From: Mycobacterium botniense
GTDB taxonomy: Bacteria; Actinomycetota; Actinomycetes; Mycobacteriales; Mycobacteriaceae
Reading direction: 5' to 3'
Assembly (NCBI RefSeq): GCF_010723305.1
Contig: NZ_BLKW01000004.1
Span: forward strand, 1,984,001-2,048,000
DNA: 64,000 nucleotides
The position numbers were made by a program, and so were the translations under genes. Within the stretch, counting starts at the first letter, position 1; every line of letters starts with the position of its first letter. This document shows, piece after piece, positions 1 through 64,000 of the stretch. The notes under the pieces are model-generated. The model was not told the origin of the DNA, searched no databases, and saw only the letters and a program-made list of their open reading frames with translations.

Positions 1-138
1 GCAGCTGGTGGACGGCGCCGCCGGGGTGGTCACGATGGTGCGGACGAATAACGCGACAGGGCCATTCACGGGTGATCGGTGACGTCACCCCGACTCTTCC
101 TGGCGCTATCTCCACCAGCCGGTGGCACAATTCACCAA

Positions 139-618
139 ATGCGCATGTCGGCCAAGGCGGAATACGCGGTGCGGGCGATGGTGCAGCTTGCCGCCGCCGA
201 CTGCGGAACGCTGATGACGACGGACGACCTCGCGACAGCCCAAGGTATACCGCCGCAGTTCCTCGTCGACATCCTCTCGGATTTGCGCGCCGACCGTCTG
301 GTACGCAGCCATCGCGGTCGCCAGGGAGGATACGAACTCGCCCGTCCTGCCACCGAGATCAGCATTGCCGACGTCCTGCGCTGCATTGACGGTCCCCTCG
401 CCAGCGTCCGCGATGTCAGACTCGGTGACCTGCCCTACTCCGGGCCTACCCAGGCGCTGGCCGACGTCTGGCGGGCACTTCGCGCCAGTATGCGCTCGGT
501 ACTGGAGAAAACGACCCTGGCAGATGTTGCGAGGGGTTCGCTACCAGCACACGTGACGCAGCTGGCCGCCGAGTATCGCGAGCAGGAACGCGTGTCCCGC
601 TACCGCATCGATGACTGA
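139..618 (+). CDS. Rrf2-family transcriptional regulator (Rv1287-like)
   Basis: Winged-helix regulator of the Rrf2/IscR family, 159 aa from ATG 139 (a second ATG lies at 145). The N-terminus [17 protein letters not shown] is the classic Rrf2 start. Next come the helix-turn-helix around residues 28-50 ([10 protein letters not shown]), the wing ([13 protein letters not shown]) and the motif [14 protein letters not shown]. Only two cysteines are visible (about C22 and C82), so the three-cysteine Fe-S ligand set of IscR/NsrR is absent and a cluster is unlikely. The sequence closely resembles M. tuberculosis Rv1287 as I recall it. There it lies beside the cysDN sulfate-assimilation genes, far from the Rv2901c region that follows here. 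Its target is unknown. An in-frame upstream extension to 79 exists but lacks family similarity. Confidence 0.88.
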
Positions 619-1175
619 CCCCGGGGCCGTGGCTAATTTCGCTGCGGATTGGCCCGGTTGAGAAACAGCTCGCAGCTGAGTTGGCCGGCGCTCCTGAGAA
701 AGTGTCATGACCAGCTATCACGTACACCGCTTCGGCCGTCGCGAATACTGCGCGCAGGCCCGTTCGATCAAACCACCGCCCCGCCATCAGCGACGCGGCC
801 GTCGCGGTGACCCGTGAGCCGTGGCGGCCCCGCGACCGGAGATTTCGAGCAGTGCCTTCTCCAGAGATTCGCGGGTTTCATCCCACGTCATCGCAGTACT
901 CGTCGGCCCGAAGCACGGTACCGCCCCAGGGTGAGGTTACCTCAGTGACATTCCCGGCGCGGAAACCGTCGAGCCGACCACGTGCTGGGCGCGAAAAACC
1001 GGGCTAATCAGACTAAAGGGTGCCAATCACAACGTTTCAACTGTCAGCAACGGGATATTGCACCGTGTGGAATCATGACTTAGGCGTCCACGGTCACGAT
1101 GCCGACGCGGCAGGGGCCGTTAATGTTCGACGCTATTGACAATTACCGTCGAAGTTGCGAAACGGGGACAACGTC
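619..1175. other. 557-bp intergenic stretch without a convincing gene
   Basis: No open frame here has a recognisable family signature. One short minus-strand frame (891 down to 787, 34 codons, beginning MTWDETRESLEKALLEI) reads like protein but has no Shine-Dalgarno sequence and ends quickly. It may be a gene fragment. The right part, about 1020-1175, is less GC-rich and is the likely promoter/leader for the GAF-ANTAR gene, with a TTGACA at 1136-1141 but no clear -10 at the right distance. Confidence 0.5.
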
Positions 1176-1940
1176 GTGAACGAAGTGAATGTCGGCGCGG
1201 GGGGCTCGCCGCCCGAGACGGCGACGCCAGACCCGGCGAATATTTTCGCCGCGCTGGCCGAAATCATCTACCAGGGCTCGGATCCCGCCGAAGTGTATGC
1301 GGCCATCTGCATCGCAGCGACCCTGGTCGTCCCCGGCTGCGATCATGCCAGCCTGCTGGTGCGCCGCAACGATCACTACGTCACGATCGGGGCCAGCGAC
1401 CGGATCGCTCAGCGCATCGACGATCTTGAACGCACCGTCGGTGATGGGCCCTGCCTCGACGCGATCGAGGAGGAAACCCCTCAGATCGACACCGACTTAA
1501 CGACACCGTCGGCCTGGCCCAATCTGGCCGCCCGCCTTGTTGCCGAGACACCAGTACGCGGAGCCATGGGGTTCCGCATCCTGGTGGACAAACGTAAGGT
1601 CGGCGCCCTCAACCTGTTCAGCGACACCCCCAACAGCTTCGACACCGAGTCCGCCCGGCGCGGCATTGTGCTGGCCTCGTTCGCCAGCGTGGCCATCAAC
1701 GCCATCGCTTCCGGGGAAGACGCCGCTACCCTGCGTCATGGACTGCTGAGCAACCGTGAGATCGGTAAGGCCATCGGGATGCTGATGCTCTTAGACGACA
1801 TCTCCGAGGAGGAAGCCTTCGACAAGCTGCGACGCTGCTCCCAAGAGATGAACATCAAGCTGGCCGATGTGGCGCGGGCGGTCATCGAAAACCGCGGTCG
1901 CCTGATCCTCAAACGCGATGGGCGCAGTCTCAACAGTTAG
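1176..1940 (+). CDS. GAF and ANTAR domain protein (putative RNA-binding antiterminator)
   Basis: Predicted sensory antiterminator, 254 aa. A GAF-type sensor domain occupies roughly residues 25-165, and a C-terminal ANTAR domain about 190-245 (LLSNREIGKAIGMLM ... DEAFDKLRRCSQ-like helices, then MNIKLADVARAVIEN). ANTAR domains bind paired hairpins in nascent mRNA and prevent termination. GAF domains sense small ligands or redox/light. I chose GTG 1176 because a purine-rich ACGGGGAC lies 8-12 nt upstream. An in-frame TTG at 1155 would add seven residues. The gene stands alone and converges on the DUF2469 gene 14 bp away. No histidine kinase domain is present and no RNA target is evident here. 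Confidence 0.85.
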   Translation: MNEVNVGAGGSPPETATPDPANIFAALAEIIYQGSDPAEVYAAICIAATLVVPGCDHASLLVRRNDHYVTIGASDRIAQRIDDLERTVGDGPCLDAIEEETPQIDTDLTTPSAWPNLAARLVAETPVRGAMGFRILVDKRKVGALNLFSDTPNSFDTESARRGIVLASFASVAINAIASGEDAATLRHGLLSNREIGKAIGMLMLLDDISEEEAFDKLRRCSQEMNIKLADVARAVIENRGRLILKRDGRSLNS

Positions 1941-1954
1941 CGCGGCTCACCGGG

Positions 1955-2260
1955 CTACTCCGGCAGCCTCAGTTCGGGTTTCTCGACCTCTTCGATGTTG
2001 ACGTCTTTGAAGGTGACGACCCGCACCTGCTTGACGAACCGGGCAGGCCGATACATATCCCACACCCAGGCGTCGGCCAGCCGCAGCTCGAAGTACACCT
2101 CACCGTCGGCGTTACGCGGCACCATCTCCACACTGTTCGCCAGGTAGAAGCGGCGCTCGGTTTCCACGACGTAGCTGAACTGGCCCACGATGTCCTTGTA
2201 TTCGCGGTACAGCGAGAGCTCCATCTCGGTTTCGTATTTCTCGAGATCTTCGGCACTCAT
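1955..2260 (-). CDS. DUF2469 conserved actinobacterial protein (Rv2901c orthologue)
   Basis: Small acidic protein of 101 aa, matching Rv2901c from MSAEDLEKYETEMEL to the C-terminus EVEKPELRLPE almost residue for residue as recalled. The family is confined to Actinobacteria, rich in acidic and aromatic residues (AWVWDMYRPARF), and lacks a signal peptide or membrane segment. Its function is not established. The start is ATG 2260. The open frame continues 22 codons upstream, but those residues are not conserved. It is the last gene of the minus-strand run rplS-lepB-rnhB-this gene, with a gap of 78 bp to rnhB. Confidence 0.93.
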   Translation of the reverse strand: MSAEDLEKYETEMELSLYREYKDIVGQFSYVVETERRFYLANSVEMVPRNADGEVYFELRLADAWVWDMYRPARFVKQVRVVTFKDVNIEEVEKPELRLPE

Positions 2261-2338
2261 CTGCTCAGCCGTCCTTCTGCTGTGCCAAACTGTCCCGCTC
2301 GTTGGTGGGCCACGCGCACGGCCCACCTCGCCACCGGG

Positions 2339-3073
2339 CTAGTCCCATCTTTCCCTACCGCCATCGGCCGCGTTCGTTCGGTGGGTCGGCGTGAATTCGG
2401 CCAGCACCCGGCTACCCGCTCCGCTGGCCACCCGCCGCACGTTGATGAACGAGTACCGGTGTTCAGGGCACGGGCCCAGCCGCATTAGCGCCGCGCTGTG
2501 CGCAGGGGTGCTGTAACCTTTGTGCTCAGCAAACCCGTAGCCCGGGTGCTTGGCGTCCATCGCGACCATGGCCCGGTCTCGGCTCACCTTTGCCAGCACA
2601 CTGGCTGCGGCGATGCAGGCCGCGGTCGCGTCGCCGTCGATCACCGGCAGCGACGGCATCGGCAATCCGGGCACGCGAAAACCGTCGCTGAGCACATACC
2701 CGGGCCGCACCGAAAGGCCAGCCACGGCCCGGCGCATGCCTTCGATATTGGCCGCGTGTACCCCGCGCCGGTCCACTTCCGCCGGTGAGATGAACACCAC
2801 ATGGTAGGCCAGCGCGGAGCGGCAAATCAGCGGGAACAACTTCTCTCGGGTCTTCTCGTTGAGCTTCTTCGAATCATCGAGCGCAGCGAGGCTTTCCCAC
2901 CGTCCGGGGCCGAGCATGCAGGCCGCCACCACAAGCGGGCCCGCGCACGCCCCGCGACCCACCTCATCGACTCCGGCAACCGGTCCCAGACCACTGCGAT
3001 ACAGCGCGGACTCCAGGGTGCGCAGCCCGGCTGATTTACGGATCACCGTCCGCGGCGGCCACGTACCGGCCAT
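2339..3073 (-). CDS. rnhB: Ribonuclease HII
   Basis: RNase HII cleaves the RNA strand of RNA-DNA hybrids and starts removal of single ribonucleotides misincorporated in DNA. The 244-aa protein has the family motif [15 protein letters not shown] (catalytic Asp and Glu), the following LDDSKKL, LSDGF and AKVSRDR, and the C-terminal [18 protein letters not shown] 3073 ([14 protein letters not shown]) fits the family start, and an in-frame extension of 20 codons upstream overlaps lepB. The lepB stop lies only 2 nt upstream, so translation is likely coupled. The C-terminal tail after about residue 215 is low-complexity and poorly conserved. Confidence 0.95.
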
Positions 3074-3075
3074 GG

Positions 3076-3930
3076 CTAATTCCCCTGTTGTGGATCCACG
3101 GCGCGTATCAGGCCCCATCGCGATGGCGGCCACACGATGAACCGGGCCTTGCCGATGACATTAGCCACCGGAACGGTTCCCGACATCGGATCGCCGGTGC
3201 ACAGCAAACCTTTCAAGGCATCAGCGGGGATGCTGGTACAGTGCGCACGCGAATCAGCGGAGTGGGTCCGGTTATCCCCCATCACCCACAGCCGGCCGGG
3301 CGGGACGGTGACCGGCCCGAACTCGCTGCCCAGGCACGGGTAGACCGACGGGTCGGCCATCAGCGTGGCCGGGTCCAGATACGGCTCTTTCACCGGCTTC
3401 CCGTCGACTGTCAAGCCGGTGTTGTTTCGGCATTGCACGGTCTGCCCGCCTACCGCGATGACCCGCTTGACCAGGTCGTTTTCGTCAGGAGGCACAAAGC
3501 CCACAAACGAGAGCGCGTTTTGCAGCCAGCGCAGGACGGTGTTGTGCGAGCGGATCGACTTGTATCCGGCGTTCCAGGCCGGGGGCCCCTTGAAAACGAT
3601 GACGTCACCGGGACGGGGTGAGCTGAAACGGTAGCTGAGCTTGTCCACCATGATGCGGTCGCCGACGCAGCCTGAACAGCCGTGCAGGGTGGGCTCCATG
3701 GATTCCGACGGAATGAGGTACGGGCGCGCCACGAAGGTCAGCATGAGGTAGTAGAGAAGTACCGCGATCGACGCCAGCAGCACGGTTTCCCGGAAGACGG
3801 CTCGTTTCTTGCGTTTCGCCTCGTCGTCGGCGACTCCGTCGGTGCTTGCCGGGTCGCGGGTAGACACCCGGGGCTCGGCGGGAGGGGAGTCGGGCTGGCC
3901 TTCAGATGACGAATCCGTGGTTTCGGTCAC
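3076..3930 (-). CDS. lepB: Signal peptidase I
   Basis: Membrane-bound type I signal peptidase that removes signal peptides from exported proteins. It is 284 aa from GTG 3930. A disordered acidic N-terminal cytoplasmic region of about 60 aa precedes one transmembrane helix (about 65-85, [19 protein letters not shown]). The catalytic Ser is in the motif [12 protein letters not shown], and the general-base Lys is in [10 protein letters not shown]. Box D/E residues include [14 protein letters not shown]. Paired cysteines (GCSGCVGD) lie just after the active-site serine. The GTG start gives VTETTDS, as in the M. tuberculosis protein. The alternative ATG 3972 adds 14 unconserved residues. Confidence 0.95.
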
Positions 3931-3984
3931 GACATCAGCGTAGCCAGCAGCGTCGGCGGTACCGTGCGGCAATCAAGGTTCGGC

Positions 3985-4326
3985 TCAGCGCTTCTCCTTG
4001 ATCTTGGCCTTTTTGCCACGAAGTTCTCGCAGGTAGTACAGCTTGGCGCGGCGGACATCACCCCTGGTCACCACTTCGATGTGGTCGATGTTGGGCGAAT
4101 GCACCGGGAAGGTGCGTTCCACTCCGACCCCATAGCTCTCCTTACGCACCGTGAATGTTTCGCGGACACCCCCGCCCTGGCGGCGCAGCACCACACCCTT
4201 GAACACCTGGATACGCTCTTTGGCGCCCTCGATCACCTTGACATGCACGTTGACCGTGTCACCGGGGCCGAAGTCCGGGATATCGTCACGCAGCGACGCT
4301 TTGTCGATGAAATCCAGCGTGTTCAT
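3985..4326 (-). CDS. rplS: 50S ribosomal protein L19
   Basis: Ribosomal protein L19, 113 aa ([27 protein letters not shown] to KAKIKEKR), located at the 30S-50S interface. It has the family motifs [46 protein letters not shown] and [16 protein letters not shown]. The start ATG 4326 is preceded by an AAGGAAG Shine-Dalgarno. It is first in the minus-strand run rplS-lepB-rnhB. In many bacteria rplS joins rpsP-rimM-trmD. Here that group lies just beyond the inserted, oppositely oriented lppW. Confidence 0.97.
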
Positions 4327-4628
4327 CGGATACTTCCTTGCAAGTCGCGGCCACGGGCAACCACTCGCACCCGACAGGTGCCGGTGGTCGCCGCGCCGAT
4401 GGGCTCAGGCTTCGGGGCGCATCTCGCAACCGTCGGGCACGCCCGCCCGGTGCAGACAACTGCTCAATTGTGCCAGATGGTGCGCGTGCGGCGGAAATCA
4501 CAGCACCCAACGGCAACACCCCAGATGCGGTGCGGGTTCGGGCGCGCTGAGCGGGGCCGCTATCCGACACGCCGGGCAGACGGCTGTGCCGAACCCGGAT
4601 TTGTGGTCTGCTGGTGCCGAGGAGGGCT
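4327..4628. other. Divergent intergenic region between rplS and lppW
   Basis: About 300 bp with no supported gene. It must hold the promoters of rplS (leftward) and lppW (rightward). An AT-richer patch around 4455-4485 contains CAACTGCTCAATTG, an imperfect inverted repeat that could be an operator or -10 region. I could not assign promoter boxes with confidence. Confidence 0.5.
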
Positions 4629-5537
4629 ATGCGAGCGCACTCACCCCTGGTGCTGGCCACCGTCACCGCGGCGGTGCTGCTGGTGTCCGGGTGTGAGGCG
4701 AAGGTGTACGGCGTGCCCGTGCGGGTCTCCGCCACACCTGCGGCGACTCTGGCATCGCCGTTGGCCCGGGCGATTCTGCCGTCTCTGGCGCCACCGGACG
4801 CCGCGTTCGCCGGGCTCCGGGCACGCATCCAGCGGGCCACTGAAGAAGCCGCCGGCGACGGCGCCACCATCTCGGTGGCGGTACTGGACCGTGCCACCCG
4901 CCAGATGGTCGCCAACGGCAACAGCGAGATCGTCGCCACCGCGTCGGTCGCCAAGCTGTTCATCGCGGACGATCTGCTGCTGCGGGAGGCCCAGGGCAAA
5001 GTCAGCCTTGCACCGCAAGACCGCCGGTCACTGGAGGTCATGCTGCGGTCATCCGACGACGACGCAGCCGAGAAATTCTGGAATCAAGACGGCGGCAACG
5101 CCATCATCACCCAGGTCGCCGCGCGCTACGGACTGGCCTCGACCATCCCGCCCGGTGACGGGCGTTGGTGGAACACGGTCAGCTCAGTGCCCGATCTGAT
5201 CCGTTATTACGACATGTTGCTCGACGGTTCCGGCGGCCTGGCGCCGGAACAGACCGACATCATCATCAGCAACCTGGCCCGGTCCACCGCCACCGGAATC
5301 GACGGCTACCCGCAGCGGTTCGGCATCCCGGATGGCTTGTACGCCGAACCGGTTGCGGTCAAACAGGGGTGGATGTGCTGCATCGGCGACAACTGGATGC
5401 ACCTTTCGACCGGTGTGGTCGGCACAAACCGACGGTACGTCGTGGTGATCGAGTCGCTGCAGCCGTCCGATGACGGTGTCGCGCGCGCGACAATCACCCA
5501 CGCCGTTCAGACCATCTTTCCCGGCGGCAGAATCTGA
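4629..5537 (+). CDS. lppW: Lipoprotein LppW, beta-lactamase/PBP-like fold
   Basis: Predicted secreted lipoprotein, 302 aa. The N-terminal signal ends in a lipobox (LLVSGC, Cys about residue 22). The mature part has a serine-hydrolase-like layout: SxxK as TASVAKLF, an SSDDDA motif in the SxN position, and KQGWMCC in the KTG position. The true KTG is therefore altered, and enzymatic activity is uncertain. The sequence matches M. tuberculosis LppW closely (SDGRWWNT-like region, DGYPQRFGIPDGLYAEP). ATG 4629 is preceded by GAGGAGGG. An upstream in-frame GTG at 4614 would place that sequence inside the gene. It converges on trmD 60 bp away. Confidence 0.9.
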   Translation: MRAHSPLVLATVTAAVLLVSGCEAKVYGVPVRVSATPAATLASPLARAILPSLAPPDAAFAGLRARIQRATEEAAGDGATISVAVLDRATRQMVANGNSEIVATASVAKLFIADDLLLREAQGKVSLAPQDRRSLEVMLRSSDDDAAEKFWNQDGGNAIITQVAARYGLASTIPPGDGRWWNTVSSVPDLIRYYDMLLDGSGGLAPEQTDIIISNLARSTATGIDGYPQRFGIPDGLYAEPVAVKQGWMCCIGDNWMHLSTGVVGTNRRYVVVIESLQPSDDGVARATITHAVQTIFPGGRI

Positions 5538-5597
5538 TCTTCACCCGTCGACGCGTCAGCGCAGATTCCGCCGGCGACATCGCACCCGCAGCTGCGC

Positions 5598-6272
5598 CTA
5601 AAGCAGGTCCGGACGGTGTTCACGGGTGCGTTGCAACGAGGCCGCCCGGCGCCATTGCGCGATGCGTGCGTGGTCACCGGACAGCAGCACCGCGGGCACA
5701 TCCAGGCCGCGCCAGGTCGGCGGCCGGGTATAACACGGTCCCTCCAGCAGGCCCTGCGAATGCGAATCGTCCTGAAGTGATTCCGGATTGCCGACGACAC
5801 CCGCTACCAGCCGGACCACGGCCTCAATCATCACCAGGGCCGCTGGTTCTCCTCCGGGCAGCACATAGTCTCCGATGGAGACCTCCTCGACACGCATCCG
5901 CCGAGCGGCGTCCTCGATGACCCGCTGGTCGATCCCCTCGTAGCGGCCGCAGGCGAACACCAGATGCGCCTCGCCGCTCCACCGCCGCGCCGTCGCCTGG
6001 GTGAACAGCACACCAGCGGGGGTAGGCACAACCAAAAGCGTTTCTTGCGAACAGATTTCGTCGAGAGCTTCACCCCACACCGGGGCTTTCATCACCATCC
6101 CGGGACCCCCACCGTAGGGGACATCGTCGACCGACCGGTGCAGATCGTGGGTCCAACGCCGCAGGTCGTGCACGTGCAGGTCGATCAGCCCCGCCTGGAT
6201 CGCCTTGCCCGTCAATGATTGACGCAGCGGCTCCAGATAGGCGGGGAAGATGGTGACGACGTCGATACGCAC
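5598..6272 (-). CDS. trmD: tRNA (guanine-N1)-methyltransferase
   Basis: Methylates G37 in tRNAs that read CNN-type codons, which prevents +1 frameshifting. The enzyme is 224 aa, SPOUT class. N-terminal [16 protein letters not shown], the substrate loop [17 protein letters not shown], and the SAM-binding trefoil-knot segment [12 protein letters not shown] ... [24 protein letters not shown] are all present. It is last in the operon rpsP-khpA-rimM-trmD, with 2 nt separating it from the rimM stop/start junction. Confidence 0.96.
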
Positions 6273-6274
6273 GG

Positions 6275-6793
6275 CTAGCTCAGATCCAGTAGACCCGCGG
6301 GTGGGTCGATCTCGACCGTCGCATCATCCAGCGATACCGACGTCACGATCGCTCGGACGAACGGCACCAGCACCTCCTGGCCGGTGCCGCATCGGATCGC
6401 CAACAACTCACCGGCGGCGGTGTGCAGCACTTCGGCAACGATGCCGACGTCCTGCCCCGCCGTGGTGCGGACCCGAAGGCCTTCCAATTGGTGGTCGTAG
6501 TAGGTGTCCGGCTCATCGATGGGTGGCAGGTCACCGGAATCGATGATGAATGAGCTTCCCCGCAGCGCATCGGCGGCGTCCCGGTCGGCCACCCCGGCCA
6601 ATCGCAGCAGCAGCCGCGGCCCGTGCCGGCGGACCGCGTCCACGACATAGTGACGTTCCTGGTTGTCGGATCCCCTGGCGCGCAGCGCCGCGCCCGGCGC
6701 GAACCGCGCATCGGGGTCGTCGGTGTGCACTTCGACGACGACTTCGCCGCTGGTGCCGTGCGCTTTGACGACGCGCCCGACTAGTAGCTCCAT
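6275..6793 (-). CDS. rimM: 16S rRNA processing protein RimM
   Basis: Assembly factor for the 30S head domain that binds S19. It is 172 aa with an N-terminal beta-barrel domain ([33 protein letters not shown]) and a C-terminal PRC-barrel ([13 protein letters not shown] to [13 protein letters not shown]). It sits between khpA and trmD in the usual ribosome-maturation operon, 23 bp downstream of khpA. Confidence 0.96.
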
Positions 6794-6816
6794 GAGAGCT
6801 CCATCGCAGGGATTCG

Positions 6817-7059
6817 CTACTGGTCGGTGTCCACCACGTCCACGCGGATACCGCGGCCACCGATACCGGCGACCAGAGTGCGCAACGCGGTCGCGGTGCG
6901 TCCCCCGCGACCGATCACCTTGCCCAGGTCGTCAGGATGGACATGCACTTCGACCGTGCGCCCGCGCCGGCTGGTCACAAGACGCACGCGGACGTCGTCG
7001 GGATTGTCGACGATCCCACGGACCAGGTGCTCGACAGCGTCGACGATGACGGTACTCAT
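6817..7059 (-). CDS. khpA: KH-domain RNA-binding protein KhpA
   Basis: Small single-KH-domain RNA-binding protein (80 aa) with the GxxG loop in [15 protein letters not shown]. It is the orthologue of Rv2908c. The KhpA family binds RNA, often with KhpB, and in actinobacteria and firmicutes influences cell-wall growth and mRNA levels. The chosen start, ATG 7059 ([18 protein letters not shown]), matches the family. An in-frame extension by four codons to 7071 overlaps the end of rpsP. The gap to the rpsP stop is 8 nt, so both genes are probably co-translated. Confidence 0.94.
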
Positions 7060-7067
7060 GACACCGG

Positions 7068-7586
7068 TCAACGGTCGGTGGCCGCGTCGGCCCGGTCAGC
7101 GTCCCCGCCCGGCGGGTTTGTCTCCTCAGCGTGGCCGGGCCGCTCAGCCTCGTCCTGGTCCTCGTCGCCCGCGGCCTTCTTGGCGGCGGCTTTCTTCGCC
7201 GGACTCTTCTTCTTGGGCTTGGCGGCCTCGGTGGTGGGCGCACCTTCAGCGGCGGCGAGCGCGGCGTTGAACAGTTCCAGTTTGCTGGGCTTGGGTGGTG
7301 GTTTTCTCAACCGGCCTTCGGCGCCGGGCAGTCCCTTGAACTTCTGCCAGTCGCCGGTGATCTTCAGCAGCTTGAGGACGGGTTCGGTGGGCTGGGCGCC
7401 CACCGAAAGCCAGTACTGCGCACGCTCGGAGTTGATTTCGATAAGGCTCGGCTCTTCTTTGGGGTGGTAGCGACCGATGATCTCGATCGCACGCCCGTCC
7501 CGCCGGGTTCGCGCATCGGCGACGGCGATTCGGTACTGGGGGTTGCGGATCTTGCCAAGCCGCGTGAGCTTGATCTTCACAGCCAT
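7068..7586 (-). CDS. rpsP: 30S ribosomal protein S16 with long charged tail
   Basis: Ribosomal protein S16. The conserved core is residues 1-85 ([30 protein letters not shown]). A long mycobacterial C-terminal tail follows, rich in Lys, Ala, Glu and Asp ([16 protein letters not shown] then acidic). Total length is 172 aa, about twice that of E. coli S16 and like the 162-aa M. tuberculosis protein. ATG 7586 is clearly correct. A longer open frame upstream has no S16 similarity. It is first of rpsP-khpA-rimM-trmD. About 168 bp of leader and promoter sequence separate it from the SnoaL-like gene. Confidence 0.96.
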
Positions 7587-7754
7587 AATGACGCGAATAC
7601 TCCTGTGGGTGTCACGCTGCAATTCAGCGGCCCGGGCAGGATGCCCGGACCCGGTTTTGCCTCGCGTGTGTGACCACCGCGCAGCAGTTCCTCGCACGGC
7701 GCACAAGCGCTTATTGTGCCAGAGCAATATCGGGTGGTCGAAATTCGCCCGGTG

Positions 7755-8174
7755 TCAGGGACGCCGGTCGAAGCATTTGATCTCGGTTCGGCGGCTCATC
7801 CGCCAACCCTCGGGTGTGCGGACGAACTCGTCGTCATACCAGAGACCCAGCAGCATGGTGCCGGGGCGCTCGCCCCCAAACACCATCGGGTTGAAACAGA
7901 ACGTCCGCGCGGTGGCGGAGTCACCGGACAGCCGGATCGATGGCAGACCCAGCATATGCGCGTAATTGAGGAAGTTCGGCAGCACCTCGGCAAGCCATGC
8001 CTTCACCTGCGGGTAACGGCCGTCGATACCGCCCATCGCGCGGTAGTCGATATAGGCGTCCGGTGTGAATACGTGGTCGAGATCGTCGAATCGGCGCGTG
8101 TCGATCGCGGTGGAATAGGCGACCAGCAGCTGCTGGATCTCCAATCGGTCAGAAATTTCAGCCTGGCTCAACAT
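7755..8174 (-). CDS. SnoaL-like/NTF2-fold protein (Rv2910c orthologue)
   Basis: 139-aa protein of the NTF2/SnoaL-like superfamily: N-terminal helix LSQAEISDRLEIQQLLVAYSTAIDTRRFDDLD, then VFTPDAYIDYRAMGG, and C-terminal strands GLWYDDEFVRTPEGWRMSRRTEIKCFD. Such folds include limonene-epoxide hydrolase-like and steroid-isomerase-like enzymes as well as inactive ligand binders. The substrate cannot be read from sequence. I set ATG 8174 (MLSQAEIS) as the start by similarity to Rv2910c. An upstream frame runs into dacB2's 5' region. It is transcribed divergently from dacB2 across 76 bp. Confidence 0.85.
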   Translation of the reverse strand: MLSQAEISDRLEIQQLLVAYSTAIDTRRFDDLDHVFTPDAYIDYRAMGGIDGRYPQVKAWLAEVLPNFLNYAHMLGLPSIRLSGDSATARTFCFNPMVFGGERPGTMLLGLWYDDEFVRTPEGWRMSRRTEIKCFDRRP

Positions 8175-8250
8175 GCCTTGATTCAACACTGTGCCCTCAG
8201 TGCTTGGCACCCGACCGGGCGCGGGGCCCGGGCCGTTAAGCTGGGCAGCC

Positions 8251-9120
8251 ATGCGGACACTCTTGGCCGCTGCCGGCGTGGTCATATGCTGCGGCGCGGC
8301 CGCGGTCAGCGCGCGGGCCGACAACAGCGTGCAACCGGTGGGCTCGGTGCCGATACCGGAGGGGCCGGCACAAACCTGGATCGTCGCCGATATGGACAGC
8401 GGTCACGTGCTGGCCGCCCGAGACGAGAACGTGCGTCACCCGCCGGCCAGCACGATCAAAGTTTTGTTAGCGCTGGTGGCGCTCGACGAGCTGAGCTTAG
8501 ATTCCACCGTGGTCGCCGACGAAGCCGACGCCAGCGTCGAGTGCAGCTGTGTCGGTGTCAGGGCCGGCCGCACCTACACCGCACGCCAACTCCTCGACGG
8601 GCTGCTGCTGGCCTCGGGTAACGACGCTGCCAACACGCTGGCGCACATGGTGGGCGGGGAGTCCGCAGCCGTGGCCAAGATGAATGCCAAGGCCCAAGCC
8701 CTGGGCGCGGTCAACACCCAGGCGTCCACCCCCTCGGGGTTGGACGGCCCCGCGGGCCCGGGTTGGTCGACCGCGCACGACTTGGCGGTCATCTTCCGGG
8801 CAGCGATGGCCAATCCGGTGTTCGCGCAGATCACCGCGGAGCCGTCGGCGACATTCCCCACCGATCACGGTGACCGCCAGCTGGTCAACCAGGACGAATT
8901 GCTGCAGCGCTATCCGGGCGCGATCGGCGGCAAAACCGGGTTCACCGATGCTGCCCGCAAGACGTTCGTCGGCGCGGCTGCGCGCAATGGTCGCCGGCTG
9001 GTCATCGCCATGATGTACGGGCTGGTACGTGACGGCGGACCGACGTATTGGGATCAGGCCGCCAGCCTGCTCGACTGGGGCTTCGCCCTTAACCCGCAGT
9101 CGAGCGTCGGCATGTTGTAG
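8251..9120 (+). CDS. dacB2: D,D-carboxypeptidase DacB2 (penicillin-binding, S11)
   Basis: Exported serine D,D-carboxypeptidase that trims peptidoglycan stem peptides, 289 aa. The signal peptide is about residues 1-24 (LLAAAGVVICCGAAAVSA). All three catalytic motifs are intact: SxxK in PPASTIKVL, SxN in LASGNDAAN, and KTG in GGKTGFTD. ATG 8251 is used. The open frame runs 20 codons further upstream without signal-peptide character. Two cysteines (ECSCVGV) may form a disulfide in the periplasm. It converges on the amidohydrolase gene with 275 bp between. Confidence 0.94.
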   Translation: MRTLLAAAGVVICCGAAAVSARADNSVQPVGSVPIPEGPAQTWIVADMDSGHVLAARDENVRHPPASTIKVLLALVALDELSLDSTVVADEADASVECSCVGVRAGRTYTARQLLDGLLLASGNDAANTLAHMVGGESAAVAKMNAKAQALGAVNTQASTPSGLDGPAGPGWSTAHDLAVIFRAAMANPVFAQITAEPSATFPTDHGDRQLVNQDELLQRYPGAIGGKTGFTDAARKTFVGAAARNGRRLVIAMMYGLVRDGGPTYWDQAASLLDWGFALNPQSSVGML

Positions 9121-9395
9121 CGCGCCGAGTTCGAATTTCACGTGCGATTTGTCGAAATCGCTGGTCATCACGGTGGCAAGCATCGGCTCGGGGACGCTGC
9201 CGGTGCCCGGTAGTGCGCGCGGCGTCCAGGTCGTCGCGCTGCCCTTTGCGAGAACATGGTGGCGTGTTGCCGTGAGCTTTGCGTCGGTGCGCGCGGGCCG
9301 CCATGGGCTCGTCGTGCACCGCGTCGGTCGATGCGATCGGTGGCGATGCCGGCGTCGAGCAGTCGTGCCACGGTATCGTTCCGGCGCCGGCCATC
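9121..9395 (-). pseudogene. Possible decayed gene between dacB2 and the amidohydrolase
   Basis: No intact gene fits this 275-bp gap. On the minus strand, protein-like segments occur in different frames: [16 protein letters not shown], then VHDEPMAARAH, then LPGTGSVPEPMLATVM followed by TSDFDKSHVKFELGAL running toward the dacB2 3' end. This pattern suggests a frameshifted and truncated remnant. In M. tuberculosis a TetR gene (Rv2912c) sits at this spot, but I do not see TetR features, so the identity is open. Chance high-GC reading frames are the alternative. Confidence 0.3.
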
Positions 9396-11165
9396 TCAGA
9401 ACCGCTGGGATTGGTGAGCACGCAGGAAGCGGCCCGATTTCAGCGTCTTTCCGTAGCCGTCGCGGAAACAGCCGTGCCGGCACACCACCACTCCGCCCAC
9501 GCCGGTCGCGACAACGGCCGCGTCGTTGCGATTGACCAGACGCCGCAGGTCGCCGTAAAAGGGAACCGCCTCCTCGTGGTAACCATCCACCGAATCGTCC
9601 AGGGCCGCCGGGTCGATCACCGCGAAGTCGGCACGGTCGCCTTGACGTAACGTACCTGCGTCCAGCCCGAACCAGGCGGCCAGCTCACCGGTCAGCCGGT
9701 AAACGGCCTGTTCGAGGCTCAGGAACGGCGTTTTCGCCTGACCGGCATCCCGCACACGCTTGAGCAGCCGCAGTGCGAAGTTGTAGAACGCCATGTTGCG
9801 CAGGTGCGCGCCGGCATCAGAAAAGCCCATGTGAACCGTTGGCTCGGTGGCGAGCCGGTCGAGCAGTTTGGGCCGGTGGTTGGCAACGGTGGTGGTCCAG
9901 CGAACATTGCGCTCCCCGTTGTCAACCAGCACATCGAGGAACGCGTCAAGCGGATGCAATCCGCGCTCGTCGGCGATCGCCCCGAAACTTTTGCCGACCA
10001 ACGTCTTGTCTGGGCAGTCAACGATCACCGCATCGTGGAAGTCGCGGTGCCACAACGTTGGTCCCAGCTTCTTACGGTCAAATTCACGCCGGAACTCGCG
10101 CCGATAATGGAGATCAGCCAGTAAAGCGTTGCGCTGCAGTTGATCACGAAGATGAAGAGCCGCGGTTCCGGCACCGAATTCCTCGAACACCGGCAGGTCG
10201 ATTCCATCGGAATACAACTCGAACGGGACCGGAAGATGCTGGAACCGCACACGTGAGCCCAAAACAGCGTTGAGCACTCGGGTGCCAAGCCCGAATACCC
10301 GCGTGGCGCCGGGCATCGACTTGGCATCAGCCGACACCAATAGGCTCATGCGTACCGGTTTGCGGAGTCCCAACATCGGGCTGCTGGACAAGAAAAACAA
10401 CAGCGCCGAGGCCGGGTTGGCGACATCCGGTGCACTCTGCAGGATGCGGCCACGTTCACGCAGCACGGAGATCAGCTTGCGCCGCTCGCGCCACGTCGCG
10501 AAGGTGGACGGTAGTGCGCGTGATCGGTAGCGGTCCCCGTCGAGCTTGTCGATAGCGGCGTCCATCCCCGACATGCCGAGCAACCCGGCGTCCAGCGCCT
10601 CGCCGAGCAGGCTGACCATCCGGTCCAGCTCGGTATTCGTCGGTGTGACACCGTCCTCAGTCGCGCGCCCGAGCCCCAGCACCGCAGTCCGTAGATCTGA
10701 ATGCCCCAGCAGCGAGCTAACATTCGGCCCAAGCGGTAATTCATCCAGCGCTTTCACGTATTCGGCGGCCGTCGACCAGTTCTTTTTAGCGTGCAGCGCA
10801 CCAACGACGAATTCGCGGGGCACCGCCTCAACCCGGCTGAAAAGATCCGCGGCATCCTCGGCGTCGGCGTATATGGTCGACAGTGAACAGTTGCCCAGCA
10901 GCACTGTGGTGACACCGTGCCGTACCGACTCGGGCAACCCGGGATTCAGCAGCACCTCGGCGTCGTAATGCGTGTGCACGTCGATGAAACCCGGAACGAT
11001 CCACATCCCGGAGGCGTCGATGACCTCACGGCAGCCCGTCTCGTCCAGCGGTCCCGGCGAGACATCGGCCACCACGCCGTCGCGAATGCCCAAGGTGCAG
11101 GTCTGCGCTGGGCGGCCGGTGCCGTCAAACCACAAACCGTCACGGATGATCACGTCGTAGGTCAT
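9396..11165 (-). CDS. Amidohydrolase, N-acyl-D-amino-acid deacylase type (Rv2913c orthologue)
   Basis: 589-aa metal-dependent hydrolase of the amidohydrolase-3 / D-aminoacylase group. Metal-binding and catalytic motifs are DVHTHYDAEVLL near residue 65, GVTTVLLGNCS, LLGHSDLR, and the C-terminal MGFSDAGAHLRNM with the catalytic Asp. The substrate is not known. The family acts on N-acyl-D-amino acids and related amides. ATG 11165 (MTYDVIIRDGLWFDGTG) is the family start. The frame stays open 33 codons further without similarity. It lies 120 bp downstream of pknI on the same strand. Confidence 0.88.
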   Translation of the reverse strand: MTYDVIIRDGLWFDGTGRPAQTCTLGIRDGVVADVSPGPLDETGCREVIDASGMWIVPGFIDVHTHYDAEVLLNPGLPESVRHGVTTVLLGNCSLSTIYADAEDAADLFSRVEAVPREFVVGALHAKKNWSTAAEYVKALDELPLGPNVSSLLGHSDLRTAVLGLGRATEDGVTPTNTELDRMVSLLGEALDAGLLGMSGMDAAIDKLDGDRYRSRALPSTFATWRERRKLISVLRERGRILQSAPDVANPASALLFFLSSSPMLGLRKPVRMSLLVSADAKSMPGATRVFGLGTRVLNAVLGSRVRFQHLPVPFELYSDGIDLPVFEEFGAGTAALHLRDQLQRNALLADLHYRREFRREFDRKKLGPTLWHRDFHDAVIVDCPDKTLVGKSFGAIADERGLHPLDAFLDVLVDNGERNVRWTTTVANHRPKLLDRLATEPTVHMGFSDAGAHLRNMAFYNFALRLLKRVRDAGQAKTPFLSLEQAVYRLTGELAAWFGLDAGTLRQGDRADFAVIDPAALDDSVDGYHEEAVPFYGDLRRLVNRNDAAVVATGVGGVVVCRHGCFRDGYGKTLKSGRFLRAHQSQRF

Positions 11166-11285
11166 CGGCCCTCCACCGCCGCAGGGTGCCGCGAGCATAG
11201 CCAAGGTAGGCAATGCTGACACACGTGTGTTCACGCCACGCCGACGGGAAACGTTCCGACCCATCCACCGACCCGGAAGCGCCGG

Positions 11286-13055
11286 TCAGCGAGTCGGCGT
11301 CGGTTCCGGGATCTGGGCAGACGGCGCACCCGGGGCGGGCAGCAGGGTCCGGGGGGGCGGTGCCGCGGGAGCGTCGGGTGCCGGCGGGGCGGGCACGCTG
11401 ACATCCGCCGGCACATCGCCGGTTCGCGCTGCTACCGCGGGGATCACGAACTGCGCTCCCTGTTGACCACATTCATCGGTCTGCACGGTGAGGGTCATCA
11501 CCCCGCGCATCGGGCCGTGGCGTTGCGGTTGCAACGACAACACCTGCCGGGTGATTTCGCTGTCGGGTGTGCCACCGGCGCCGACGCAGGGGAACGGCAC
11601 CGTGTCCGGCCGGGACTGCCAGGCTCCGTCACGAAAGTCCAGCACCAGCGGTTTATCTCCGCCCGAGGTGCTCGCCGTGCGATGGTCTTTGTCGTCAAGC
11701 ATGATTCCGGTGGCCACGCATCCTGTCGCTGTGCAGACCGCACGAAAAGCCCACCAGGTGCTCACATCGGGTGGCTGCGGATCAGGAGTGTCGTTGAACG
11801 TCTGCTGTGAGCGGTTGACATCTAACCGGTACAAGCCATCGAGGAGCTGTTGGGGCGAAGGCTCGGCAGGGAGGCTGGACGTCGGCACCGCGCGCGGAGC
11901 CGAAAGGTGCATCGGCCCCGTCGGGCTCGCCGCCCGGCTCGACGGTGCGCGGGCCTCGCGCATCGCCCCGGCACCGACCGCAAGTACGCCGACCAGCACG
12001 ACCAGCGCTGCGCCGACCGCCGCCCCGAGCAGCACCCAGGGCCATCTGCGCAGCCCCGGCCCCGCCCGCTGCCGGCCCGGCTCCGGTTCAGCGCCGCGAC
12101 GCTGCGACTCCGCCGATGACGGGGCGGGGCCGCCCGGCTCCCCCCGCACCTCGGTCACCGCATCGTCGGGGTAGTCGAGGACCGGCAGGAATGCCTCCGG
12201 GCCGCGATCCGCGACCCAAACGCTGGTCCGGGCGCTGAGCGCGTCGGCGAACTCCCGGCATTGGGAGAATCGGTCAACGGGGTCTTTGGCCAGTGCGGTG
12301 GCCATGACGCCGTCAAGCGGCGCAAGGCCCGGGCGCCGGTCGCTGAGCTGTGGCGGCGCCACGTTCAGATGCTGGGTGATGACGGCGACCGGGTCGGTGC
12401 CCTGAAACGGCGGTGCGCCGGTGAACAGATGAAACGCGGTGGCGGCCAACCCGTATTGGTCGGCGCTGCCGTCAAGGTCCAAACCCCTCAATTGCTCGGG
12501 TGCGGCGTAAGCGACCGCTCCGGGCGGGGGAACCTGCGGGATTGAGCAGAAGTTATCAAGACGGCGTGCTATTCCGAAGTCGGTCAAGACAATCCGTGGT
12601 TCACCCGCGCTGGGATCGGTCAGCAAGATATTGGCGGGTTTGACGGATCGGTGCAGGAGTCCGCGGTAGTGGGCGTAATCGAGTGCGTTGGCGACAGCTG
12701 CCACGATCGTCAGTACCTCGCCCGCAGGCATGCCGGATGGAAACCGTTCTCGCACAAGCTGCTCAGCGTTGGTGCCGTCGACGTAATCCATCGAGAACCA
12801 CAGCTGGCCGTGAAACTCGCCGTGGTCGTACACCGGCACGATGTGCGGGTGGTACAGCGTGGCCGAAATTTCGGTGTCGCGCATGAACCGCTGACGAAAT
12901 TCGCTGTCGGCAGTCAGCGCCGGGTGGAGGACCTTCAAGGCGACACTACGCGGCGGCCCCGGACTCTGAGCAAGGTAAACCTCACCCATGTCGCCGGAGC
13001 CCAGCTGTCGCGTAATGGTGTATCCAGCAAACGTCGCCCCGCTGGCCAACGGCAC
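11286..13055 (-). CDS. pknI: PknI-like transmembrane Ser/Thr kinase homologue, probable pseudokinase
   Basis: Receptor-type kinase homologue, 589 aa. The kinase domain is about residues 9-275, with a juxtamembrane linker, a transmembrane helix at about 338-365 and an exported C-terminal domain with several Cys (TATGCVATG, DECGQQ). The Gly loop (GSGDMGEV), ATP-anchoring Lys (VALKVL, K41), alpha-C Glu (E62) and DFG (D159) are present. The catalytic loop reads HRSVKPAN, so the HRD aspartate is Ser137 (TCC, 12645-12647). The segment before APE reads GAVAYAAPE, without the usual P+1 Thr, and the activation loop has no Thr. ATP binding may survive, but phosphotransfer is doubtful. Start GTG 13055. 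Confidence 0.9.
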   Translation of the reverse strand: MPLASGATFAGYTITRQLGSGDMGEVYLAQSPGPPRSVALKVLHPALTADSEFRQRFMRDTEISATLYHPHIVPVYDHGEFHGQLWFSMDYVDGTNAEQLVRERFPSGMPAGEVLTIVAAVANALDYAHYRGLLHRSVKPANILLTDPSAGEPRIVLTDFGIARRLDNFCSIPQVPPPGAVAYAAPEQLRGLDLDGSADQYGLAATAFHLFTGAPPFQGTDPVAVITQHLNVAPPQLSDRRPGLAPLDGVMATALAKDPVDRFSQCREFADALSARTSVWVADRGPEAFLPVLDYPDDAVTEVRGEPGGPAPSSAESQRRGAEPEPGRQRAGPGLRRWPWVLLGAAVGAALVVLVGVLAVGAGAMREARAPSSRAASPTGPMHLSAPRAVPTSSLPAEPSPQQLLDGLYRLDVNRSQQTFNDTPDPQPPDVSTWWAFRAVCTATGCVATGIMLDDKDHRTASTSGGDKPLVLDFRDGAWQSRPDTVPFPCVGAGGTPDSEITRQVLSLQPQRHGPMRGVMTLTVQTDECGQQGAQFVIPAVAARTGDVPADVSVPAPPAPDAPAAPPPRTLLPAPGAPSAQIPEPTPTR

Positions 13056-13091
13056 CCACCGATCCTAACCGCCGCCGCTGCGGCGCGCAGA

Positions 13092-14159
13092 TCAAAACGG
13101 CTGCCCGCGCAGCACCACCAGGTCGGGTCGGCTCAGTACCCCGGGTCCCCGCCTGGGATCCTCGGTGTAGCACACCAAGTCGGCGGCCGCGCCGTGGTCT
13201 AAACCCGGTCGCCCCAACCAGCGGCGGGCGTCCCAGCATGCCGCACCAAGGGCTTCGGTAGGGCTCATACCGATCCCCTTGAGCGCCTCCACCTCGTCGG
13301 CGATCCGCCCGTGCGCAACCATGGTGCCGGCGTCGGTGCCGGCGTACACCCGCACCCCCGCATCCCACGCCGCGGCCATGCGTCGGTGGCACTGGGCGTA
13401 CAAGTCGCGCATGTGAGCCGCATAGGTGGGGAAACGGGTTGCCGAGTCGGCGATGCCCGGGAAGTTTTCGATGTTGATCAGGGTGGGAACTAACGCGGTG
13501 TCATGCTCGAGCATCAACGCAATGGTGTCCTCGGTGAGGCCGGTGCCGTGCTCGATACAGTCAATGCCGGCGCTGATCAGGCCGGGCAGCGCGTCTTCAC
13601 CGAAAACATGCGCCGTGACGCGAGCGCCGTGGGCGTGTGCGGCGTCGATTGCCGCCTTGAGGATGTCATCAGACCACAGGGGGGCGAGGTCGCCGATCTG
13701 CCGGTCGATCCAGTCGCCGACGAGTTTTACCCATCCGTCGCCCCGGAGCGCCTGCTCGGCCACCACCTGCGGGAGTTGCGCTTCGTCGTCGAGTTCAATC
13801 GCGAAATTGCGCGTGTACCGCCGAGGTCTTGCCAGGTGCCGGCCGGCCCGGATGATGCGCGGCAGGTCGGCGCGGCCGTCGAGGCTGCGGGTGTCAGTTG
13901 GTGAACCACAGTCACGCAGCAGCAGCGCCCCCACGTCGCGTTCGGTGGCGGCCTGGGCGGCCGCCTCGTCCAGCTCGATGGCGCCGTGCTCCCCTAGCCC
14001 CACATGACAGTGCGCGTCGACCAATCCGGGCAGGATCCAGCCGCCGTCAAAGATCGTCTGCGCGCCCGCAACCGGTTCCGCGCTGATCTGCCCCCCGACG
14101 ATCCACAGCTCAACTTCGGCTTCCTCGGGCAGCGTTAAACCGCGCAGATGACAGTGCAC
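13092..14159 (-). CDS. Amidohydrolase (imidazolonepropionase-like, Rv2915c orthologue)
   Basis: 355-aa metal-dependent hydrolase of the amidohydrolase superfamily. It has an N-terminal beta-sandwich strand, then the metal site GLVDAHCHVGLGEHG, later His residues in VTAHVFGEDAL and CIEHGTGLTED, and the catalytic Asp in YAGTDAGTM. The C-terminus returns to the beta-sandwich (AADLVCYTEDPRRG). The substrate is unknown. GTG 14159 starts the gene 7 nt from the ffh stop, so it is likely in the same transcript as ffh. pknI follows 36 bp downstream. Confidence 0.87.
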   Translation of the reverse strand: MHCHLRGLTLPEEAEVELWIVGGQISAEPVAGAQTIFDGGWILPGLVDAHCHVGLGEHGAIELDEAAAQAATERDVGALLLRDCGSPTDTRSLDGRADLPRIIRAGRHLARPRRYTRNFAIELDDEAQLPQVVAEQALRGDGWVKLVGDWIDRQIGDLAPLWSDDILKAAIDAAHAHGARVTAHVFGEDALPGLISAGIDCIEHGTGLTEDTIALMLEHDTALVPTLINIENFPGIADSATRFPTYAAHMRDLYAQCHRRMAAAWDAGVRVYAGTDAGTMVAHGRIADEVEALKGIGMSPTEALGAACWDARRWLGRPGLDHGAAADLVCYTEDPRRGPGVLSRPDLVVLRGQPF

Positions 14160-14166
14160 GGTGCGG

Positions 14167-15690
14167 CTAGTTTTTGCCCGGGAACTTCAGCGTGGACAGA
14201 TCGACATCGGCCAGCCCGGGCGGCAGCTCATCGAGGCCTTGGGGGAGATGCGACAGGTCGGGAAATCCGGCTGGGAGCGGGCCGCGTGTCTTCGGTGGTG
14301 TCGGCCCGCGCTTTTTGCCTTTCTTGCCTTTGCCGCCCTTGCGGGTCGAGCGTTTGCGGCTGATCCCGGGAAAGCCCAGGCCTCCCATCATCGACGACAT
14401 CATCTTGCGAGCCTCGAAGAAGCGGTCGACCAGTTGATTGACCTCGGCCACGGTCACGCCCGAGCCGTTGGCGATCCGCAATCGCCGCGAGGCGTTGATG
14501 ATCTTCGGGTCGGCCCGCTCCTGCGGGGTCATGCCGCGGATGATGGCTTGCAGCCGGTCGAGCTGCTTGTCGTCGATGGCGGCCAGCGCCTCTTTCATCT
14601 GGCCCGCCCCCGGCAACATCCCCAACAGGTTGCCGATCGGCCCCATCTTGCGGATGGCCACCATCTGCTCGAGAAAATCCTCCAGCGTGAGCTCACCCGA
14701 ACCGATCTTGGCGGCCGCGGCCTCGGCCTGCTGGGCGTCGAAGACCTGCTCGGCCTGCTCGATCAGGCTCAGCACATCACCCATGCCCAGGATGCGGCTG
14801 GCCATCCGATCGGGGTGGAAGATGTCGAAGTCGTCGAGTTTTTCTCCGGTAGAAGCGAAAAGAATTGGGACACCAGTTACTTCGCGCACCGACAGCGCCG
14901 CGCCGCCGCGGGCGTCGCCGTCGAGCTTGGTCAGCGCCACCCCGGTGAAGCCGACACCTTCGCGGAACGCCTCAGCGGTGGCGACGGCGTCCTGCCCGAT
15001 CATCGCGTCCAGCACAAACAGCACTTCATCAGGGTCGAGGGCATCCCGGATGGCGGCGGCCTGGGCCATCATCTCCTCGTCGACGCCCAGCCGCCCAGCG
15101 GTGTCGACGATGAGAACGTCGAACAGTTTGGCCCTGGCCTCTGCGAGCCCCGCCGAGGCGACGGCCACCGGATCACCGGGACCAGCCTCGGCGGAGGCAC
15201 CGGGATGCGGGGCGAACACCGGCACACCTGCCCGCTCGCCGACGATCTTCAACTGGTCCACCGCTGCGGGCCGCTGCAGGTCGGCGGCGACCAGCAGCGG
15301 CGTATGCCCTTGCCCGCGAAGCCACTTGGCAAGTTTGCCGGCCAACGTGGTTTTCCCTGATCCTTGCAGGCCGGCCAGCATCACCACGGTCGGCGGTGTC
15401 TTGGCAAACGCCAACTGGCGGGTCTGGCCGCCGAGGATGGTGACGAGTTCGTCGTTGACGATCTTGACGATCTGTTGCGCCGGATTGAGCGCGCGGGACA
15501 CCTCGGCGCCCTTGGCGCGGTCTTTGACCCGTCCGATGAACGTCCGCACCACCGGAAGCGAAACGTCAGCCTCCAGCAATGCCAGCCGGATCTCGCGGGC
15601 GGTGGCGTCGATATCGGCATCCGTCAACCGACCCTTGCCGCGCAGCCCCTGCAGGGCTGCGGTCAACCGGTCAGACAGCGATTCAAACAC
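14167..15690 (-). CDS. ffh: Signal recognition particle GTPase Ffh
   Basis: SRP54 homologue (507 aa) that binds signal sequences and 4.5S RNA and, with FtsY, targets membrane proteins. N domain 1-85. The G domain has GLQGSGKTTLAGKLA (P-loop), DTAGRLGVDEE, TKLDGDARGG, and the closing loop preceding FHPDRMASRILGMGDV. The methionine-rich M domain follows (MRKM-like LEQMVAIRKMGPIGNLLGMLPG, SRRLRIANGSG). The C-terminus is Lys-rich, then Pro/Gly-rich, ending TLKFPGKN. glnD lies 57 bp upstream, and the Rv2917 gene found between them in M. tuberculosis is absent. Confidence 0.97.
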   Translation of the reverse strand: MFESLSDRLTAALQGLRGKGRLTDADIDATAREIRLALLEADVSLPVVRTFIGRVKDRAKGAEVSRALNPAQQIVKIVNDELVTILGGQTRQLAFAKTPPTVVMLAGLQGSGKTTLAGKLAKWLRGQGHTPLLVAADLQRPAAVDQLKIVGERAGVPVFAPHPGASAEAGPGDPVAVASAGLAEARAKLFDVLIVDTAGRLGVDEEMMAQAAAIRDALDPDEVLFVLDAMIGQDAVATAEAFREGVGFTGVALTKLDGDARGGAALSVREVTGVPILFASTGEKLDDFDIFHPDRMASRILGMGDVLSLIEQAEQVFDAQQAEAAAAKIGSGELTLEDFLEQMVAIRKMGPIGNLLGMLPGAGQMKEALAAIDDKQLDRLQAIIRGMTPQERADPKIINASRRLRIANGSGVTVAEVNQLVDRFFEARKMMSSMMGGLGFPGISRKRSTRKGGKGKKGKKRGPTPPKTRGPLPAGFPDLSHLPQGLDELPPGLADVDLSTLKFPGKN

Positions 15691-15747
15691 GTCGCCAGCC
15701 TAGCGGGGCCGCGGTGTGCACCGGACACGCGATGCGGCGTAGCGAAG

Positions 15748-18234
15748 CTAACCGGCAGGCCGGCCGGCGCTCAACACCGCCAGCAGCTCCCGCTCCACCG
15801 CTGCCCGCCGGCCGGTGCCGGGTTCACCAGTGGTTTCGCCGGCAGCGGAGCCGCCCGGCATCACCACGCAGAACACGTCGTCGACCGTCGACCCGACCGT
15901 GGTGGCTCTCGCCCAGACGATATCCGCGCCGACGCTTTCCAGCACCCCGGTGAGCAGCGCAAGTAGGCCGGTCTTGTCCGGGGCGCGGATTTCAAGGATG
16001 AACTGACCGGGCGCGGTGCCGCGGTACCAGAGAATCCGCGGCGGCGCGCCGAAGTCGGTGACCGGCACCCCGGTAACCAGCTCACCGGGCGGCTGAGATG
16101 CCGGGGCGCCGGCCTCGGCATGTCGCTGTCGGAGCATGCCCAGCACATCGAGGTTACCGTCGAGCGCACTGACGAACTGTTGACGCAGAAGTTCGGCCGC
16201 GGGCGGAGGACCGAAATGCGGTGACACCAGAAACTCGTTGATCGCGGCGCCCCGGTGGACGTTCACGGTGGCCGAGTGCACCCGCAGTGAATTCACAGCC
16301 AGCACACCGGCTTCCTTCGACAGCAATCCCCGCCTGTCAGGGGCAATCATGATGACCCGGTAGATACGCGGACTGTTACCCTGCCTGATCTCGACGTGCA
16401 CCGCGTGGTCACTGGCGAGCGAGAGATAGTCGGGGTCAATCGGGTCAGGGCGCGGCAGCGGCTCCCCGGCCATCACCATCCGGCAACGGCGCACCAGATC
16501 ACCGACCAGCGATGCTTTCCAGTCGCCCCACACCCCAGGGCCAGTGGCCAGTGCATCGGCCTCGGTCATCGCGTGCAGCACGTCGAGCAGCACCGGATCC
16601 CCACCGACGGCCTTTGTGACGGTCGCAATGGTCTGCGGGTCGTTCAGGTCGCGCCGAGTGGCCGTTTCGATGAGCAGCAAATGATGGCGGACAAGTTGCG
16701 ACAGCATCTCGATGTCCGTGGGCCACATGCCGAGGCGAGTCCCGATCTGAGTGGCCAACTCGGCACCGATCACACAATGATCAGCGCCCCGGCCCTTGCC
16801 GATGTCATGCAGCAGCGCACCGAGCACCAGCAAATCAGGTCGCGCCACCCGCGTCATCAAAGAGCTTGCACGAACCGCGGTCTCGACCAGATGACGATCA
16901 ACAGTCCAGGTGTGGACGACATCGCGGGGCGGTAAATCGCGAACCGCCCCCCATTCCGGGAAGAGCCGGCCCCACAAGCCCACACGGTCAAGGGACTCGA
17001 TCGTCGCCACCGCGCTCGGACCGGCGCTCAGCAAAACCAGCAAGTCGTCAAAAGCATCCTTGGGCCACGGAGCGCGCAATTCGGGTGCGGTATCGGCCAG
17101 CAGGTTCAGCGTCGGGCCTGCGATGGGCACTCCCGCGACGGCCGATGCAGCGGCTACTCGCAGCAGCAGAGCGGGATCGCGCGTGGGCTGAGCGCCGCGG
17201 GCCAGCACCACTTCCCCCGCGCATTCAACGACGCCGTCGTCCAGCGGTCGACGTCGCCGCGGAAGCAACGCCGACATGCCGCGCCGCGGCAGCGAATTGG
17301 CGGCGGTCCGCAGCCCGGTGTCGACGTGATAGCTGATGGTCCTCGCGGCGTCAGACAGCACCCGCGCCAGCTCGAACCTGTCGCCGAGCCGCAGAGCGGC
17401 ACTGATCTCGTCTGCGAATTGCGCAGACAACACGTCACGTCCACGACCGGAAACACGGCGCAATTCGGTGCGCACCTCAAGCAGTGCCTGATAGGCGCTG
17501 TCTACCGAACCAGCCGGGACGCCCGGGTTGCGGCCCGACTGGCGATCAGCCAGTTGAGCGAGAGCCAGCCCCTCGAGCAACTGGACGTCACGCATACCGC
17601 CGCGCCCAAGTTTCAGGTCAGGTTCAGCACGGTGCGCTATGTCGCCGCTGCGGCGCCAACGGGCATGCGTAGCCGCCACGAGTTCGCCGAATCGGGAACG
17701 GATTCCGCTTCTCCACTGCCGCCTGACTCCATCGATCAGGAGCGCAGACAGCCGCGCGTCGCCGACGATGTGGCGTGCCTCCAGCATGGCCAGACCCGAC
17801 GAGATGTCCGCAGCAGCGACCTGCAGTGCCTCGCCGACGGTGCGCACACAGTGGTCGAGGCGAATGTTGGCATCCCATAGCGGATACCAGAGCAGATTTG
17901 CGACCCGGCCGACGACGTCGGCGGGCATCTCGTCGTGTAACAGCATGAGGTCCAGGTCCGAGTGCGGCAGCAGCTCCCGGCGGCCCAGCGAGCCGGTTGC
18001 GACGATCGCGAAACCGCTGTTAGCCGTGATCCCGATCTCAGCCGCTTTTGTCGTCAACCACAGCTCATGCAGATCCTGCCATATCTTTCGCAGCGCGGTT
18101 GAATCCAGTTGGTGTGGGCCGAGCAGAAGAAGCTGGCTGCGAGCCGCGACCAAATCTGTTGCCGATCGGTACTTCTCATCGGCCGGACCCTCCCACCGAG
18201 GGTCTCGGACAAGGCCTGGCGGTGGTGTCCTCAT
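15748..18234 (-). CDS. glnD: PII uridylyl/adenylyl-transferase GlnD
   Basis: Bifunctional nucleotidyltransferase / nucleotidyl-removing enzyme that modifies the PII protein GlnB in response to nitrogen status (adenylylation in actinobacteria). It is 828 aa. The NTase motif is [18 protein letters not shown] near residue 80. A GlnD helical region follows ([17 protein letters not shown]), then the HD domain ([11 protein letters not shown] ... VRHHLLL) and two C-terminal ACT domains ([20 protein letters not shown] and [21 protein letters not shown]) that sense glutamine. It is third gene of amt-glnB-glnD, 31 bp after glnB. The C-terminal ~20 residues are low-complexity. Confidence 0.96.
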
Positions 18235-18265
18235 GCTATGCAGACCGGATCAGGGCCTAGCGGTG

Positions 18266-19985
<1,720 letters not shown>

Positions 19986-20060
19986 TCGACATCACCTCCG
20001 GTCGGCGCTTCCCAGCCGCCAAATATGACCAATGACCTTGCCAGACAATGCGCGAAAGTT

Positions 20061-20098
20061 GTTGCACCATTAGTGCCTTAACGTTTCGGCAACGTTAC
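20061..20098 (-). promoter_or_regulatory. Putative tandem GlnR-binding box upstream of amt-glnB-glnD
   Basis: Read on the minus strand, the order is GTAAC-N6-GAAAC-N6-GCACT-N6-GCAAC. The first half (20083-20098) matches the actinobacterial GlnR consensus GTnAC-N6-GnAAC exactly. The second half (20061-20076) keeps the 6-nt spacing and GnAAC but has a degenerate first half-site. It is 75-113 nt upstream of the amt start, where a nitrogen-limitation activator would bind. The GlnR consensus is published for Streptomyces and mycobacteria. Binding here is inferred. Confidence 0.72.
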
Positions 20099-20119
20099 GT
20101 GATGCTCACCGTGAGGCGA

Positions 20120-21415
20120 TCAGCCCAGCAGCGCGTCGACGAACGCGGCCGGCTCGAACGGTGCGAGGTCGTCAGGGCCCTCACCGAGTCCCACTAATTT
20201 CACCGGGACCCCGAGCTCCTGTTGGACGCGAAAAACAATGCCTCCCTTTGCTGTTCCGTCCAGCTTTGTGAGAACCGCGCCGGTGATGTCGACGACGTCG
20301 GCGAACACCCGGGCCTGTGCCAGCCCGTTTTGGCCGATGGTGGCGTCGAGCACCAACAGCACCTCATCGACGGCGGCACGCCGGGTCACCACACGTTTGA
20401 CTTTGCCCAGTTCGTCCATCAGCCCGGTTTTGGTGTGGAGCCGCCCGGCGGTGTCGATGACGACGACGTCCGCGCCCGTGGCGATGCCCTTGTCGACCGC
20501 GTCGAACGCCACCGAGGCCGGGTCCGCGCCCTCGGCGCCGCGCACCACCTCGGCACCCACCCGGGTCGCCCAGGACTGCAATTGGTCGGCCGCTGCAGCG
20601 CGAAACGTGTCGGCGGCACCGAGTACCACACGGCGACCGTCGGCCACCAGCACGCGCGCCAGCTTGCCCACGGTGGTGGTTTTGCCCGTTCCGTTGACGC
20701 CGACGACCAACAGCACCGACGGGCGATCAGGGTGTGGCAGCGCGTGCAGGGCGCGGTCCAAATCGGGCCGCAGCTCGGCGGTCAAGACCTCGCGCAGCAC
20801 CGCGCGGGCGTCGGCTTCGGTCCGTACCGCGCCTCCGGCGAGCCGGCTCCGCAGCCGCGAGATCACCGACGCTGTGGCCGCCGGACCCAGATCAGCGGCC
20901 AACAGGGTGTCCTCAACCTCCTGCCAGGAGTCCTCGTCGAGGTCACCGCCGCCGAGCAGCCCCAGCATGCTGCGCCCCAACGCGGTCTGTGATTTGGCGA
21001 GCCGCCCGCGCAGCCGTCGCAGCCGGCCTTCGGGTGGCGCGATGGTGCTGCGGTCTGGTGCGACCGGTTCGACCGGCGCCGGTGCGCGGGGTTGGGTGCG
21101 CGTCGGCGTGGCGGTATCAGTCGGCGGGTCATCCTCGTCGGCGGGGGGCGTGACCGTAGCATGCGGCCCGGCGGCACCGTCGCCGCCGAGCCCGGTGGTG
21201 TCACTTCGCTCAGCCGGCTCGACCGGGGGTGCCGCCGTGCCCAAAGTGATACCTGAGGACGCGATGTATCTGGCGGGGCGCTCGCGTGTGCCGGTCCGCT
21301 GGGCAGCCGACAGGCTGATCCGCCGCCGCCGGTAAAGCAGCAGACCCACGGCCAGTGCGGTCATGACGGCCAGGATGGCGACGACAGCGAGGGCGATCCA
21401 CAGACCTTCCGGCAC
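20120..21415 (-). CDS. ftsY: SRP receptor GTPase FtsY
   Basis: Membrane-associated SRP receptor, 431 aa. An N-terminal transmembrane helix (VPEGLWIALAVVAILAVM, continuing ALAVGLLLYRRR) is followed by a disordered acidic/Pro-Thr linker to about residue 130. The NG domain has GVNGTGKTTTVGKLARVL, DTFRAAAADQL, DTAGRLHTKTGLM, TKLDGTAKGG and the C-terminal GVPVKLVGLGEGPDDLAPF. GTG 21415 is chosen because it starts exactly at the membrane anchor, as in the M. tuberculosis protein. The frame remains open to 21478. The gene is 95 bp downstream of smc. amt follows. Confidence 0.94.
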   Translation of the reverse strand: MPEGLWIALAVVAILAVMTALAVGLLLYRRRRISLSAAQRTGTRERPARYIASSGITLGTAAPPVEPAERSDTTGLGGDGAAGPHATVTPPADEDDPPTDTATPTRTQPRAPAPVEPVAPDRSTIAPPEGRLRRLRGRLAKSQTALGRSMLGLLGGGDLDEDSWQEVEDTLLAADLGPAATASVISRLRSRLAGGAVRTEADARAVLREVLTAELRPDLDRALHALPHPDRPSVLLVVGVNGTGKTTTVGKLARVLVADGRRVVLGAADTFRAAAADQLQSWATRVGAEVVRGAEGADPASVAFDAVDKGIATGADVVVIDTAGRLHTKTGLMDELGKVKRVVTRRAAVDEVLLVLDATIGQNGLAQARVFADVVDITGAVLTKLDGTAKGGIVFRVQQELGVPVKLVGLGEGPDDLAPFEPAAFVDALLG

Positions 21416-21510
21416 GCCAACATTGTTCCAGGCACAGCACACCGCGCCGTGCGCCCCCGGGTCAGCCAGCTGCGGCACGACGCCCCGCTCGAGGCCGCAG
21501 CATCACGGCG

Positions 21511-24500
21511 TTAACCGGCGGCGCTGACCAGCTGGCCCACCTGCTCACCACGCAGGCGCTGCGAGATCACCGTCGTGATGCCGTCGTCACGCATGGTCAC
21601 CCCATACAGGGTGTCGGCAACCTCCATCGTCGGCTTCTGATGGGTGATGATGATGATCTGCGACTGGGCGCGCAGCTGTTGGAGCAGGCCGAGTAGCCGA
21701 TGCAGGTTGACGTCGTCCAGCGCCGCTTCCACCTCGTCCATCACGTAGAACGGCGAGGGGCGGGCCCGGAAGATCGCCACCAGCATCGCCACTGCTGTGA
21801 GCGCCTTCTCACCACCCGAGAGCAGCGACAGCCGTTTGATCTTCTTGCCGGGTGGCCGGGCCTCGACCTCGATGCCGGTGGTGAGCATGTCGTCGGGATC
21901 GGTCAGCCGCAGCCGGCCCTCCCCGCCGGGAAACAGCGCGGCGAATACCTCGCGGAACTCGCGTTCCACGTCGGCGAACGCCTCGGAAAACACCTGCAGG
22001 ATCCGAGCGTCCACGTCGGCGACGACGTTCAACAGATCTTTGCGGGCGGCCTTGACGTCCTCGAGCTGGGTGGCCAGGAAGTTGTAGCGCTCCTCCAGCG
22101 CGGCGAACTCCTCCAGCGCCAGTGGATTGACCCTGCCCAGTTCGGCCAGCTCACGCTCGGCCCGTTTGGCCCGCCGTTCCTGGGTGGTCCGGTCAAAAGG
22201 CATCGGCGCTGGTGGCCTCACCTGCTCGCCGCGCTCGCGCGCCTGCTCATATTCGGCGATTTCGAGTTCGGTCGGCGGCAGCGGAACCTGGGGGCCGTAT
22301 TCGGCAATGAGGTCCGACGGGGACATCCCAAACTGCTCGAGGACCATCTGTTCGAGTTGCTCGATACGCAGCGCTGCCTGTGCTTTGGCCACCTCGTCGC
22401 GGTGCAGTGACTCGGTCAGAGCCCCGATCCGGGCGTTCAGCCTGCTGACTTCGTCACGGACCGCCGCCATCGCTGTTGACCGCTGGTGCCGTTCTGCGGC
22501 CAGCGCATCGCGCTTGGCCGACGCCGCCGCGACGATGTGCTCTAGCCGCTGCGCGAGCCGGCCTCCGCACTCGGCCACCGCGGCAGCAACCGAGGCCGCG
22601 TGCTCTCGCGCGGCACGAGCCTGCTGAGCGCGCAGCCGTGCTTCACGCTCGGCCGAGGCTGCCCGGCGCAGCGAATCCGCGCGCCCGCGAACGGCGTTGG
22701 CGCGTTCTTCGGCGGTGCGCAGCGCCAGCCGGGCTTCCACCTCGGCGACCCGGGCAGCCTCGGCCGCCGCGATGATCTCCTGCCGGTCGATCGGCTCGAC
22801 CGCGACGTGTTGCGTGTGTTCGGCGGTGCGCAGCCGGGTCTCAAGCTCACCGAGCTCCTCGAGGGTCTGGGCCCGTCCGGCCTCCAGTTCCTCACGCTGC
22901 CGCAGCAACCTGCGCCACTCCTCCGCGGCGACGCGAGCCTCTTGACCCAGTCGTCCCAGCTGCTCATAGATCGCTGAAATGGCGGCGTCGGACTCGTTGA
23001 GCGCCGCCAGGGCCTGCTCAGCGGCGTCTTGACGCGCGGCCCGCTCGGTGAGCGCCCCCGACAGCGCCGCACTCAGTTGAGCTGCCCGCGCCTCGGCGGC
23101 GGCCAGCTCGGCACGGGCCTTTTCGACCTCGCTCGTCAGCTCCAATGTGGAGGGCTTACGGTCGGAGCCGCCGCTCACCCATCCGGCACCTACCAGGTCG
23201 CCCTCCACGGTGACAGCGCGCAGCTGCGGTTGGGCGGCGACAAGGTCCAATGCTTCAGCGAGGTCGCCCACGACCACGACGCCGGAGAGCATCGCGGTCA
23301 TTGCGCCGCGCAACCGCGCCGGCGTCTCGATCAGGTCCAGCGCCCATCGGGCTCCCTGGGGCAGTGGGTATGTCGCAGGCGCGGGGTCGTCGGCGGCCGG
23401 CCAGTCACCCAGCACGATGGCGGCGCGTCCCCCGTCAGCTTCCTTGAGCGCGGTGACGGCGGAGCGGGCCGCACCCAGACTCTCCGCGGCCAGTGCGTCG
23501 GCCGCCGCTCCCAATACCGCGGCCAGCGCCGTCTCATACCCCGGGTGCACCTTGACCAGGTTTGCAATCGATCCGAAAAGCCCTGCACCGCTATGGTTTT
23601 CCGTGAGCCAGGCGGCGCCGTCCCTGCGCTCGAGCCCCACCGACAGCGCGTCGATGCGGGCTCTCAGCGAAGCCACCTGACGTTCGGCGCCCCGCTCGGC
23701 GGACTGCAGCTCGGCCACCCGTTCGTCGGCGAGCCGCAGTGCCGCCACCGTGCGTTCGTGCTGCTCGTCGAGTCCGACTTCGCTCTGATCGAGCTCACCA
23801 ACCCGGCCTTGCACGATTTCGAACTCGGCCTGGGCCTGCTGTGCGCGGGCCGCGGCCTCCTCGATCTGCCCAGAGAGCCGACCGATGCTCTCATCGATCG
23901 ATTCCACCCGCGCCCGCACGGTCTCCACCTGGCCGGCCAGCCGAGCCAGCCCCTCACGCCGATCAGCTTCCGCCCGCACCGCCGCCATGTGCGCCCGCTC
24001 AGCCTCGGCCGCGCGGTGCTCCCGCTCCGCCAGTTCCGCGCGGGCGGCCTCCAAGCGGGCTCTGGCGGCGGCGACTTCCGCCAACAGCTGCTTTTCCTGG
24101 GCCGCGACCTGCTGGGCCTCGGCGTCCAGCGCCTCCGGGTCGGGGCCGGCCGCCACGGCCGGTTCGACGTCGAGATGCTGCGCGCGCTCGCTGGCGATGC
24201 GGACGGTGGCGGTCACGCGTTCGGCCAGCGCGGAGAGCCGAAACCAGGTCTGCTGCACGGCCTCGGTCTGTTCGGAGAGACTATCCACCGCCGTCTCGTG
24301 CGCGGCCAGCTCCTGGGATGCCGCCGCTAACCGGGCCGCCGCCTCATCGTGCTCGCGGCGCAGCGCCGCTTCGGCGTCATGTGTCGCGTCCAGTTCGGCC
24401 CGCCGGGTGACCAGATCGTCAGCGGCCAGACGCAGCCGGGCATCGCGCAAGTCGGCCTGAATAGTCGCCGCGCGCCGGGCGACTTCGGCTTGGCGGCCCA

Positions 24501-25113
24501 GCGGTTTGAGCTGGCGGCGCAGTTCGGTGGTCAGGTCGGTGAGCCGGGCGAGGTTTGCTGACATCGCGTCGAGCTTGCGCAGCGCTTTTTCCTTGCGCTT
24601 GCGGTGCTTGAGCACTCCGGCCGCTTCTTCGATGAACGCGCGGCGGTCCTCGGGTCGTGACTGCAGGATTTCCTCGAGTTTGCCCTGCCCGACGATGACA
24701 TGCATCTCCCGGCCGATCCCCGAGTCGCTGAGCAGCTCCTGGATGTCCATCAAACGACAGCCGGTGCCGTTGATTTCGTATTCACTGGCACCGTCACGGA
24801 ACATCCGGCGGGTGATCGAAACCTCGGAGTACTCGATCGGCAGCGCGTTATCGGAATTGTCGATGGTCACGGTCACCTCGGCCCGGCCCAGCGGTGGGCG
24901 TGATGAGGTGCCGGCGAAGATGACGTCCTCCATCTTGCCGCCACGCAGCGTCTTGGCGCCCTGCTCGCCCATCACCCACGCCAGCGCGTCCACCACGTTG
25001 GATTTGCCTGAGCCGTTGGGGCCGACCACGGCGGTGATACCCGGCTCGAAGCGCAGAGTCGTCGGCGCGGCGAACGACTTGAAGCCCTTCAGCGTCAGAC
25101 TCTTGAGATACAC
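21511..25113 (-). CDS. smc: Chromosome segregation ATPase SMC
   Basis: Structural-maintenance-of-chromosomes protein, 1200 aa, full length. The N-terminal head has Walker [21 protein letters not shown]. Long Glu/Ala/Arg-rich antiparallel coiled coils (about 170-480 and 690-1000) flank a hinge at about 500-680 ([22 protein letters not shown] ... [11 protein letters not shown]). The C-terminal head has the signature [11 protein letters not shown], Walker [16 protein letters not shown] and the D-loop/H-loop [15 protein letters not shown]. It loads on DNA with ScpA and ScpB (not in this window). Start GTG 25113 ([15 protein letters not shown]). It is followed by ftsY on the same strand. Confidence 0.97.
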
Positions 25114-25215
25114 GACCCGCCAGACTACCGCCGCTGACGCGGCGACGATGCGCGACGCGCACCGCCGCGAACGATGCGCTGTCGGGGCCGGCGCCGGACT
25201 CGTCGACGCGCACGC

Positions 25216-25497
25216 TTAGCGTTCGCTGAATCCGCTGATGGGTTCCGGCGGGTGCGACCAGTCGGCGACGACAGTGGTGACGTGACCAGGTGTGGCAGAA
25301 CTGTGCAACAGCGCCAGCAATTTTTCGCAGGCGGTACGGGGACCCTGCGCAACCACCAGCACACGGCCGTCAGGCCGGTTGGCGGCGTACCCGGTTAGGC
25401 CCAGCTCCAGTGCTTTCGAACGGGTCCACCAGCGAAAACCGACCCCCTGTACCCGCCCGTGCACCCACGCGGTCAGCCGCACCTCAGGCTCTGACAT
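25216..25497 (-). CDS. acyP: Acylphosphatase
   Basis: Acylphosphatase, 93 aa, hydrolyses acyl phosphates. The phosphate-binding motif GRVQGVGFRWW with the catalytic Arg, and the catalytic Asn in YAANRPDGRVLV, are both present. The start overlaps the OsmC gene stop by 14 nt, so the two are probably translated together. It lies 102 bp upstream of smc on the same strand, the same arrangement as Rv2922A. Confidence 0.93.
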   Translation of the reverse strand: MSEPEVRLTAWVHGRVQGVGFRWWTRSKALELGLTGYAANRPDGRVLVVAQGPRTACEKLLALLHSSATPGHVTTVVADWSHPPEPISGFSER

Positions 25498-25897
25498 CGG
25501 ATATCTCGAAAATAACCTGGGTGCCGGATTTGAGTGTGCGACCCACCGTGCATGCCTGGTCGACAGCGCGGTGAACGATGCTCAACACCTGCTGCGCCTC
25601 CTCGCCGTTCAACCCCGAGAGGTCGATTTCCAGTGTTTCCCGCAGCAGCGGATAGCGTTCCTGGGCCCGGTCAGGCGGGCCGGACACCGTGACGACCGCG
25701 CGGTAGTCCTCACCCAGACGCCGGGCCAGCGGCCGGTCGCTGGCCATCCCGCTGCAGGCAGCGAGCGCGATCTTGAGCAGTTCGCCGGGGGTGAACACCC
25801 CCTCGACATCCTCAGAGCCGACCAGTACTTGCGCGCCCCGCGAGCTATACCCCGTGTAGCGGCGCGGCCCCGTGCGTTCCACCCACAGTCGCGTCAT
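25484..25897 (-). CDS. OsmC/Ohr-family peroxiredoxin-like protein (Rv2923c orthologue)
   Basis: 137-aa OsmC-like protein. Two conserved active-site cysteines lie in LAACSGM (about C48) and DQACTVGRT (about C115), the spacing typical of thiol peroxidases that reduce organic hydroperoxides. The N-terminal beta sheet (MTRLWVERTGPRRYTGYSSRGAQV) and GVFTPGELLKIAL fit the family. It overlaps acyP by 14 nt. fpg lies about 140 bp upstream. The specific peroxide and reductant are not determinable here. Confidence 0.88.
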   Translation of the reverse strand: MTRLWVERTGPRRYTGYSSRGAQVLVGSEDVEGVFTPGELLKIALAACSGMASDRPLARRLGEDYRAVVTVSGPPDRAQERYPLLRETLEIDLSGLNGEEAQQVLSIVHRAVDQACTVGRTLKSGTQVIFEISDVRA

Positions 25898-26039
25898 GGT
25901 TTCTTTCTACCGACGGCGGCGCCGGGGGTATCCGGGGGTACCCGGTGGTACCCGCCGGCCGCGAGGGTGCAGAGAATGCCCGTGTCGGCGGCGTGTCGGT
26001 GTACCGACACGCACGCTCGCGCCAGAGCGGCACCGCACG

Positions 26040-26891
26040 TCACCGCCGCGGACGGGGCTGACAGCGTGGGCAGTAAAACGAGGAGCGGTTCATGAACTTC
26101 TCGCGGCGCATCACCGTGCCACACCGTCGGCAGTTTTGCCCTTCGCGCCGGTAAGCGTCCAGTGACCGGTCAAAGTAGCCGGACTGCCCGTTGACGTTGA
26201 CATACAGCGCATCAAACGACGTGCCGCCGTGCACCAGGGCATCCCGCATCACGTCGGCGGCGGCCTGCAGCACCGTGAAAAGCTGGCGGCGAGGCAGTGT
26301 GGCAGCGATTCGCGCCCCGTGCACCTGTGCCCGCCATAGTGCTTCGTCAGCGTAGATATTGCCGATCCCGGAGACCACCGTCTGGTCGAGCAGCTGGCGT
26401 TTGATCTCGGAATGCTTGCGGCGCAACACATCGACCACCGCATCGGCATCGAACCGCGGGTCAAGCGGATCACGCGCCAGATGCGCGACGGGCACCGGCA
26501 CCCTGGTAGCGTCCACGGTGACCAGGTCGGCGAGCATCCAGCCGCCGAATGTCCGCTGATCAGCGAAGCTCAGCGTGGTGCCGTCGTCGAACCAGGTGGA
26601 GATCCGGACATGGGTGCTGCGGGGCACGTCGCCCAGGAGCATCTGCCCGCTCATCCCCAGGTGGACCACCAAAGCGGTATCTTTCCCGTCCAGGGTCAGC
26701 CACAAATACTTGCCGCGCCGGTCGGTGCCGTTGATCCGCGCACCCACTAACCGCGCTGTCAGATCCGCGGGCCCGGGTTCGTGGCGGCGTACCGCCCGGG
26801 GATGGTGTATGCGCACCGCGGTGATCGTTTTGCCCACCACGTGAGCCTGCAAGCCGCGCCGCACCACCTCGACTTCAGGCAGTTCGGGCAT
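26040..26891 (-). CDS. mutM: Formamidopyrimidine-DNA glycosylase
   Basis: Fpg/MutM (283 aa) excises 8-oxoguanine and formamidopyrimidines and cuts the abasic site. The N-terminal PELPEVE supplies the catalytic Pro and Glu. Further motifs are [14 protein letters not shown] (catalytic Lys), the H2TH region ([20 protein letters not shown]), and a C-terminal zinc finger ([24 protein letters not shown]) with four cysteines. Its start abuts the rnc stop with no gap. It is part of the rnc-mutM unit. Confidence 0.96.
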
Positions 26892-27590
26892 CTAGATCAC
26901 GTGCTGTCCAGCGCCTTCCAGCGCTTCCCAGGCCGCGGCCGCGGCCTTCTGCTCGGCTTCTTTTTTCGACCGGCCCATACCCGTCCCATACTCGGTGTCC
27001 ATCACCACCACCACGGCGGTGAACTCCTTGTCGTGGTCGGGACCGCTCGATGTGACCACATAGGACGGGGCGCCCAGGCCGCGTGCCGCGGTGAGTTCCT
27101 GCAGGCTGGTCTTCCAGTCCAGTCCGGCGCCCAGTGTGGGAGCCGCGTCGAGCAGCGCACCGAATAACCGCAGGATCACCTCCCGGGCGGTATCGATACC
27201 GTGATGCAAATAGATCGCACCCAGCAGCGACTCCATCCCGTCGGCGAGAATGCTGGATTTGTCGGCTCCGCCGGTGTTGATCTCACCGCGCCCCAGCAGC
27301 ATATGAGCGCCCAGACCTTCGTCGGTCAGGCCGCGCGCGACATCCGCCAAGGCCTGCGTGTTGACCACGCTGGCGCGCAGCTTCGCCAGATCGCCTTCGG
27401 ACCGGTCAGGATGGCGGTGAAACAGTTCCTCGGTGATCGTGAGCCCCAGAACCGCGTCGCCGAGAAACTCCAGGCGCTCGTTGGTCGGCAGCCCGCCATG
27501 CTCATAGGCATAGCTGCGATGGGTCAACGCGAGGGTGAGCAAATCATCGGGCAGGTCGACCCCGAGCGCGTCGAGCAGGTTCCTCCTCAC
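26892..27590 (-). CDS. rnc: Ribonuclease III
   Basis: Double-strand-specific endoribonuclease that processes rRNA precursors and mRNAs, 232 aa. The catalytic domain has the signature [14 protein letters not shown] and [19 protein letters not shown], with the acidic metal ligands present. The C-terminal double-stranded RNA-binding domain ([15 protein letters not shown] ... [19 protein letters not shown]) is also intact. GTG 27590 gives [15 protein letters not shown] and overlaps the upstream DUF177 stop as GTGA. The longer open frame to 27779 reads through that gene and is not used. Confidence 0.95.
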
Positions 27591-28171
27591 CGCTGCGCCG
27601 CATCGTCGGCGGACCCCAGCATCCCGGCCAGCTTGGCCCAGCGCGGGTCGATCCGGTCGTGGTGATGCCCGGGCTCCGCAGTTGCCAACGGCACGCCGCA
27701 GTCCGGGCACAGCCCGGGGCAGTCGGTGCGGCACAGCGGTGAGAAGGGCAGCTCCAGGCCGACCGCGTCGATGATGCACTGCTCGAGATCGATAGTCTCA
27801 TCGACCACCCGGCCGACTTCGTCCTCGTCGGTCGTCGCCTCGGTGGTGCTGTCCGGGTAGGCGAACAGTTCGGTCAGCGTCACCTCAACGCGGCCGCTGA
27901 CCGCCGCCAGGCAACGGGCACACTCACCGACGGTGGGCGCGGCCACGGTGCCCGTCACCAACACGCCTTCGGACACCGACTCCACCAGCAGATCGAGATC
28001 CAGCATGGCGCCTCGTTCGATCCCGATCAGCTCCAGTCCGATCCGCGACGGGCTGCTCACACTGCGACGTACCGGAAACGCCGCCCCCGGACGGCGCGCC
28101 AGCCGGGCAATGTTGACGCTCAGCGCAGACACCGCATGGCGCTGGGCTGACGAACTGTACTGCCTCGCCAT
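27587..28171 (-). CDS. DUF177 (YceD) zinc-ribbon-like protein (Rv2926c orthologue)
   Basis: 194-aa YceD/DUF177-family protein. Features are an N-terminal arginine-rich region, [22 protein letters not shown], an acidic stretch, and a C-terminal cysteine cluster ([18 protein letters not shown]) that could bind zinc. The family commonly precedes rpmF and is implicated in 23S rRNA or fatty-acid gene regions. Here it precedes rnc and overlaps it by 4 nt. No rpmF copy follows. The function is not defined in mycobacteria. Confidence 0.87.
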
Positions 28172-28222
28172 ACCGCAATCCTACGGCGGGCGGTCTCGAG
28201 CAGCGGTGCGTCTAGGGCTGGT

Positions 28223-28960
28223 TCACCGCGTGGCGTAGTCGTGGGTGCCGGCCGCCGTGCGAAGTTGATGGCGGCCACGGCCGACTGAGCGCAGCGTAGT
28301 GTTCAGAAACTCCTCGAACTCGGCAAGCTTGGAATCAACGTAGATATCGCATTCGCCTCGCAGCCGGTCAGCCTCGGCATGCGCTGCGTCGATAAGCCGG
28401 GTGGCCTCCGCGTTGGCCGCTTGGACCACCTCGGTCTGCGACACCAGCCGCTGCTGTTCCTTGATGCCCTCCTGCACAGCCTTTTCATACGAGATGTTGC
28501 CGCTTTCGACCAGCCGATCACACTCGGCCTTCGCCCGGTTGGTCGTGGCTTCGTACTCGCGTTTAGCTGCCGCGGCGAGGCGCACCGCTTCCTCGCGGGC
28601 CTCGGCGACCATCCGCTCGCTGTGCTGGCGGGCTTCCGCCACCATCCGGTCGGCCTGGGCCTTGGCGTCGGACAGGATCCGGTCAGCCTCCGAGCGAGCA
28701 TGGTTCAGCATGGACTCCGACTCGGTAGTCGCCGACGACACCATGGAGTCCGCATGCGCCTTGGCCTCCTGCAGCAGCGAATCGCGCGCGTCGAGCACGT
28801 CCTGGGCATCGTCCAGTTCGCCGGGGATCGCGTCCTTGATGTCATCGATCAGCTCCAGAACGTCGCCGCGAGGCACCACACACCCTGCTGTCATCGGCAC
28901 ACCGCGGGCCTCTTCGACGATGGCGCTCAATTCGTCGAGCGCTTCAAAAACTCGGTACAC
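28223..28960 (-). CDS. sepIVA: DivIVA-domain septum protein SepIVA
   Basis: 245-aa DivIVA-like protein. The N-terminus MYRVFEALDELSAIVEEARGVPM is followed by an almost continuous coiled coil rich in Ala, Glu, Gln and Arg (about 60-215, repeated HADSMVSSA, ARSEADRIL, AQADRMVAEA). The orthologue of Rv2927c is reported as essential for septation and polar growth factor localisation in mycobacteria. GTG 28960 follows GGGAGGG. The gene is the left border of the site where M. tuberculosis carries the PDIM/PGL locus. Here the next gene is divergent, 216 bp away. Confidence 0.92.
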   Translation of the reverse strand: MYRVFEALDELSAIVEEARGVPMTAGCVVPRGDVLELIDDIKDAIPGELDDAQDVLDARDSLLQEAKAHADSMVSSATTESESMLNHARSEADRILSDAKAQADRMVAEARQHSERMVAEAREEAVRLAAAAKREYEATTNRAKAECDRLVESGNISYEKAVQEGIKEQQRLVSQTEVVQAANAEATRLIDAAHAEADRLRGECDIYVDSKLAEFEEFLNTTLRSVGRGRHQLRTAAGTHDYATR

Positions 28961-29176
28961 GGCAATACCCTCCCGGCATCGTTGTTGTGACCAGTGTGCC
29001 TGCTGTTATCCCTGTGACAGCGCTGCGCGCCCGGTGTGTCGGACATTGCCTCAACCACAAGCGCCCGGCCATAGCGCACCGCCTGCCATTATGTCGGCTT
29101 GTCCGGTTTGGCGGCACCGGCCGAAGGACCACAGCAGAGCGGGCTCGACACCGAGCGCCGACGATACGGTAGCCAC
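28961..29176. promoter_or_regulatory. Divergent promoter region between sepIVA and the permease
   Basis: 216 bp with no supported gene. It must contain promoters in both directions. In M. tuberculosis this junction is filled by tesA, the pps/drr/mas/fad genes and glycolipid genes (Rv2928-Rv2962). None is present here, and I see no repeats, integrase scars or tRNA at the junction. Confidence 0.6.
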
Positions 29177-30355
29177 ATGGAGAAAGCTGTGCTGAGAGCA
29201 CTCGGGCACGCCCTTGCGCTGGCCGCCTCGATGACATGGGAGATCCTGTGGGCATTGGTCCTGGGTTTCGCCCTGTCGGCGCTCATCCAAGCGGTGGTGC
29301 GGCGTTCGACGATCGCGGGGCTGCTGGGCGACGACAGGCCGCGCACCCTGGCCATCGCCGCCGGCCTGGGCGCGGCCTCGTCGTCATGTTCTTATGCCGC
29401 GGTGGCGCTGGCCCGATCGCTGTTTCGGAAAGGCGCGAGCTTTACCGCCGCCATGGCATTCGAAATCGGTTCGACCAATCTGGTGGTGGAGTTGGGCATC
29501 ATCCTTGCCTTGCTGATGGGCTGGCAGTTCACCGCAGCCGAGTTTGTCGGCGGCCCGCTGATGATCGTGGTGCTGGCCTTGCTGTTTCGGCTGTTCGTGC
29601 GTTCTCGCCTTGTCGAAGCTGCCCGTCAGCAAGCTGAGCGCGGGGTGGCCGGTTCGATGGAAGGCCATGCCGCCATGGACATGTCGGTCACCGGTGAGGG
29701 CTCGTTTTGGCGACGGGTGTTTTCGGCACAGGGCTTTACGTCGATCTCACACGTGTTCGTCATGGAATGGGCGGCGGTTTTGCGCGACCTTGTCCTGGGG
29801 TTGGTGATCGCGGGTGCCATCGCAGCCTGGGTGCCCGAAACATTCTGGCAGCACTTCTTTTTCACCGGGCACCCCGGTCTGTCCGCGCTCTGGGGGCCGA
29901 TCGTGGGGCCGGTGGTCGCGATCGCGTCGTTCGTCTGCTCGATCGGCAATGTGCCACTCGCTGCAGTGCTGTGGAGCGGCGGAATCAGCTTCGGCGGCGT
30001 CGTCGCGTTCATCTTCGCCGACCTGCTGATCGTGCCCATCCTCAACATCTACCGCAAGTACTACGGCACGATGATGACACTGACGATAGTGGGCACTTTC
30101 TACGCCGCGATCATATCCGCTGGGTACTTAGTGGAATTACTCTTCGGCGCAGCACATCTCATCCCGGCTCACCGCAATAGCGCGGTGATGCACGCCGTGA
30201 TCGCATGGAACTACACCACATGGCTCAATATCGTCTTTCTCGGTGTCGGGGCGCTGCTCGTCGCCCGGTTCATCACCACCGGCGGCATTCCGATGTTGCG
30301 CATGATGGGCGGTGCCCCGGACGCCGAGCACAACCACCACGGTCACTGTGGTTAG
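29177..30355 (+). CDS. DUF318/COG0701-type membrane permease (Rv2963 orthologue)
   Basis: 392-aa integral membrane protein with about eight predicted helices. The segments SSSCSYAAVALARSLF and SIGNVPLAAVLWSGGISFGG are the repeated signature of the ArsP/YraQ permease group, which export organo-arsenicals or metals. The C-terminus ends EHNHHGHCG, a His/Cys-rich possible metal-binding tail. ATG 29177 (MEKAVLRALGHALALAASM) is chosen over upstream starts lacking conservation. It converges on coaD. The purU gene found between them in M. tuberculosis is missing. Substrate is inferred only. Confidence 0.88.
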   Translation: MEKAVLRALGHALALAASMTWEILWALVLGFALSALIQAVVRRSTIAGLLGDDRPRTLAIAAGLGAASSSCSYAAVALARSLFRKGASFTAAMAFEIGSTNLVVELGIILALLMGWQFTAAEFVGGPLMIVVLALLFRLFVRSRLVEAARQQAERGVAGSMEGHAAMDMSVTGEGSFWRRVFSAQGFTSISHVFVMEWAAVLRDLVLGLVIAGAIAAWVPETFWQHFFFTGHPGLSALWGPIVGPVVAIASFVCSIGNVPLAAVLWSGGISFGGVVAFIFADLLIVPILNIYRKYYGTMMTLTIVGTFYAAIISAGYLVELLFGAAHLIPAHRNSAVMHAVIAWNYTTWLNIVFLGVGALLVARFITTGGIPMLRMMGGAPDAEHNHHGHCG

Positions 30356-30479
30356 GTGCGTGCTGCACACACCCACCCAGAACCAACACCGACGACCACC
30401 CGGTACAGCTGCTGTGCATCAACCAAGACGCCCCGCCGCGGCGCTGGCCGGCCAAGCCGCTGTCGAAGAGGTCGGCGGA

Positions 30480-30962
30480 TCAGCTGTGGCCCCGAAGCTT
30501 TTCGCGAAGTCGACGGTTCACCGGTTCCGGCAGCAGGTCTGACACGTCACCGCCAAACATCGCGACCTCCTTGGCCAGCGACGATGACACGAACGAATAC
30601 CGTGGTGTGGTCGCAATGAAAAACGTGTCCACCCCGGCGATGTGTTTGTTCATCTGCGCCATCTGCAGCTCGTATTCGAAGTCGGTGCCGGTACGCAAAC
30701 CCTTCACAATGGCAGACAACCCCCGTGACCTGACGAAGTCGACGACGAGTCCCGATCCGGCTTCCACCCGCAAATTGGGCAGGTGCGTTGTCGACTCGGT
30801 GATCATCGCGATCCGCTCATCGAGGTCGAACATGCTTTTTTTGGCGGGGTTGACCAGGATCGCGACCAGCACCTCGTCGAACTGCGCAGCGGCGCGCTCA
30901 AAGACGTCGATGTGGCCCAGGGTCACCGGGTCGAATGATCCCGGGCATACCGCGCCCGTCAT
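30480..30962 (-). CDS. coaD: Phosphopantetheine adenylyltransferase
   Basis: CoaD (160 aa) transfers adenylate from ATP to 4'-phosphopantetheine, the penultimate step of coenzyme A synthesis. It has the nucleotidyltransferase motif [17 protein letters not shown], the residue stretch [17 protein letters not shown], and the C-terminal [22 protein letters not shown], which is diagnostic for the family. ATG 30962. The rsmD gene ends 72 bp upstream, on the same strand, an arrangement seen in many genomes. Confidence 0.96.
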
Positions 30963-31034
30963 CAGCGCCGCTCCTCCTTGCCGTGCCCCGCCTCGTGGCC
31001 GGTGGTCATGACCGATGACGGTAGCAGGGCGCGC

Positions 31035-31601
31035 TCAGCGCGACGCGCTCATCAGTTCGGCGAGCTCCAGGCGGGTGTCGCCGTATACCCGTGACGGCCA
31101 GGGTTGCCAGTCGGGCGGCCAGCTCAGCCGCGGGCTCCTGGTGGCACGCTCGATCGCCGCAACGGTGCCTGCGCGAGCCCAGCCGTGGGCGGTGAGCGCG
31201 GTGAGCATGGCCTCGATTTCGGCGGCACCGACGTCATACGGCGGGTCGGCCAGCACGAGATCCACGGGGGAGTCGGCGCCGGCCGCCAACACGGCGGCCA
31301 CCGTGCCGCGCCGCAGCGTTGCACCGCTCAGGCCCACGGTGGCGATATTGCGCTCCAGCACGGCCGCGGTGCGCCGATCGGACTCCACAAACAGCGCCGA
31401 CGCGGCCCCGCGCGACAGTGCCTCCAGCCCCAGCGCGCCGGAACCGGCGTAGAGGTCCACCACCGACAGCCCGGTCATGTCCAGCCGCGCCGCCAGCAGG
31501 TTAAACAAAGCCTCACGCACCCGATCAGTGGTGGGCCTGACTCGCCCCGGGGGAACCACGATGCGCCGGCCGCCCGCAGTGCCCGCGATGATCCGGCTCA
31601 G
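31035..31601 (-). CDS. rsmD: 16S rRNA m2G966 methyltransferase RsmD with unusual start
   Basis: RsmD-like SAM-dependent methyltransferase (about 188 aa). SAM motif [20 protein letters not shown] and catalytic LADPPYDVG are intact. The conserved N-terminal strand [29 protein letters not shown] begins upstream of any ATG, GTG or TTG. The first such codon in frame is GTG 31559, which would remove [13 protein letters not shown]. The only plausible full-length start is CTG 31601, in a CTGA overlap with the stop of a 21-codon ORF. An in-frame TGA at 31653-31655 excludes a longer gene. I list the CTG form. GTG 31559 is the conventional alternative. Confidence 0.8.
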
Positions 31602-31663
31602 CGCGACACCGCCAGCGGCAGGCCGCGCCCCGCGCGGGCACCCGTCGACACCTCACAGATCAC
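31598..31663 (-). CDS. 21-codon ORF coupled to rsmD
   Basis: GTG 31663 is preceded by CAGGAG at a normal distance (6 nt). The ORF encodes [21 protein letters not shown] and ends in TGA at 31598-31600, sharing the CTGA with the presumed rsmD start. It begins 18 nt downstream of the VKOR stop. It could be a translational leader that delivers ribosomes to rsmD, or debris left when the pca gene was lost from this position. No family match is recognised. Confidence 0.4.
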
Positions 31664-31681
31664 GCGCCGCTCCTGAGCGAA

Positions 31682-32314
31682 CTAGAGCAATGTCGACCAG
31701 TAGTCCCGGAACCGGACCACGATCAACACGATCACCGCGGCGAACCACAGCGCGGTGATCGACCACCGCCACCGGTACAAGACCGAGGCCACCGCGCTGC
31801 GTTCGCAGGCCGGACGGAACGCGACCGATGCCGCCACCACCAGCAGCGGGATAGTGACCGCCCAGACCATCATGCAGTAGGGGCACAGCGCCCCGATCCG
31901 GTACAGGCTCTGGTAGATCAACCAGTGCACGAACACGGCACCGGCTGCCGTCGCCACCGCCAAACCGATCCAATACCATTGGGGCAAAGGAACTTTCGCT
32001 AGCGAAAGCACTCCGGAAACGATGACCACGGTGAAGGCTACGATGCCGATCAACGGGTTGGGAAAACCCAGCAACGACGCTTGGGGTGTACCCATCACCG
32101 AGCCACACCCCAACACGGGATTGAGATTGCACGACGGCACATACAGCGGGTCGAGCAGACTTTTGATTTTCTCAACCGTCAGCGTCATCGACGCGATCAG
32201 GCCGATGACACCGGCGATCAGCACCCACCACGCGCTGCCCAACGGCACCGGCGTACCGGCCGGTGCGGGATCATCCGATCGCGCGGTGGATTCCGTGGAC
32301 ACCGCGATGGTCAC
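31682..32314 (-). CDS. Vitamin K epoxide reductase-family membrane protein (VKOR)
   Basis: Membrane protein (210 aa, five to six predicted helices) that reoxidises a periplasmic DsbA-like oxidase using quinone. The first cysteine pair is in SCNLNPVLGCGSVMG, and the active CxxC is in ALCPYCMMVW. It is the orthologue of Rv2968c. Its start overlaps the stop of the DsbA-like gene (ATGA-type 4-nt overlap), strong support for a functional pair that introduces disulfide bonds in exported proteins. In M. tuberculosis pca follows. Here rsmD does. Confidence 0.93.
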   Translation of the reverse strand: MTIAVSTESTARSDDPAPAGTPVPLGSAWWVLIAGVIGLIASMTLTVEKIKSLLDPLYVPSCNLNPVLGCGSVMGTPQASLLGFPNPLIGIVAFTVVIVSGVLSLAKVPLPQWYWIGLAVATAAGAVFVHWLIYQSLYRIGALCPYCMMVWAVTIPLLVVAASVAFRPACERSAVASVLYRWRWSITALWFAAVIVLIVVRFRDYWSTLL

Positions 32315-33066
32315 GACGCCGCAGAAGTCGCAGCCGAGTCCAGGCCCGGCACATCGCCGACGATCTCTTTGATCTTGGCGACCAGGGCGTCCGGTGTCGA
32401 CGGTGTGTAGTCTTCACCGTTGATCCGGATCGTCGGGGTAGCGTGAATATGATGGGCGGCCGCTAAACCGTCAACCATCGGTATGTATTTCCCGCTGTCG
32501 ATGCATTGCGGCACCTTCCCCGCTGCACCCGCTTCACGGGCGAGCTCGATCAGTCGCGCATTGTCCGGAAAGGTGGAGCCGGTTTCCGGAGGCTGAATCT
32601 GCTTGGTGAACAGCGCGGTATGGAACCGGCGGAACGCGTCGATGGACTCATCGGCGACGCAGTAGGCGGCCGCCGCGGCTCGCGACGAATAGTCGTCGTT
32701 TTGTGGGCGGCTCAGAAGGCCCAGCATGTAGTAGTCGGCTGCGATAGCGCCGGTGTCGATGAGTTTGGACACCGTTGGCCCGAAAATCCGCTCGAAATTA
32801 CCGCAGGCCGGACACAAGAAATCTTCGTAGAACGACACCGTGGCTTTAGGCTCGCTGGTTCCCGGCTTGGTGATCAGCTTGCTCGACGTCACCCGCACCG
32901 CCTGGCCGTCAACGGGGTTTTTCTTGGCGTGCGATGTCACGATGTAGAGCACAAGGCCGACAGCGAAGATCACGACGACCGCAGTCATACCGAGCTGGAT
33001 CAGCAGGTTGCGCCTGCGGTCGGCGGCGTTGAGGTCGTAGCGCGGTCGTTTGGGTTTGTCGGCCAC
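32311..33066 (-). CDS. DsbA-like periplasmic thiol oxidase (Rv2969c orthologue)
   Basis: 251-aa membrane-anchored thioredoxin-fold protein. A cytoplasmic basic stretch MADKPKRPRYD is followed by one transmembrane helix (about 24-45, LIQLGMTAVVVIFAVGLVLYIV), then the DsbA catalytic motif DFLCPACGNFERI and the cis-proline loop HATPTIRINGEDY. It forms disulfides in exported proteins and is recycled by the VKOR encoded next. Start ATG 33066. It is first of the two-gene unit and 87 bp from lipN. Confidence 0.94.
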   Translation of the reverse strand: MADKPKRPRYDLNAADRRRNLLIQLGMTAVVVIFAVGLVLYIVTSHAKKNPVDGQAVRVTSSKLITKPGTSEPKATVSFYEDFLCPACGNFERIFGPTVSKLIDTGAIAADYYMLGLLSRPQNDDYSSRAAAAAYCVADESIDAFRRFHTALFTKQIQPPETGSTFPDNARLIELAREAGAAGKVPQCIDSGKYIPMVDGLAAAHHIHATPTIRINGEDYTPSTPDALVAKIKEIVGDVPGLDSAATSAAS

Positions 33067-33101
33067 AGGTTCGCTGGTCCTCGGTTGTCGGCGGCGGCGA
33101 T

Positions 33102-33131
33102 AGCGCCTCTAGCGTAAGCGCCTCTAGCGTA
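33102..33131 (+). repeat. Perfect 15-bp tandem duplication
   Basis: AGCGCCTCTAGCGTA occurs twice in direct tandem (33102-33116 and 33117-33131) between lipN and the DsbA-like gene, with no mismatch. It lies upstream of the DsbA start and may mark a variable-length site or a replication slip. Confidence 0.9.
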
Positions 33132-33152
33132 CCGGCGGGCTCGGCGGGTGTC

Positions 33153-34271
33153 TTATAGCCGGCTGAGGTGAGCGCGCAGCGCCGACACCAGCTCGCCAGT
33201 GGCGATGGCGCTGCCGCCCCCGAGCGGAAACAAGCTGGCAAAGCCGTGGGTCAGCGATCCCAGGCGGCGCAGATCCACGGTGTTTCCAGCAGCGTGCACA
33301 GCGGTCGCGTACTGCTCGCCTTCGTCGCGCAGCGGATCAAAACCCGCGATCGCGATCAGCGCGGGCGGCAGACCGGACAGGTTCTCGGCCAGCAGCGGCG
33401 ACACCCGCGGATCGGTGGGCTCAACACCGCTACCCGCGAGATATTGGGTGCCGAACCAGTCGATGTCGTGTTTGGTCAGCAGAAAACCCTCGGCGAACAG
33501 GCTCAGCGACCGGGTCCGGGCGGTGAAGTCGGTGCGCGGATATAAAAGCCACTGCAGCACCGGGATGGGCCCGGCGTCGTCGCGCGCCAATTGCGCTACC
33601 ACGGCGGCCAGGTTGCCGCCGGCACTGTCACCGCCGACCGCCACTCGCCCGGCCAGCGCACCAAGCTCGACGGCGTGCTCATGGGCCCACCGGAACGCCG
33701 CGTAGGCGTCGTCAACCGCAGCCGGGGCCGGGTGCTCGGGCGCCAGCCGGTAGTCAATCGACAGCACGTGGATACCGGCGTCACGGCAGATCAACCGGCA
33801 TAGCGCGTCATGGGTGTCCAGGTCACCGATGGTCCAGCCGCCGCCGTGGTAGAAGACCAGCACCGGCGTCGGCTCCGCGCAGGCCGGACGGTAGTGCCGC
33901 GCCGGGATCGCACCGGCCGGCCCGGGCAGGGACATCTGGTTGACGGCGACGTGAATCTGCGGACCCGGGAACGCCAACACCAGCTCACGCATGCGCCGTC
34001 GGGAGGCGGTCGGATCCTCGTTGTGCACCAACCCGTCAATGCCGAGCATCCGCACGCTGGACAGCATCAACTGCAGCGTGGGATCCAGGGCGTTGCCGTC
34101 GATGTACACCGAGCGGCCACCCGACAGCAGCAGTGCGGCGCGGTTCGGGATCCGCGGAATGACCCGGACACCCGTGCTGGTTACCGCACTGCGCACGCGG
34201 CTGATCCAGCGCGGTGGCACCCGCAGCGCTCCCAGCTGACGGCCGGGCGCGCCTGGCAGACTTCGTAGCAT
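33153..34271 (-). CDS. lipN: Carboxylesterase/lipase LipN (hormone-sensitive-lipase type)
   Basis: Alpha/beta hydrolase of the hormone-sensitive lipase family, 372 aa. Oxyanion motif FYHGGGWTIGDL, nucleophile elbow GGDSAGGNLAA, the catalytic Asp in FDPLRDEGE, and the catalytic His in LGSLTHGFASLF are all present. LipN of M. tuberculosis hydrolyses short-chain esters. ATG 34271 (MLRSLPGAPGRQL) matches the family start and overlaps the ATG of the divergent aldo-keto reductase (CATG). The gene is read toward the disulfide pair. A longer open frame to 34373 is inside the opposite gene. Confidence 0.9.
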   Translation of the reverse strand: MLRSLPGAPGRQLGALRVPPRWISRVRSAVTSTGVRVIPRIPNRAALLLSGGRSVYIDGNALDPTLQLMLSSVRMLGIDGLVHNEDPTASRRRMRELVLAFPGPQIHVAVNQMSLPGPAGAIPARHYRPACAEPTPVLVFYHGGGWTIGDLDTHDALCRLICRDAGIHVLSIDYRLAPEHPAPAAVDDAYAAFRWAHEHAVELGALAGRVAVGGDSAGGNLAAVVAQLARDDAGPIPVLQWLLYPRTDFTARTRSLSLFAEGFLLTKHDIDWFGTQYLAGSGVEPTDPRVSPLLAENLSGLPPALIAIAGFDPLRDEGEQYATAVHAAGNTVDLRRLGSLTHGFASLFPLGGGSAIATGELVSALRAHLSRL

Positions 34272-35103
34272 GACTGCTCCCCTGGTCACGCTGAACGACG
34301 GTAATGCGATCCCGCAGGTTGGATTCGGCGTTTTCAAGATTTCGCCCGCCGACACCGAGCGCGCAGTCGCCACCGCGCTGCAGGTCGGCTACCGGCATAT
34401 CGACACCGCCGCGGCCTACGGCAACGAACGCGAGACGGGCCGGGCGGTCGCCCGGTCCGGTATTCCGCGCGACCAGCTCTACCTGGTCACCAAGCTCTGG
34501 AACGCTGACCAGGGCTACGACAGCACATTGCAGGCCTTTGACGCCAGCATGCACCGGCTCGGGCTGGACTACCTGGACCTGTACCTGATCCACTGGCCGC
34601 TGCCGCAGCTGGGCAAGTTCGTCGACACCTTCACAGCGTTTGCGTACCTGCGTGACCAGGGCCGGATCCGTTCCATCGGGGTCAGCAATTTCGAACCCGA
34701 GCACCTCAAAGTGCTCATCGACGCCACCGGCATCGTCCCTGCCGTCAACCAGATCGAACTGCATCCGCGGTTGCCCCAGACGGAACTGCGGGAGCTGCAC
34801 ACCCGGCTCGGCATCGCCACCGAGGCGTGGGGACCGCTCGGACAAGGATCATTGGTCACCCACCCGACCATCACTGCCGTCGCCGAAGGCCGCGGCCGCA
34901 CACCGGCCCAGGTACTGATCAGATGGCATCTTCAGCTCGGTAATATCATCATCCCCAAGTCGGCGAACCCCACGCGGATTGCGAGCAACTTCGACGTGTT
35001 CGATTTTCAGCTGAGCGCCACCGAAATGGCGTCGATCTCCTCGCTCGAGGACGGAACCCGGCTTGGCCCTAACCCACGACACTTCAATTTCACAGGCAGG
35101 TGA
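34270..35103 (+). CDS. Aldo-keto reductase, first of a tandem pair
   Basis: AKR superfamily NADPH-dependent oxidoreductase, 277 aa, resembling 2,5-diketo-D-gluconate reductases. The catalytic tetrad is visible: Asp/Tyr in DTAAAYGNERE, Lys in VTKLWNADQGYDST, and His in IHWPLPQLGK. The C-terminal coenzyme region is [23 protein letters not shown]. Start ATG 34270 (TAPLVTLNDGNAIPQVG). Six nucleotides separate it from the second reductase, so they are co-transcribed. A comparable tandem pair exists in M. smegmatis, whereas M. tuberculosis has only one gene (Rv2971). Confidence 0.9.
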   Translation: MTAPLVTLNDGNAIPQVGFGVFKISPADTERAVATALQVGYRHIDTAAAYGNERETGRAVARSGIPRDQLYLVTKLWNADQGYDSTLQAFDASMHRLGLDYLDLYLIHWPLPQLGKFVDTFTAFAYLRDQGRIRSIGVSNFEPEHLKVLIDATGIVPAVNQIELHPRLPQTELRELHTRLGIATEAWGPLGQGSLVTHPTITAVAEGRGRTPAQVLIRWHLQLGNIIIPKSANPTRIASNFDVFDFQLSATEMASISSLEDGTRLGPNPRHFNFTGR

Positions 35104-35109
35104 GATCAC

Positions 35110-35955
35110 GTGACTGGCGAGTCGGGCGCCATGGTCCCCTCCGTCGCACTCAATGATGAGAACACGATGCCGGTGCTCGGTCTGGGCGTCGCAGAGTTGT
35201 CAGACAGCGAAACCGAGCGTGCGGTGTCGGCGGCGCTGGAAATCGGCTGCCGGCTGATCGACACCGCCGCGGTGTATGGCAACGAGGCCGCCGTGGGCCG
35301 CGCGATCGCGGCCTCGGGGATTCCCCGCGCCGAATTGTTCGTCACCACCAAGCTGGCCACAGCCGACCAGGGCTTCACCACCTCCCAGGATGCGTGCAAA
35401 GCCAGTTTGGAGCGGCTTGGCCTGGACTACGTCGACCTGTACCTGATGCATTGGCCCGCACCGCAGCTGGGCAAGTACGTGGACAGCTGGGGCGGGATGA
35501 TCCAGTCCCGCGGGGAAGGCCATGCCCGCTCCATCGGGGTGTCCAATTTCACCGAAGAGCACCTGACGACCGTCATCGACCTGGCTTTCGTCGTGCCCGC
35601 GGTGAACCAGATCGAATTGCACCCCCTGCTCAACCAGGCCGACCTGCGCAAGGCCAATGCCCAGCACAATGTCGTCACCCAGGCCTACAGCCCGCTCGCA
35701 CTGGGCAGGCTGCTGACGCACCCCACGGTGACATCCATCGCCGCCGAATATGCGCGCACACCCGCACAGGTGCTGCTGCGATGGAACCTGCAATTGGGCA
35801 ATTCGGTCATCTTTCGCTCGGGCAAACCCGAACGTATCGCCAGCAACTTCGATGTGTTCGATTTCGAGTTGGCCGCCGAACATATGAACGCGCTCAACGG
35901 GCTCAACGACGGCACGCGGGTGCGCGAGGATCCGCTGACCTATACGGGGGTCTAG
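35110..35955 (+). CDS. Aldo-keto reductase, second of pair (Rv2971 orthologue)
   Basis: 281-aa AKR-family oxidoreductase, very close to M. tuberculosis Rv2971. Catalytic residues are in [21 protein letters not shown] and [14 protein letters not shown]. The C-terminal segment [24 protein letters not shown] is present. In mycobacteria these enzymes reduce dicarbonyls such as methylglyoxal. GTG 35110 is 6 nt after the first gene's stop. A convergent HNH gene ends 41 bp away, with a weak CCGGCC-rich hairpin between them. Confidence 0.92.
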
Positions 35956-35996
35956 CCCCCGACCCGTGCCGGCCGGGTAGCGCCGGCGGCCGGAAT

Positions 35997-36710
35997 CTAA
36001 CCCGTCGGGCACGTCGCTGCCGCCTGCCGCAACACATCGGCTGACGGCTGGTCAACCGGCAGCTCATAACCGCGCAGCACCGCGATGTACTGCATCGAAT
36101 ACTGACACCAAAATGCTTTGTTGGGCGGCATCCACACTGCGGGCTGCGCGTCGCTTTTGTCCTCGTTGGCTTGCCCGGCGACCGCCAGCAGATTGGCCGG
36201 GTCGTTGGCGAAACGCAGCCGCCGCCGATACGGCCAGTCGTAGGCGCCCATGTCCCAGGCGTAGGCCAGCGGAACGATGTGGTCGATCTGCACCGAGGCA
36301 CCGACCCGGGCGCCCCGCTGGAACACAACCGTGGCATTGGTGTAGGGGTCATGCAGGATACCGGTGGCGACGGCGTCGGGACAGCGCTTGGTTGACACAT
36401 ACGTCTTGTCGACGAGATCTCGGTTGAGAATGTCATCGCGCGTATCGCAACCGTTGTGCCCGCCGGGTGCGTCGTTATCATCGTCCCAGGCGTCGCCGAA
36501 CGCCGCGCGGCGGTAGTCGTAACGACGGATCCGCTGCGGCACCACCGTAATTCCGGCGAGGACGTCGGAGCCGGGTTGCACGGTGGGGATGTCGGCCCGT
36601 GCACCGAACTGATCCGGTCGGTCGCCCGCTGATCCCCTCACCGCCTGGTAGGCGACTATCACAGCGACAGCTGCGATCAACGAAAGCCATAGTAACGCTT
36701 TGCGGTTCAC
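35997..36710 (-). CDS. Secreted HNH-type endonuclease-like protein (Rv2972c orthologue)
   Basis: 237-aa protein with an N-terminal signal sequence or membrane anchor (KALLWLSLIAAVAVIVAYQAV). The C-terminal DUF1524/HNH-type domain has IDHIVPLAYAWDMGAYDW, then ANDPANLLAVAGQANEDKSD, containing the His-Asn-like metal-binding pattern, and VWMPPNKAFWCQY. Cysteines at CDTRDDI and WCQY/TCPTG may be disulfide-bonded outside the cell. The substrate is unknown. GTG 36710 has AAGGAG upstream. It follows recG on the same strand, 46 bp away. Confidence 0.82.
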   Translation of the reverse strand: MNRKALLWLSLIAAVAVIVAYQAVRGSAGDRPDQFGARADIPTVQPGSDVLAGITVVPQRIRRYDYRRAAFGDAWDDDNDAPGGHNGCDTRDDILNRDLVDKTYVSTKRCPDAVATGILHDPYTNATVVFQRGARVGASVQIDHIVPLAYAWDMGAYDWPYRRRLRFANDPANLLAVAGQANEDKSDAQPAVWMPPNKAFWCQYSMQYIAVLRGYELPVDQPSADVLRQAAATCPTG

Positions 36711-36756
36711 AAACGCCGCTCCTTAAGGCCACTTCGGTCTGCGCCGCTGCCGGCAG

Positions 36757-38994
36757 TCACGACTTGTCCAGGTACTCGATACGGTCGTTGTCGGTGAATC
36801 GCGCTGCCAGCTGTGCCAATCCGGGATGGGCAGGTTCTGCTGCGTAAGCCCGGGTGCAAAAGTCCCGCGCAGCCTCGATGATCTCGCGGTGGTCTGCCAG
36901 CGACAGCAGCCTCAGGGTAAGCGCACGACCGGACTGGTTGCGGCCCAGCACATCTCCTTCGCGACGTTCCTTCAGGTCCAAGTCGGCGAGTGCGAACCCG
37001 TCCAGGGTGTCGGCGACGGCTTGCACCCGGCGGCCCGCTGCCGATCCCGGCGAGGCCCAGGTGGCGAGCAGACACAGGCTCGGATGTGTACCCCGGCCGA
37101 TCCGGCCCCGCAGCTGATGTAACTGGCTGACTCCGAATCGGTCGGCGTCCATCACCACCATGACGGTCGCGTTCGGGACGTCCACACCGACCTCAATCAC
37201 GGTGGTGCATACCAGCACATCAACCTTTCCGGACCGGAAGGCGGCCATCACGGCATCCTTCTCCTCCGCGGGCAGCCGCCCGTGCATGAGCCCGAGCCGC
37301 AGGCCCGCCAACTCGTTGCGAGCCAGCCGGACGTACAGGTCTTGCGCTGTCGCCGACGGCCGGGCACCCGGCTCCGGGGGCTCGTCGTTTTCGTCGATGC
37401 GCGGTGCCACCACGTAGGCCTGGCGCCCGGCAGCGACCTCCTCGACGATGCGCTGCCATGCCCGGTCGAGCCAGGCCGGCTTGTCCCTGACGAAGATCGC
37501 GGTGGTGCTGATCGGCTGGCGTCCTCGGGGAAGCTCCCGCAGCGTCGACGTTTCCAGATCACCGTAGACGGTAAGCGCAACGGTGCGCGGTATCGGCGTC
37601 GCGGTCATCACCAGCAGGTGAGGTGTTTTACCGGCAGGGGCCTTCGCGCGCAATTGATCTCGCTGCTCAACACCGAATCGGTGCTGCTCGTCGACCACGA
37701 CCATCCCCAGCCGGTGAAACTCCACGGCATCCTGCAGCAGCGCATGGGTGCCGATGACGATACCGGCCTCGCCGCTTGCTATTTCGGCGCGGACCTGTTT
37801 CTTCTGCGCCGGCGACATCGAGCCCGTGAGCAACGCAACCCGGGTGGCACCCGCGGCGCCGCCGAGCTGACCGGCCATCCCCAGTGGTCCGAGGATATCG
37901 GTAATTGACCGAAAATGTTGTGTAGCAAGTACTTCTGTTGGAGCAAGGAGCGCACACTGATAGCCCGCGTCGACCATCTGGAGCATGGCGAGAACGGCGA
38001 CTATCGTTTTACCCGAGCCGACTTCACCTTGCAGCAACCGGTTCATCGGGCGCGCCGCCGCGAGTTCGTCAGACAGTACCTTCAGTACGCGACGTTGCCC
38101 TGTTGTCAGTTCAAAAGGCAAGCACTGCAACAACTCTTGTGCAAGACCGTCCGGGCGCGGCGGTGCCGACAGGCCTGATTGCGCGAGTTCGCTGTGCCGA
38201 CGCGCGATCAGCGCCCACTGCAGGCCGACGGCTTCGTCGAAGGTCAACCGCTCATAGGCGAGTCGTCGTTCTGTCTCACTCTCGGCGAGGTGGATGGCTC
38301 GCAGCGCTTGATCTTCGGAGATCAAACCGAACTCGGCGCGCAGCGCCTCCGGCAACGGATCGGGAACGGGGTCGAGGACCTCGAGTACCTGACGTACGCA
38401 GGCGAAGATGTCCCAGCTCTGTAGTTTGGTGCTTGCCGGATAAATAGGGTAGAAGCGACGCTGAAAGGCTTCCAGCAACACTTCCCCGCTCACGGCTTCC
38501 GAGGCGTCGGCGATCTTGCGCAGCGATCTGCTGCCCACATTGCGGCCCCGCGGAGAGTCCAAGACCAAAAAGGCGGGATGCGTCAGATGCATTCTGTCCC
38601 GCAAGAATTGGACTTCTCCCGACAGCATCACCCGGGTGCCTTCGGTGAGTTCTTCTTTGAGGTAATTCGCGTGGAAAAACGTCGCGGTCACCCTGCTGCG
38701 CCCGGAGCCCACCGTGATGACCAGGTACTCGTCTTTACGTCGTTTCGTCGCGGGGGCTTGCGTCCTCCTTTTCATCGGGCGCGCCACGGCGTGGGTGATC
38801 GTGTCGACGAGCGTGATGTGCTCACCGGCCGGTGGCCGCTCGTCGCCGGCTCCGCGCATTGTGGCGCCCTCGACGTAGCTGCGCGGATAGTGGCGCAGCA
38901 GGTCGTCGACGGTGCGGATGCCGAACACCTCATCGAGGGAGTCGGCGGCTTTGGCCCCGATGACGTAATCGAGCCGGTCACTCAGCGTCACCAC
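36757..38994 (-). CDS. recG: ATP-dependent DNA helicase RecG
   Basis: Branch-migration helicase that regresses stalled forks, 745 aa. An N-terminal wedge/OB domain (residues 1-165, GEHITLVDTITHAVARPMKRR) is followed by SF2 motifs: I (LLQGEVGSGKTIVAVLAML), Ia (LAPTEVLATQHF), II (VVVDEQHRFGVEQR, a DExH-box), III (VMTATPIPRTVAL), and IV-VI (QAYVVAPRI, VLVCTTVIEVGVDVPNA, QLHQLRGRIGRG). The C-terminus ends RIEYLDKS. Start GTG 38994 lies 2 nt after the DAK gene stop. Confidence 0.97.
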   Translation of the reverse strand: MVTLSDRLDYVIGAKAADSLDEVFGIRTVDDLLRHYPRSYVEGATMRGAGDERPPAGEHITLVDTITHAVARPMKRRTQAPATKRRKDEYLVITVGSGRSRVTATFFHANYLKEELTEGTRVMLSGEVQFLRDRMHLTHPAFLVLDSPRGRNVGSRSLRKIADASEAVSGEVLLEAFQRRFYPIYPASTKLQSWDIFACVRQVLEVLDPVPDPLPEALRAEFGLISEDQALRAIHLAESETERRLAYERLTFDEAVGLQWALIARRHSELAQSGLSAPPRPDGLAQELLQCLPFELTTGQRRVLKVLSDELAAARPMNRLLQGEVGSGKTIVAVLAMLQMVDAGYQCALLAPTEVLATQHFRSITDILGPLGMAGQLGGAAGATRVALLTGSMSPAQKKQVRAEIASGEAGIVIGTHALLQDAVEFHRLGMVVVDEQHRFGVEQRDQLRAKAPAGKTPHLLVMTATPIPRTVALTVYGDLETSTLRELPRGRQPISTTAIFVRDKPAWLDRAWQRIVEEVAAGRQAYVVAPRIDENDEPPEPGARPSATAQDLYVRLARNELAGLRLGLMHGRLPAEEKDAVMAAFRSGKVDVLVCTTVIEVGVDVPNATVMVVMDADRFGVSQLHQLRGRIGRGTHPSLCLLATWASPGSAAGRRVQAVADTLDGFALADLDLKERREGDVLGRNQSGRALTLRLLSLADHREIIEAARDFCTRAYAAEPAHPGLAQLAARFTDNDRIEYLDKS

Positions 38995-38996
38995 GG

Positions 38997-40661
38997 TTAT
39001 TCCACCCCGATCAACAACACATCGCCGCGGTGCCCGGTGCGATAGGCCACCAGCTCGCTGCCCGGATGATGGTCATGGACATGTTTTTCGCAGATCGTGC
39101 CCACAGTGGTATCGGCGCCGGCCCCCATCAGGACGGTCACCAACTCGCCACCGGAAGCCAGCAGCAGATCGATCAGGCCCGTCGCCGCCGAGGCGATATC
39201 AGGGGCCACGATCAGCACCTCGTCGCCGGCGATTCCCAGACCGTCACCGGGTTGGCAGGTACCGGCCCAGGTGAGAGCCCTTTCCGTCGCGATCCGCACC
39301 GATGCGTGCCGGGTGGCGCCGACGGCCTGCGCCATGGTGTAGCCGTCGTCGACGGCCTGACGATCCGGTTCGTGCACGGCGAGCGCGGCCAGGCCCTGCA
39401 CCATCGATCCGGTCGGCAGCGGTACCACGTCGATACCCCAGCCGATGGCGGCGGTGCACCCGGCGACCAGTTCCTCGGCGGCCACATAGCCGTTGGGCAA
39501 CACCATCACCTGCGCTGCACCGGTGTCGACCACCGCACGGAGCAACTGCTGTGCACTGACCCCGGCGGCGGTGTGAAGATCGGGCCGCAGCACACAGGCG
39601 CCCTCAGCGGCGAATAACTCGGCCGCTCCGTCACCGTCGACGACGGCCAGCACCGCGCGTTCTCGAGTCCAACTACCCGGCGGGAGCCTGGTGGGGCCGA
39701 CGGTCAGCGCCGAGATCTGGATGCGGCGCGGCCTGCCGAACGCAAGCCCGGCTTCCACGGCGGCACCCGCATCATCGGTATGAACATGCACTGAGTGACT
39801 ATCGCCGGCATCGGATGCCGAGGCCGCGATCGCCACCGATTCTCCCAGCTGGGCGAGCCGCTGACGCAGCGCGTCCGCTGCAGCGCCGTCGCAACCATCC
39901 AGCAAGTACATCACTTCGAATTGCCGGGCCGGCTGGTCGGCCTCCGCATCTGCCGCTGCGGGGCGCGATACGGGCTCGTATACCGAGCGGGTGGGCGCCT
40001 GGCCGGTAATCGTGGCGGTCAGCGCGTCGAGCAGCACCACCAGGCCCCGGCCTCCGGCGTCCACCACACCGGCATCAGCCAGCACGTCGAGCTGCTCGGG
40101 GGTTTTCTCCAGCGCGATGACCGCTGCGTCAGCGGCCGCAGTTATGGCCCGGCCCAACCCTTCTGCGGCGTTGGCGCATTCTTCGACGGCGTCGGCAGCG
40201 GCTCGCAGCACCGACACGACGGTCCCGGGTATCTCCTGGCCTCCCATCGACGCGATGACCAGCTCGACACCGCGGCGCAGCGCGGCGCCGAGGACGTGCA
40301 CGTCGAGATCGCCCAGCTCACCGCCGGCCGCGTCGGCAGCACGTGCGGTGCTATCGGCGATACCGCGCAGAATCTGGGACAAAATGACACCGGAGTTGCC
40401 GCGCGCACCGTTTAAGGCGCCGGTTGACAACGCGGCGGCGACCCGCGCGACATCGCCCGACCCGGCATCTGAGTTGGCTTCTGCCAGCGCTGAACGCATG
40501 GTGAAGAGCATGTTCGTCCCGGTATCGGAGTCAGCGACCGGGAACACGTTGAGGCGGTTGATTTCGTCGGTGTGCGTAATGAGGTCGCTGACCGCGGTAT
40601 GCGCCCAGTCCCGCAGCGCAGACGCATCCAGCAAACGATCCGACGTCACCGCGGATCCCAC
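38997..40661 (-). CDS. FakA-like fatty-acid kinase / DAK domain protein, intact single gene
   Basis: 554 aa. The N-terminal DhaL/DAK2-type domain has [22 protein letters not shown] (metal and ATP site) and [16 protein letters not shown], and the C-terminal FakA/DegV-type domain (residues ~210-554) has [10 protein letters not shown] ... MYLLDGC and later [13 protein letters not shown]. FakA with FakB phosphorylates fatty acids for uptake. Dihydroxyacetone kinase annotation is therefore probably wrong. In H37Rv the locus is split into Rv2974c and Rv2975c. Here it is one uninterrupted gene. recG follows with a 2-nt gap. Confidence 0.85.
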
Positions 40662-40819
40662 CTCCTTGCCCCGCCTCTGCTGGGCGCCAGCCTAACCACT
40701 CACGGCGACAGCAGTGCTCCTCACACGGCCGCGAGCTGCCGACGGTTTGCCGCTCCCCGGCGGCGACAGCTATCCTGGTCCGGTTGCCGGGCCGGTGGTA
40801 GCCCGCTGGGAATGGTGCG

Positions 40820-40889
40820 GGAGGGGACCGCAAGGGTCCGACGAGCAGCCGCGTCAGCTGTCGCGGTCGATGAGTTGAGGAGTTTGTGT
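40820..40889 (+). promoter_or_regulatory. Structured 5' leader of rpmB (candidate)
   Basis: Two short GC-rich hairpins are possible just upstream of the L28 gene: GGACC-GCAAG-GGTCC (40825-40839) and CCGCG-N8-CGCGG (40849-40866), followed by the GAGGAG Shine-Dalgarno around 40877-40882. They could serve autoregulation or translational control of L28. No known leader family was recognised, so this may be coincidence in high-GC DNA. Confidence 0.35.
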
Positions 40890-41084
40890 ATGGCCGCCGT
40901 GTGCGATATCTGCGGGAAGCGCCCCGGCTTCGGCAAATCGGTGTCGCACTCCCACCGACGCACCAGCCGCCGGTGGGACCCCAATATCCAGACGGTGCGC
41001 GCCGTGGCTCGTCCGGGCGGCAACAAGAAGCGGCTCAACGTGTGCACATCGTGCCTCAAAGCCGGCAAGGTCAGCCGCGGGTAG
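40890..41084 (+). CDS. rpmB: 50S ribosomal protein L28, zinc-ribbon form
   Basis: 64-aa ribosomal protein L28 with two CxxC pairs: C5-C8 (CDICGK) and C52-C55 (VCTSCLK). It is therefore the zinc-binding (C+) form that is replaced by a cysteine-free copy under zinc limitation in mycobacteria. Basic RNA-binding core: [18 protein letters not shown] and [12 protein letters not shown] 40890 follows TTGAGGAGTTTGT. It is transcribed divergently from the FakA-like gene, 228 bp apart. Confidence 0.94.
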
Positions 41085-41150
41085 AGGACGCTGCCGGTGA
41101 CGAGCCGAGATGCTCGGCCGGCCCCGCTGAGCAGAAGGCGCAGCACCTGA

Positions 41151-41834
41151 TCAAGGCAACCGCCAATCGACCGGTTCCGCCCCCATCTGCTCGAGCAACT
41201 CATTAGCGCGGCTGAACGGGCGAGAGCCGAAGAATCCCCGCGAGGCCGACAGCGGCGAGGGATGCGGCGACTCGATCACCATGCACTTGCCCGTCGTCAA
41301 CATCGGCTTGAGCGTGCCGGCGTCACGGCCCCACAGGATGGCCACCATCGGTTGCCGGCGATCCACCAGGGCGCGAATGGCGCATTCGGTGACCGGCTCC
41401 CAGCCCTTGCCTCGATGCGACGCGGGGTTACCCGGTTGCACCGTCAGCACTCTGTTGAGCAATAGGACGCCGCGCTGTGCCCACGGTGTGAGGTCTCCGG
41501 ATGAGGGCAGCGGATAGCCCAGGTCGCTGGCGTATTCGGTGAAGATGTTCTCCAGGCTGCGCGGCAGCGGGCGCACGTGCGGAGCTACCGAGAAACTGAG
41601 CCCCACCGCGTGCCCGGGTGTCGGATACGGGTCCTGGCCCACGATGAGTACCCGCACGTGATCGAAAGGAAATGTGAAGGCCCGCAACACATTCTGCCCC
41701 GAAGGCAGATAGCCGCGACCTGCGGCGAGCTCAGCACGCAAAAACCGCCCCATCGTGGCGACCTGGTCACCAACGGGTTCCAGGGCTTTCGCCCAGCCCT
41801 CGTCGACGAGTTCACGGAGCGGGCGGGGCGTCAT
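41151..41834 (-). CDS. ung: Uracil-DNA glycosylase
   Basis: Family-1 uracil-DNA glycosylase, 227 aa. It removes uracil from DNA. Active-site motifs: water-activating [18 protein letters not shown], the uracil-binding [21 protein letters not shown], and the DNA-intercalation loop [21 protein letters not shown] 41834. The gene reads toward rpmB. thiL lies about 108 bp upstream. Confidence 0.97.
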
Positions 41835-41942
41835 AGCGGCCCCGCCGCCGGCGGCATCACCGTGGCCGTGGTGGGCGGTGTGTGAACAACCGGCGATTTG
41901 CCCATCTGCGCGCCTCCTCCTCGCGGCTCAGCGTCGGGTGCA

Positions 41943-42911
41943 TCAACCCGACGACAGGAACGACTGCCAGCCCGTGTACCCGTTCCACTCTTTGTCGTCG
42001 ATCAGCACGCTGGGCGGTCCGTCGAGCACCCGGCCGACGATCCGCCAGCCCGCCGGGACGTGCCCGGCGAACGCCGCGGCCAACGCGTGGTCCTCTCCCC
42101 CGCTGAGCACCCACGACCACGCGTTGGCGCCTACCATCTCGGCAGCCGGCTGCAGCGCTTCGCGATCGGGAGCAAGCGCGTCGGTGGACACGCTGATCGT
42201 CACGCCGGAAGCCTGGGCGACGTGGCGCAGGTCGGCCAGCAGGCCGTCGGACACGTCGATCATCGCCTCCGCTCCGGCCTCGGCGGCTGCACGGCCCTGC
42301 CCGTACGGAGGCCGCGGCACCAGGTGCCGACGGCGCAACTCGTCGAACCCTTCGATTCCATTGCGCCACAAAGCATATCCTGCTGCGGAGACCCCGAGCT
42401 CACCGGTGACGGCAATGACCGATCCGGGCCGGGCCCCGGCGCGCAGCACCGGGGCCCGGCCCGGCACATCGCCCAGCACGGTGACCGAGACAACCCACTG
42501 CGGGCAGTCCACCAGGTCACCGCCGACAATGCCGGCGCCGAGCATGCGCGCCTCGTCCCACATGCCGTCTGCCAGCGCGCTGACCTGTGGTGCCGGCGTG
42601 TCGGCGGGAGCCCCGAACCCGACGACGAAACCGATGACCCGCCCGCCCATTGCCTCGATATCCGCCGCGTTCTGCGCGACGGCCTTACGGCCGACGTCAT
42701 GCGGTGTCGCCCAGTCCAAGCGGAAGTGGCGGCCCTGCACGAGCATATCGGTCGACACCAGGACCCGACCGTCGCCGGCGAAGACCAGAGCCGCGTCGTC
42801 GCCGGGGCCGATCACCACCTGGCCGGGCTGGCGTCGGCCCTGTACCAGTCGGTCGATCATGCCGAACTCACCGAGCTGAGCCAGTGTAGGCCTCGGTTCG
42901 CTGATGCTCAC
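41943..42911 (-). CDS. thiL: Thiamine-monophosphate kinase
   Basis: ThiL (322 aa) phosphorylates thiamine monophosphate to the active cofactor thiamine diphosphate. PurM-like fold with VVIGPGDDAALVF, VSTDMLVQGRHFRLDWATPHDVGRKAVAQNAADIEAMGG, GGDLVDCPQ and the ATP-binding MIDVSDGLLADL. Start ATG 42911. It is read toward ung. In M. tuberculosis, ung is next as here. Confidence 0.95.
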   Translation of the reverse strand: MSISEPRPTLAQLGEFGMIDRLVQGRRQPGQVVIGPGDDAALVFAGDGRVLVSTDMLVQGRHFRLDWATPHDVGRKAVAQNAADIEAMGGRVIGFVVGFGAPADTPAPQVSALADGMWDEARMLGAGIVGGDLVDCPQWVVSVTVLGDVPGRAPVLRAGARPGSVIAVTGELGVSAAGYALWRNGIEGFDELRRRHLVPRPPYGQGRAAAEAGAEAMIDVSDGLLADLRHVAQASGVTISVSTDALAPDREALQPAAEMVGANAWSWVLSGGEDHALAAAFAGHVPAGWRIVGRVLDGPPSVLIDDKEWNGYTGWQSFLSSG

Positions 42912-43045
42912 TTCACCTCCGTCCGGCCGGCCGATGGCCGGCGGAATCCCGGCACCGCCGGGTGGGTAGGGTTTGTTCTGCGCATGCGGCCAGCCGGGGT
43001 GAAGTGTATGCGTGAGGTCATGCCGGGCTTTGGCGAGGAGGCGGG

Positions 43046-43588
43046 GTGAGGGCTGGTTCTGACGGCCCGCCGCCGGTATTGCTGATCGCCGCCGTGGTGC
43101 TGGCTCTCACCGCGACCGGGGTGATGCTGGCGATAGCTGCCACGCGGCGCACCCCACAGCAACCGGTGACGATCGCCGGTGTGCCGGCCCCGCAAGCCCA
43201 AAGCCCGGCCTGCCACGCACTGCTGGACGCATTGCCCCAGCGGCTCGGCGACTACACGCGCGCCCCTGCCGCGCAACCGGCCCCGCCCGGCACCGCCGCA
43301 TGGCGTCGCGATAGTGAGCCCGTGGTGCTGCGGTGCGGACTGGACCGCCCGCCCGATTTCGTGGTGGGCTCGCCCATCCAGGTCGTCGACGGGGTGCAGT
43401 GGTTCGAGGTGACAGACCCACACGCCGGTGACGCCGGCCGCAGCACCTGGTACACGGTGGACCGGCCGGTCTATGTCGCGCTGACATTGCCCCCCGGATC
43501 CGGGCCGGCGCCCATCCAGGAGCTCTCCGATCTGATCGGCCACACCCTTGCCGCCGTGCCCATCCGCCCGGCTCCCCCGTCGGGCTGA
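43046..43588 (+). CDS. DUF3515 membrane-anchored protein (Rv2980 orthologue)
   Basis: 180-aa protein with an N-terminal transmembrane helix (PVLLIAAVVLALTATGVMLAIAA) and an exported DUF3515 domain containing two cysteines (ACHALLDALPQRLGDY and LRCGLDRPPDFVVG) that probably form a disulfide, then WFEVTDPHAGDAG and TWYTVDRPVYVALTLPPGSG. DUF3515 proteins are conserved in Actinobacteria, of unknown function. Start GTG 43046. About 165 bp without a gene separates it from the convergent ddl. Confidence 0.85.
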   Translation: MRAGSDGPPPVLLIAAVVLALTATGVMLAIAATRRTPQQPVTIAGVPAPQAQSPACHALLDALPQRLGDYTRAPAAQPAPPGTAAWRRDSEPVVLRCGLDRPPDFVVGSPIQVVDGVQWFEVTDPHAGDAGRSTWYTVDRPVYVALTLPPGSGPAPIQELSDLIGHTLAAVPIRPAPPSG

Positions 43589-43754
43589 CCCTGGACGGCA
43601 CCGGCACCGCCCCAGGTGAGCCCGGGGCGCTACGCCATCGACAAGACACGGCTGTCGCATCGGATCCCGTCACGACAACGCCGGCAAAGACGACGTGACG
43701 ACACGATCTGGGCGAGTGAGATATTGGTGGCTCAGTCAAGACCACGGATCCGGG

Positions 43755-46787
<3,033 letters not shown>

Positions 46788-46892
46788 TGTTTCGTGACCA
46801 CGGCCGCGCGCCGGTGACGACGGCACTCGGTTACCGCTGCCCTCTATACCGACTGCGCATCGATGTCGGTCCAGCGGTAGCAGCACCGCCGG

Positions 46893-49079
46893 ATGATGAG
46901 CAATGATCGCAGGGTGACCGAAATCGACGCTGAGACGCGACCCGGCGAAACCGTGTGGCATCCCGGGGACTCAGCCCCCGAGGCACCACCTGCTGCCACC
47001 ACGACGGTGGTTGACGAGCGGCTTCCGGAGGATCGCTATCTCAACCGAGAGCTGAGCTGGCTGGACTTCAATGCCCGCGTGCTGGCACTGGCCGCGGACA
47101 CATCACTGCCCCTGCTGGAACGCGCCAGGTTTTTGGCGATTTTCGCGTCCAATCTCGACGAGTTCTATATGGTTCGTGTCGCCGGGCTCAAGCGCCGCGA
47201 CCAAATGGGGCTGTCGGTCCGCTCCGCTGACGGCTTGACCCCGCGTGAGCAACTGCGCCGTATCGGCGAGCAAACCCAGCAGATCGCCACCCGCCACGCA
47301 CGTGTGTTCCTCGATTCAGTGCGGCCCGCGCTCGCCGAAGAAGGAATCCACATCGTCACGTGGGCAGATCTGAACCAGGCCGACCGGGACCAGCTGTCGA
47401 CCTATTTTCATGAGCAGGTGTTCCCGGTCCTGACACCGCTCGCCGTCGACCCGGCCCATCCGTTCCCGTTCGTCAGCGGGCTGAGCCTGAACTTGGCTGT
47501 CACGGTGAAAAAGCCTGACGACGGCGGCCAGCATTTCGCCCGGGTCAAGGTGCCCGACAACGTTGATCGCTTCGTCGAACTCGGTGGCGGCGTGGGTGCA
47601 GACGGGAAGTCCACGGTGCGGTTTTTGCCGATGGAAGAACTGATCGCGGCGTTTCTTCCGGTGCTGTTCCCCGGCATGGAAATTGTCGAGCACCACGTGT
47701 TCCGCATCACCCGCAACGCCGACTTCGAGGTGGAAGAAGATCGCGACGAGGATCTGCTGCAGGCACTCGAACGCGAACTGGCGCGTCGGCGTTTTGGGTC
47801 ACCGGTCCGCCTCGAAATCTCCGATGACATGACCGAACACATGCTGGAGCTGCTGCTGCGTGAACTCGACGTGCACCCCAGCGACGTTATCGAGGTACCC
47901 GGACTTCTCGACCTGTCGTCATTGTGGCAGATCTATGACCTGGAACGGCCAGATCTCAAAGACCGGCCGTTCGTGCCGGCCACCCATCCGGCCTTCGCTG
48001 AGCGCGAGACCCCCAAAAGCATCTTCGCGACACTGCGCGAGGGCGATGTGCTGGTGCATCACCCCTACGACTCGTTCTCCACGAGCGTGCAGCGATTCAT
48101 CGAGCAGGCCGCCGCCGATCCCAACGTTCTGGCGATCAAACAAACGCTGTACCGCACTTCAGGTGATTCGCCGATCGTTCGCGCGCTGATCGACGCCGCC
48201 GAAGCCGGAAAGCAGGTGGTGGCTCTCGTCGAAATCAAGGCACGGTTCGACGAGCAGGCCAATATCCGGTGGGCACGTGCCCTCGAGCAGGCAGGCGTAC
48301 ACGTCGCCTACGGGCTGGTCGGCCTCAAAACGCACTGCAAAACCGCCCTGGTGGTGCGGCGCGAGGGCCCGGCGATCCGCCGCTACTGCCATATCGGAAC
48401 GGGCAATTACAACAGCAAGACCGCGCGACTCTACGAAGACCTCGGCCTGCTGACGGCGGCTCCTGACATCGGCGCCGATCTGACCGATCTGTTCAACTCG
48501 CTCACCGGCTATTCACGCAAGGTTGCTTATCGCAACCTGCTGGTGGCCCCACACGGGATTCGCACCGGCATCATCGACCGCATCGAGCGCGAGGTTGTCG
48601 CCCACCACGAAACCGGCAACGGGCGGATCCGGTTTAAACTCAATGCGCTCGTCGACGAGCAAGTCATCGACGCCCTCTACCGCGCGTCACAGGCGGGCGT
48701 GCCGGTCGAAGTCGTCGTACGCGGCATCTGCGCGCTGCGTCCCGGTGCGAAAGGCTATTCCGACAACATCTCGGTGCGTTCAATTCTCGGCCGCTTCCTC
48801 GAGCACTCGCGGATCTTCCACTTCCGGGCGATCAACGAGTTCTGGATCGGCAGCGCCGATATGATGCACCGGAACCTGGACCGGCGGGTGGAAGCGCTGG
48901 TTCAGGTCAAAGACCCCAGGCTCACCGCTCAGCTGGACGAGGTGTTCGAGTCGGCACTGGACCCGGCTACCCGGTGCTGGGAACTCGGACCAGACGGAGT
49001 GTGGACTGCTTCACCGCAGGCTGGTCACACCGTACGCGACCACCAAGTTTCGCTGATGGAGCGCCATCGCAGTGCCTGA
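46893..49079 (+). CDS. ppk: Polyphosphate kinase 1
   Basis: PPK1 (728 aa) reversibly makes polyphosphate from ATP; in mycobacteria it affects stress response through MprAB-SigE. N-terminal domain [17 protein letters not shown] and [16 protein letters not shown], catalytic-domain histidines in KTHCKTALV and [22 protein letters not shown], and the ATP-binding [11 protein letters not shown]... segment are present. The first ~45 residues are variable, Asp/Glu/Pro-rich. ATG 46893 matches the [11 protein letters not shown] start. It is transcribed with fbiD (105 bp) and mutT1 (58 bp). Confidence 0.97.
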
Positions 49080-49137
49080 CCCGGCGTGATCCCCGGCTAG
49101 ACCCAAGGCCACGGAAAGCCCGAATCGACCTGCAGGA

Positions 49138-50082
49138 GTGAAGGTGTCGACCCAGACCTCGCTGGATGAACAGCGCATGGCGGGTCGTACCATTCGTGCG
49201 GCCGGCGCGGTGCTCTGGCGGCCCGGCCCCTTTGACGACGCGGCCGAGATCGCGCTCATCCATCGCCCCCGCTATGACGACTGGTCGCTGCCCAAAGGCA
49301 AAATCGATCTCGGCGAAACCGAGCCGGTCACGGCGGTGCGGGAAGTCTTGGAGGAGACCGGTCACCGTGCACATTTGGGACGTCGCATCCACACCGTCAG
49401 ATACCCGGTCGGGCAGGGCGTCAAAAGGGTGCGTTATTGGGCCGCACGCAGCCTCGGAGGAGAGTTCACCCCCAGCCACGAGGTCGATGAACTGCTGTGG
49501 CTCCCGGTGCCCGAAGCAGCTCAAAAACTCTCCTATAATCGGGATCGAAAAGTGTTGCGCCGGTTCGCGGAATATCCGGCCGATACCCAAACTGTCCTGA
49601 TCGTGCGGCATGGGACCGCCGGCAGCAAGTCCCGCTTCCGCGGAGACGACGCCATGCGTCCGCTGGACAAGAAGGGCCGTGCGCAGGCAGAAGCTCTGGT
49701 GGGACAGCTGCTGGCATTCGGCGCTACCGATGTGTACGCCGCCGACAAGGTCCGTTGCCACCAGACGGTGGAACCGCTGGCCGCAGAACTCGGTGTGGTC
49801 ATCGGCAACGAGCCCACCCTGACGGCGGAAGCTTATGCGGAGAACCCCAAACGCGGACGACGCCGAGTCATCGAGATCGCCGCCCAAGGCAGCACACCGG
49901 TGATATGTACGCAAGGTGAGGTGATTCCAGACCTGATCGCTTGGTGGTGTGCCCGCGACGGGATACGGCCGGACAAGTCACGAAATCGCAAAGGCAGTAC
50001 CTGGGTACTTTCGCTGGCCGCAGGTCACTTGGTGGCGGCCGACCATATCGGTAGCGCGCTGCCGGACAAGACGGCGAGATAG
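49138..50082 (+). CDS. mutT1: MutT1: Nudix hydrolase fused to a histidine-phosphatase domain
   Basis: 314-aa two-domain protein. Residues ~20-145 are Nudix, with the box [22 protein letters not shown] (GX5EX7REUXEEXG intact). Residues ~155-310 are a histidine phosphatase with the RHG motif [13 protein letters not shown]. The usual second-motif His is replaced by Gln ([10 protein letters not shown]), a change I recall from M. tuberculosis MutT1. The enzyme removes oxidised nucleotides such as 8-oxo-dGTP and diadenosine polyphosphates. GTG 49138; another GTG is at 49144. It ends right before the strong hairpin shared with hupB. Confidence 0.95.
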
Positions 50083-50124
50083 CACGCACACACCCTTCGG
50101 CAGAGGCCGAAGGGTGTGTGCGTG
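50083..50124. terminator. Perfect 19-bp hairpin between mutT1 and hupB
   Basis: CACGCACACACCCTTCGGC (50083-50101), loop AGAG (50102-50105), then the exact reverse complement to 50124. The stem starts one nucleotide after the mutT1 stop and ends 16 nt before the hupB stop codon, so it serves both converging genes. There is no clear U-tract, which is common for mycobacterial terminators. Confidence 0.92.
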
Positions 50125-50140
50125 TTGATGCCCCTTCTGG

Positions 50141-50725
50141 TTATTTGCGACCGCGGCGGGCCGTGGCCCTCTTGGCGGGAGCCCTTTTCGCGGTGGTCCG
50201 CTTGGCCGGGGCCTTAGTTGCCTTGGTGGCTTTCTTCACCGCTTTGGCCGCCGTTTTTTTGGCCGTTGATTTGACCGCCTTGGTAGCCGGTGCCTTCTTG
50301 GCCGTCGACTTGCGGGCCGGAGCCTTTGTCGCGGCCTTTCGTGCCGCCGGCCTGGCAGCCTTCTTGGCCGGCGCCTTCTTCACCGCTTTCCGAGCCCCGC
50401 TCGCCATTACACCGCGTTTGACGGCCGGGCCTTCCGCCGGGAGGCGCTGCGCGCCAGAGACAACTGCTTTGAATTGCGCACCCGGCCGGAATGCGGGAAC
50501 CGACGTCGGCTTCACTCGCACAGTTTCGCCCGTGCGCGGATTACGGGCGACCCGAGCCGCGCGGCGGCGCCGCTCGAACACGCCGAAACCGGTAATCGTG
50601 ACGCTGTCACCTGCGTACACGGCGCGCACAATGGTGTCGACGACATTCTCGACGGCGGCGGTTGCCGTCCGACGGTCTGAGCCCAATTTCTGTGTGAGTA
50701 CGTCGATGAGCTCTGCTTTGTTCAT
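50141..50725 (-). CDS. hupB: Nucleoid-associated protein HupB (HU plus Lys/Ala tail)
   Basis: 194-aa HU-family DNA-binding protein. The HU domain is residues 1-92 ([36 protein letters not shown], then [18 protein letters not shown]). A lysine/alanine-rich C-terminal tail of about 100 aa has degenerate PAKKAA-type repeats, the hallmark of mycobacterial HupB, which compacts DNA and is acetylated on the tail. The tail is somewhat shorter than in M. tuberculosis (214 aa). ATG 50725 has AGGTTTGC upstream. The 200 bp between it and leuD has no gene; AT-rich blocks around 50810-50840 are the probable promoter area. Confidence 0.95.
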
Positions 50726-50925
50726 GCAAACCTCCGAAACCAGCGGTCCTCGTGTAGAACCGACTAGAGGACACGGTAAACCCTAACCCGGCTGATTTCC
50801 AAGAGCCACGCCCAATTTCAATGGGCTATCATCAAGTTTTTTGCAATCCGGTTGCCGCCCTTGATCGGTTGGTCAGCCCGGAGAATGCCTCGCTGCCGAG
50901 CCGGAATTCGGCCTAGATCGGCCCC

Positions 50926-51522
50926 TCAGCGGGTTGGCAGGGTACGCGGTTTGAAGGCCGGCCGATCCGCTTCGAACGACTCGATTTGGTCGAGTTTTCG
51001 CAGCGTAAGGGCTATATCGTCAAGCCCTTCCAGTAGCCGCCAGGCGGTGTAGTCGTCAATCGTGAACGGCACCACCACCGTTCCAGCGGTGATTTTTCGA
51101 TCTTGAAGATTGGCAGTGATTTCCAATCCCGGACTCTGCTCGATCAACCGCCAGAGAAGTTCCACATGATCTTGGGCAACTTGGGCAGCCAACAGCCCGG
51201 CCTTGCCCGCGTTCCCACGGAAAATGTCGCCGAACCGGGATGAGATCACCACCCGGAACCCGTAGTCCATTAGCGCCCAGACCGCGTGTTCACGCGAGGA
51301 TCCAGTGCCGAAGTCGGGTCCAGCGACCAGCACAGAACCGCGGTCAAAGGGAGTGAGATTGAGCACAAATCCCGGATCGGCCCGCCAGGCGGCGAACAAA
51401 CCGTCCGCAAAACCGGTGCGGGTGACACGTTTCAAATAGACCGCAGGAATGATCTGATCGGTGTCGACATTTGACCGTCGCAGCGGCACGCCGATACCGG
51501 TATGGGCGCGAAAAGCTTCCAT
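50926..51522 (-). CDS. leuD: 3-isopropylmalate dehydratase small subunit
   Basis: LeuD (198 aa), small subunit of isopropylmalate isomerase in leucine synthesis. Features: [27 protein letters not shown], the swivelling-domain motif [20 protein letters not shown], and [17 protein letters not shown] 51522. It follows leuC by 22 bp in the usual leuCD operon, whose regulator (IclR-type) is divergent upstream. Confidence 0.97.
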
Positions 51523-51544
51523 CTTCGTCTCCTATCCCGCGGTG

Positions 51545-52963
51545 TCAATCCAAGTCGGTGGGAGCGCACAGCCTGCCACGCACGGCGGTGGCCGCGGCCA
51601 CCGCCGGCGACACCAAATGCGTCCGGCCACCCTTGCCCTGCCGCCCTTCGAAGTTGCGGTTGGACGTTGCGGCGCAACGTTCGCCCGGGGCGAGCTGATC
51701 GGGGTTCATCCCAAGGCACATGGAGCAGCCCGGCTGGCGCCACTGGGCGCCCGCGGCAATGAAGATTTCGTCCAGCCCTTCGGCCTCGGCCTGCGCGCGG
51801 ACCCGCATCGAACCCGGCACGATTAACATCCGCACATCGTCAGCCACCTTGCGGCCACGCAATACTTCGGCCACCGCGCGCAGGTCCTCGATCCGGCCGT
51901 TCGTGCACGATCCGACGAAAACCGCGTCAACCCGGATGTCACGCATGGGCGTGCCGGGTCGAAGGTCCATGTATGCCAACGCCTTCTCCGCAGCTTGGCG
52001 CTCGGCGTCATCGGCCATGAGCTGCGGATCCGGAACGGCACCAGACAATGGGACCCCCTGAGCGGGATTCGTTCCCCAGGTGACAAACGGGCTCAAGGCG
52101 GCCGCGTCCAAGTCAACCTCGGTGTCGAATTCGGCACCGGGGTCGGTACGCAGCTGCTCCCAGTATCCGATTGCGGCATCCCACTCCGCGCCTGTGGGTG
52201 CGTGCGGGCGGCCGCGCAAGAATTCGTATGTGGTCGCATCCGGCGCCACCATCCCTGCCCGGGCACCGGCTTCGATGCTCATATTGCAGACCGTCATCCG
52301 GCCTTCCATCGACAACGACTCGATGGCACTGCCCCGGTATTCGATGACGTGGCCCTGTCCGCCGCCGGTTCCGATTTTGGCGATCAGCGCCAAAATGATG
52401 TCTTTTGCGGTCACGCCGGGGGGTAGCTGTCCCTCCACGTTGACTGCCATTGTCTTGAACGGTGACAGCGGCAGCGTCTGAGTGGCCAGCACGTGCTCGA
52501 CCTCGGACGTGCCGATTCCCATTGCCAAGGCGCCGAATGCGCCGTGGGTCGAGGTGTGGCTGTCCCCGCACACGATCGTCATGCCCGGTTGGGTTAAGCC
52601 CAACTGTGGCCCGACGACATGGACGATGCCTTGTTCGCTATCGCCCATCGGATGCAGGCGGATACCGAATTCGGCGCAATTGCGCCGCAGTGTTTCGACC
52701 TGGGTGCGCGAGACCGGATCGGCGATCGGCTTGTCGATGTCAACGGTGGGCACATTGTGGTCCTCGGTAGCCAGGGTCAGGTCGGGCCGTCGTACCCGGC
52801 GCCCGGCTAACCGCAACCCGTCGAACGCCTGTGGACTGGTCACCTCGTGGATCAGGTGCAGGTCGATGTAAATGAGGTCCGGCCCGCCGTCACCGGGTGC
52901 CACCACATGGTCATCCCAGATCTTGTGCGCCAGCGTGCGCGGTTTGCGGGTGCCGGTTGCCAT
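51545..52963 (-). CDS. leuC: 3-isopropylmalate dehydratase large subunit
   Basis: LeuC (472 aa), aconitase-family large subunit holding a 4Fe-4S cluster. Cluster cysteines are in [13 protein letters not shown] and [61 protein letters not shown] and [10 protein letters not shown] are family signatures. ATG 52963 has GAGGCGAAG upstream. The predicted -10 for this operon (TACAAT) lies 32-37 nt upstream of the start, next to the operator. Confidence 0.97.
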
Positions 52964-52994
52964 CTTCGCCTCGATTCGCTCGCTTGCTCGCCCG

Positions 52995-53031
52995 ATTGTA
53001 TCTCAAAATATGAGACGTTAGTATCTATCTG
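52995..53031. promoter_or_regulatory. Shared promoter/operator between leuC and the IclR regulator
   Basis: Palindrome TCTCA-AAATA-TGAGA at 53001-53015, and a second, related GTATCT...GAGAC arrangement at 53021-53037 that overlaps the regulator start. A leftward TACAAT (52995-53000, minus) fits the leuC -10. A rightward TAGTAT (53019-53024) puts the predicted start of transcription at 53031, the GTG itself, hence a leaderless mRNA for the regulator. Binding by the IclR protein is inferred from position. Confidence 0.68.
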
Positions 53032-53732
53032 TGAGACAGCATAGCGGTATCGGCGTCCTCGACAAAGCAGTGGGTGTGCTGCACACCATCGCCGAGTCCC
53101 CCTGCGCATTGGCGGAACTGTGTGATCGCACCGGCTTGCCCCGAGCGACTGCGCATCGGCTGGCGGTGGGGCTGGAACGTCATCGCCTCCTGGCGCGTGA
53201 CGATGAGGGCCGGTGGCAGCTGGGCCCTGCGATCACTGAATTGGCCGCCCATATCGACGACCCGTTATTGGCCGCGGGCGCGGTGGTGCTGCCCCAGCTG
53301 CGTGAGACCACCGGGGAAAGCGTGCAGTTGTACCGGCGTGAGGGCACCACACGGGTGTGCGTGGCCGCACTGGAACCACCTGCCGGCCTTCGCGATACGG
53401 TTCCGGTAGGAGCACGCCTGCCCATGACGGCGGGCTCGGGTGCAAAAGTGCTGCTGGCATATAGCGATACCGCCACCCAGCAGGCTGTGCTGCCGGCGGC
53501 GAAGTTCAGTGAGCACGCGCTGGCCGAGGTTCGCCGGCGCGGATGGGCCCAAAGCGTTGCCGAACGAGAGCCTGGGGTGGCCAGTGTGTCGGCCCCGGTC
53601 CGCGACGCGAACGGCCAGGTGATCGCCGCCATCTCGGTGTCCGGCCCGATCGATCGGATGGGCCGGCGGCCCGGGGCACGATGGGCCGCTGACCTCTTGG
53701 CAGCAGCCGAGGCGCTCACTGAACGCCTGTGA
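53031..53732 (+). CDS. IclR-family regulator of leuCD (LeuR/NdgR type, Rv2989 orthologue)
   Basis: 233-aa IclR-type regulator: N-terminal winged helix (GIGVLDKAVGVLHTIAESPCALAELCDRTGLPRATAHRLAVGLERH), then the ligand-binding domain with ETTGESVQLYRREG, RLPMTAGSGAKVLLAY and GVASVSAPVRDANGQVIAAISVSGPIDRMG. Divergent orthologues (NdgR in Streptomyces, Rv2989) bind the leuCD promoter. GTG 53031 is a probable leaderless start. Confidence 0.93.
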   Translation: MRQHSGIGVLDKAVGVLHTIAESPCALAELCDRTGLPRATAHRLAVGLERHRLLARDDEGRWQLGPAITELAAHIDDPLLAAGAVVLPQLRETTGESVQLYRREGTTRVCVAALEPPAGLRDTVPVGARLPMTAGSGAKVLLAYSDTATQQAVLPAAKFSEHALAEVRRRGWAQSVAEREPGVASVSAPVRDANGQVIAAISVSGPIDRMGRRPGARWAADLLAAAEALTERL

Positions 53733-53863
53733 TCGCATCGCATACCGTCGCATCGGCAATTGCGCCCGCGACCCGACTCTGCGCCCGGCTGTAAAACCAG
53801 CGGTTTGGCGCCCGCAGGGTCACCACATCAGCAGTGGTCACGACGACCTGAGAGACTGACGCC

Positions 53864-54370
53864 ATGGGAACGAATCAGCGCGCACAGATTGTGATGTCGG
53901 AATCCGAGATCGCCGAGTTCGTGGCACGTAGCCGCACCGGCACGCTGGCCACCATCGGCCCCGGCGGACAGCCGCATCTGACCGCGATGTGGTACGGCGT
54001 ACTGGACGGCGAGATCTGGCTGGAAACCAAGGCTAAGTCCCAGAAGGCGGTCAATCTTCGGCGCGATCCACGGGTGAGCTTCCTGATCGAAGACGGCGAC
54101 ACCTATGACACGCTTCGCGGCGTTTCCTTTGAAGGCGTCGCCGAGATCGTCGAAAACCCCGATACGCTCTTCCGGCTGGGGGTCAGCGTGTTCGAGCGCT
54201 ACACCGGCCCCTACAGCGACGCCATGAAGCCGGCGATCGACCAGATGATGCACAACCGCATCGGGGTACGCATCATTACCCGTCGCACCCGCTCCTGGGA
54301 TCACCGCAAGCTCGGCCTGCCACCCATGCCCGTCGGCGGCTCGACCGCCCCCACCGCAGGGGCACGATAG
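53864..54370 (+). CDS. F420-binding FDOR-family protein (Rv2991 orthologue)
   Basis: 168-aa split-barrel flavin/deazaflavin oxidoreductase-like protein. N-terminal MSESEIAEFVARSRTGTLATIGPGGQPHLTAMWYGVLDG, then TKAKSQKAVNLRRDPRVSFLIEDGDTYDTLRGVSFEG, and C-terminal RTRSWDHRKLGLPPMPV. Rv2991 has been crystallised and shown to bind F420 without known substrate. This window also carries fbiD for F420 synthesis, but the two are not linked in an operon. Start ATG 53864. It is followed by two minus-strand tRNAs. Confidence 0.88.
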   Translation: MGTNQRAQIVMSESEIAEFVARSRTGTLATIGPGGQPHLTAMWYGVLDGEIWLETKAKSQKAVNLRRDPRVSFLIEDGDTYDTLRGVSFEGVAEIVENPDTLFRLGVSVFERYTGPYSDAMKPAIDQMMHNRIGVRIITRRTRSWDHRKLGLPPMPVGGSTAPTAGAR

Positions 54371-54434
54371 CCCACCAGAACACCTCGGCACGCGAACTGA
54401 ACTGGTGTGCAACGGCTCGCCACAGCCGGTGTGG

Positions 54435-54507
54435 TAGCCCCGATGGGATTCGAACCCACGCTACCGCCGTGAGAGGGCGGCGTCCTAGGCCGCTAGACGA
54501 CGGGGCC
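54435..54507 (-). tRNA. tRNA-Glu (CUC anticodon)
   Basis: 73-nt gene without encoded CCA. Acceptor 5' GGCCCCG pairs with CGGGGCT (first pair G-U). D arm GTCTAGCGGCC, anticodon loop CCTCTCA with CUC (reading GAG) between GCCGC and GCGGC-like stem halves, T arm GTGGG-TTCGAAT-CCCAT, discriminator A. It lies upstream of gltX, the enzyme that charges it. Confidence 0.96.
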
Positions 54508-54589
54508 GGAACCGATCTGAGCTGCCAGCATAACCCACGCGGACCCACCTGGAGGTGCCCACCTCATCGCGTGCGGCCACCAGATCTTG

Positions 54590-54661
54590 CTGGGGTACCA
54601 GGACTCGAACCTAGAACGGCTGAACCAGAATCAGCTGTGTTGCCAATTACACCATACCCCA
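54590..54661 (-). tRNA. tRNA-Gln (CUG anticodon)
   Basis: 72-nt gene without encoded CCA. Acceptor 5' TGGGGTA pairs perfectly with TACCCCA, discriminator G. Anticodon CUG sits in GATTCTGGTTC, and the T-loop is GGTTCGAGTCC. In mycobacteria Gln-tRNA is made by first charging with Glu (non-discriminating GltX) and then amidating, so its neighbourhood to gltX is apt. Confidence 0.96.
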
Positions 54662-54776
54662 TCTGCTGTTAAAACCACTGTTCAGAGCCTATTTTAGGCT
54701 CACACGCACACCCGCGCGAATCCCTGCTGCCGACTGGTCGGGCCGACGTGCAGATTACCAAAACCGTCGGTGTGGT

Positions 54777-56249
54777 TCAGGGGTGCCCGGTCCACTGTCG
54801 GGCCGACCGCAGCCGCCGCAGGGTGCGCTCGCGGCCAAGCAGTTCCAGCGATTCAAACAACGGCGGGCTGACAGCTGTTCCGGTGGTGGCGACGCGGATC
54901 GGACCGAACGCCTTGCGGGCCTGAAGTCCGAGCCCGTCCACGAGTGCACCTTTCAGGACAGCCTCGATCTCGGTGGCAGCCCAGTCGTCGAGACCCGCCA
55001 AGGCTGTAAGGGCAGTGTCGAGCACCGGGCCGGCGTGTGACCCCAGCTCCCTGGCGGCGGCCTGCGGGTCGATGGCGTACTCGTCGTCGTTGAGGAACTT
55101 CAGCAGACCCCATGCGTCGCCGAGCACGACGATGCGGGTCTGAACCAGGCGGGCCGCCACCGCAAAACCGGCCTCGTCGACGCCCAGATGATAGCCGTGT
55201 GCGGAGAAGTACTCACGCAACCTGGCGGTGAACTCCTCTGCGTCGAGCAGACGAATATGCTCGGCATTGATCGCGTCGGCCTTTTTCTGGTCAAACCGGG
55301 CCGGGTTTGCGTTGACATCCACGACATCGAATGCGGCCACCATCTCCTCGAGGCTGAACACGTCACGGTCATCAGCGATCGACCAACCCAGCAGGGCAAG
55401 GTAATTGAGGAGTCCTTCCGGAATGAAACCCCGTTCGCGATGAACGAACAGGTTCGACTGCGGATCGCGTTTCGACAACTTCTTGGTGCCCTCTCCCAAG
55501 ACCGTTGGCAGGTGTGCAAATTGGGGAATCTGATCGGCAACTCCGATACGCATCAGGGCCTGATACAGCGCGATCTGGCGCGGGGTTGACGGCAGCAGAT
55601 CCTCGCCGCGTAGCACGTGGGTGATCTTCATCAGCGCGTCGTCAACCGGGTTGACCAATGTGTACAACGGATCCCCACTGGCACGGGTCAACGCGAAATC
55701 GGGTATGGTGCCTGCCGCGAACGTCATCGGTCCGCGCACCAGATCGTGCCAGCCGAGATCTTCGTCAGGCATCCGCAGCCGTATCACCGGTTTGCGGCCC
55801 TCGGCCAGGTAGGCCGCGCGCTGAGCGTCGGTCAGGTCCCGATCGAAGTTGTCATAACCCAGCTTGGGATTGCGTCCCGCCGCGATGTGACGGGCCTCGA
55901 CCTCCTCCGGCGTCGAAAAAGCCTGGTAAGCTTCGCCCGCGTCGAGCAGCCGCGCCACCACGTCGCGGTAGATGTCCGTGCGCTGCGACTGCCGGTAAGG
56001 ACCGTAGGGCCCGCCGACCTCTGGGCCCTCGTCCCAATTCAAACCCAGCCAGCGCAGCGCGTCGAGCAGCGCGAGGTAGCTTTCCTCGCTGTCACGCCCG
56101 GGGTCGGTGTCCTCGACCCGGAAGACAAAAGTACCGCCGGTATGCCGCGCATAGGCCCAGTTGAACAAGGCGGTACGGATCAGCCCGACATGGGGAACCC
56201 CGGTGGGCGACGGACAGAACCGGACTCGCACACGTGCCGCTGATCTCAC
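54777..56249 (-). CDS. gltX: Glutamyl-tRNA synthetase
   Basis: Class I synthetase, 490 aa. HIGH-type motif [25 protein letters not shown]-type [15 protein letters not shown], and [25 protein letters not shown]. In mycobacteria it probably charges both tRNA-Glu and tRNA-Gln, whose genes lie just downstream. The start at 56249 overlaps the stop of the fahA gene by 4 nt, so expression is translationally coupled. The first six residues (MRSAAR) are not conserved. Confidence 0.96.
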
Positions 56250-57025
56250 GACTTTCCTTTGCGCACAACAGGATTAGTCAGAGTACCGATGCCCTCGATG
56301 GACACAGCCACGGTGTCGCCGTGTTCGAGGGGACCGACACCGTCGGGTGTTCCGGTGAGGATGAGATCTCCGGGCAACAACGTCATCACCGACGAGATCC
56401 ATTCCACGATCGCACCGATATCGTGGATCATCAGCGAGGTACGACTGCGTTGCTTGACGTCGCCGTTAACCTCCGTCCGCAATTCGAGGTCGGCCGGGTC
56501 GAGGTCGGTGGCGATCCACGGCCCAACCGGACAAAAGGTGTCATGTCCTTTGGCCCGGGTCCATTGACCGTCAGCCTGTTGCTGATCGCGGGCCGTCACA
56601 TCATTGCCGATGGTGTAGCCGAGGATGTTCTCGGCGGCCCGAGCGGCGGGCACGTCCTTACACGGCCGGCTGATCACGAGCCCCAGCTCGCCCTCGAAAT
56701 GCACCGGTGACGCGTTGGCCGGCAAGCGAATCGGCACATTCGGTCCGATGATGGCGGTATTGGGCTTGAGGAAGATCACCGGATCGGCCGCCGCTGCTCC
56801 GCCCATCTCGGCGACGTGGGCGGCGTAGTTCTTGCCGACGCAGACCACCTTGCTCGCCAGCGTTGGCGCCAGCAGGCGCACGTCGGGCAACGGCCAGCGA
56901 CGGCCTGTGAAGGTTGGGGTGCCGAATGGGTGCTCGGCGATCTCGCGGGCAGTCATCGCTCCGGGCTCGCCTTCGATGCTGACGAAGGCTACACCGTCGG
57001 GGCTGGCGATTCGACCAAGGCGCAC
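56246..57025 (-). CDS. Fumarylacetoacetate-hydrolase-family protein (Rv2993c orthologue)
   Basis: 259-aa FAH-family metal enzyme: [46 protein letters not shown] (metal ligand Glu pair), [14 protein letters not shown] and [19 protein letters not shown]. Members open 2-hydroxyhepta-dienedioate or related acylpyruvates; the exact substrate is not evident. GTG 57025 ([14 protein letters not shown]) matches the relatives. The open frame upstream to 57247 is not conserved. It overlaps gltX by 4 nt. Confidence 0.9.
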
Positions 57026-57253
57026 CCGCCCGAGCCTAACGACAACCGCCCGCGCAGCGGCGCCGGGCACCAGCTGAATCCGCGTCTCCCGGTCCCCGCG
57101 AGCATCGTCATCACCAAAATCGCCTCGTCGGTCCCGTGCCGGATGCTGCGCGGTATCCCCTGACCAAGACCGCTCGCCGGCGCGCCCCGGCATCCGCCGA
57201 CGCGCTGACGCGCATGACTGTGGCCGATCAGATGCGTGTGACAGCATGAGTGG

Positions 57254-58591
57254 ATGCCAACCGAAGCGATCGGTACGGGCGCGCGCTGGTCGATGGTGGC
57301 CATCTCGCTGGGGGCGACGTCCTGCGCTTTCGTTTTCATCAACGGTGTCGCGTTCCTGATTCCCGCGCTGGAGGCCGAACAGGGCACCCCGCTCGCCGAA
57401 GCAGGTTTGCTGTCATCGATGCCGAGCTTCGGCATGGTGGCGACCCTGATCGCCTGGGGGTACGCGCTGGACCGCGTCGGGGAGCGGATCGTGCTCACGC
57501 TGGGCTCAGCACTCACTGCAGGCGCGGCCTATGCCGCGGCCTCGGTGCATTCTCTGCTGGCCATCGGGGCATTGCTGTTCGTCGGGGGTATGGCGGCCGC
57601 CAGCTGTAATACCGCCGGCGGCCGGCTGGTGGCCGGCTGGTTTCCCCCGCATCAGCGCGGCCTGGCGATGGGCATTCGCCAGGCCGCGCAGCCCTTAGGA
57701 ATCGCACTGGGCGCCTTGATAATTCCCGAGCTGGCGGAACGCGGCCCCAGTGCCGGGCTGATGTTTCCGGCACTGGTGTGCTCAGTGTCGGCGGTGGCCT
57801 GCGCCATCGGGGTGATCGACCCGCCGCGGAAAGCGCGCGAGACAGCCACTGTCGAAGAGCTGGCCAGCCCGTACCGCGGGACGTCGATCCTGTGGCGAAT
57901 TCACGCGGTTTCGTCGCTGCTGATGATGCCCCAGTGTGTGACCGTCACGTTCATGCTGGTCTGGCTGATCACTGCCCATAACTGGTCGATCGCCTCAGCA
58001 GGCGCCCTGGTCACCGTCTCCCAGCTGCTGGGCGGCTTGGGCCGCATTGTGGTCGGCCGCTGGTCTGACCGCGTGGCCTCGCGGATGCGGCCCGTCCGCG
58101 TGATCGCGATCGCCGTCACCGTGACGATGATGTCGCTGGGTCTCGCCGATCGGCTGGGATCGCCACTGGCCGAGACCATCATGGTGGTGGTCGCAGTGCT
58201 GGCAGTACTCGACAACGGCTTGGAGTCCACCGCGATTACCGAGTTCGCCGGCCCGTTCTGGAGTGGTCGCGCACTGGGCATTCAAAACACCACCCAGCGG
58301 TTGACCGCAGCTGCGGGGCCGCCGGTGTTCGGTGCGCTGATCGCGGCGGCCGGTTATCCGCTGGCCTGGGCGGTATGCGGGGTGTTCCCGCTGCTGGCAG
58401 TCCCGCTGGTCCCGGCTGACCTGGGCCCGCCGGGGCTGGACGCTACAGCGCAGCGAGAATCCGTTCGCCGATTTGGCTGGTCGAAAACCGCGCGTCGCCG
58501 CGTGTCGCGAGATGAGCCGCCACAGCCCGATCCACCCGCGCGGCGGCGTTTTCCTCGCCGACGTGGGCGAGCATCAGCGCCACCGACATAA
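57254..58591 (+). CDS. MFS transporter (Rv2994 orthologue)
   Basis: Major-facilitator protein, about 445 aa. Twelve predicted helices: helices from about residue 14 ([26 protein letters not shown]), the loop motif [11 protein letters not shown], then [25 protein letters not shown], and [34 protein letters not shown]. Substrate unknown. Its 3' end extends 149 bp antisense into leuB, and the last ~50 residues are a low-complexity Arg/Pro tail that coincides with the leuB 3' end. ATG 57254; the start is 229 bp from the fahA start region, divergently. Confidence 0.87.
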
Positions 58592-59453
58592 TCGCGGCCG
58601 TCGGGTCGGCAATCCCCTTCCCGGCGATATCGGGCGCGCTGCCGTGCACCGGTTCGAACATCGACGGATTCACGCGGGTGGGGTCGATATTGCCGCTCGC
58701 GGCCAGCCCGATTCCGCCGCACACGGCAGCGGCCAAATCGGTGATGATGTCACCAAAGAGGTTGTCGGTGACGATCACGTCGAACCGGCCCGGATCGGTC
58801 ACCAGATGGATGGTGGCGGCGTCGACGTGTTGATAGGACACCTCGACTCCCGGGTATTTCTCGCCGATCTCGTGCACCGTGCGCGACCACAGGGCACCGG
58901 CGAACGTCAACACGTTGGTTTTGTGCACCAGTGTCAGGTGTTTGCGCCGCTGCTGAGCTCGCTCGAAAGCATCGTGGACCACTCGGCGCACCCCGAACGC
59001 GGTGTTGACGCTCACCTCGGTGGCGACCTCGTTGGCGGTGCCGACCCGGATGGCCCCACCCGTGCCGGTGTAAGGGCCCTCGGTGCCCTCACGGACCACA
59101 ACGAAGTCGATGGCGGGATTCCCGGTCAAGGGGCTATTCACCCCCGGGTACAGCCGCGCTGGGCGCAGATTGACGTAGTGGTCCAGCGCGAAACGCAGCC
59201 GCAACAGCAACCCGCGCTCCAGCACGCCGCTGGGCACCGACGGATCACCGATCGCACCCAGCAGGATCGCGTCATGTGCCCGCAGCTCGGCGAGCACCGA
59301 ATCCGGTAGGACCTCGCCGGTGGCGTGGAAACGCCGGGCCCCCAAGTCGTAGCTGGTTTTCTCCACACCGGGCAGCACCGCATCGAGCACCTTGACAGCC
59401 TCAGTCACCACTTCGGGGCCAATGCCGTCGCCGGCGATGACCGCGAGCCTCAT
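58443..59453 (-). CDS. leuB: 3-isopropylmalate dehydrogenase
   Basis: LeuB (336 aa) oxidatively decarboxylates 3-isopropylmalate in leucine synthesis. Family markers: [74 protein letters not shown], and [22 protein letters not shown] 59453; the open frame continuing upstream is not conserved. The 3' end overlaps the converging MFS gene by 149 bp. It lies directly downstream of serA on the same strand. Confidence 0.96.
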
Positions 59454-59502
59454 CGGCGCCGCTCCTGCGCATCGCGTCGCGCTACCCCGTCGCCGCCGCA
59501 CC

Positions 59503-61089
59503 TCACGACAGATCAACGACCTCGAGCTTGTTCGCTGCGACGGCCGCGCTGATCGCCGACCGCACGTCTTCGGGGACGTCACGATTCACGCGCAACATGA
59601 TCGTCGCACCCGGGCCTTCGGAGTCCTCCGACAGCTGCGCGGCGTGGATGTTCACCCCGGCCGCACCGAGCAAGGTGCCGATTTTGCCCAGCGCTCCCGG
59701 CTGGTCGACGTAGTGGATGATCAGGTTGATGCCCTGCGCACGCAAGTCGAAGTTACGGCCGTTGATCTGCACGATCTTCTGCACCATCTGCGGGCCGGAC
59801 AGCGTGCCGGCCACGTTCACGACGGAGCCGTCCGCGCCGACCGCCCGCACGTCGACGACGCTGCGATGATTGGGGCTTTCAGGAGCTGTGCTGATTTCAG
59901 CGGAGACCCCGCGTTCAGCCGCCAGTGCCGGGGCGTTGACGAATGTCACCGGCTCTTCGATCACCGCCGAGAACAACCCGCGTAGCGCCGACAGCCGCAG
60001 CACCTCAACATCTTCAGCGGCCAGTTCGCCGCGCACCTGCACCGACAGCGACACCGGCAACCGGTCGGAAAGCACACCCACCAGCACACCGAGCTTGCGC
60101 ACCAGATCCAGCCAGGGCAGCACCTCCTCGCTGACCACCCCGGCGCCGACGTTGACCGCATCGGGGACAAACTCGCCCGCCAGCGCCAGCTTGACGCTTT
60201 CGGCCACATCGGTGCCGGCCCGCTCTTGAGCCTCGACGGTGGAGGCCCCCAGGTGCGGTGTCACCACCACTTGGGGCAGCTCGAACAAGGGGCTGTCCGT
60301 GCACGGTTCGGTGGCGAACACATCGATACCCGCGGCACGCACGTGTCCGTCGCGCACGGCTTCGGCCAATGCTTCCTCGTCGAGGAGGCCACCGCGCGCG
60401 GCGTTGACGACGATGACACCCGGCTTGGTCTTGGCCAGGGCGTCCCGGCCTATCATTCCCGCCGTCTCCGGGGTCTTCGGCAGATGTACCGAGATGAAGT
60501 CGGCGCGGGCCAGCAGGTCGTCGAGGGACACCAGCTCGATACCCAGTTGCGCCGCCCGGGCGTGTGACACATAGGGGTCATAGGCGACGATGCGGGTGCC
60601 GAAAGCGGCCAGCCGCTGCGCAACCAGCTGCCCGATCCGGCCCAGCCCGACGATACCGACCGTTTTGCCGAAGATTTCGGTGCCGGTGAACGACGAGCGC
60701 TTCCACTCGTGCGCGCGCAGTGAGGCGTCCGCGGCGGGGATGTGGCGGGCGGCCGCCAGCAGCAGCGCGATCGCGTGTTCAGCGGCGCTGTGAATGTTCG
60801 ACGTCGGGGCATTGACCACGAGCACCCCGCGCTCGGTGGCCGCGTCCACGTCGACGTTGTCCAGCCCCACCCCGGCGCGAGCCACGATCTTGAGCTTGGG
60901 GGCGGCGGCCAAAACCTCGGCGTCAACCGTGGTCGCGGAGCGCACCAGCAGTGCATCGGCCTCGGATACCGCGGACAGCAGTTGGTCTCGATTGGGGCCG
61001 TCAACCCAGCGCACGTCGACCTGATCTCCCAGGGCGGCAACGGTTGATTCGGCGAGTTTGTCGGCAATCACAACAACAGGCAAGCTCAC
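59503..61089 (-). CDS. serA: D-3-phosphoglycerate dehydrogenase
   Basis: SerA (528 aa), first step of serine synthesis. NAD-binding motif [20 protein letters not shown], catalytic His/Arg region [16 protein letters not shown], an intervening domain ([22 protein letters not shown]) typical of the mycobacterial enzyme, and a C-terminal ACT domain ([22 protein letters not shown]) for serine feedback. GTG 61089 ([14 protein letters not shown]). 193 bp without a gene separates it from ilvC. In M. tuberculosis genes Rv2997-Rv3000 lie there. Confidence 0.96.
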
Positions 61090-61282
61090 CCGGCCAGCCT
61101 AATAGGCTGCACCGAGGCGGCGGATGGCAGCACCGCCGACCAGCGGGTGAGCGCACCGCCGGGCATCGGTCTGGGTCTGGCGTGGACGCGGAGCCCGAAC
61201 AGCTGCCCAGCGTGCAATGACGGGAAAACAGCCACGAACATTGCCCTGCTTACTCGCTCGGCGAACCGGCGCGTGGGGTGGT

Positions 61283-62833
<1,551 letters not shown>

Positions 62834-62834
<1 letters not shown>

Positions 62835-64000
62835 CAGGCATGCCCTTCGTTGTCGGCGTCGTCGAAGAGGGGGCGAATGCCGCGGGCGGCCTGGATTTCG
62901 TCGTTGCTGGTTCCCGCGGCCACCATCGGCCAGACCTGCGCATCGGCCCCGACGATGAAGTCGATGACCACCGGGCGGTCGTTGATCGCGCGCGCCGCGT
63001 TGATCACCTCGACCACGTCTTCTTCACGCTCACAACGCAACCCGACGCACCCGAGCGCTTCCGCCAACTTCACGAAGTCCGGGATGCGATGTGAGTGGGT
63101 GGCCAGGTCCGTCTGCGAGTAGCGTTCCTGGTAGAACAGCGACTGCCATTGCCGCACCATGCCCAGGTTGCCGTTGTTGATCAGCGCGACTTTGATCGGC
63201 GCGCCTTCCACCGCGCAGGTGGCCAGCTCTTGGTTCGTCATCTGAAAACAGCCGTCACCGTCGACCGCCCACACCTCGGCCTCGGGCCGGGCGATTTTCG
63301 CGCCCATAGCCGCGGGGATGGCAAAACCCATGGTGCCCAGGCCGCCCGAGTTGATCCAGGTGCGCGGCTTCTCATAGCAGATGAACTGCGCCGCCCACAT
63401 CTGATGCTGTCCCACGCCGGCGACATAGACGGCGTCGGGCCCGGCGATCTTGCCGAGGGTGGAGATCACGTACTCCGGGCTCAGGCTGCCGTCGCTCTGC
63501 GGCCCGTAGCTCAGCGGATAGGTGGCCTGCACACCGCGCAGGTACTGCCACCAGTCGCCGAGATCGAGGTTGCCGGGGGTGCCGTCATGGCGCAGTGCCA
63601 CGATGAGCTCAGCGATGACCGCTTTGACGTCGCCGACGATCGGCACATCGGCGCGCCGGTTTTTCCCGATCTCGGCCGGGTCGATGTCGGCGTGGATGAC
63701 CTTGGCTTCCGGGGCGAATGAGTCAAGTTTTCCGGTAACCCGGTCGTCGAAGCGGGTGCCCAACGCGATCAGCAGGTCGCTGCGTTGCAGTGCGGCCACC
63801 GCCGCGACGGTGCCGTGCATACCCGGCATACCCAGATGCTGCGGATGGCTATCCGGGAAGGCGCCGCGCGCCATCAGCGTGGTGACGACGGGGATTCCGG
63901 TCAGCTCGGCCAGATCCCGCAGCTGCGCGGTGGCCTCCCCGCGGATGACACCGCCGCCGATGTACAGCACCGGCTTACGGGCGGCTGCGATCAGTCGCGC
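62834..64000 (-). CDS. ilvB: Acetolactate synthase large subunit, N-terminal part outside window
   Basis: The C-terminal ~389 codons of IlvB, a ThDP/FAD-dependent enzyme that makes acetolactate. The frame is open through position 64000 ([22 protein letters not shown]), so the gene continues beyond the right edge. Middle domain: [14 protein letters not shown]; ThDP site: [38 protein letters not shown] and [18 protein letters not shown]. Stop at 62834 overlaps ilvN. Any start inside the window would be artificial. Confidence 0.97.

What the first reader, a model, noticed from the sequence alone, without database searches (positions are those of the whole stretch)
12640..12655. PknI homologue with a destroyed HRD motif: a pseudokinase
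The catalytic loop reads HRSVKPAN instead of HRDxKPxN, so the proton-acceptor Asp is Ser137 (codon TCC, two changes from GAC/GAT). The P+1 loop reads GAVAYAAPE without the usual Thr, and the activation loop has no Thr for autophosphorylation. The VAxK lysine, Gly loop, DFG and the exported C-terminal domain are kept. This suggests an ATP-binding signalling scaffold. M. tuberculosis PknI, as I recall, keeps HRD, so this would be a lineage-specific loss.
Basis: partly seen in the sequence, partly recalled or inferred. Interest (0 to 1): 0.8.

Follow-up and report, generated by a model that had tools for sequence, protein, structure and literature searches.

The report
Kinase receptor without its catalytic residue
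A mycobacterial membrane protein that looks like a signalling kinase has lost the one residue needed to transfer phosphate while keeping its ATP pocket, and related bacteria show the same kind of loss on many separate branches, which suggests the protein signals without acting as an enzyme.

Summary
The 589-residue PknI-like protein (11286-13055, minus strand) reads HRSVKPAN, with TCC at 12645-12647. Its 29-residue activation segment has no Thr and the P+1 Thr is Ala. M. tuberculosis PknI keeps HRD, but its activation segment has shrunk to 14 residues.

"Lineage-specific loss" is too narrow. The window gene is a positional pknI (beside ffh). In 77 Mycobacterium genomes with a readable pknI there, 15 lack the Asp: 7 Ala, 4 Asn, 2 Gly, 1 Glu, 1 Ser (the window). 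A 92-row tree needs at least 12 changes between Asp and not-Asp, 9 forced by starred branches; a single clade is rejected. In 87 HRD-lost sequences the other motifs stay: beta3 Lys 85, catalytic-loop Asn 85, DFG Asp 86. The three close HRD-lost pairs tested have kinase-domain dN/dS 0.15-0.19.

Best reading: a selected pseudokinase receptor, no longer a phosphotransferase, probably still binding ATP. Nucleotide binding and partner are inferred. Only 15 of 77 positional genes keep all three catalytic residues and a full-length activation segment.

The parts
11286..13055 (-). PknI-like receptor pseudokinase gene, 589 aa, GTG start
   Evidence: the ORF listing; PF00069 115.4 bits; NF052447 70.6 bits
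12231..13055 (-). kinase domain, residues 1-275
   Evidence: phmmer to M. tuberculosis PknF 7naa 346.1 bits and PknI 5m07 301.7 bits (7naa named PknF); AF2 pLDDT mostly about 90 or more outside residues 141-180
12984..13001 (-). glycine-rich loop GSGDMG, residues 19-24, kept
12933..12935 (-). beta3 (VAxK) Lys41, kept
   Evidence: Lys in 85 of 87 HRD-lost rows
12876..12878 (-). alphaC Glu position, Asp60 in the window
   Evidence: Glu in 98% of the other rows of the 92-row set
12630..12653 (-). catalytic loop HRSVKPAN, residues 135-142
12645..12647 (-). Ser137 (TCC) in place of the catalytic-base Asp
12573..12581 (-). DFG motif, residues 159-161, kept
   Evidence: Asp in 86 of 87 HRD-lost rows
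12495..12581 (-). activation segment, 29 residues, no Thr, P+1 Thr replaced by Ala
   Evidence: pLDDT 67-79 in the blocks covering residues 151-180
11961..12044 (-). predicted transmembrane segment, residues 338-365
   Evidence: hydrophobic run; helix 345-360 in the AF2 model, low confidence there
11424..11843 (-). PknI/Rv2253 dimerisation (sensor) domain, residues 405-544
   Evidence: NF052447; M. tuberculosis PknI sensor structures 5xll (405-575) and 5xlm (381-575) match
13092..14159 (-). upstream neighbour, amidohydrolase (Rv2915c-like; label recalled)
   Evidence: PF01979; used for the synteny survey
14167..15690 (-). ffh, signal recognition particle protein
   Evidence: TIGR00959 588.7 bits
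9396..11264 (-). downstream neighbour, amidohydrolase (Rv2913c-like; label recalled)
   Evidence: PF07969

Best explanation
A receptor pseudokinase. The exported C-terminal domain senses an unknown ligand and dimerises. Across the membrane, a kinase-fold domain that lacks the catalytic base but keeps the beta3 Lys, the catalytic-loop Asn and the DFG Asp binds ATP, probably with a metal, and uses the bound state as a conformational switch to dock on or allosterically steer another protein: one of the other Hanks-type kinases or an adaptor. Shown here: the residue loss, the kept ATP-site residues, repeated change at this residue across the family, purifying selection on three HRD-lost pairs, and the kept sensor and synteny. 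Inferred: no phosphotransfer, ATP binding, dimerisation in this protein, and the partner.
For: Asp137 is Ser, the P+1 Thr is Ala, and the activation loop has no Thr. In the 87 HRD-lost sequences of 228 aligned: Lys41 85, alphaC Glu 86, His135 87, Asn142 85, DFG Asp 86, APE Glu 87. On the tree, among 24 HRD-lost rows, position 137 changes at least 9 times, DFG Asp 0, Lys41 1, Asn142 2, His135 0; the median kinase column changes 4 times. Kinase-domain dN/dS of the three close HRD-lost pairs tested: 0.147, 0.164, 0.193; of 11 HRD-kept pairs: 0.119-0.251, with one at 0.532 (dS only 0.054). Sensor-domain departures from residues conserved at 90% or more: median 0 in 24 HRD-lost rows, 0 in the window. 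The AF2 kinase domain matches M. tuberculosis PknF and PknI structures (TM-score by target length 0.91-0.95).
Against: No biochemistry. Very low activity has been reported for pseudokinase domains with HRN in HER3 and JAK2 (passage of PMC9988210). Many HRD-lost proteins keep the P+1 Thr: 44 of 70 database rows and 4 of 14 positional rows other than the window, so substrate binding is not uniformly lost with the Asp. The window departs from four kinase residues conserved at 90% or more (Asp60, His78, Val156, Ser197), above the HRD-lost median of 2.5, and has Pro34 where 53 of 92 rows have Leu, so its domain may be drifting. No close relative was found (best 60-63% identity over the full length), so selection on the window's own gene could not be measured. 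Kept ATP-site residues predict binding; they do not test it.
Confidence: 0.6

Rival explanations
1. Relaxed decay: the kinase half is no longer needed, and only the membrane anchor and exported sensor domain are selected. The missing Asp is one of many lesions on the way to losing the domain.
For: 45 of 60 positional genes that keep all three catalytic residues have activation segments shorter than 29 residues. A group of 13 of 119 database proteins has lost the Lys and the first Gly of the loop, 8 of them also the DFG Asp, while keeping HRD. In 117 of 196 genomes read, no PknI-like gene follows the neighbouring amidohydrolase by my criteria. The window has four departures from conserved kinase residues.
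Against: dN/dS 0.15-0.19 over the kinase domain of three HRD-lost pairs. The ATP-site residues stay fixed while position 137 varies. The number of departures from conserved kinase residues is not raised in HRD-lost rows as a group (median 2.5 against 3.0 in HRD-kept positional rows).
Confidence: 0.21
2. Still a kinase, by a changed mechanism or at a very low rate: another acidic group or water serves as base, or a partner supplies it.
For: The other phosphotransfer residues are kept in nearly all HRD-lost rows. 44 of 70 HRD-lost database rows keep the P+1 Thr. A passage of PMC9988210 cites very low activity for HRN domains of HER3 and JAK2. Asn is the commonest replacement: 55 of 87.
Against: The P+1 Thr and activation-loop Thr are gone in the window. 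Replacement residues include Ala, Gly and Val, which offer no base.
Confidence: 0.11
3. A decoy or modulator of secreted sensor-domain proteins: the protein pairs with other PknI/Rv2253-domain proteins outside the membrane, and its cytoplasmic half only presents a site phosphorylated by another kinase.
For: The own genome has four NF052447 domains, only one on a kinase place. Residues 283-340 have pLDDT under 50 and could be a disordered phosphorylated tail.
Against: No evidence of pairing. It does not explain the fixed ATP site.
Confidence: 0.06
4. Sequencing or assembly error at the codon.
For: None found; reads were not available.
Against: Contig of 2.19 Mb and completeness 99.82%. The same residue is missing in 14 other positional genes, and other changes (P+1 Thr, Asp60) go with it.
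Confidence: 0.02

Closest known systems
PknI of Mycobacterium tuberculosis (Rv2914c; PDB 5xka, 5m06-5m09, 5xll, 5xlm)
   Same: Same architecture and same dimerisation domain; kinase fold match TM-score by target length 0.92-0.95. Same gene neighbourhood, as far as the M. tuberculosis order is recalled. Its structure was described as inactive and pseudokinase-like (Lisa et al., FEBS J 2017: recalled; the DOI tried was not held).
   Different: M. tuberculosis PknI keeps the HRD Asp but has Asn in place of the loop Lys and a 14-residue activation segment. The window has lost the Asp and keeps a 29-residue segment.
PknF of M. tuberculosis (PDB 7naa; name)
   Same: Nearest solved kinase domain by sequence, 346 bits.
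   Different: HRD, a 30-residue activation segment with several Thr and the P+1 Thr are present. No sensor comparison with PknF was made.
Bacterial pseudokinase families ActPs1-3, GLW, CP1, DYD, DLHK (review PMC12599244, passages read)
   Same: Kinase folds with a missing catalytic residue, several in actinobacteria. ActPs2 also has Asn for the HRD Asp.
   Different: The review sorts its seven families into those diverged in all three motifs and those diverged in the ATP and metal motifs. Isolated HRD loss with intact Lys and DFG is neither. PknI has 0 occurrences in its main text.
Primate PSKH2 (PMC9988210, passages); HER3 (recalled beyond that passage)
   Same: Loss of the HRD Asp with the ATP-coordinating residues kept.
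   Different: Eukaryotic; in PSKH2 confined to primates. Here the residue changes at least nine times on supported branches within one bacterial family.
MviN pseudokinase of mycobacteria (Gee et al. 2012, seen only in reference lists)
   Same: A mycobacterial membrane pseudokinase that acts by recruiting another protein (mechanism recalled).
   Different: MviN is listed with VALT and without HRD or DFG (table in PMC12599244): its ATP site is not kept.

Membership tests
PknI (PknI/Rv2253-type receptor kinase) | N-terminal Hanks kinase domain, one transmembrane segment, C-terminal PknI/Rv2253 dimerisation domain | tested here: met
PknI (PknI/Rv2253-type receptor kinase) | gene neighbourhood ffh - amidohydrolase - pknI - amidohydrolase | tested here: met
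   for the window; all four genes in 48 of 80 fetched loci. The M. tuberculosis order itself is recalled
PknI (PknI/Rv2253-type receptor kinase) | groups with M. tuberculosis PknI on a tree | tested here: inconclusive
   On the unrooted 92-row tree the window lies in a starred set of 55 rows that also holds PknF and other non-positional relatives, while M. tuberculosis PknI lies outside it with other positional genes
Active Hanks-type Ser/Thr kinase | catalytic-base Asp of HRD | tested here: not met
   Ser137
Active Hanks-type Ser/Thr kinase | beta3 Lys and DFG Asp | tested here: met
   Lys41, Asp159
Active Hanks-type Ser/Thr kinase | activation-loop Thr and P+1 Thr | tested here: not met
Active Hanks-type Ser/Thr kinase | phosphotransfer activity | not testable with these tools
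   needs biochemistry
Pseudokinase, as defined in PMC12599244 (loss of beta3 Lys, HRD Asp or DFG Asp) | at least one of the three residues missing | tested here: met
   HRD Asp missing; definition in a passage
Pseudokinase, as defined in PMC12599244 (loss of beta3 Lys, HRD Asp or DFG Asp) | no demonstrated catalytic activity | not testable with these tools
   no assay available
ActPs2 bacterial pseudokinases | beta3 Lys to Arg, HRD Asp to Asn, DFG deletion | tested here: not met
   Lys41 and DFG kept; family definition

The most novel reading that the evidence does not exclude
The positional PknI of Mycobacterium is a repeatedly evolved receptor pseudokinase: a nucleotide-reading switch whose catalysis has been switched off many times over by different lesions (catalytic Asp, activation segment, or Lys plus Gly loop and DFG), while the fold, sensor and, in the Asp-loss route, the ATP and metal site are held by selection. 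That would make a third class of bacterial pseudokinase beside the two in the 2025 review, one in which loss of activity is itself favoured.
Probability: 0.35. Interest if true: 0.75.

Novelty: new variant of a known kind. Interest (0 to 1): 0.56.

Why it matters
The review read in passages (PMC12599244) calls bacterial pseudokinases largely unexplored by experiment. A family in which the catalytic base changed at least nine times on supported branches, with intact-looking and HRD-lost copies in the same chromosomal place, is a natural series of experiments on what a kinase fold does without catalysis. It also warns that a "Ser/Thr kinase" label at this locus may mislead.

Tried and rejected
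Sequencing error: judged unlikely (see rivals). A single ancient loss shared by all HRD-lost genes: rejected (24 of 92 rows held as one clade, log-likelihood 706 lower, p-AU 1.3e-62; the group was named after a first tree was seen, and the test used a quick tree). A PknI-like partner kinase with the same sensor in the window's own genome: not found; four NF052447 places, one of them on a kinase place. The seven other own kinases that were read all have HRD; the ninth kinase match had no locus and was not read. A back-to-back dimer reading of Pro34: dropped, since the numbering to PknB is recalled and Leu is only 53 of 92 rows. One of 25 candidate stretches was a relative in the named genome collection (M. 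kyorinense).

Results against the reading: position 137 among HRD-lost rows gave 15 changes in the first tree, but that set was clustered in a way that favoured different states there. The fairer set gives 9 changes, with 16% of kinase columns as fast or faster. Two HRD rows (P0028, P0031) sit inside a starred, mostly HRN clade, so some changes may be regains. The P+1 Thr is kept in 44 of 70 HRD-lost database rows. Sensor dN/dS of the HRD-lost pairs was 0.111, 0.286 and 0.189, two of them on 95-96 codons only. All trees are quick searches with SH-aLRT support and no bootstrap. The 120 proteins are the best listed of 3317, and the genome survey was drawn partly by similarity to the window, so frequencies are not population values.

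Rows dropped: 2 of 79 positional genes (G089, G329) had no readable HRD column. Of 396 genomes searched for the neighbour, 196 were read. In 117 of the 196 no PknI-like gene was found next to it; 116 of these had at least 1000 bases of room downstream and one (G379) had 619. My regular-expression count (47 HRN, 40 HRD, 9 unread, of 120) is replaced by the alignment count. The alphaC position was mis-set and corrected from then on.

Because of the last two, odds moved slightly from the best explanation (0.62 to 0.60) to the first two rivals.

Papers: PMC12599244, PMC9988210, PMC6213207, PMC10653824 and PMC6906086: passages only, by term search; PMC5073100: term search returned no passage. Lisa et al. 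2017: recalled, the DOI tried was not held. That I saw no report of repeated Asp loss in PknI rests on listings of searches of an open-access library; papers outside it were not searched.

Full report
Observation. The minus-strand ORF 11286-13055 encodes 589 residues. Residues 135-142 read HRSVKPAN; residue 137 is TCC at 12645-12647. The glycine loop, Lys41, DFG and APE are present. The activation segment has 29 residues and no Thr, and the P+1 position is Ala. A hydrophobic stretch at 338-365 precedes a PknI/Rv2253 dimerisation domain at 405-544. One departure was missed: the alphaC Glu is Asp60, found in no other of the 87 HRD-lost rows.

What the gene is. The neighbours are ffh (TIGR00959) and two amidohydrolases. 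This is the place that pknI holds in M. tuberculosis (gene order recalled). Of 80 loci fetched around PknI-like hits, 48 hold all four genes. The kinase domain matches M. tuberculosis PknF (7naa, 346 bits) and PknI (5m07, 302 bits). The AF2 model, built on 50 of the 120 listed proteins, is confident for the kinase and sensor domains, weaker at 151-180, and below 50 at 283-340. Foldseek puts PknF and PknI first. I call it a positional pknI: the 92-row tree does not join it directly to M. tuberculosis PknI.

Is it one lineage's loss? No. In 196 genomes whose neighbouring amidohydrolase was read, 79 carry a PknI-like gene next to it. Of the 77 with a readable HRD, 62 have Asp and 15 do not: Ala 7, Asn 4, Gly 2, Glu 1, Ser 1. 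Among 119 further PknI-like proteins (the best listed), 70 lack Asp: Asn 49, Ala 12, Ser 3, Val 2, Lys 2, Gly 1, Glu 1. On a tree of 92 rows built without position 137 and the activation segment, at least 12 changes between Asp and not-Asp are needed and 9 are forced by starred branches. A first tree of 117 rows, kinase columns without position 137, gave 13 and 8. Among 45 rows (44 positional genes and the M. tuberculosis PknI chain) 7 changes are needed. One clade of all HRD-lost rows is rejected, p-AU 1.3e-62. Parsimony cannot tell loss from regain, and two HRD rows nest in a mostly HRN clade, so some changes may be regains. That Asp is ancestral is established knowledge of protein kinases. 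The window's nearest relatives on that tree (support 87, not starred) are Ala/Gly genes and a clade most of whose members lost the Lys; whether its loss is shared with the Ala/Gly genes is unresolved. The Ala codon in G071, G191 and G319 is GCC, one base from the window's TCC, which fits an Ala intermediate (inference).

Selection or decay? In the 87 HRD-lost rows of 228 aligned, the rest of the catalytic set is nearly fixed: His 87, Arg 86, beta3 Lys 85, alphaC Glu 86, Asn142 85, DFG Asp 86, APE Glu 87. In the 24 HRD-lost rows of the 92-row tree, position 137 changes at least 9 times while DFG Asp and His135 change 0 times, Lys41 once and Asn142 twice; the median kinase column changes 4 times. 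The three close HRD-lost pairs tested give kinase-domain dN/dS 0.147-0.193, within the range of 11 HRD-kept pairs (0.119-0.251, one outlier at 0.532). The sensor domain of HRD-lost rows departs from conserved residues no more than that of HRD-kept positional rows (median 0 against 0.5). This is what is expected if the base is free to go while nucleotide and metal binding are not. Against it, the window itself has four departures from conserved kinase residues (group median 2.5), and its own dN/dS could not be measured for want of a close relative.

Other routes at the same place. Of 60 positional genes with all three catalytic residues, 45 have activation segments shorter than 29 residues (10 to 26), against 30 residues in all 28 non-positional PknI-like relatives examined. 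M. tuberculosis PknI has 14. A third group, 13 of 119 database proteins, keeps HRD but has lost Lys41 and the first Gly of the loop, 8 of them also the DFG Asp. Only 15 of 77 positional genes keep all three residues and a segment of 29 or more. Whether a short segment abolishes activity is not tested here. Conversely, 44 of 70 HRD-lost database rows keep the P+1 Thr, so the lesions do not always go together.

Mechanism. Shown: residue losses, repeated change, purifying selection in relatives, kept sensor and fold. Inferred: a ligand-responsive dimer outside, an ATP-bound and catalytically silent domain inside that docks on a partner. In the window's genome the seven other kinases that were read all carry HRD. 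None of the other eight PF00069 places coincides with a PknI-type sensor, but three other sensor-domain frames exist. The partner is therefore likelier to be a kinase of another type or a non-kinase.

Relation to the known. By the definition in PMC12599244 (loss of Lys, HRD Asp or DFG Asp) this is a pseudokinase. That review's classes are divergence in all three motifs, or in the ATP and metal motifs; isolated HRD loss with both other motifs intact fits neither. Its main text does not name PknI. M. tuberculosis PknI was, as I recall, described as inactive and pseudokinase-like in 2017, so an inactive PknI is not new in itself. The repeated loss of the catalytic base with a conserved ATP site is what I saw in none of the listings of searches.

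Noticed in passing
positional pknI loci, e.g. among L040-L119: Activation segments of positional pknI genes are shortened (10-26 residues) in 45 of 60 genes that keep all three catalytic residues; the 28 non-positional relatives examined all have 30.
   Followed up: partly
P0003, P0007, P0011, P0074, P0086, P0095, P0110-P0112 and similar: A group of 13 PknI-like database proteins keeps HRD but has Arg or His for the beta3 Lys and has lost the first Gly of the loop; 8 of 13 also lack the DFG Asp: the reverse pattern of inactivation.
   Followed up: partly
12876-12878: The alphaC Glu is Asp in the window, the only such row among 87 HRD-lost rows.
   Followed up: partly
L041 5318-8829 and L042 4851-8402: Two tandem pknI-like genes, both with HRD, beside the ffh-linked amidohydrolase in genomes G251 and G083.
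   Followed up: no
L280, L281, L283: Three more PknI/Rv2253 sensor-domain frames in the window's genome, none on a kinase place: possible extracellular partners.
   Followed up: no
L043 (G282) and L046 (G030): HRN-bearing PknI-like genes away from the ffh-linked place, so the Asp-less form also exists at another location.
   Followed up: no
117 of 196 genomes read, e.g. L191-L250: No PknI-like gene follows the Rv2915c-like gene by my criteria; gene absence or relocation was not resolved.
   Followed up: no
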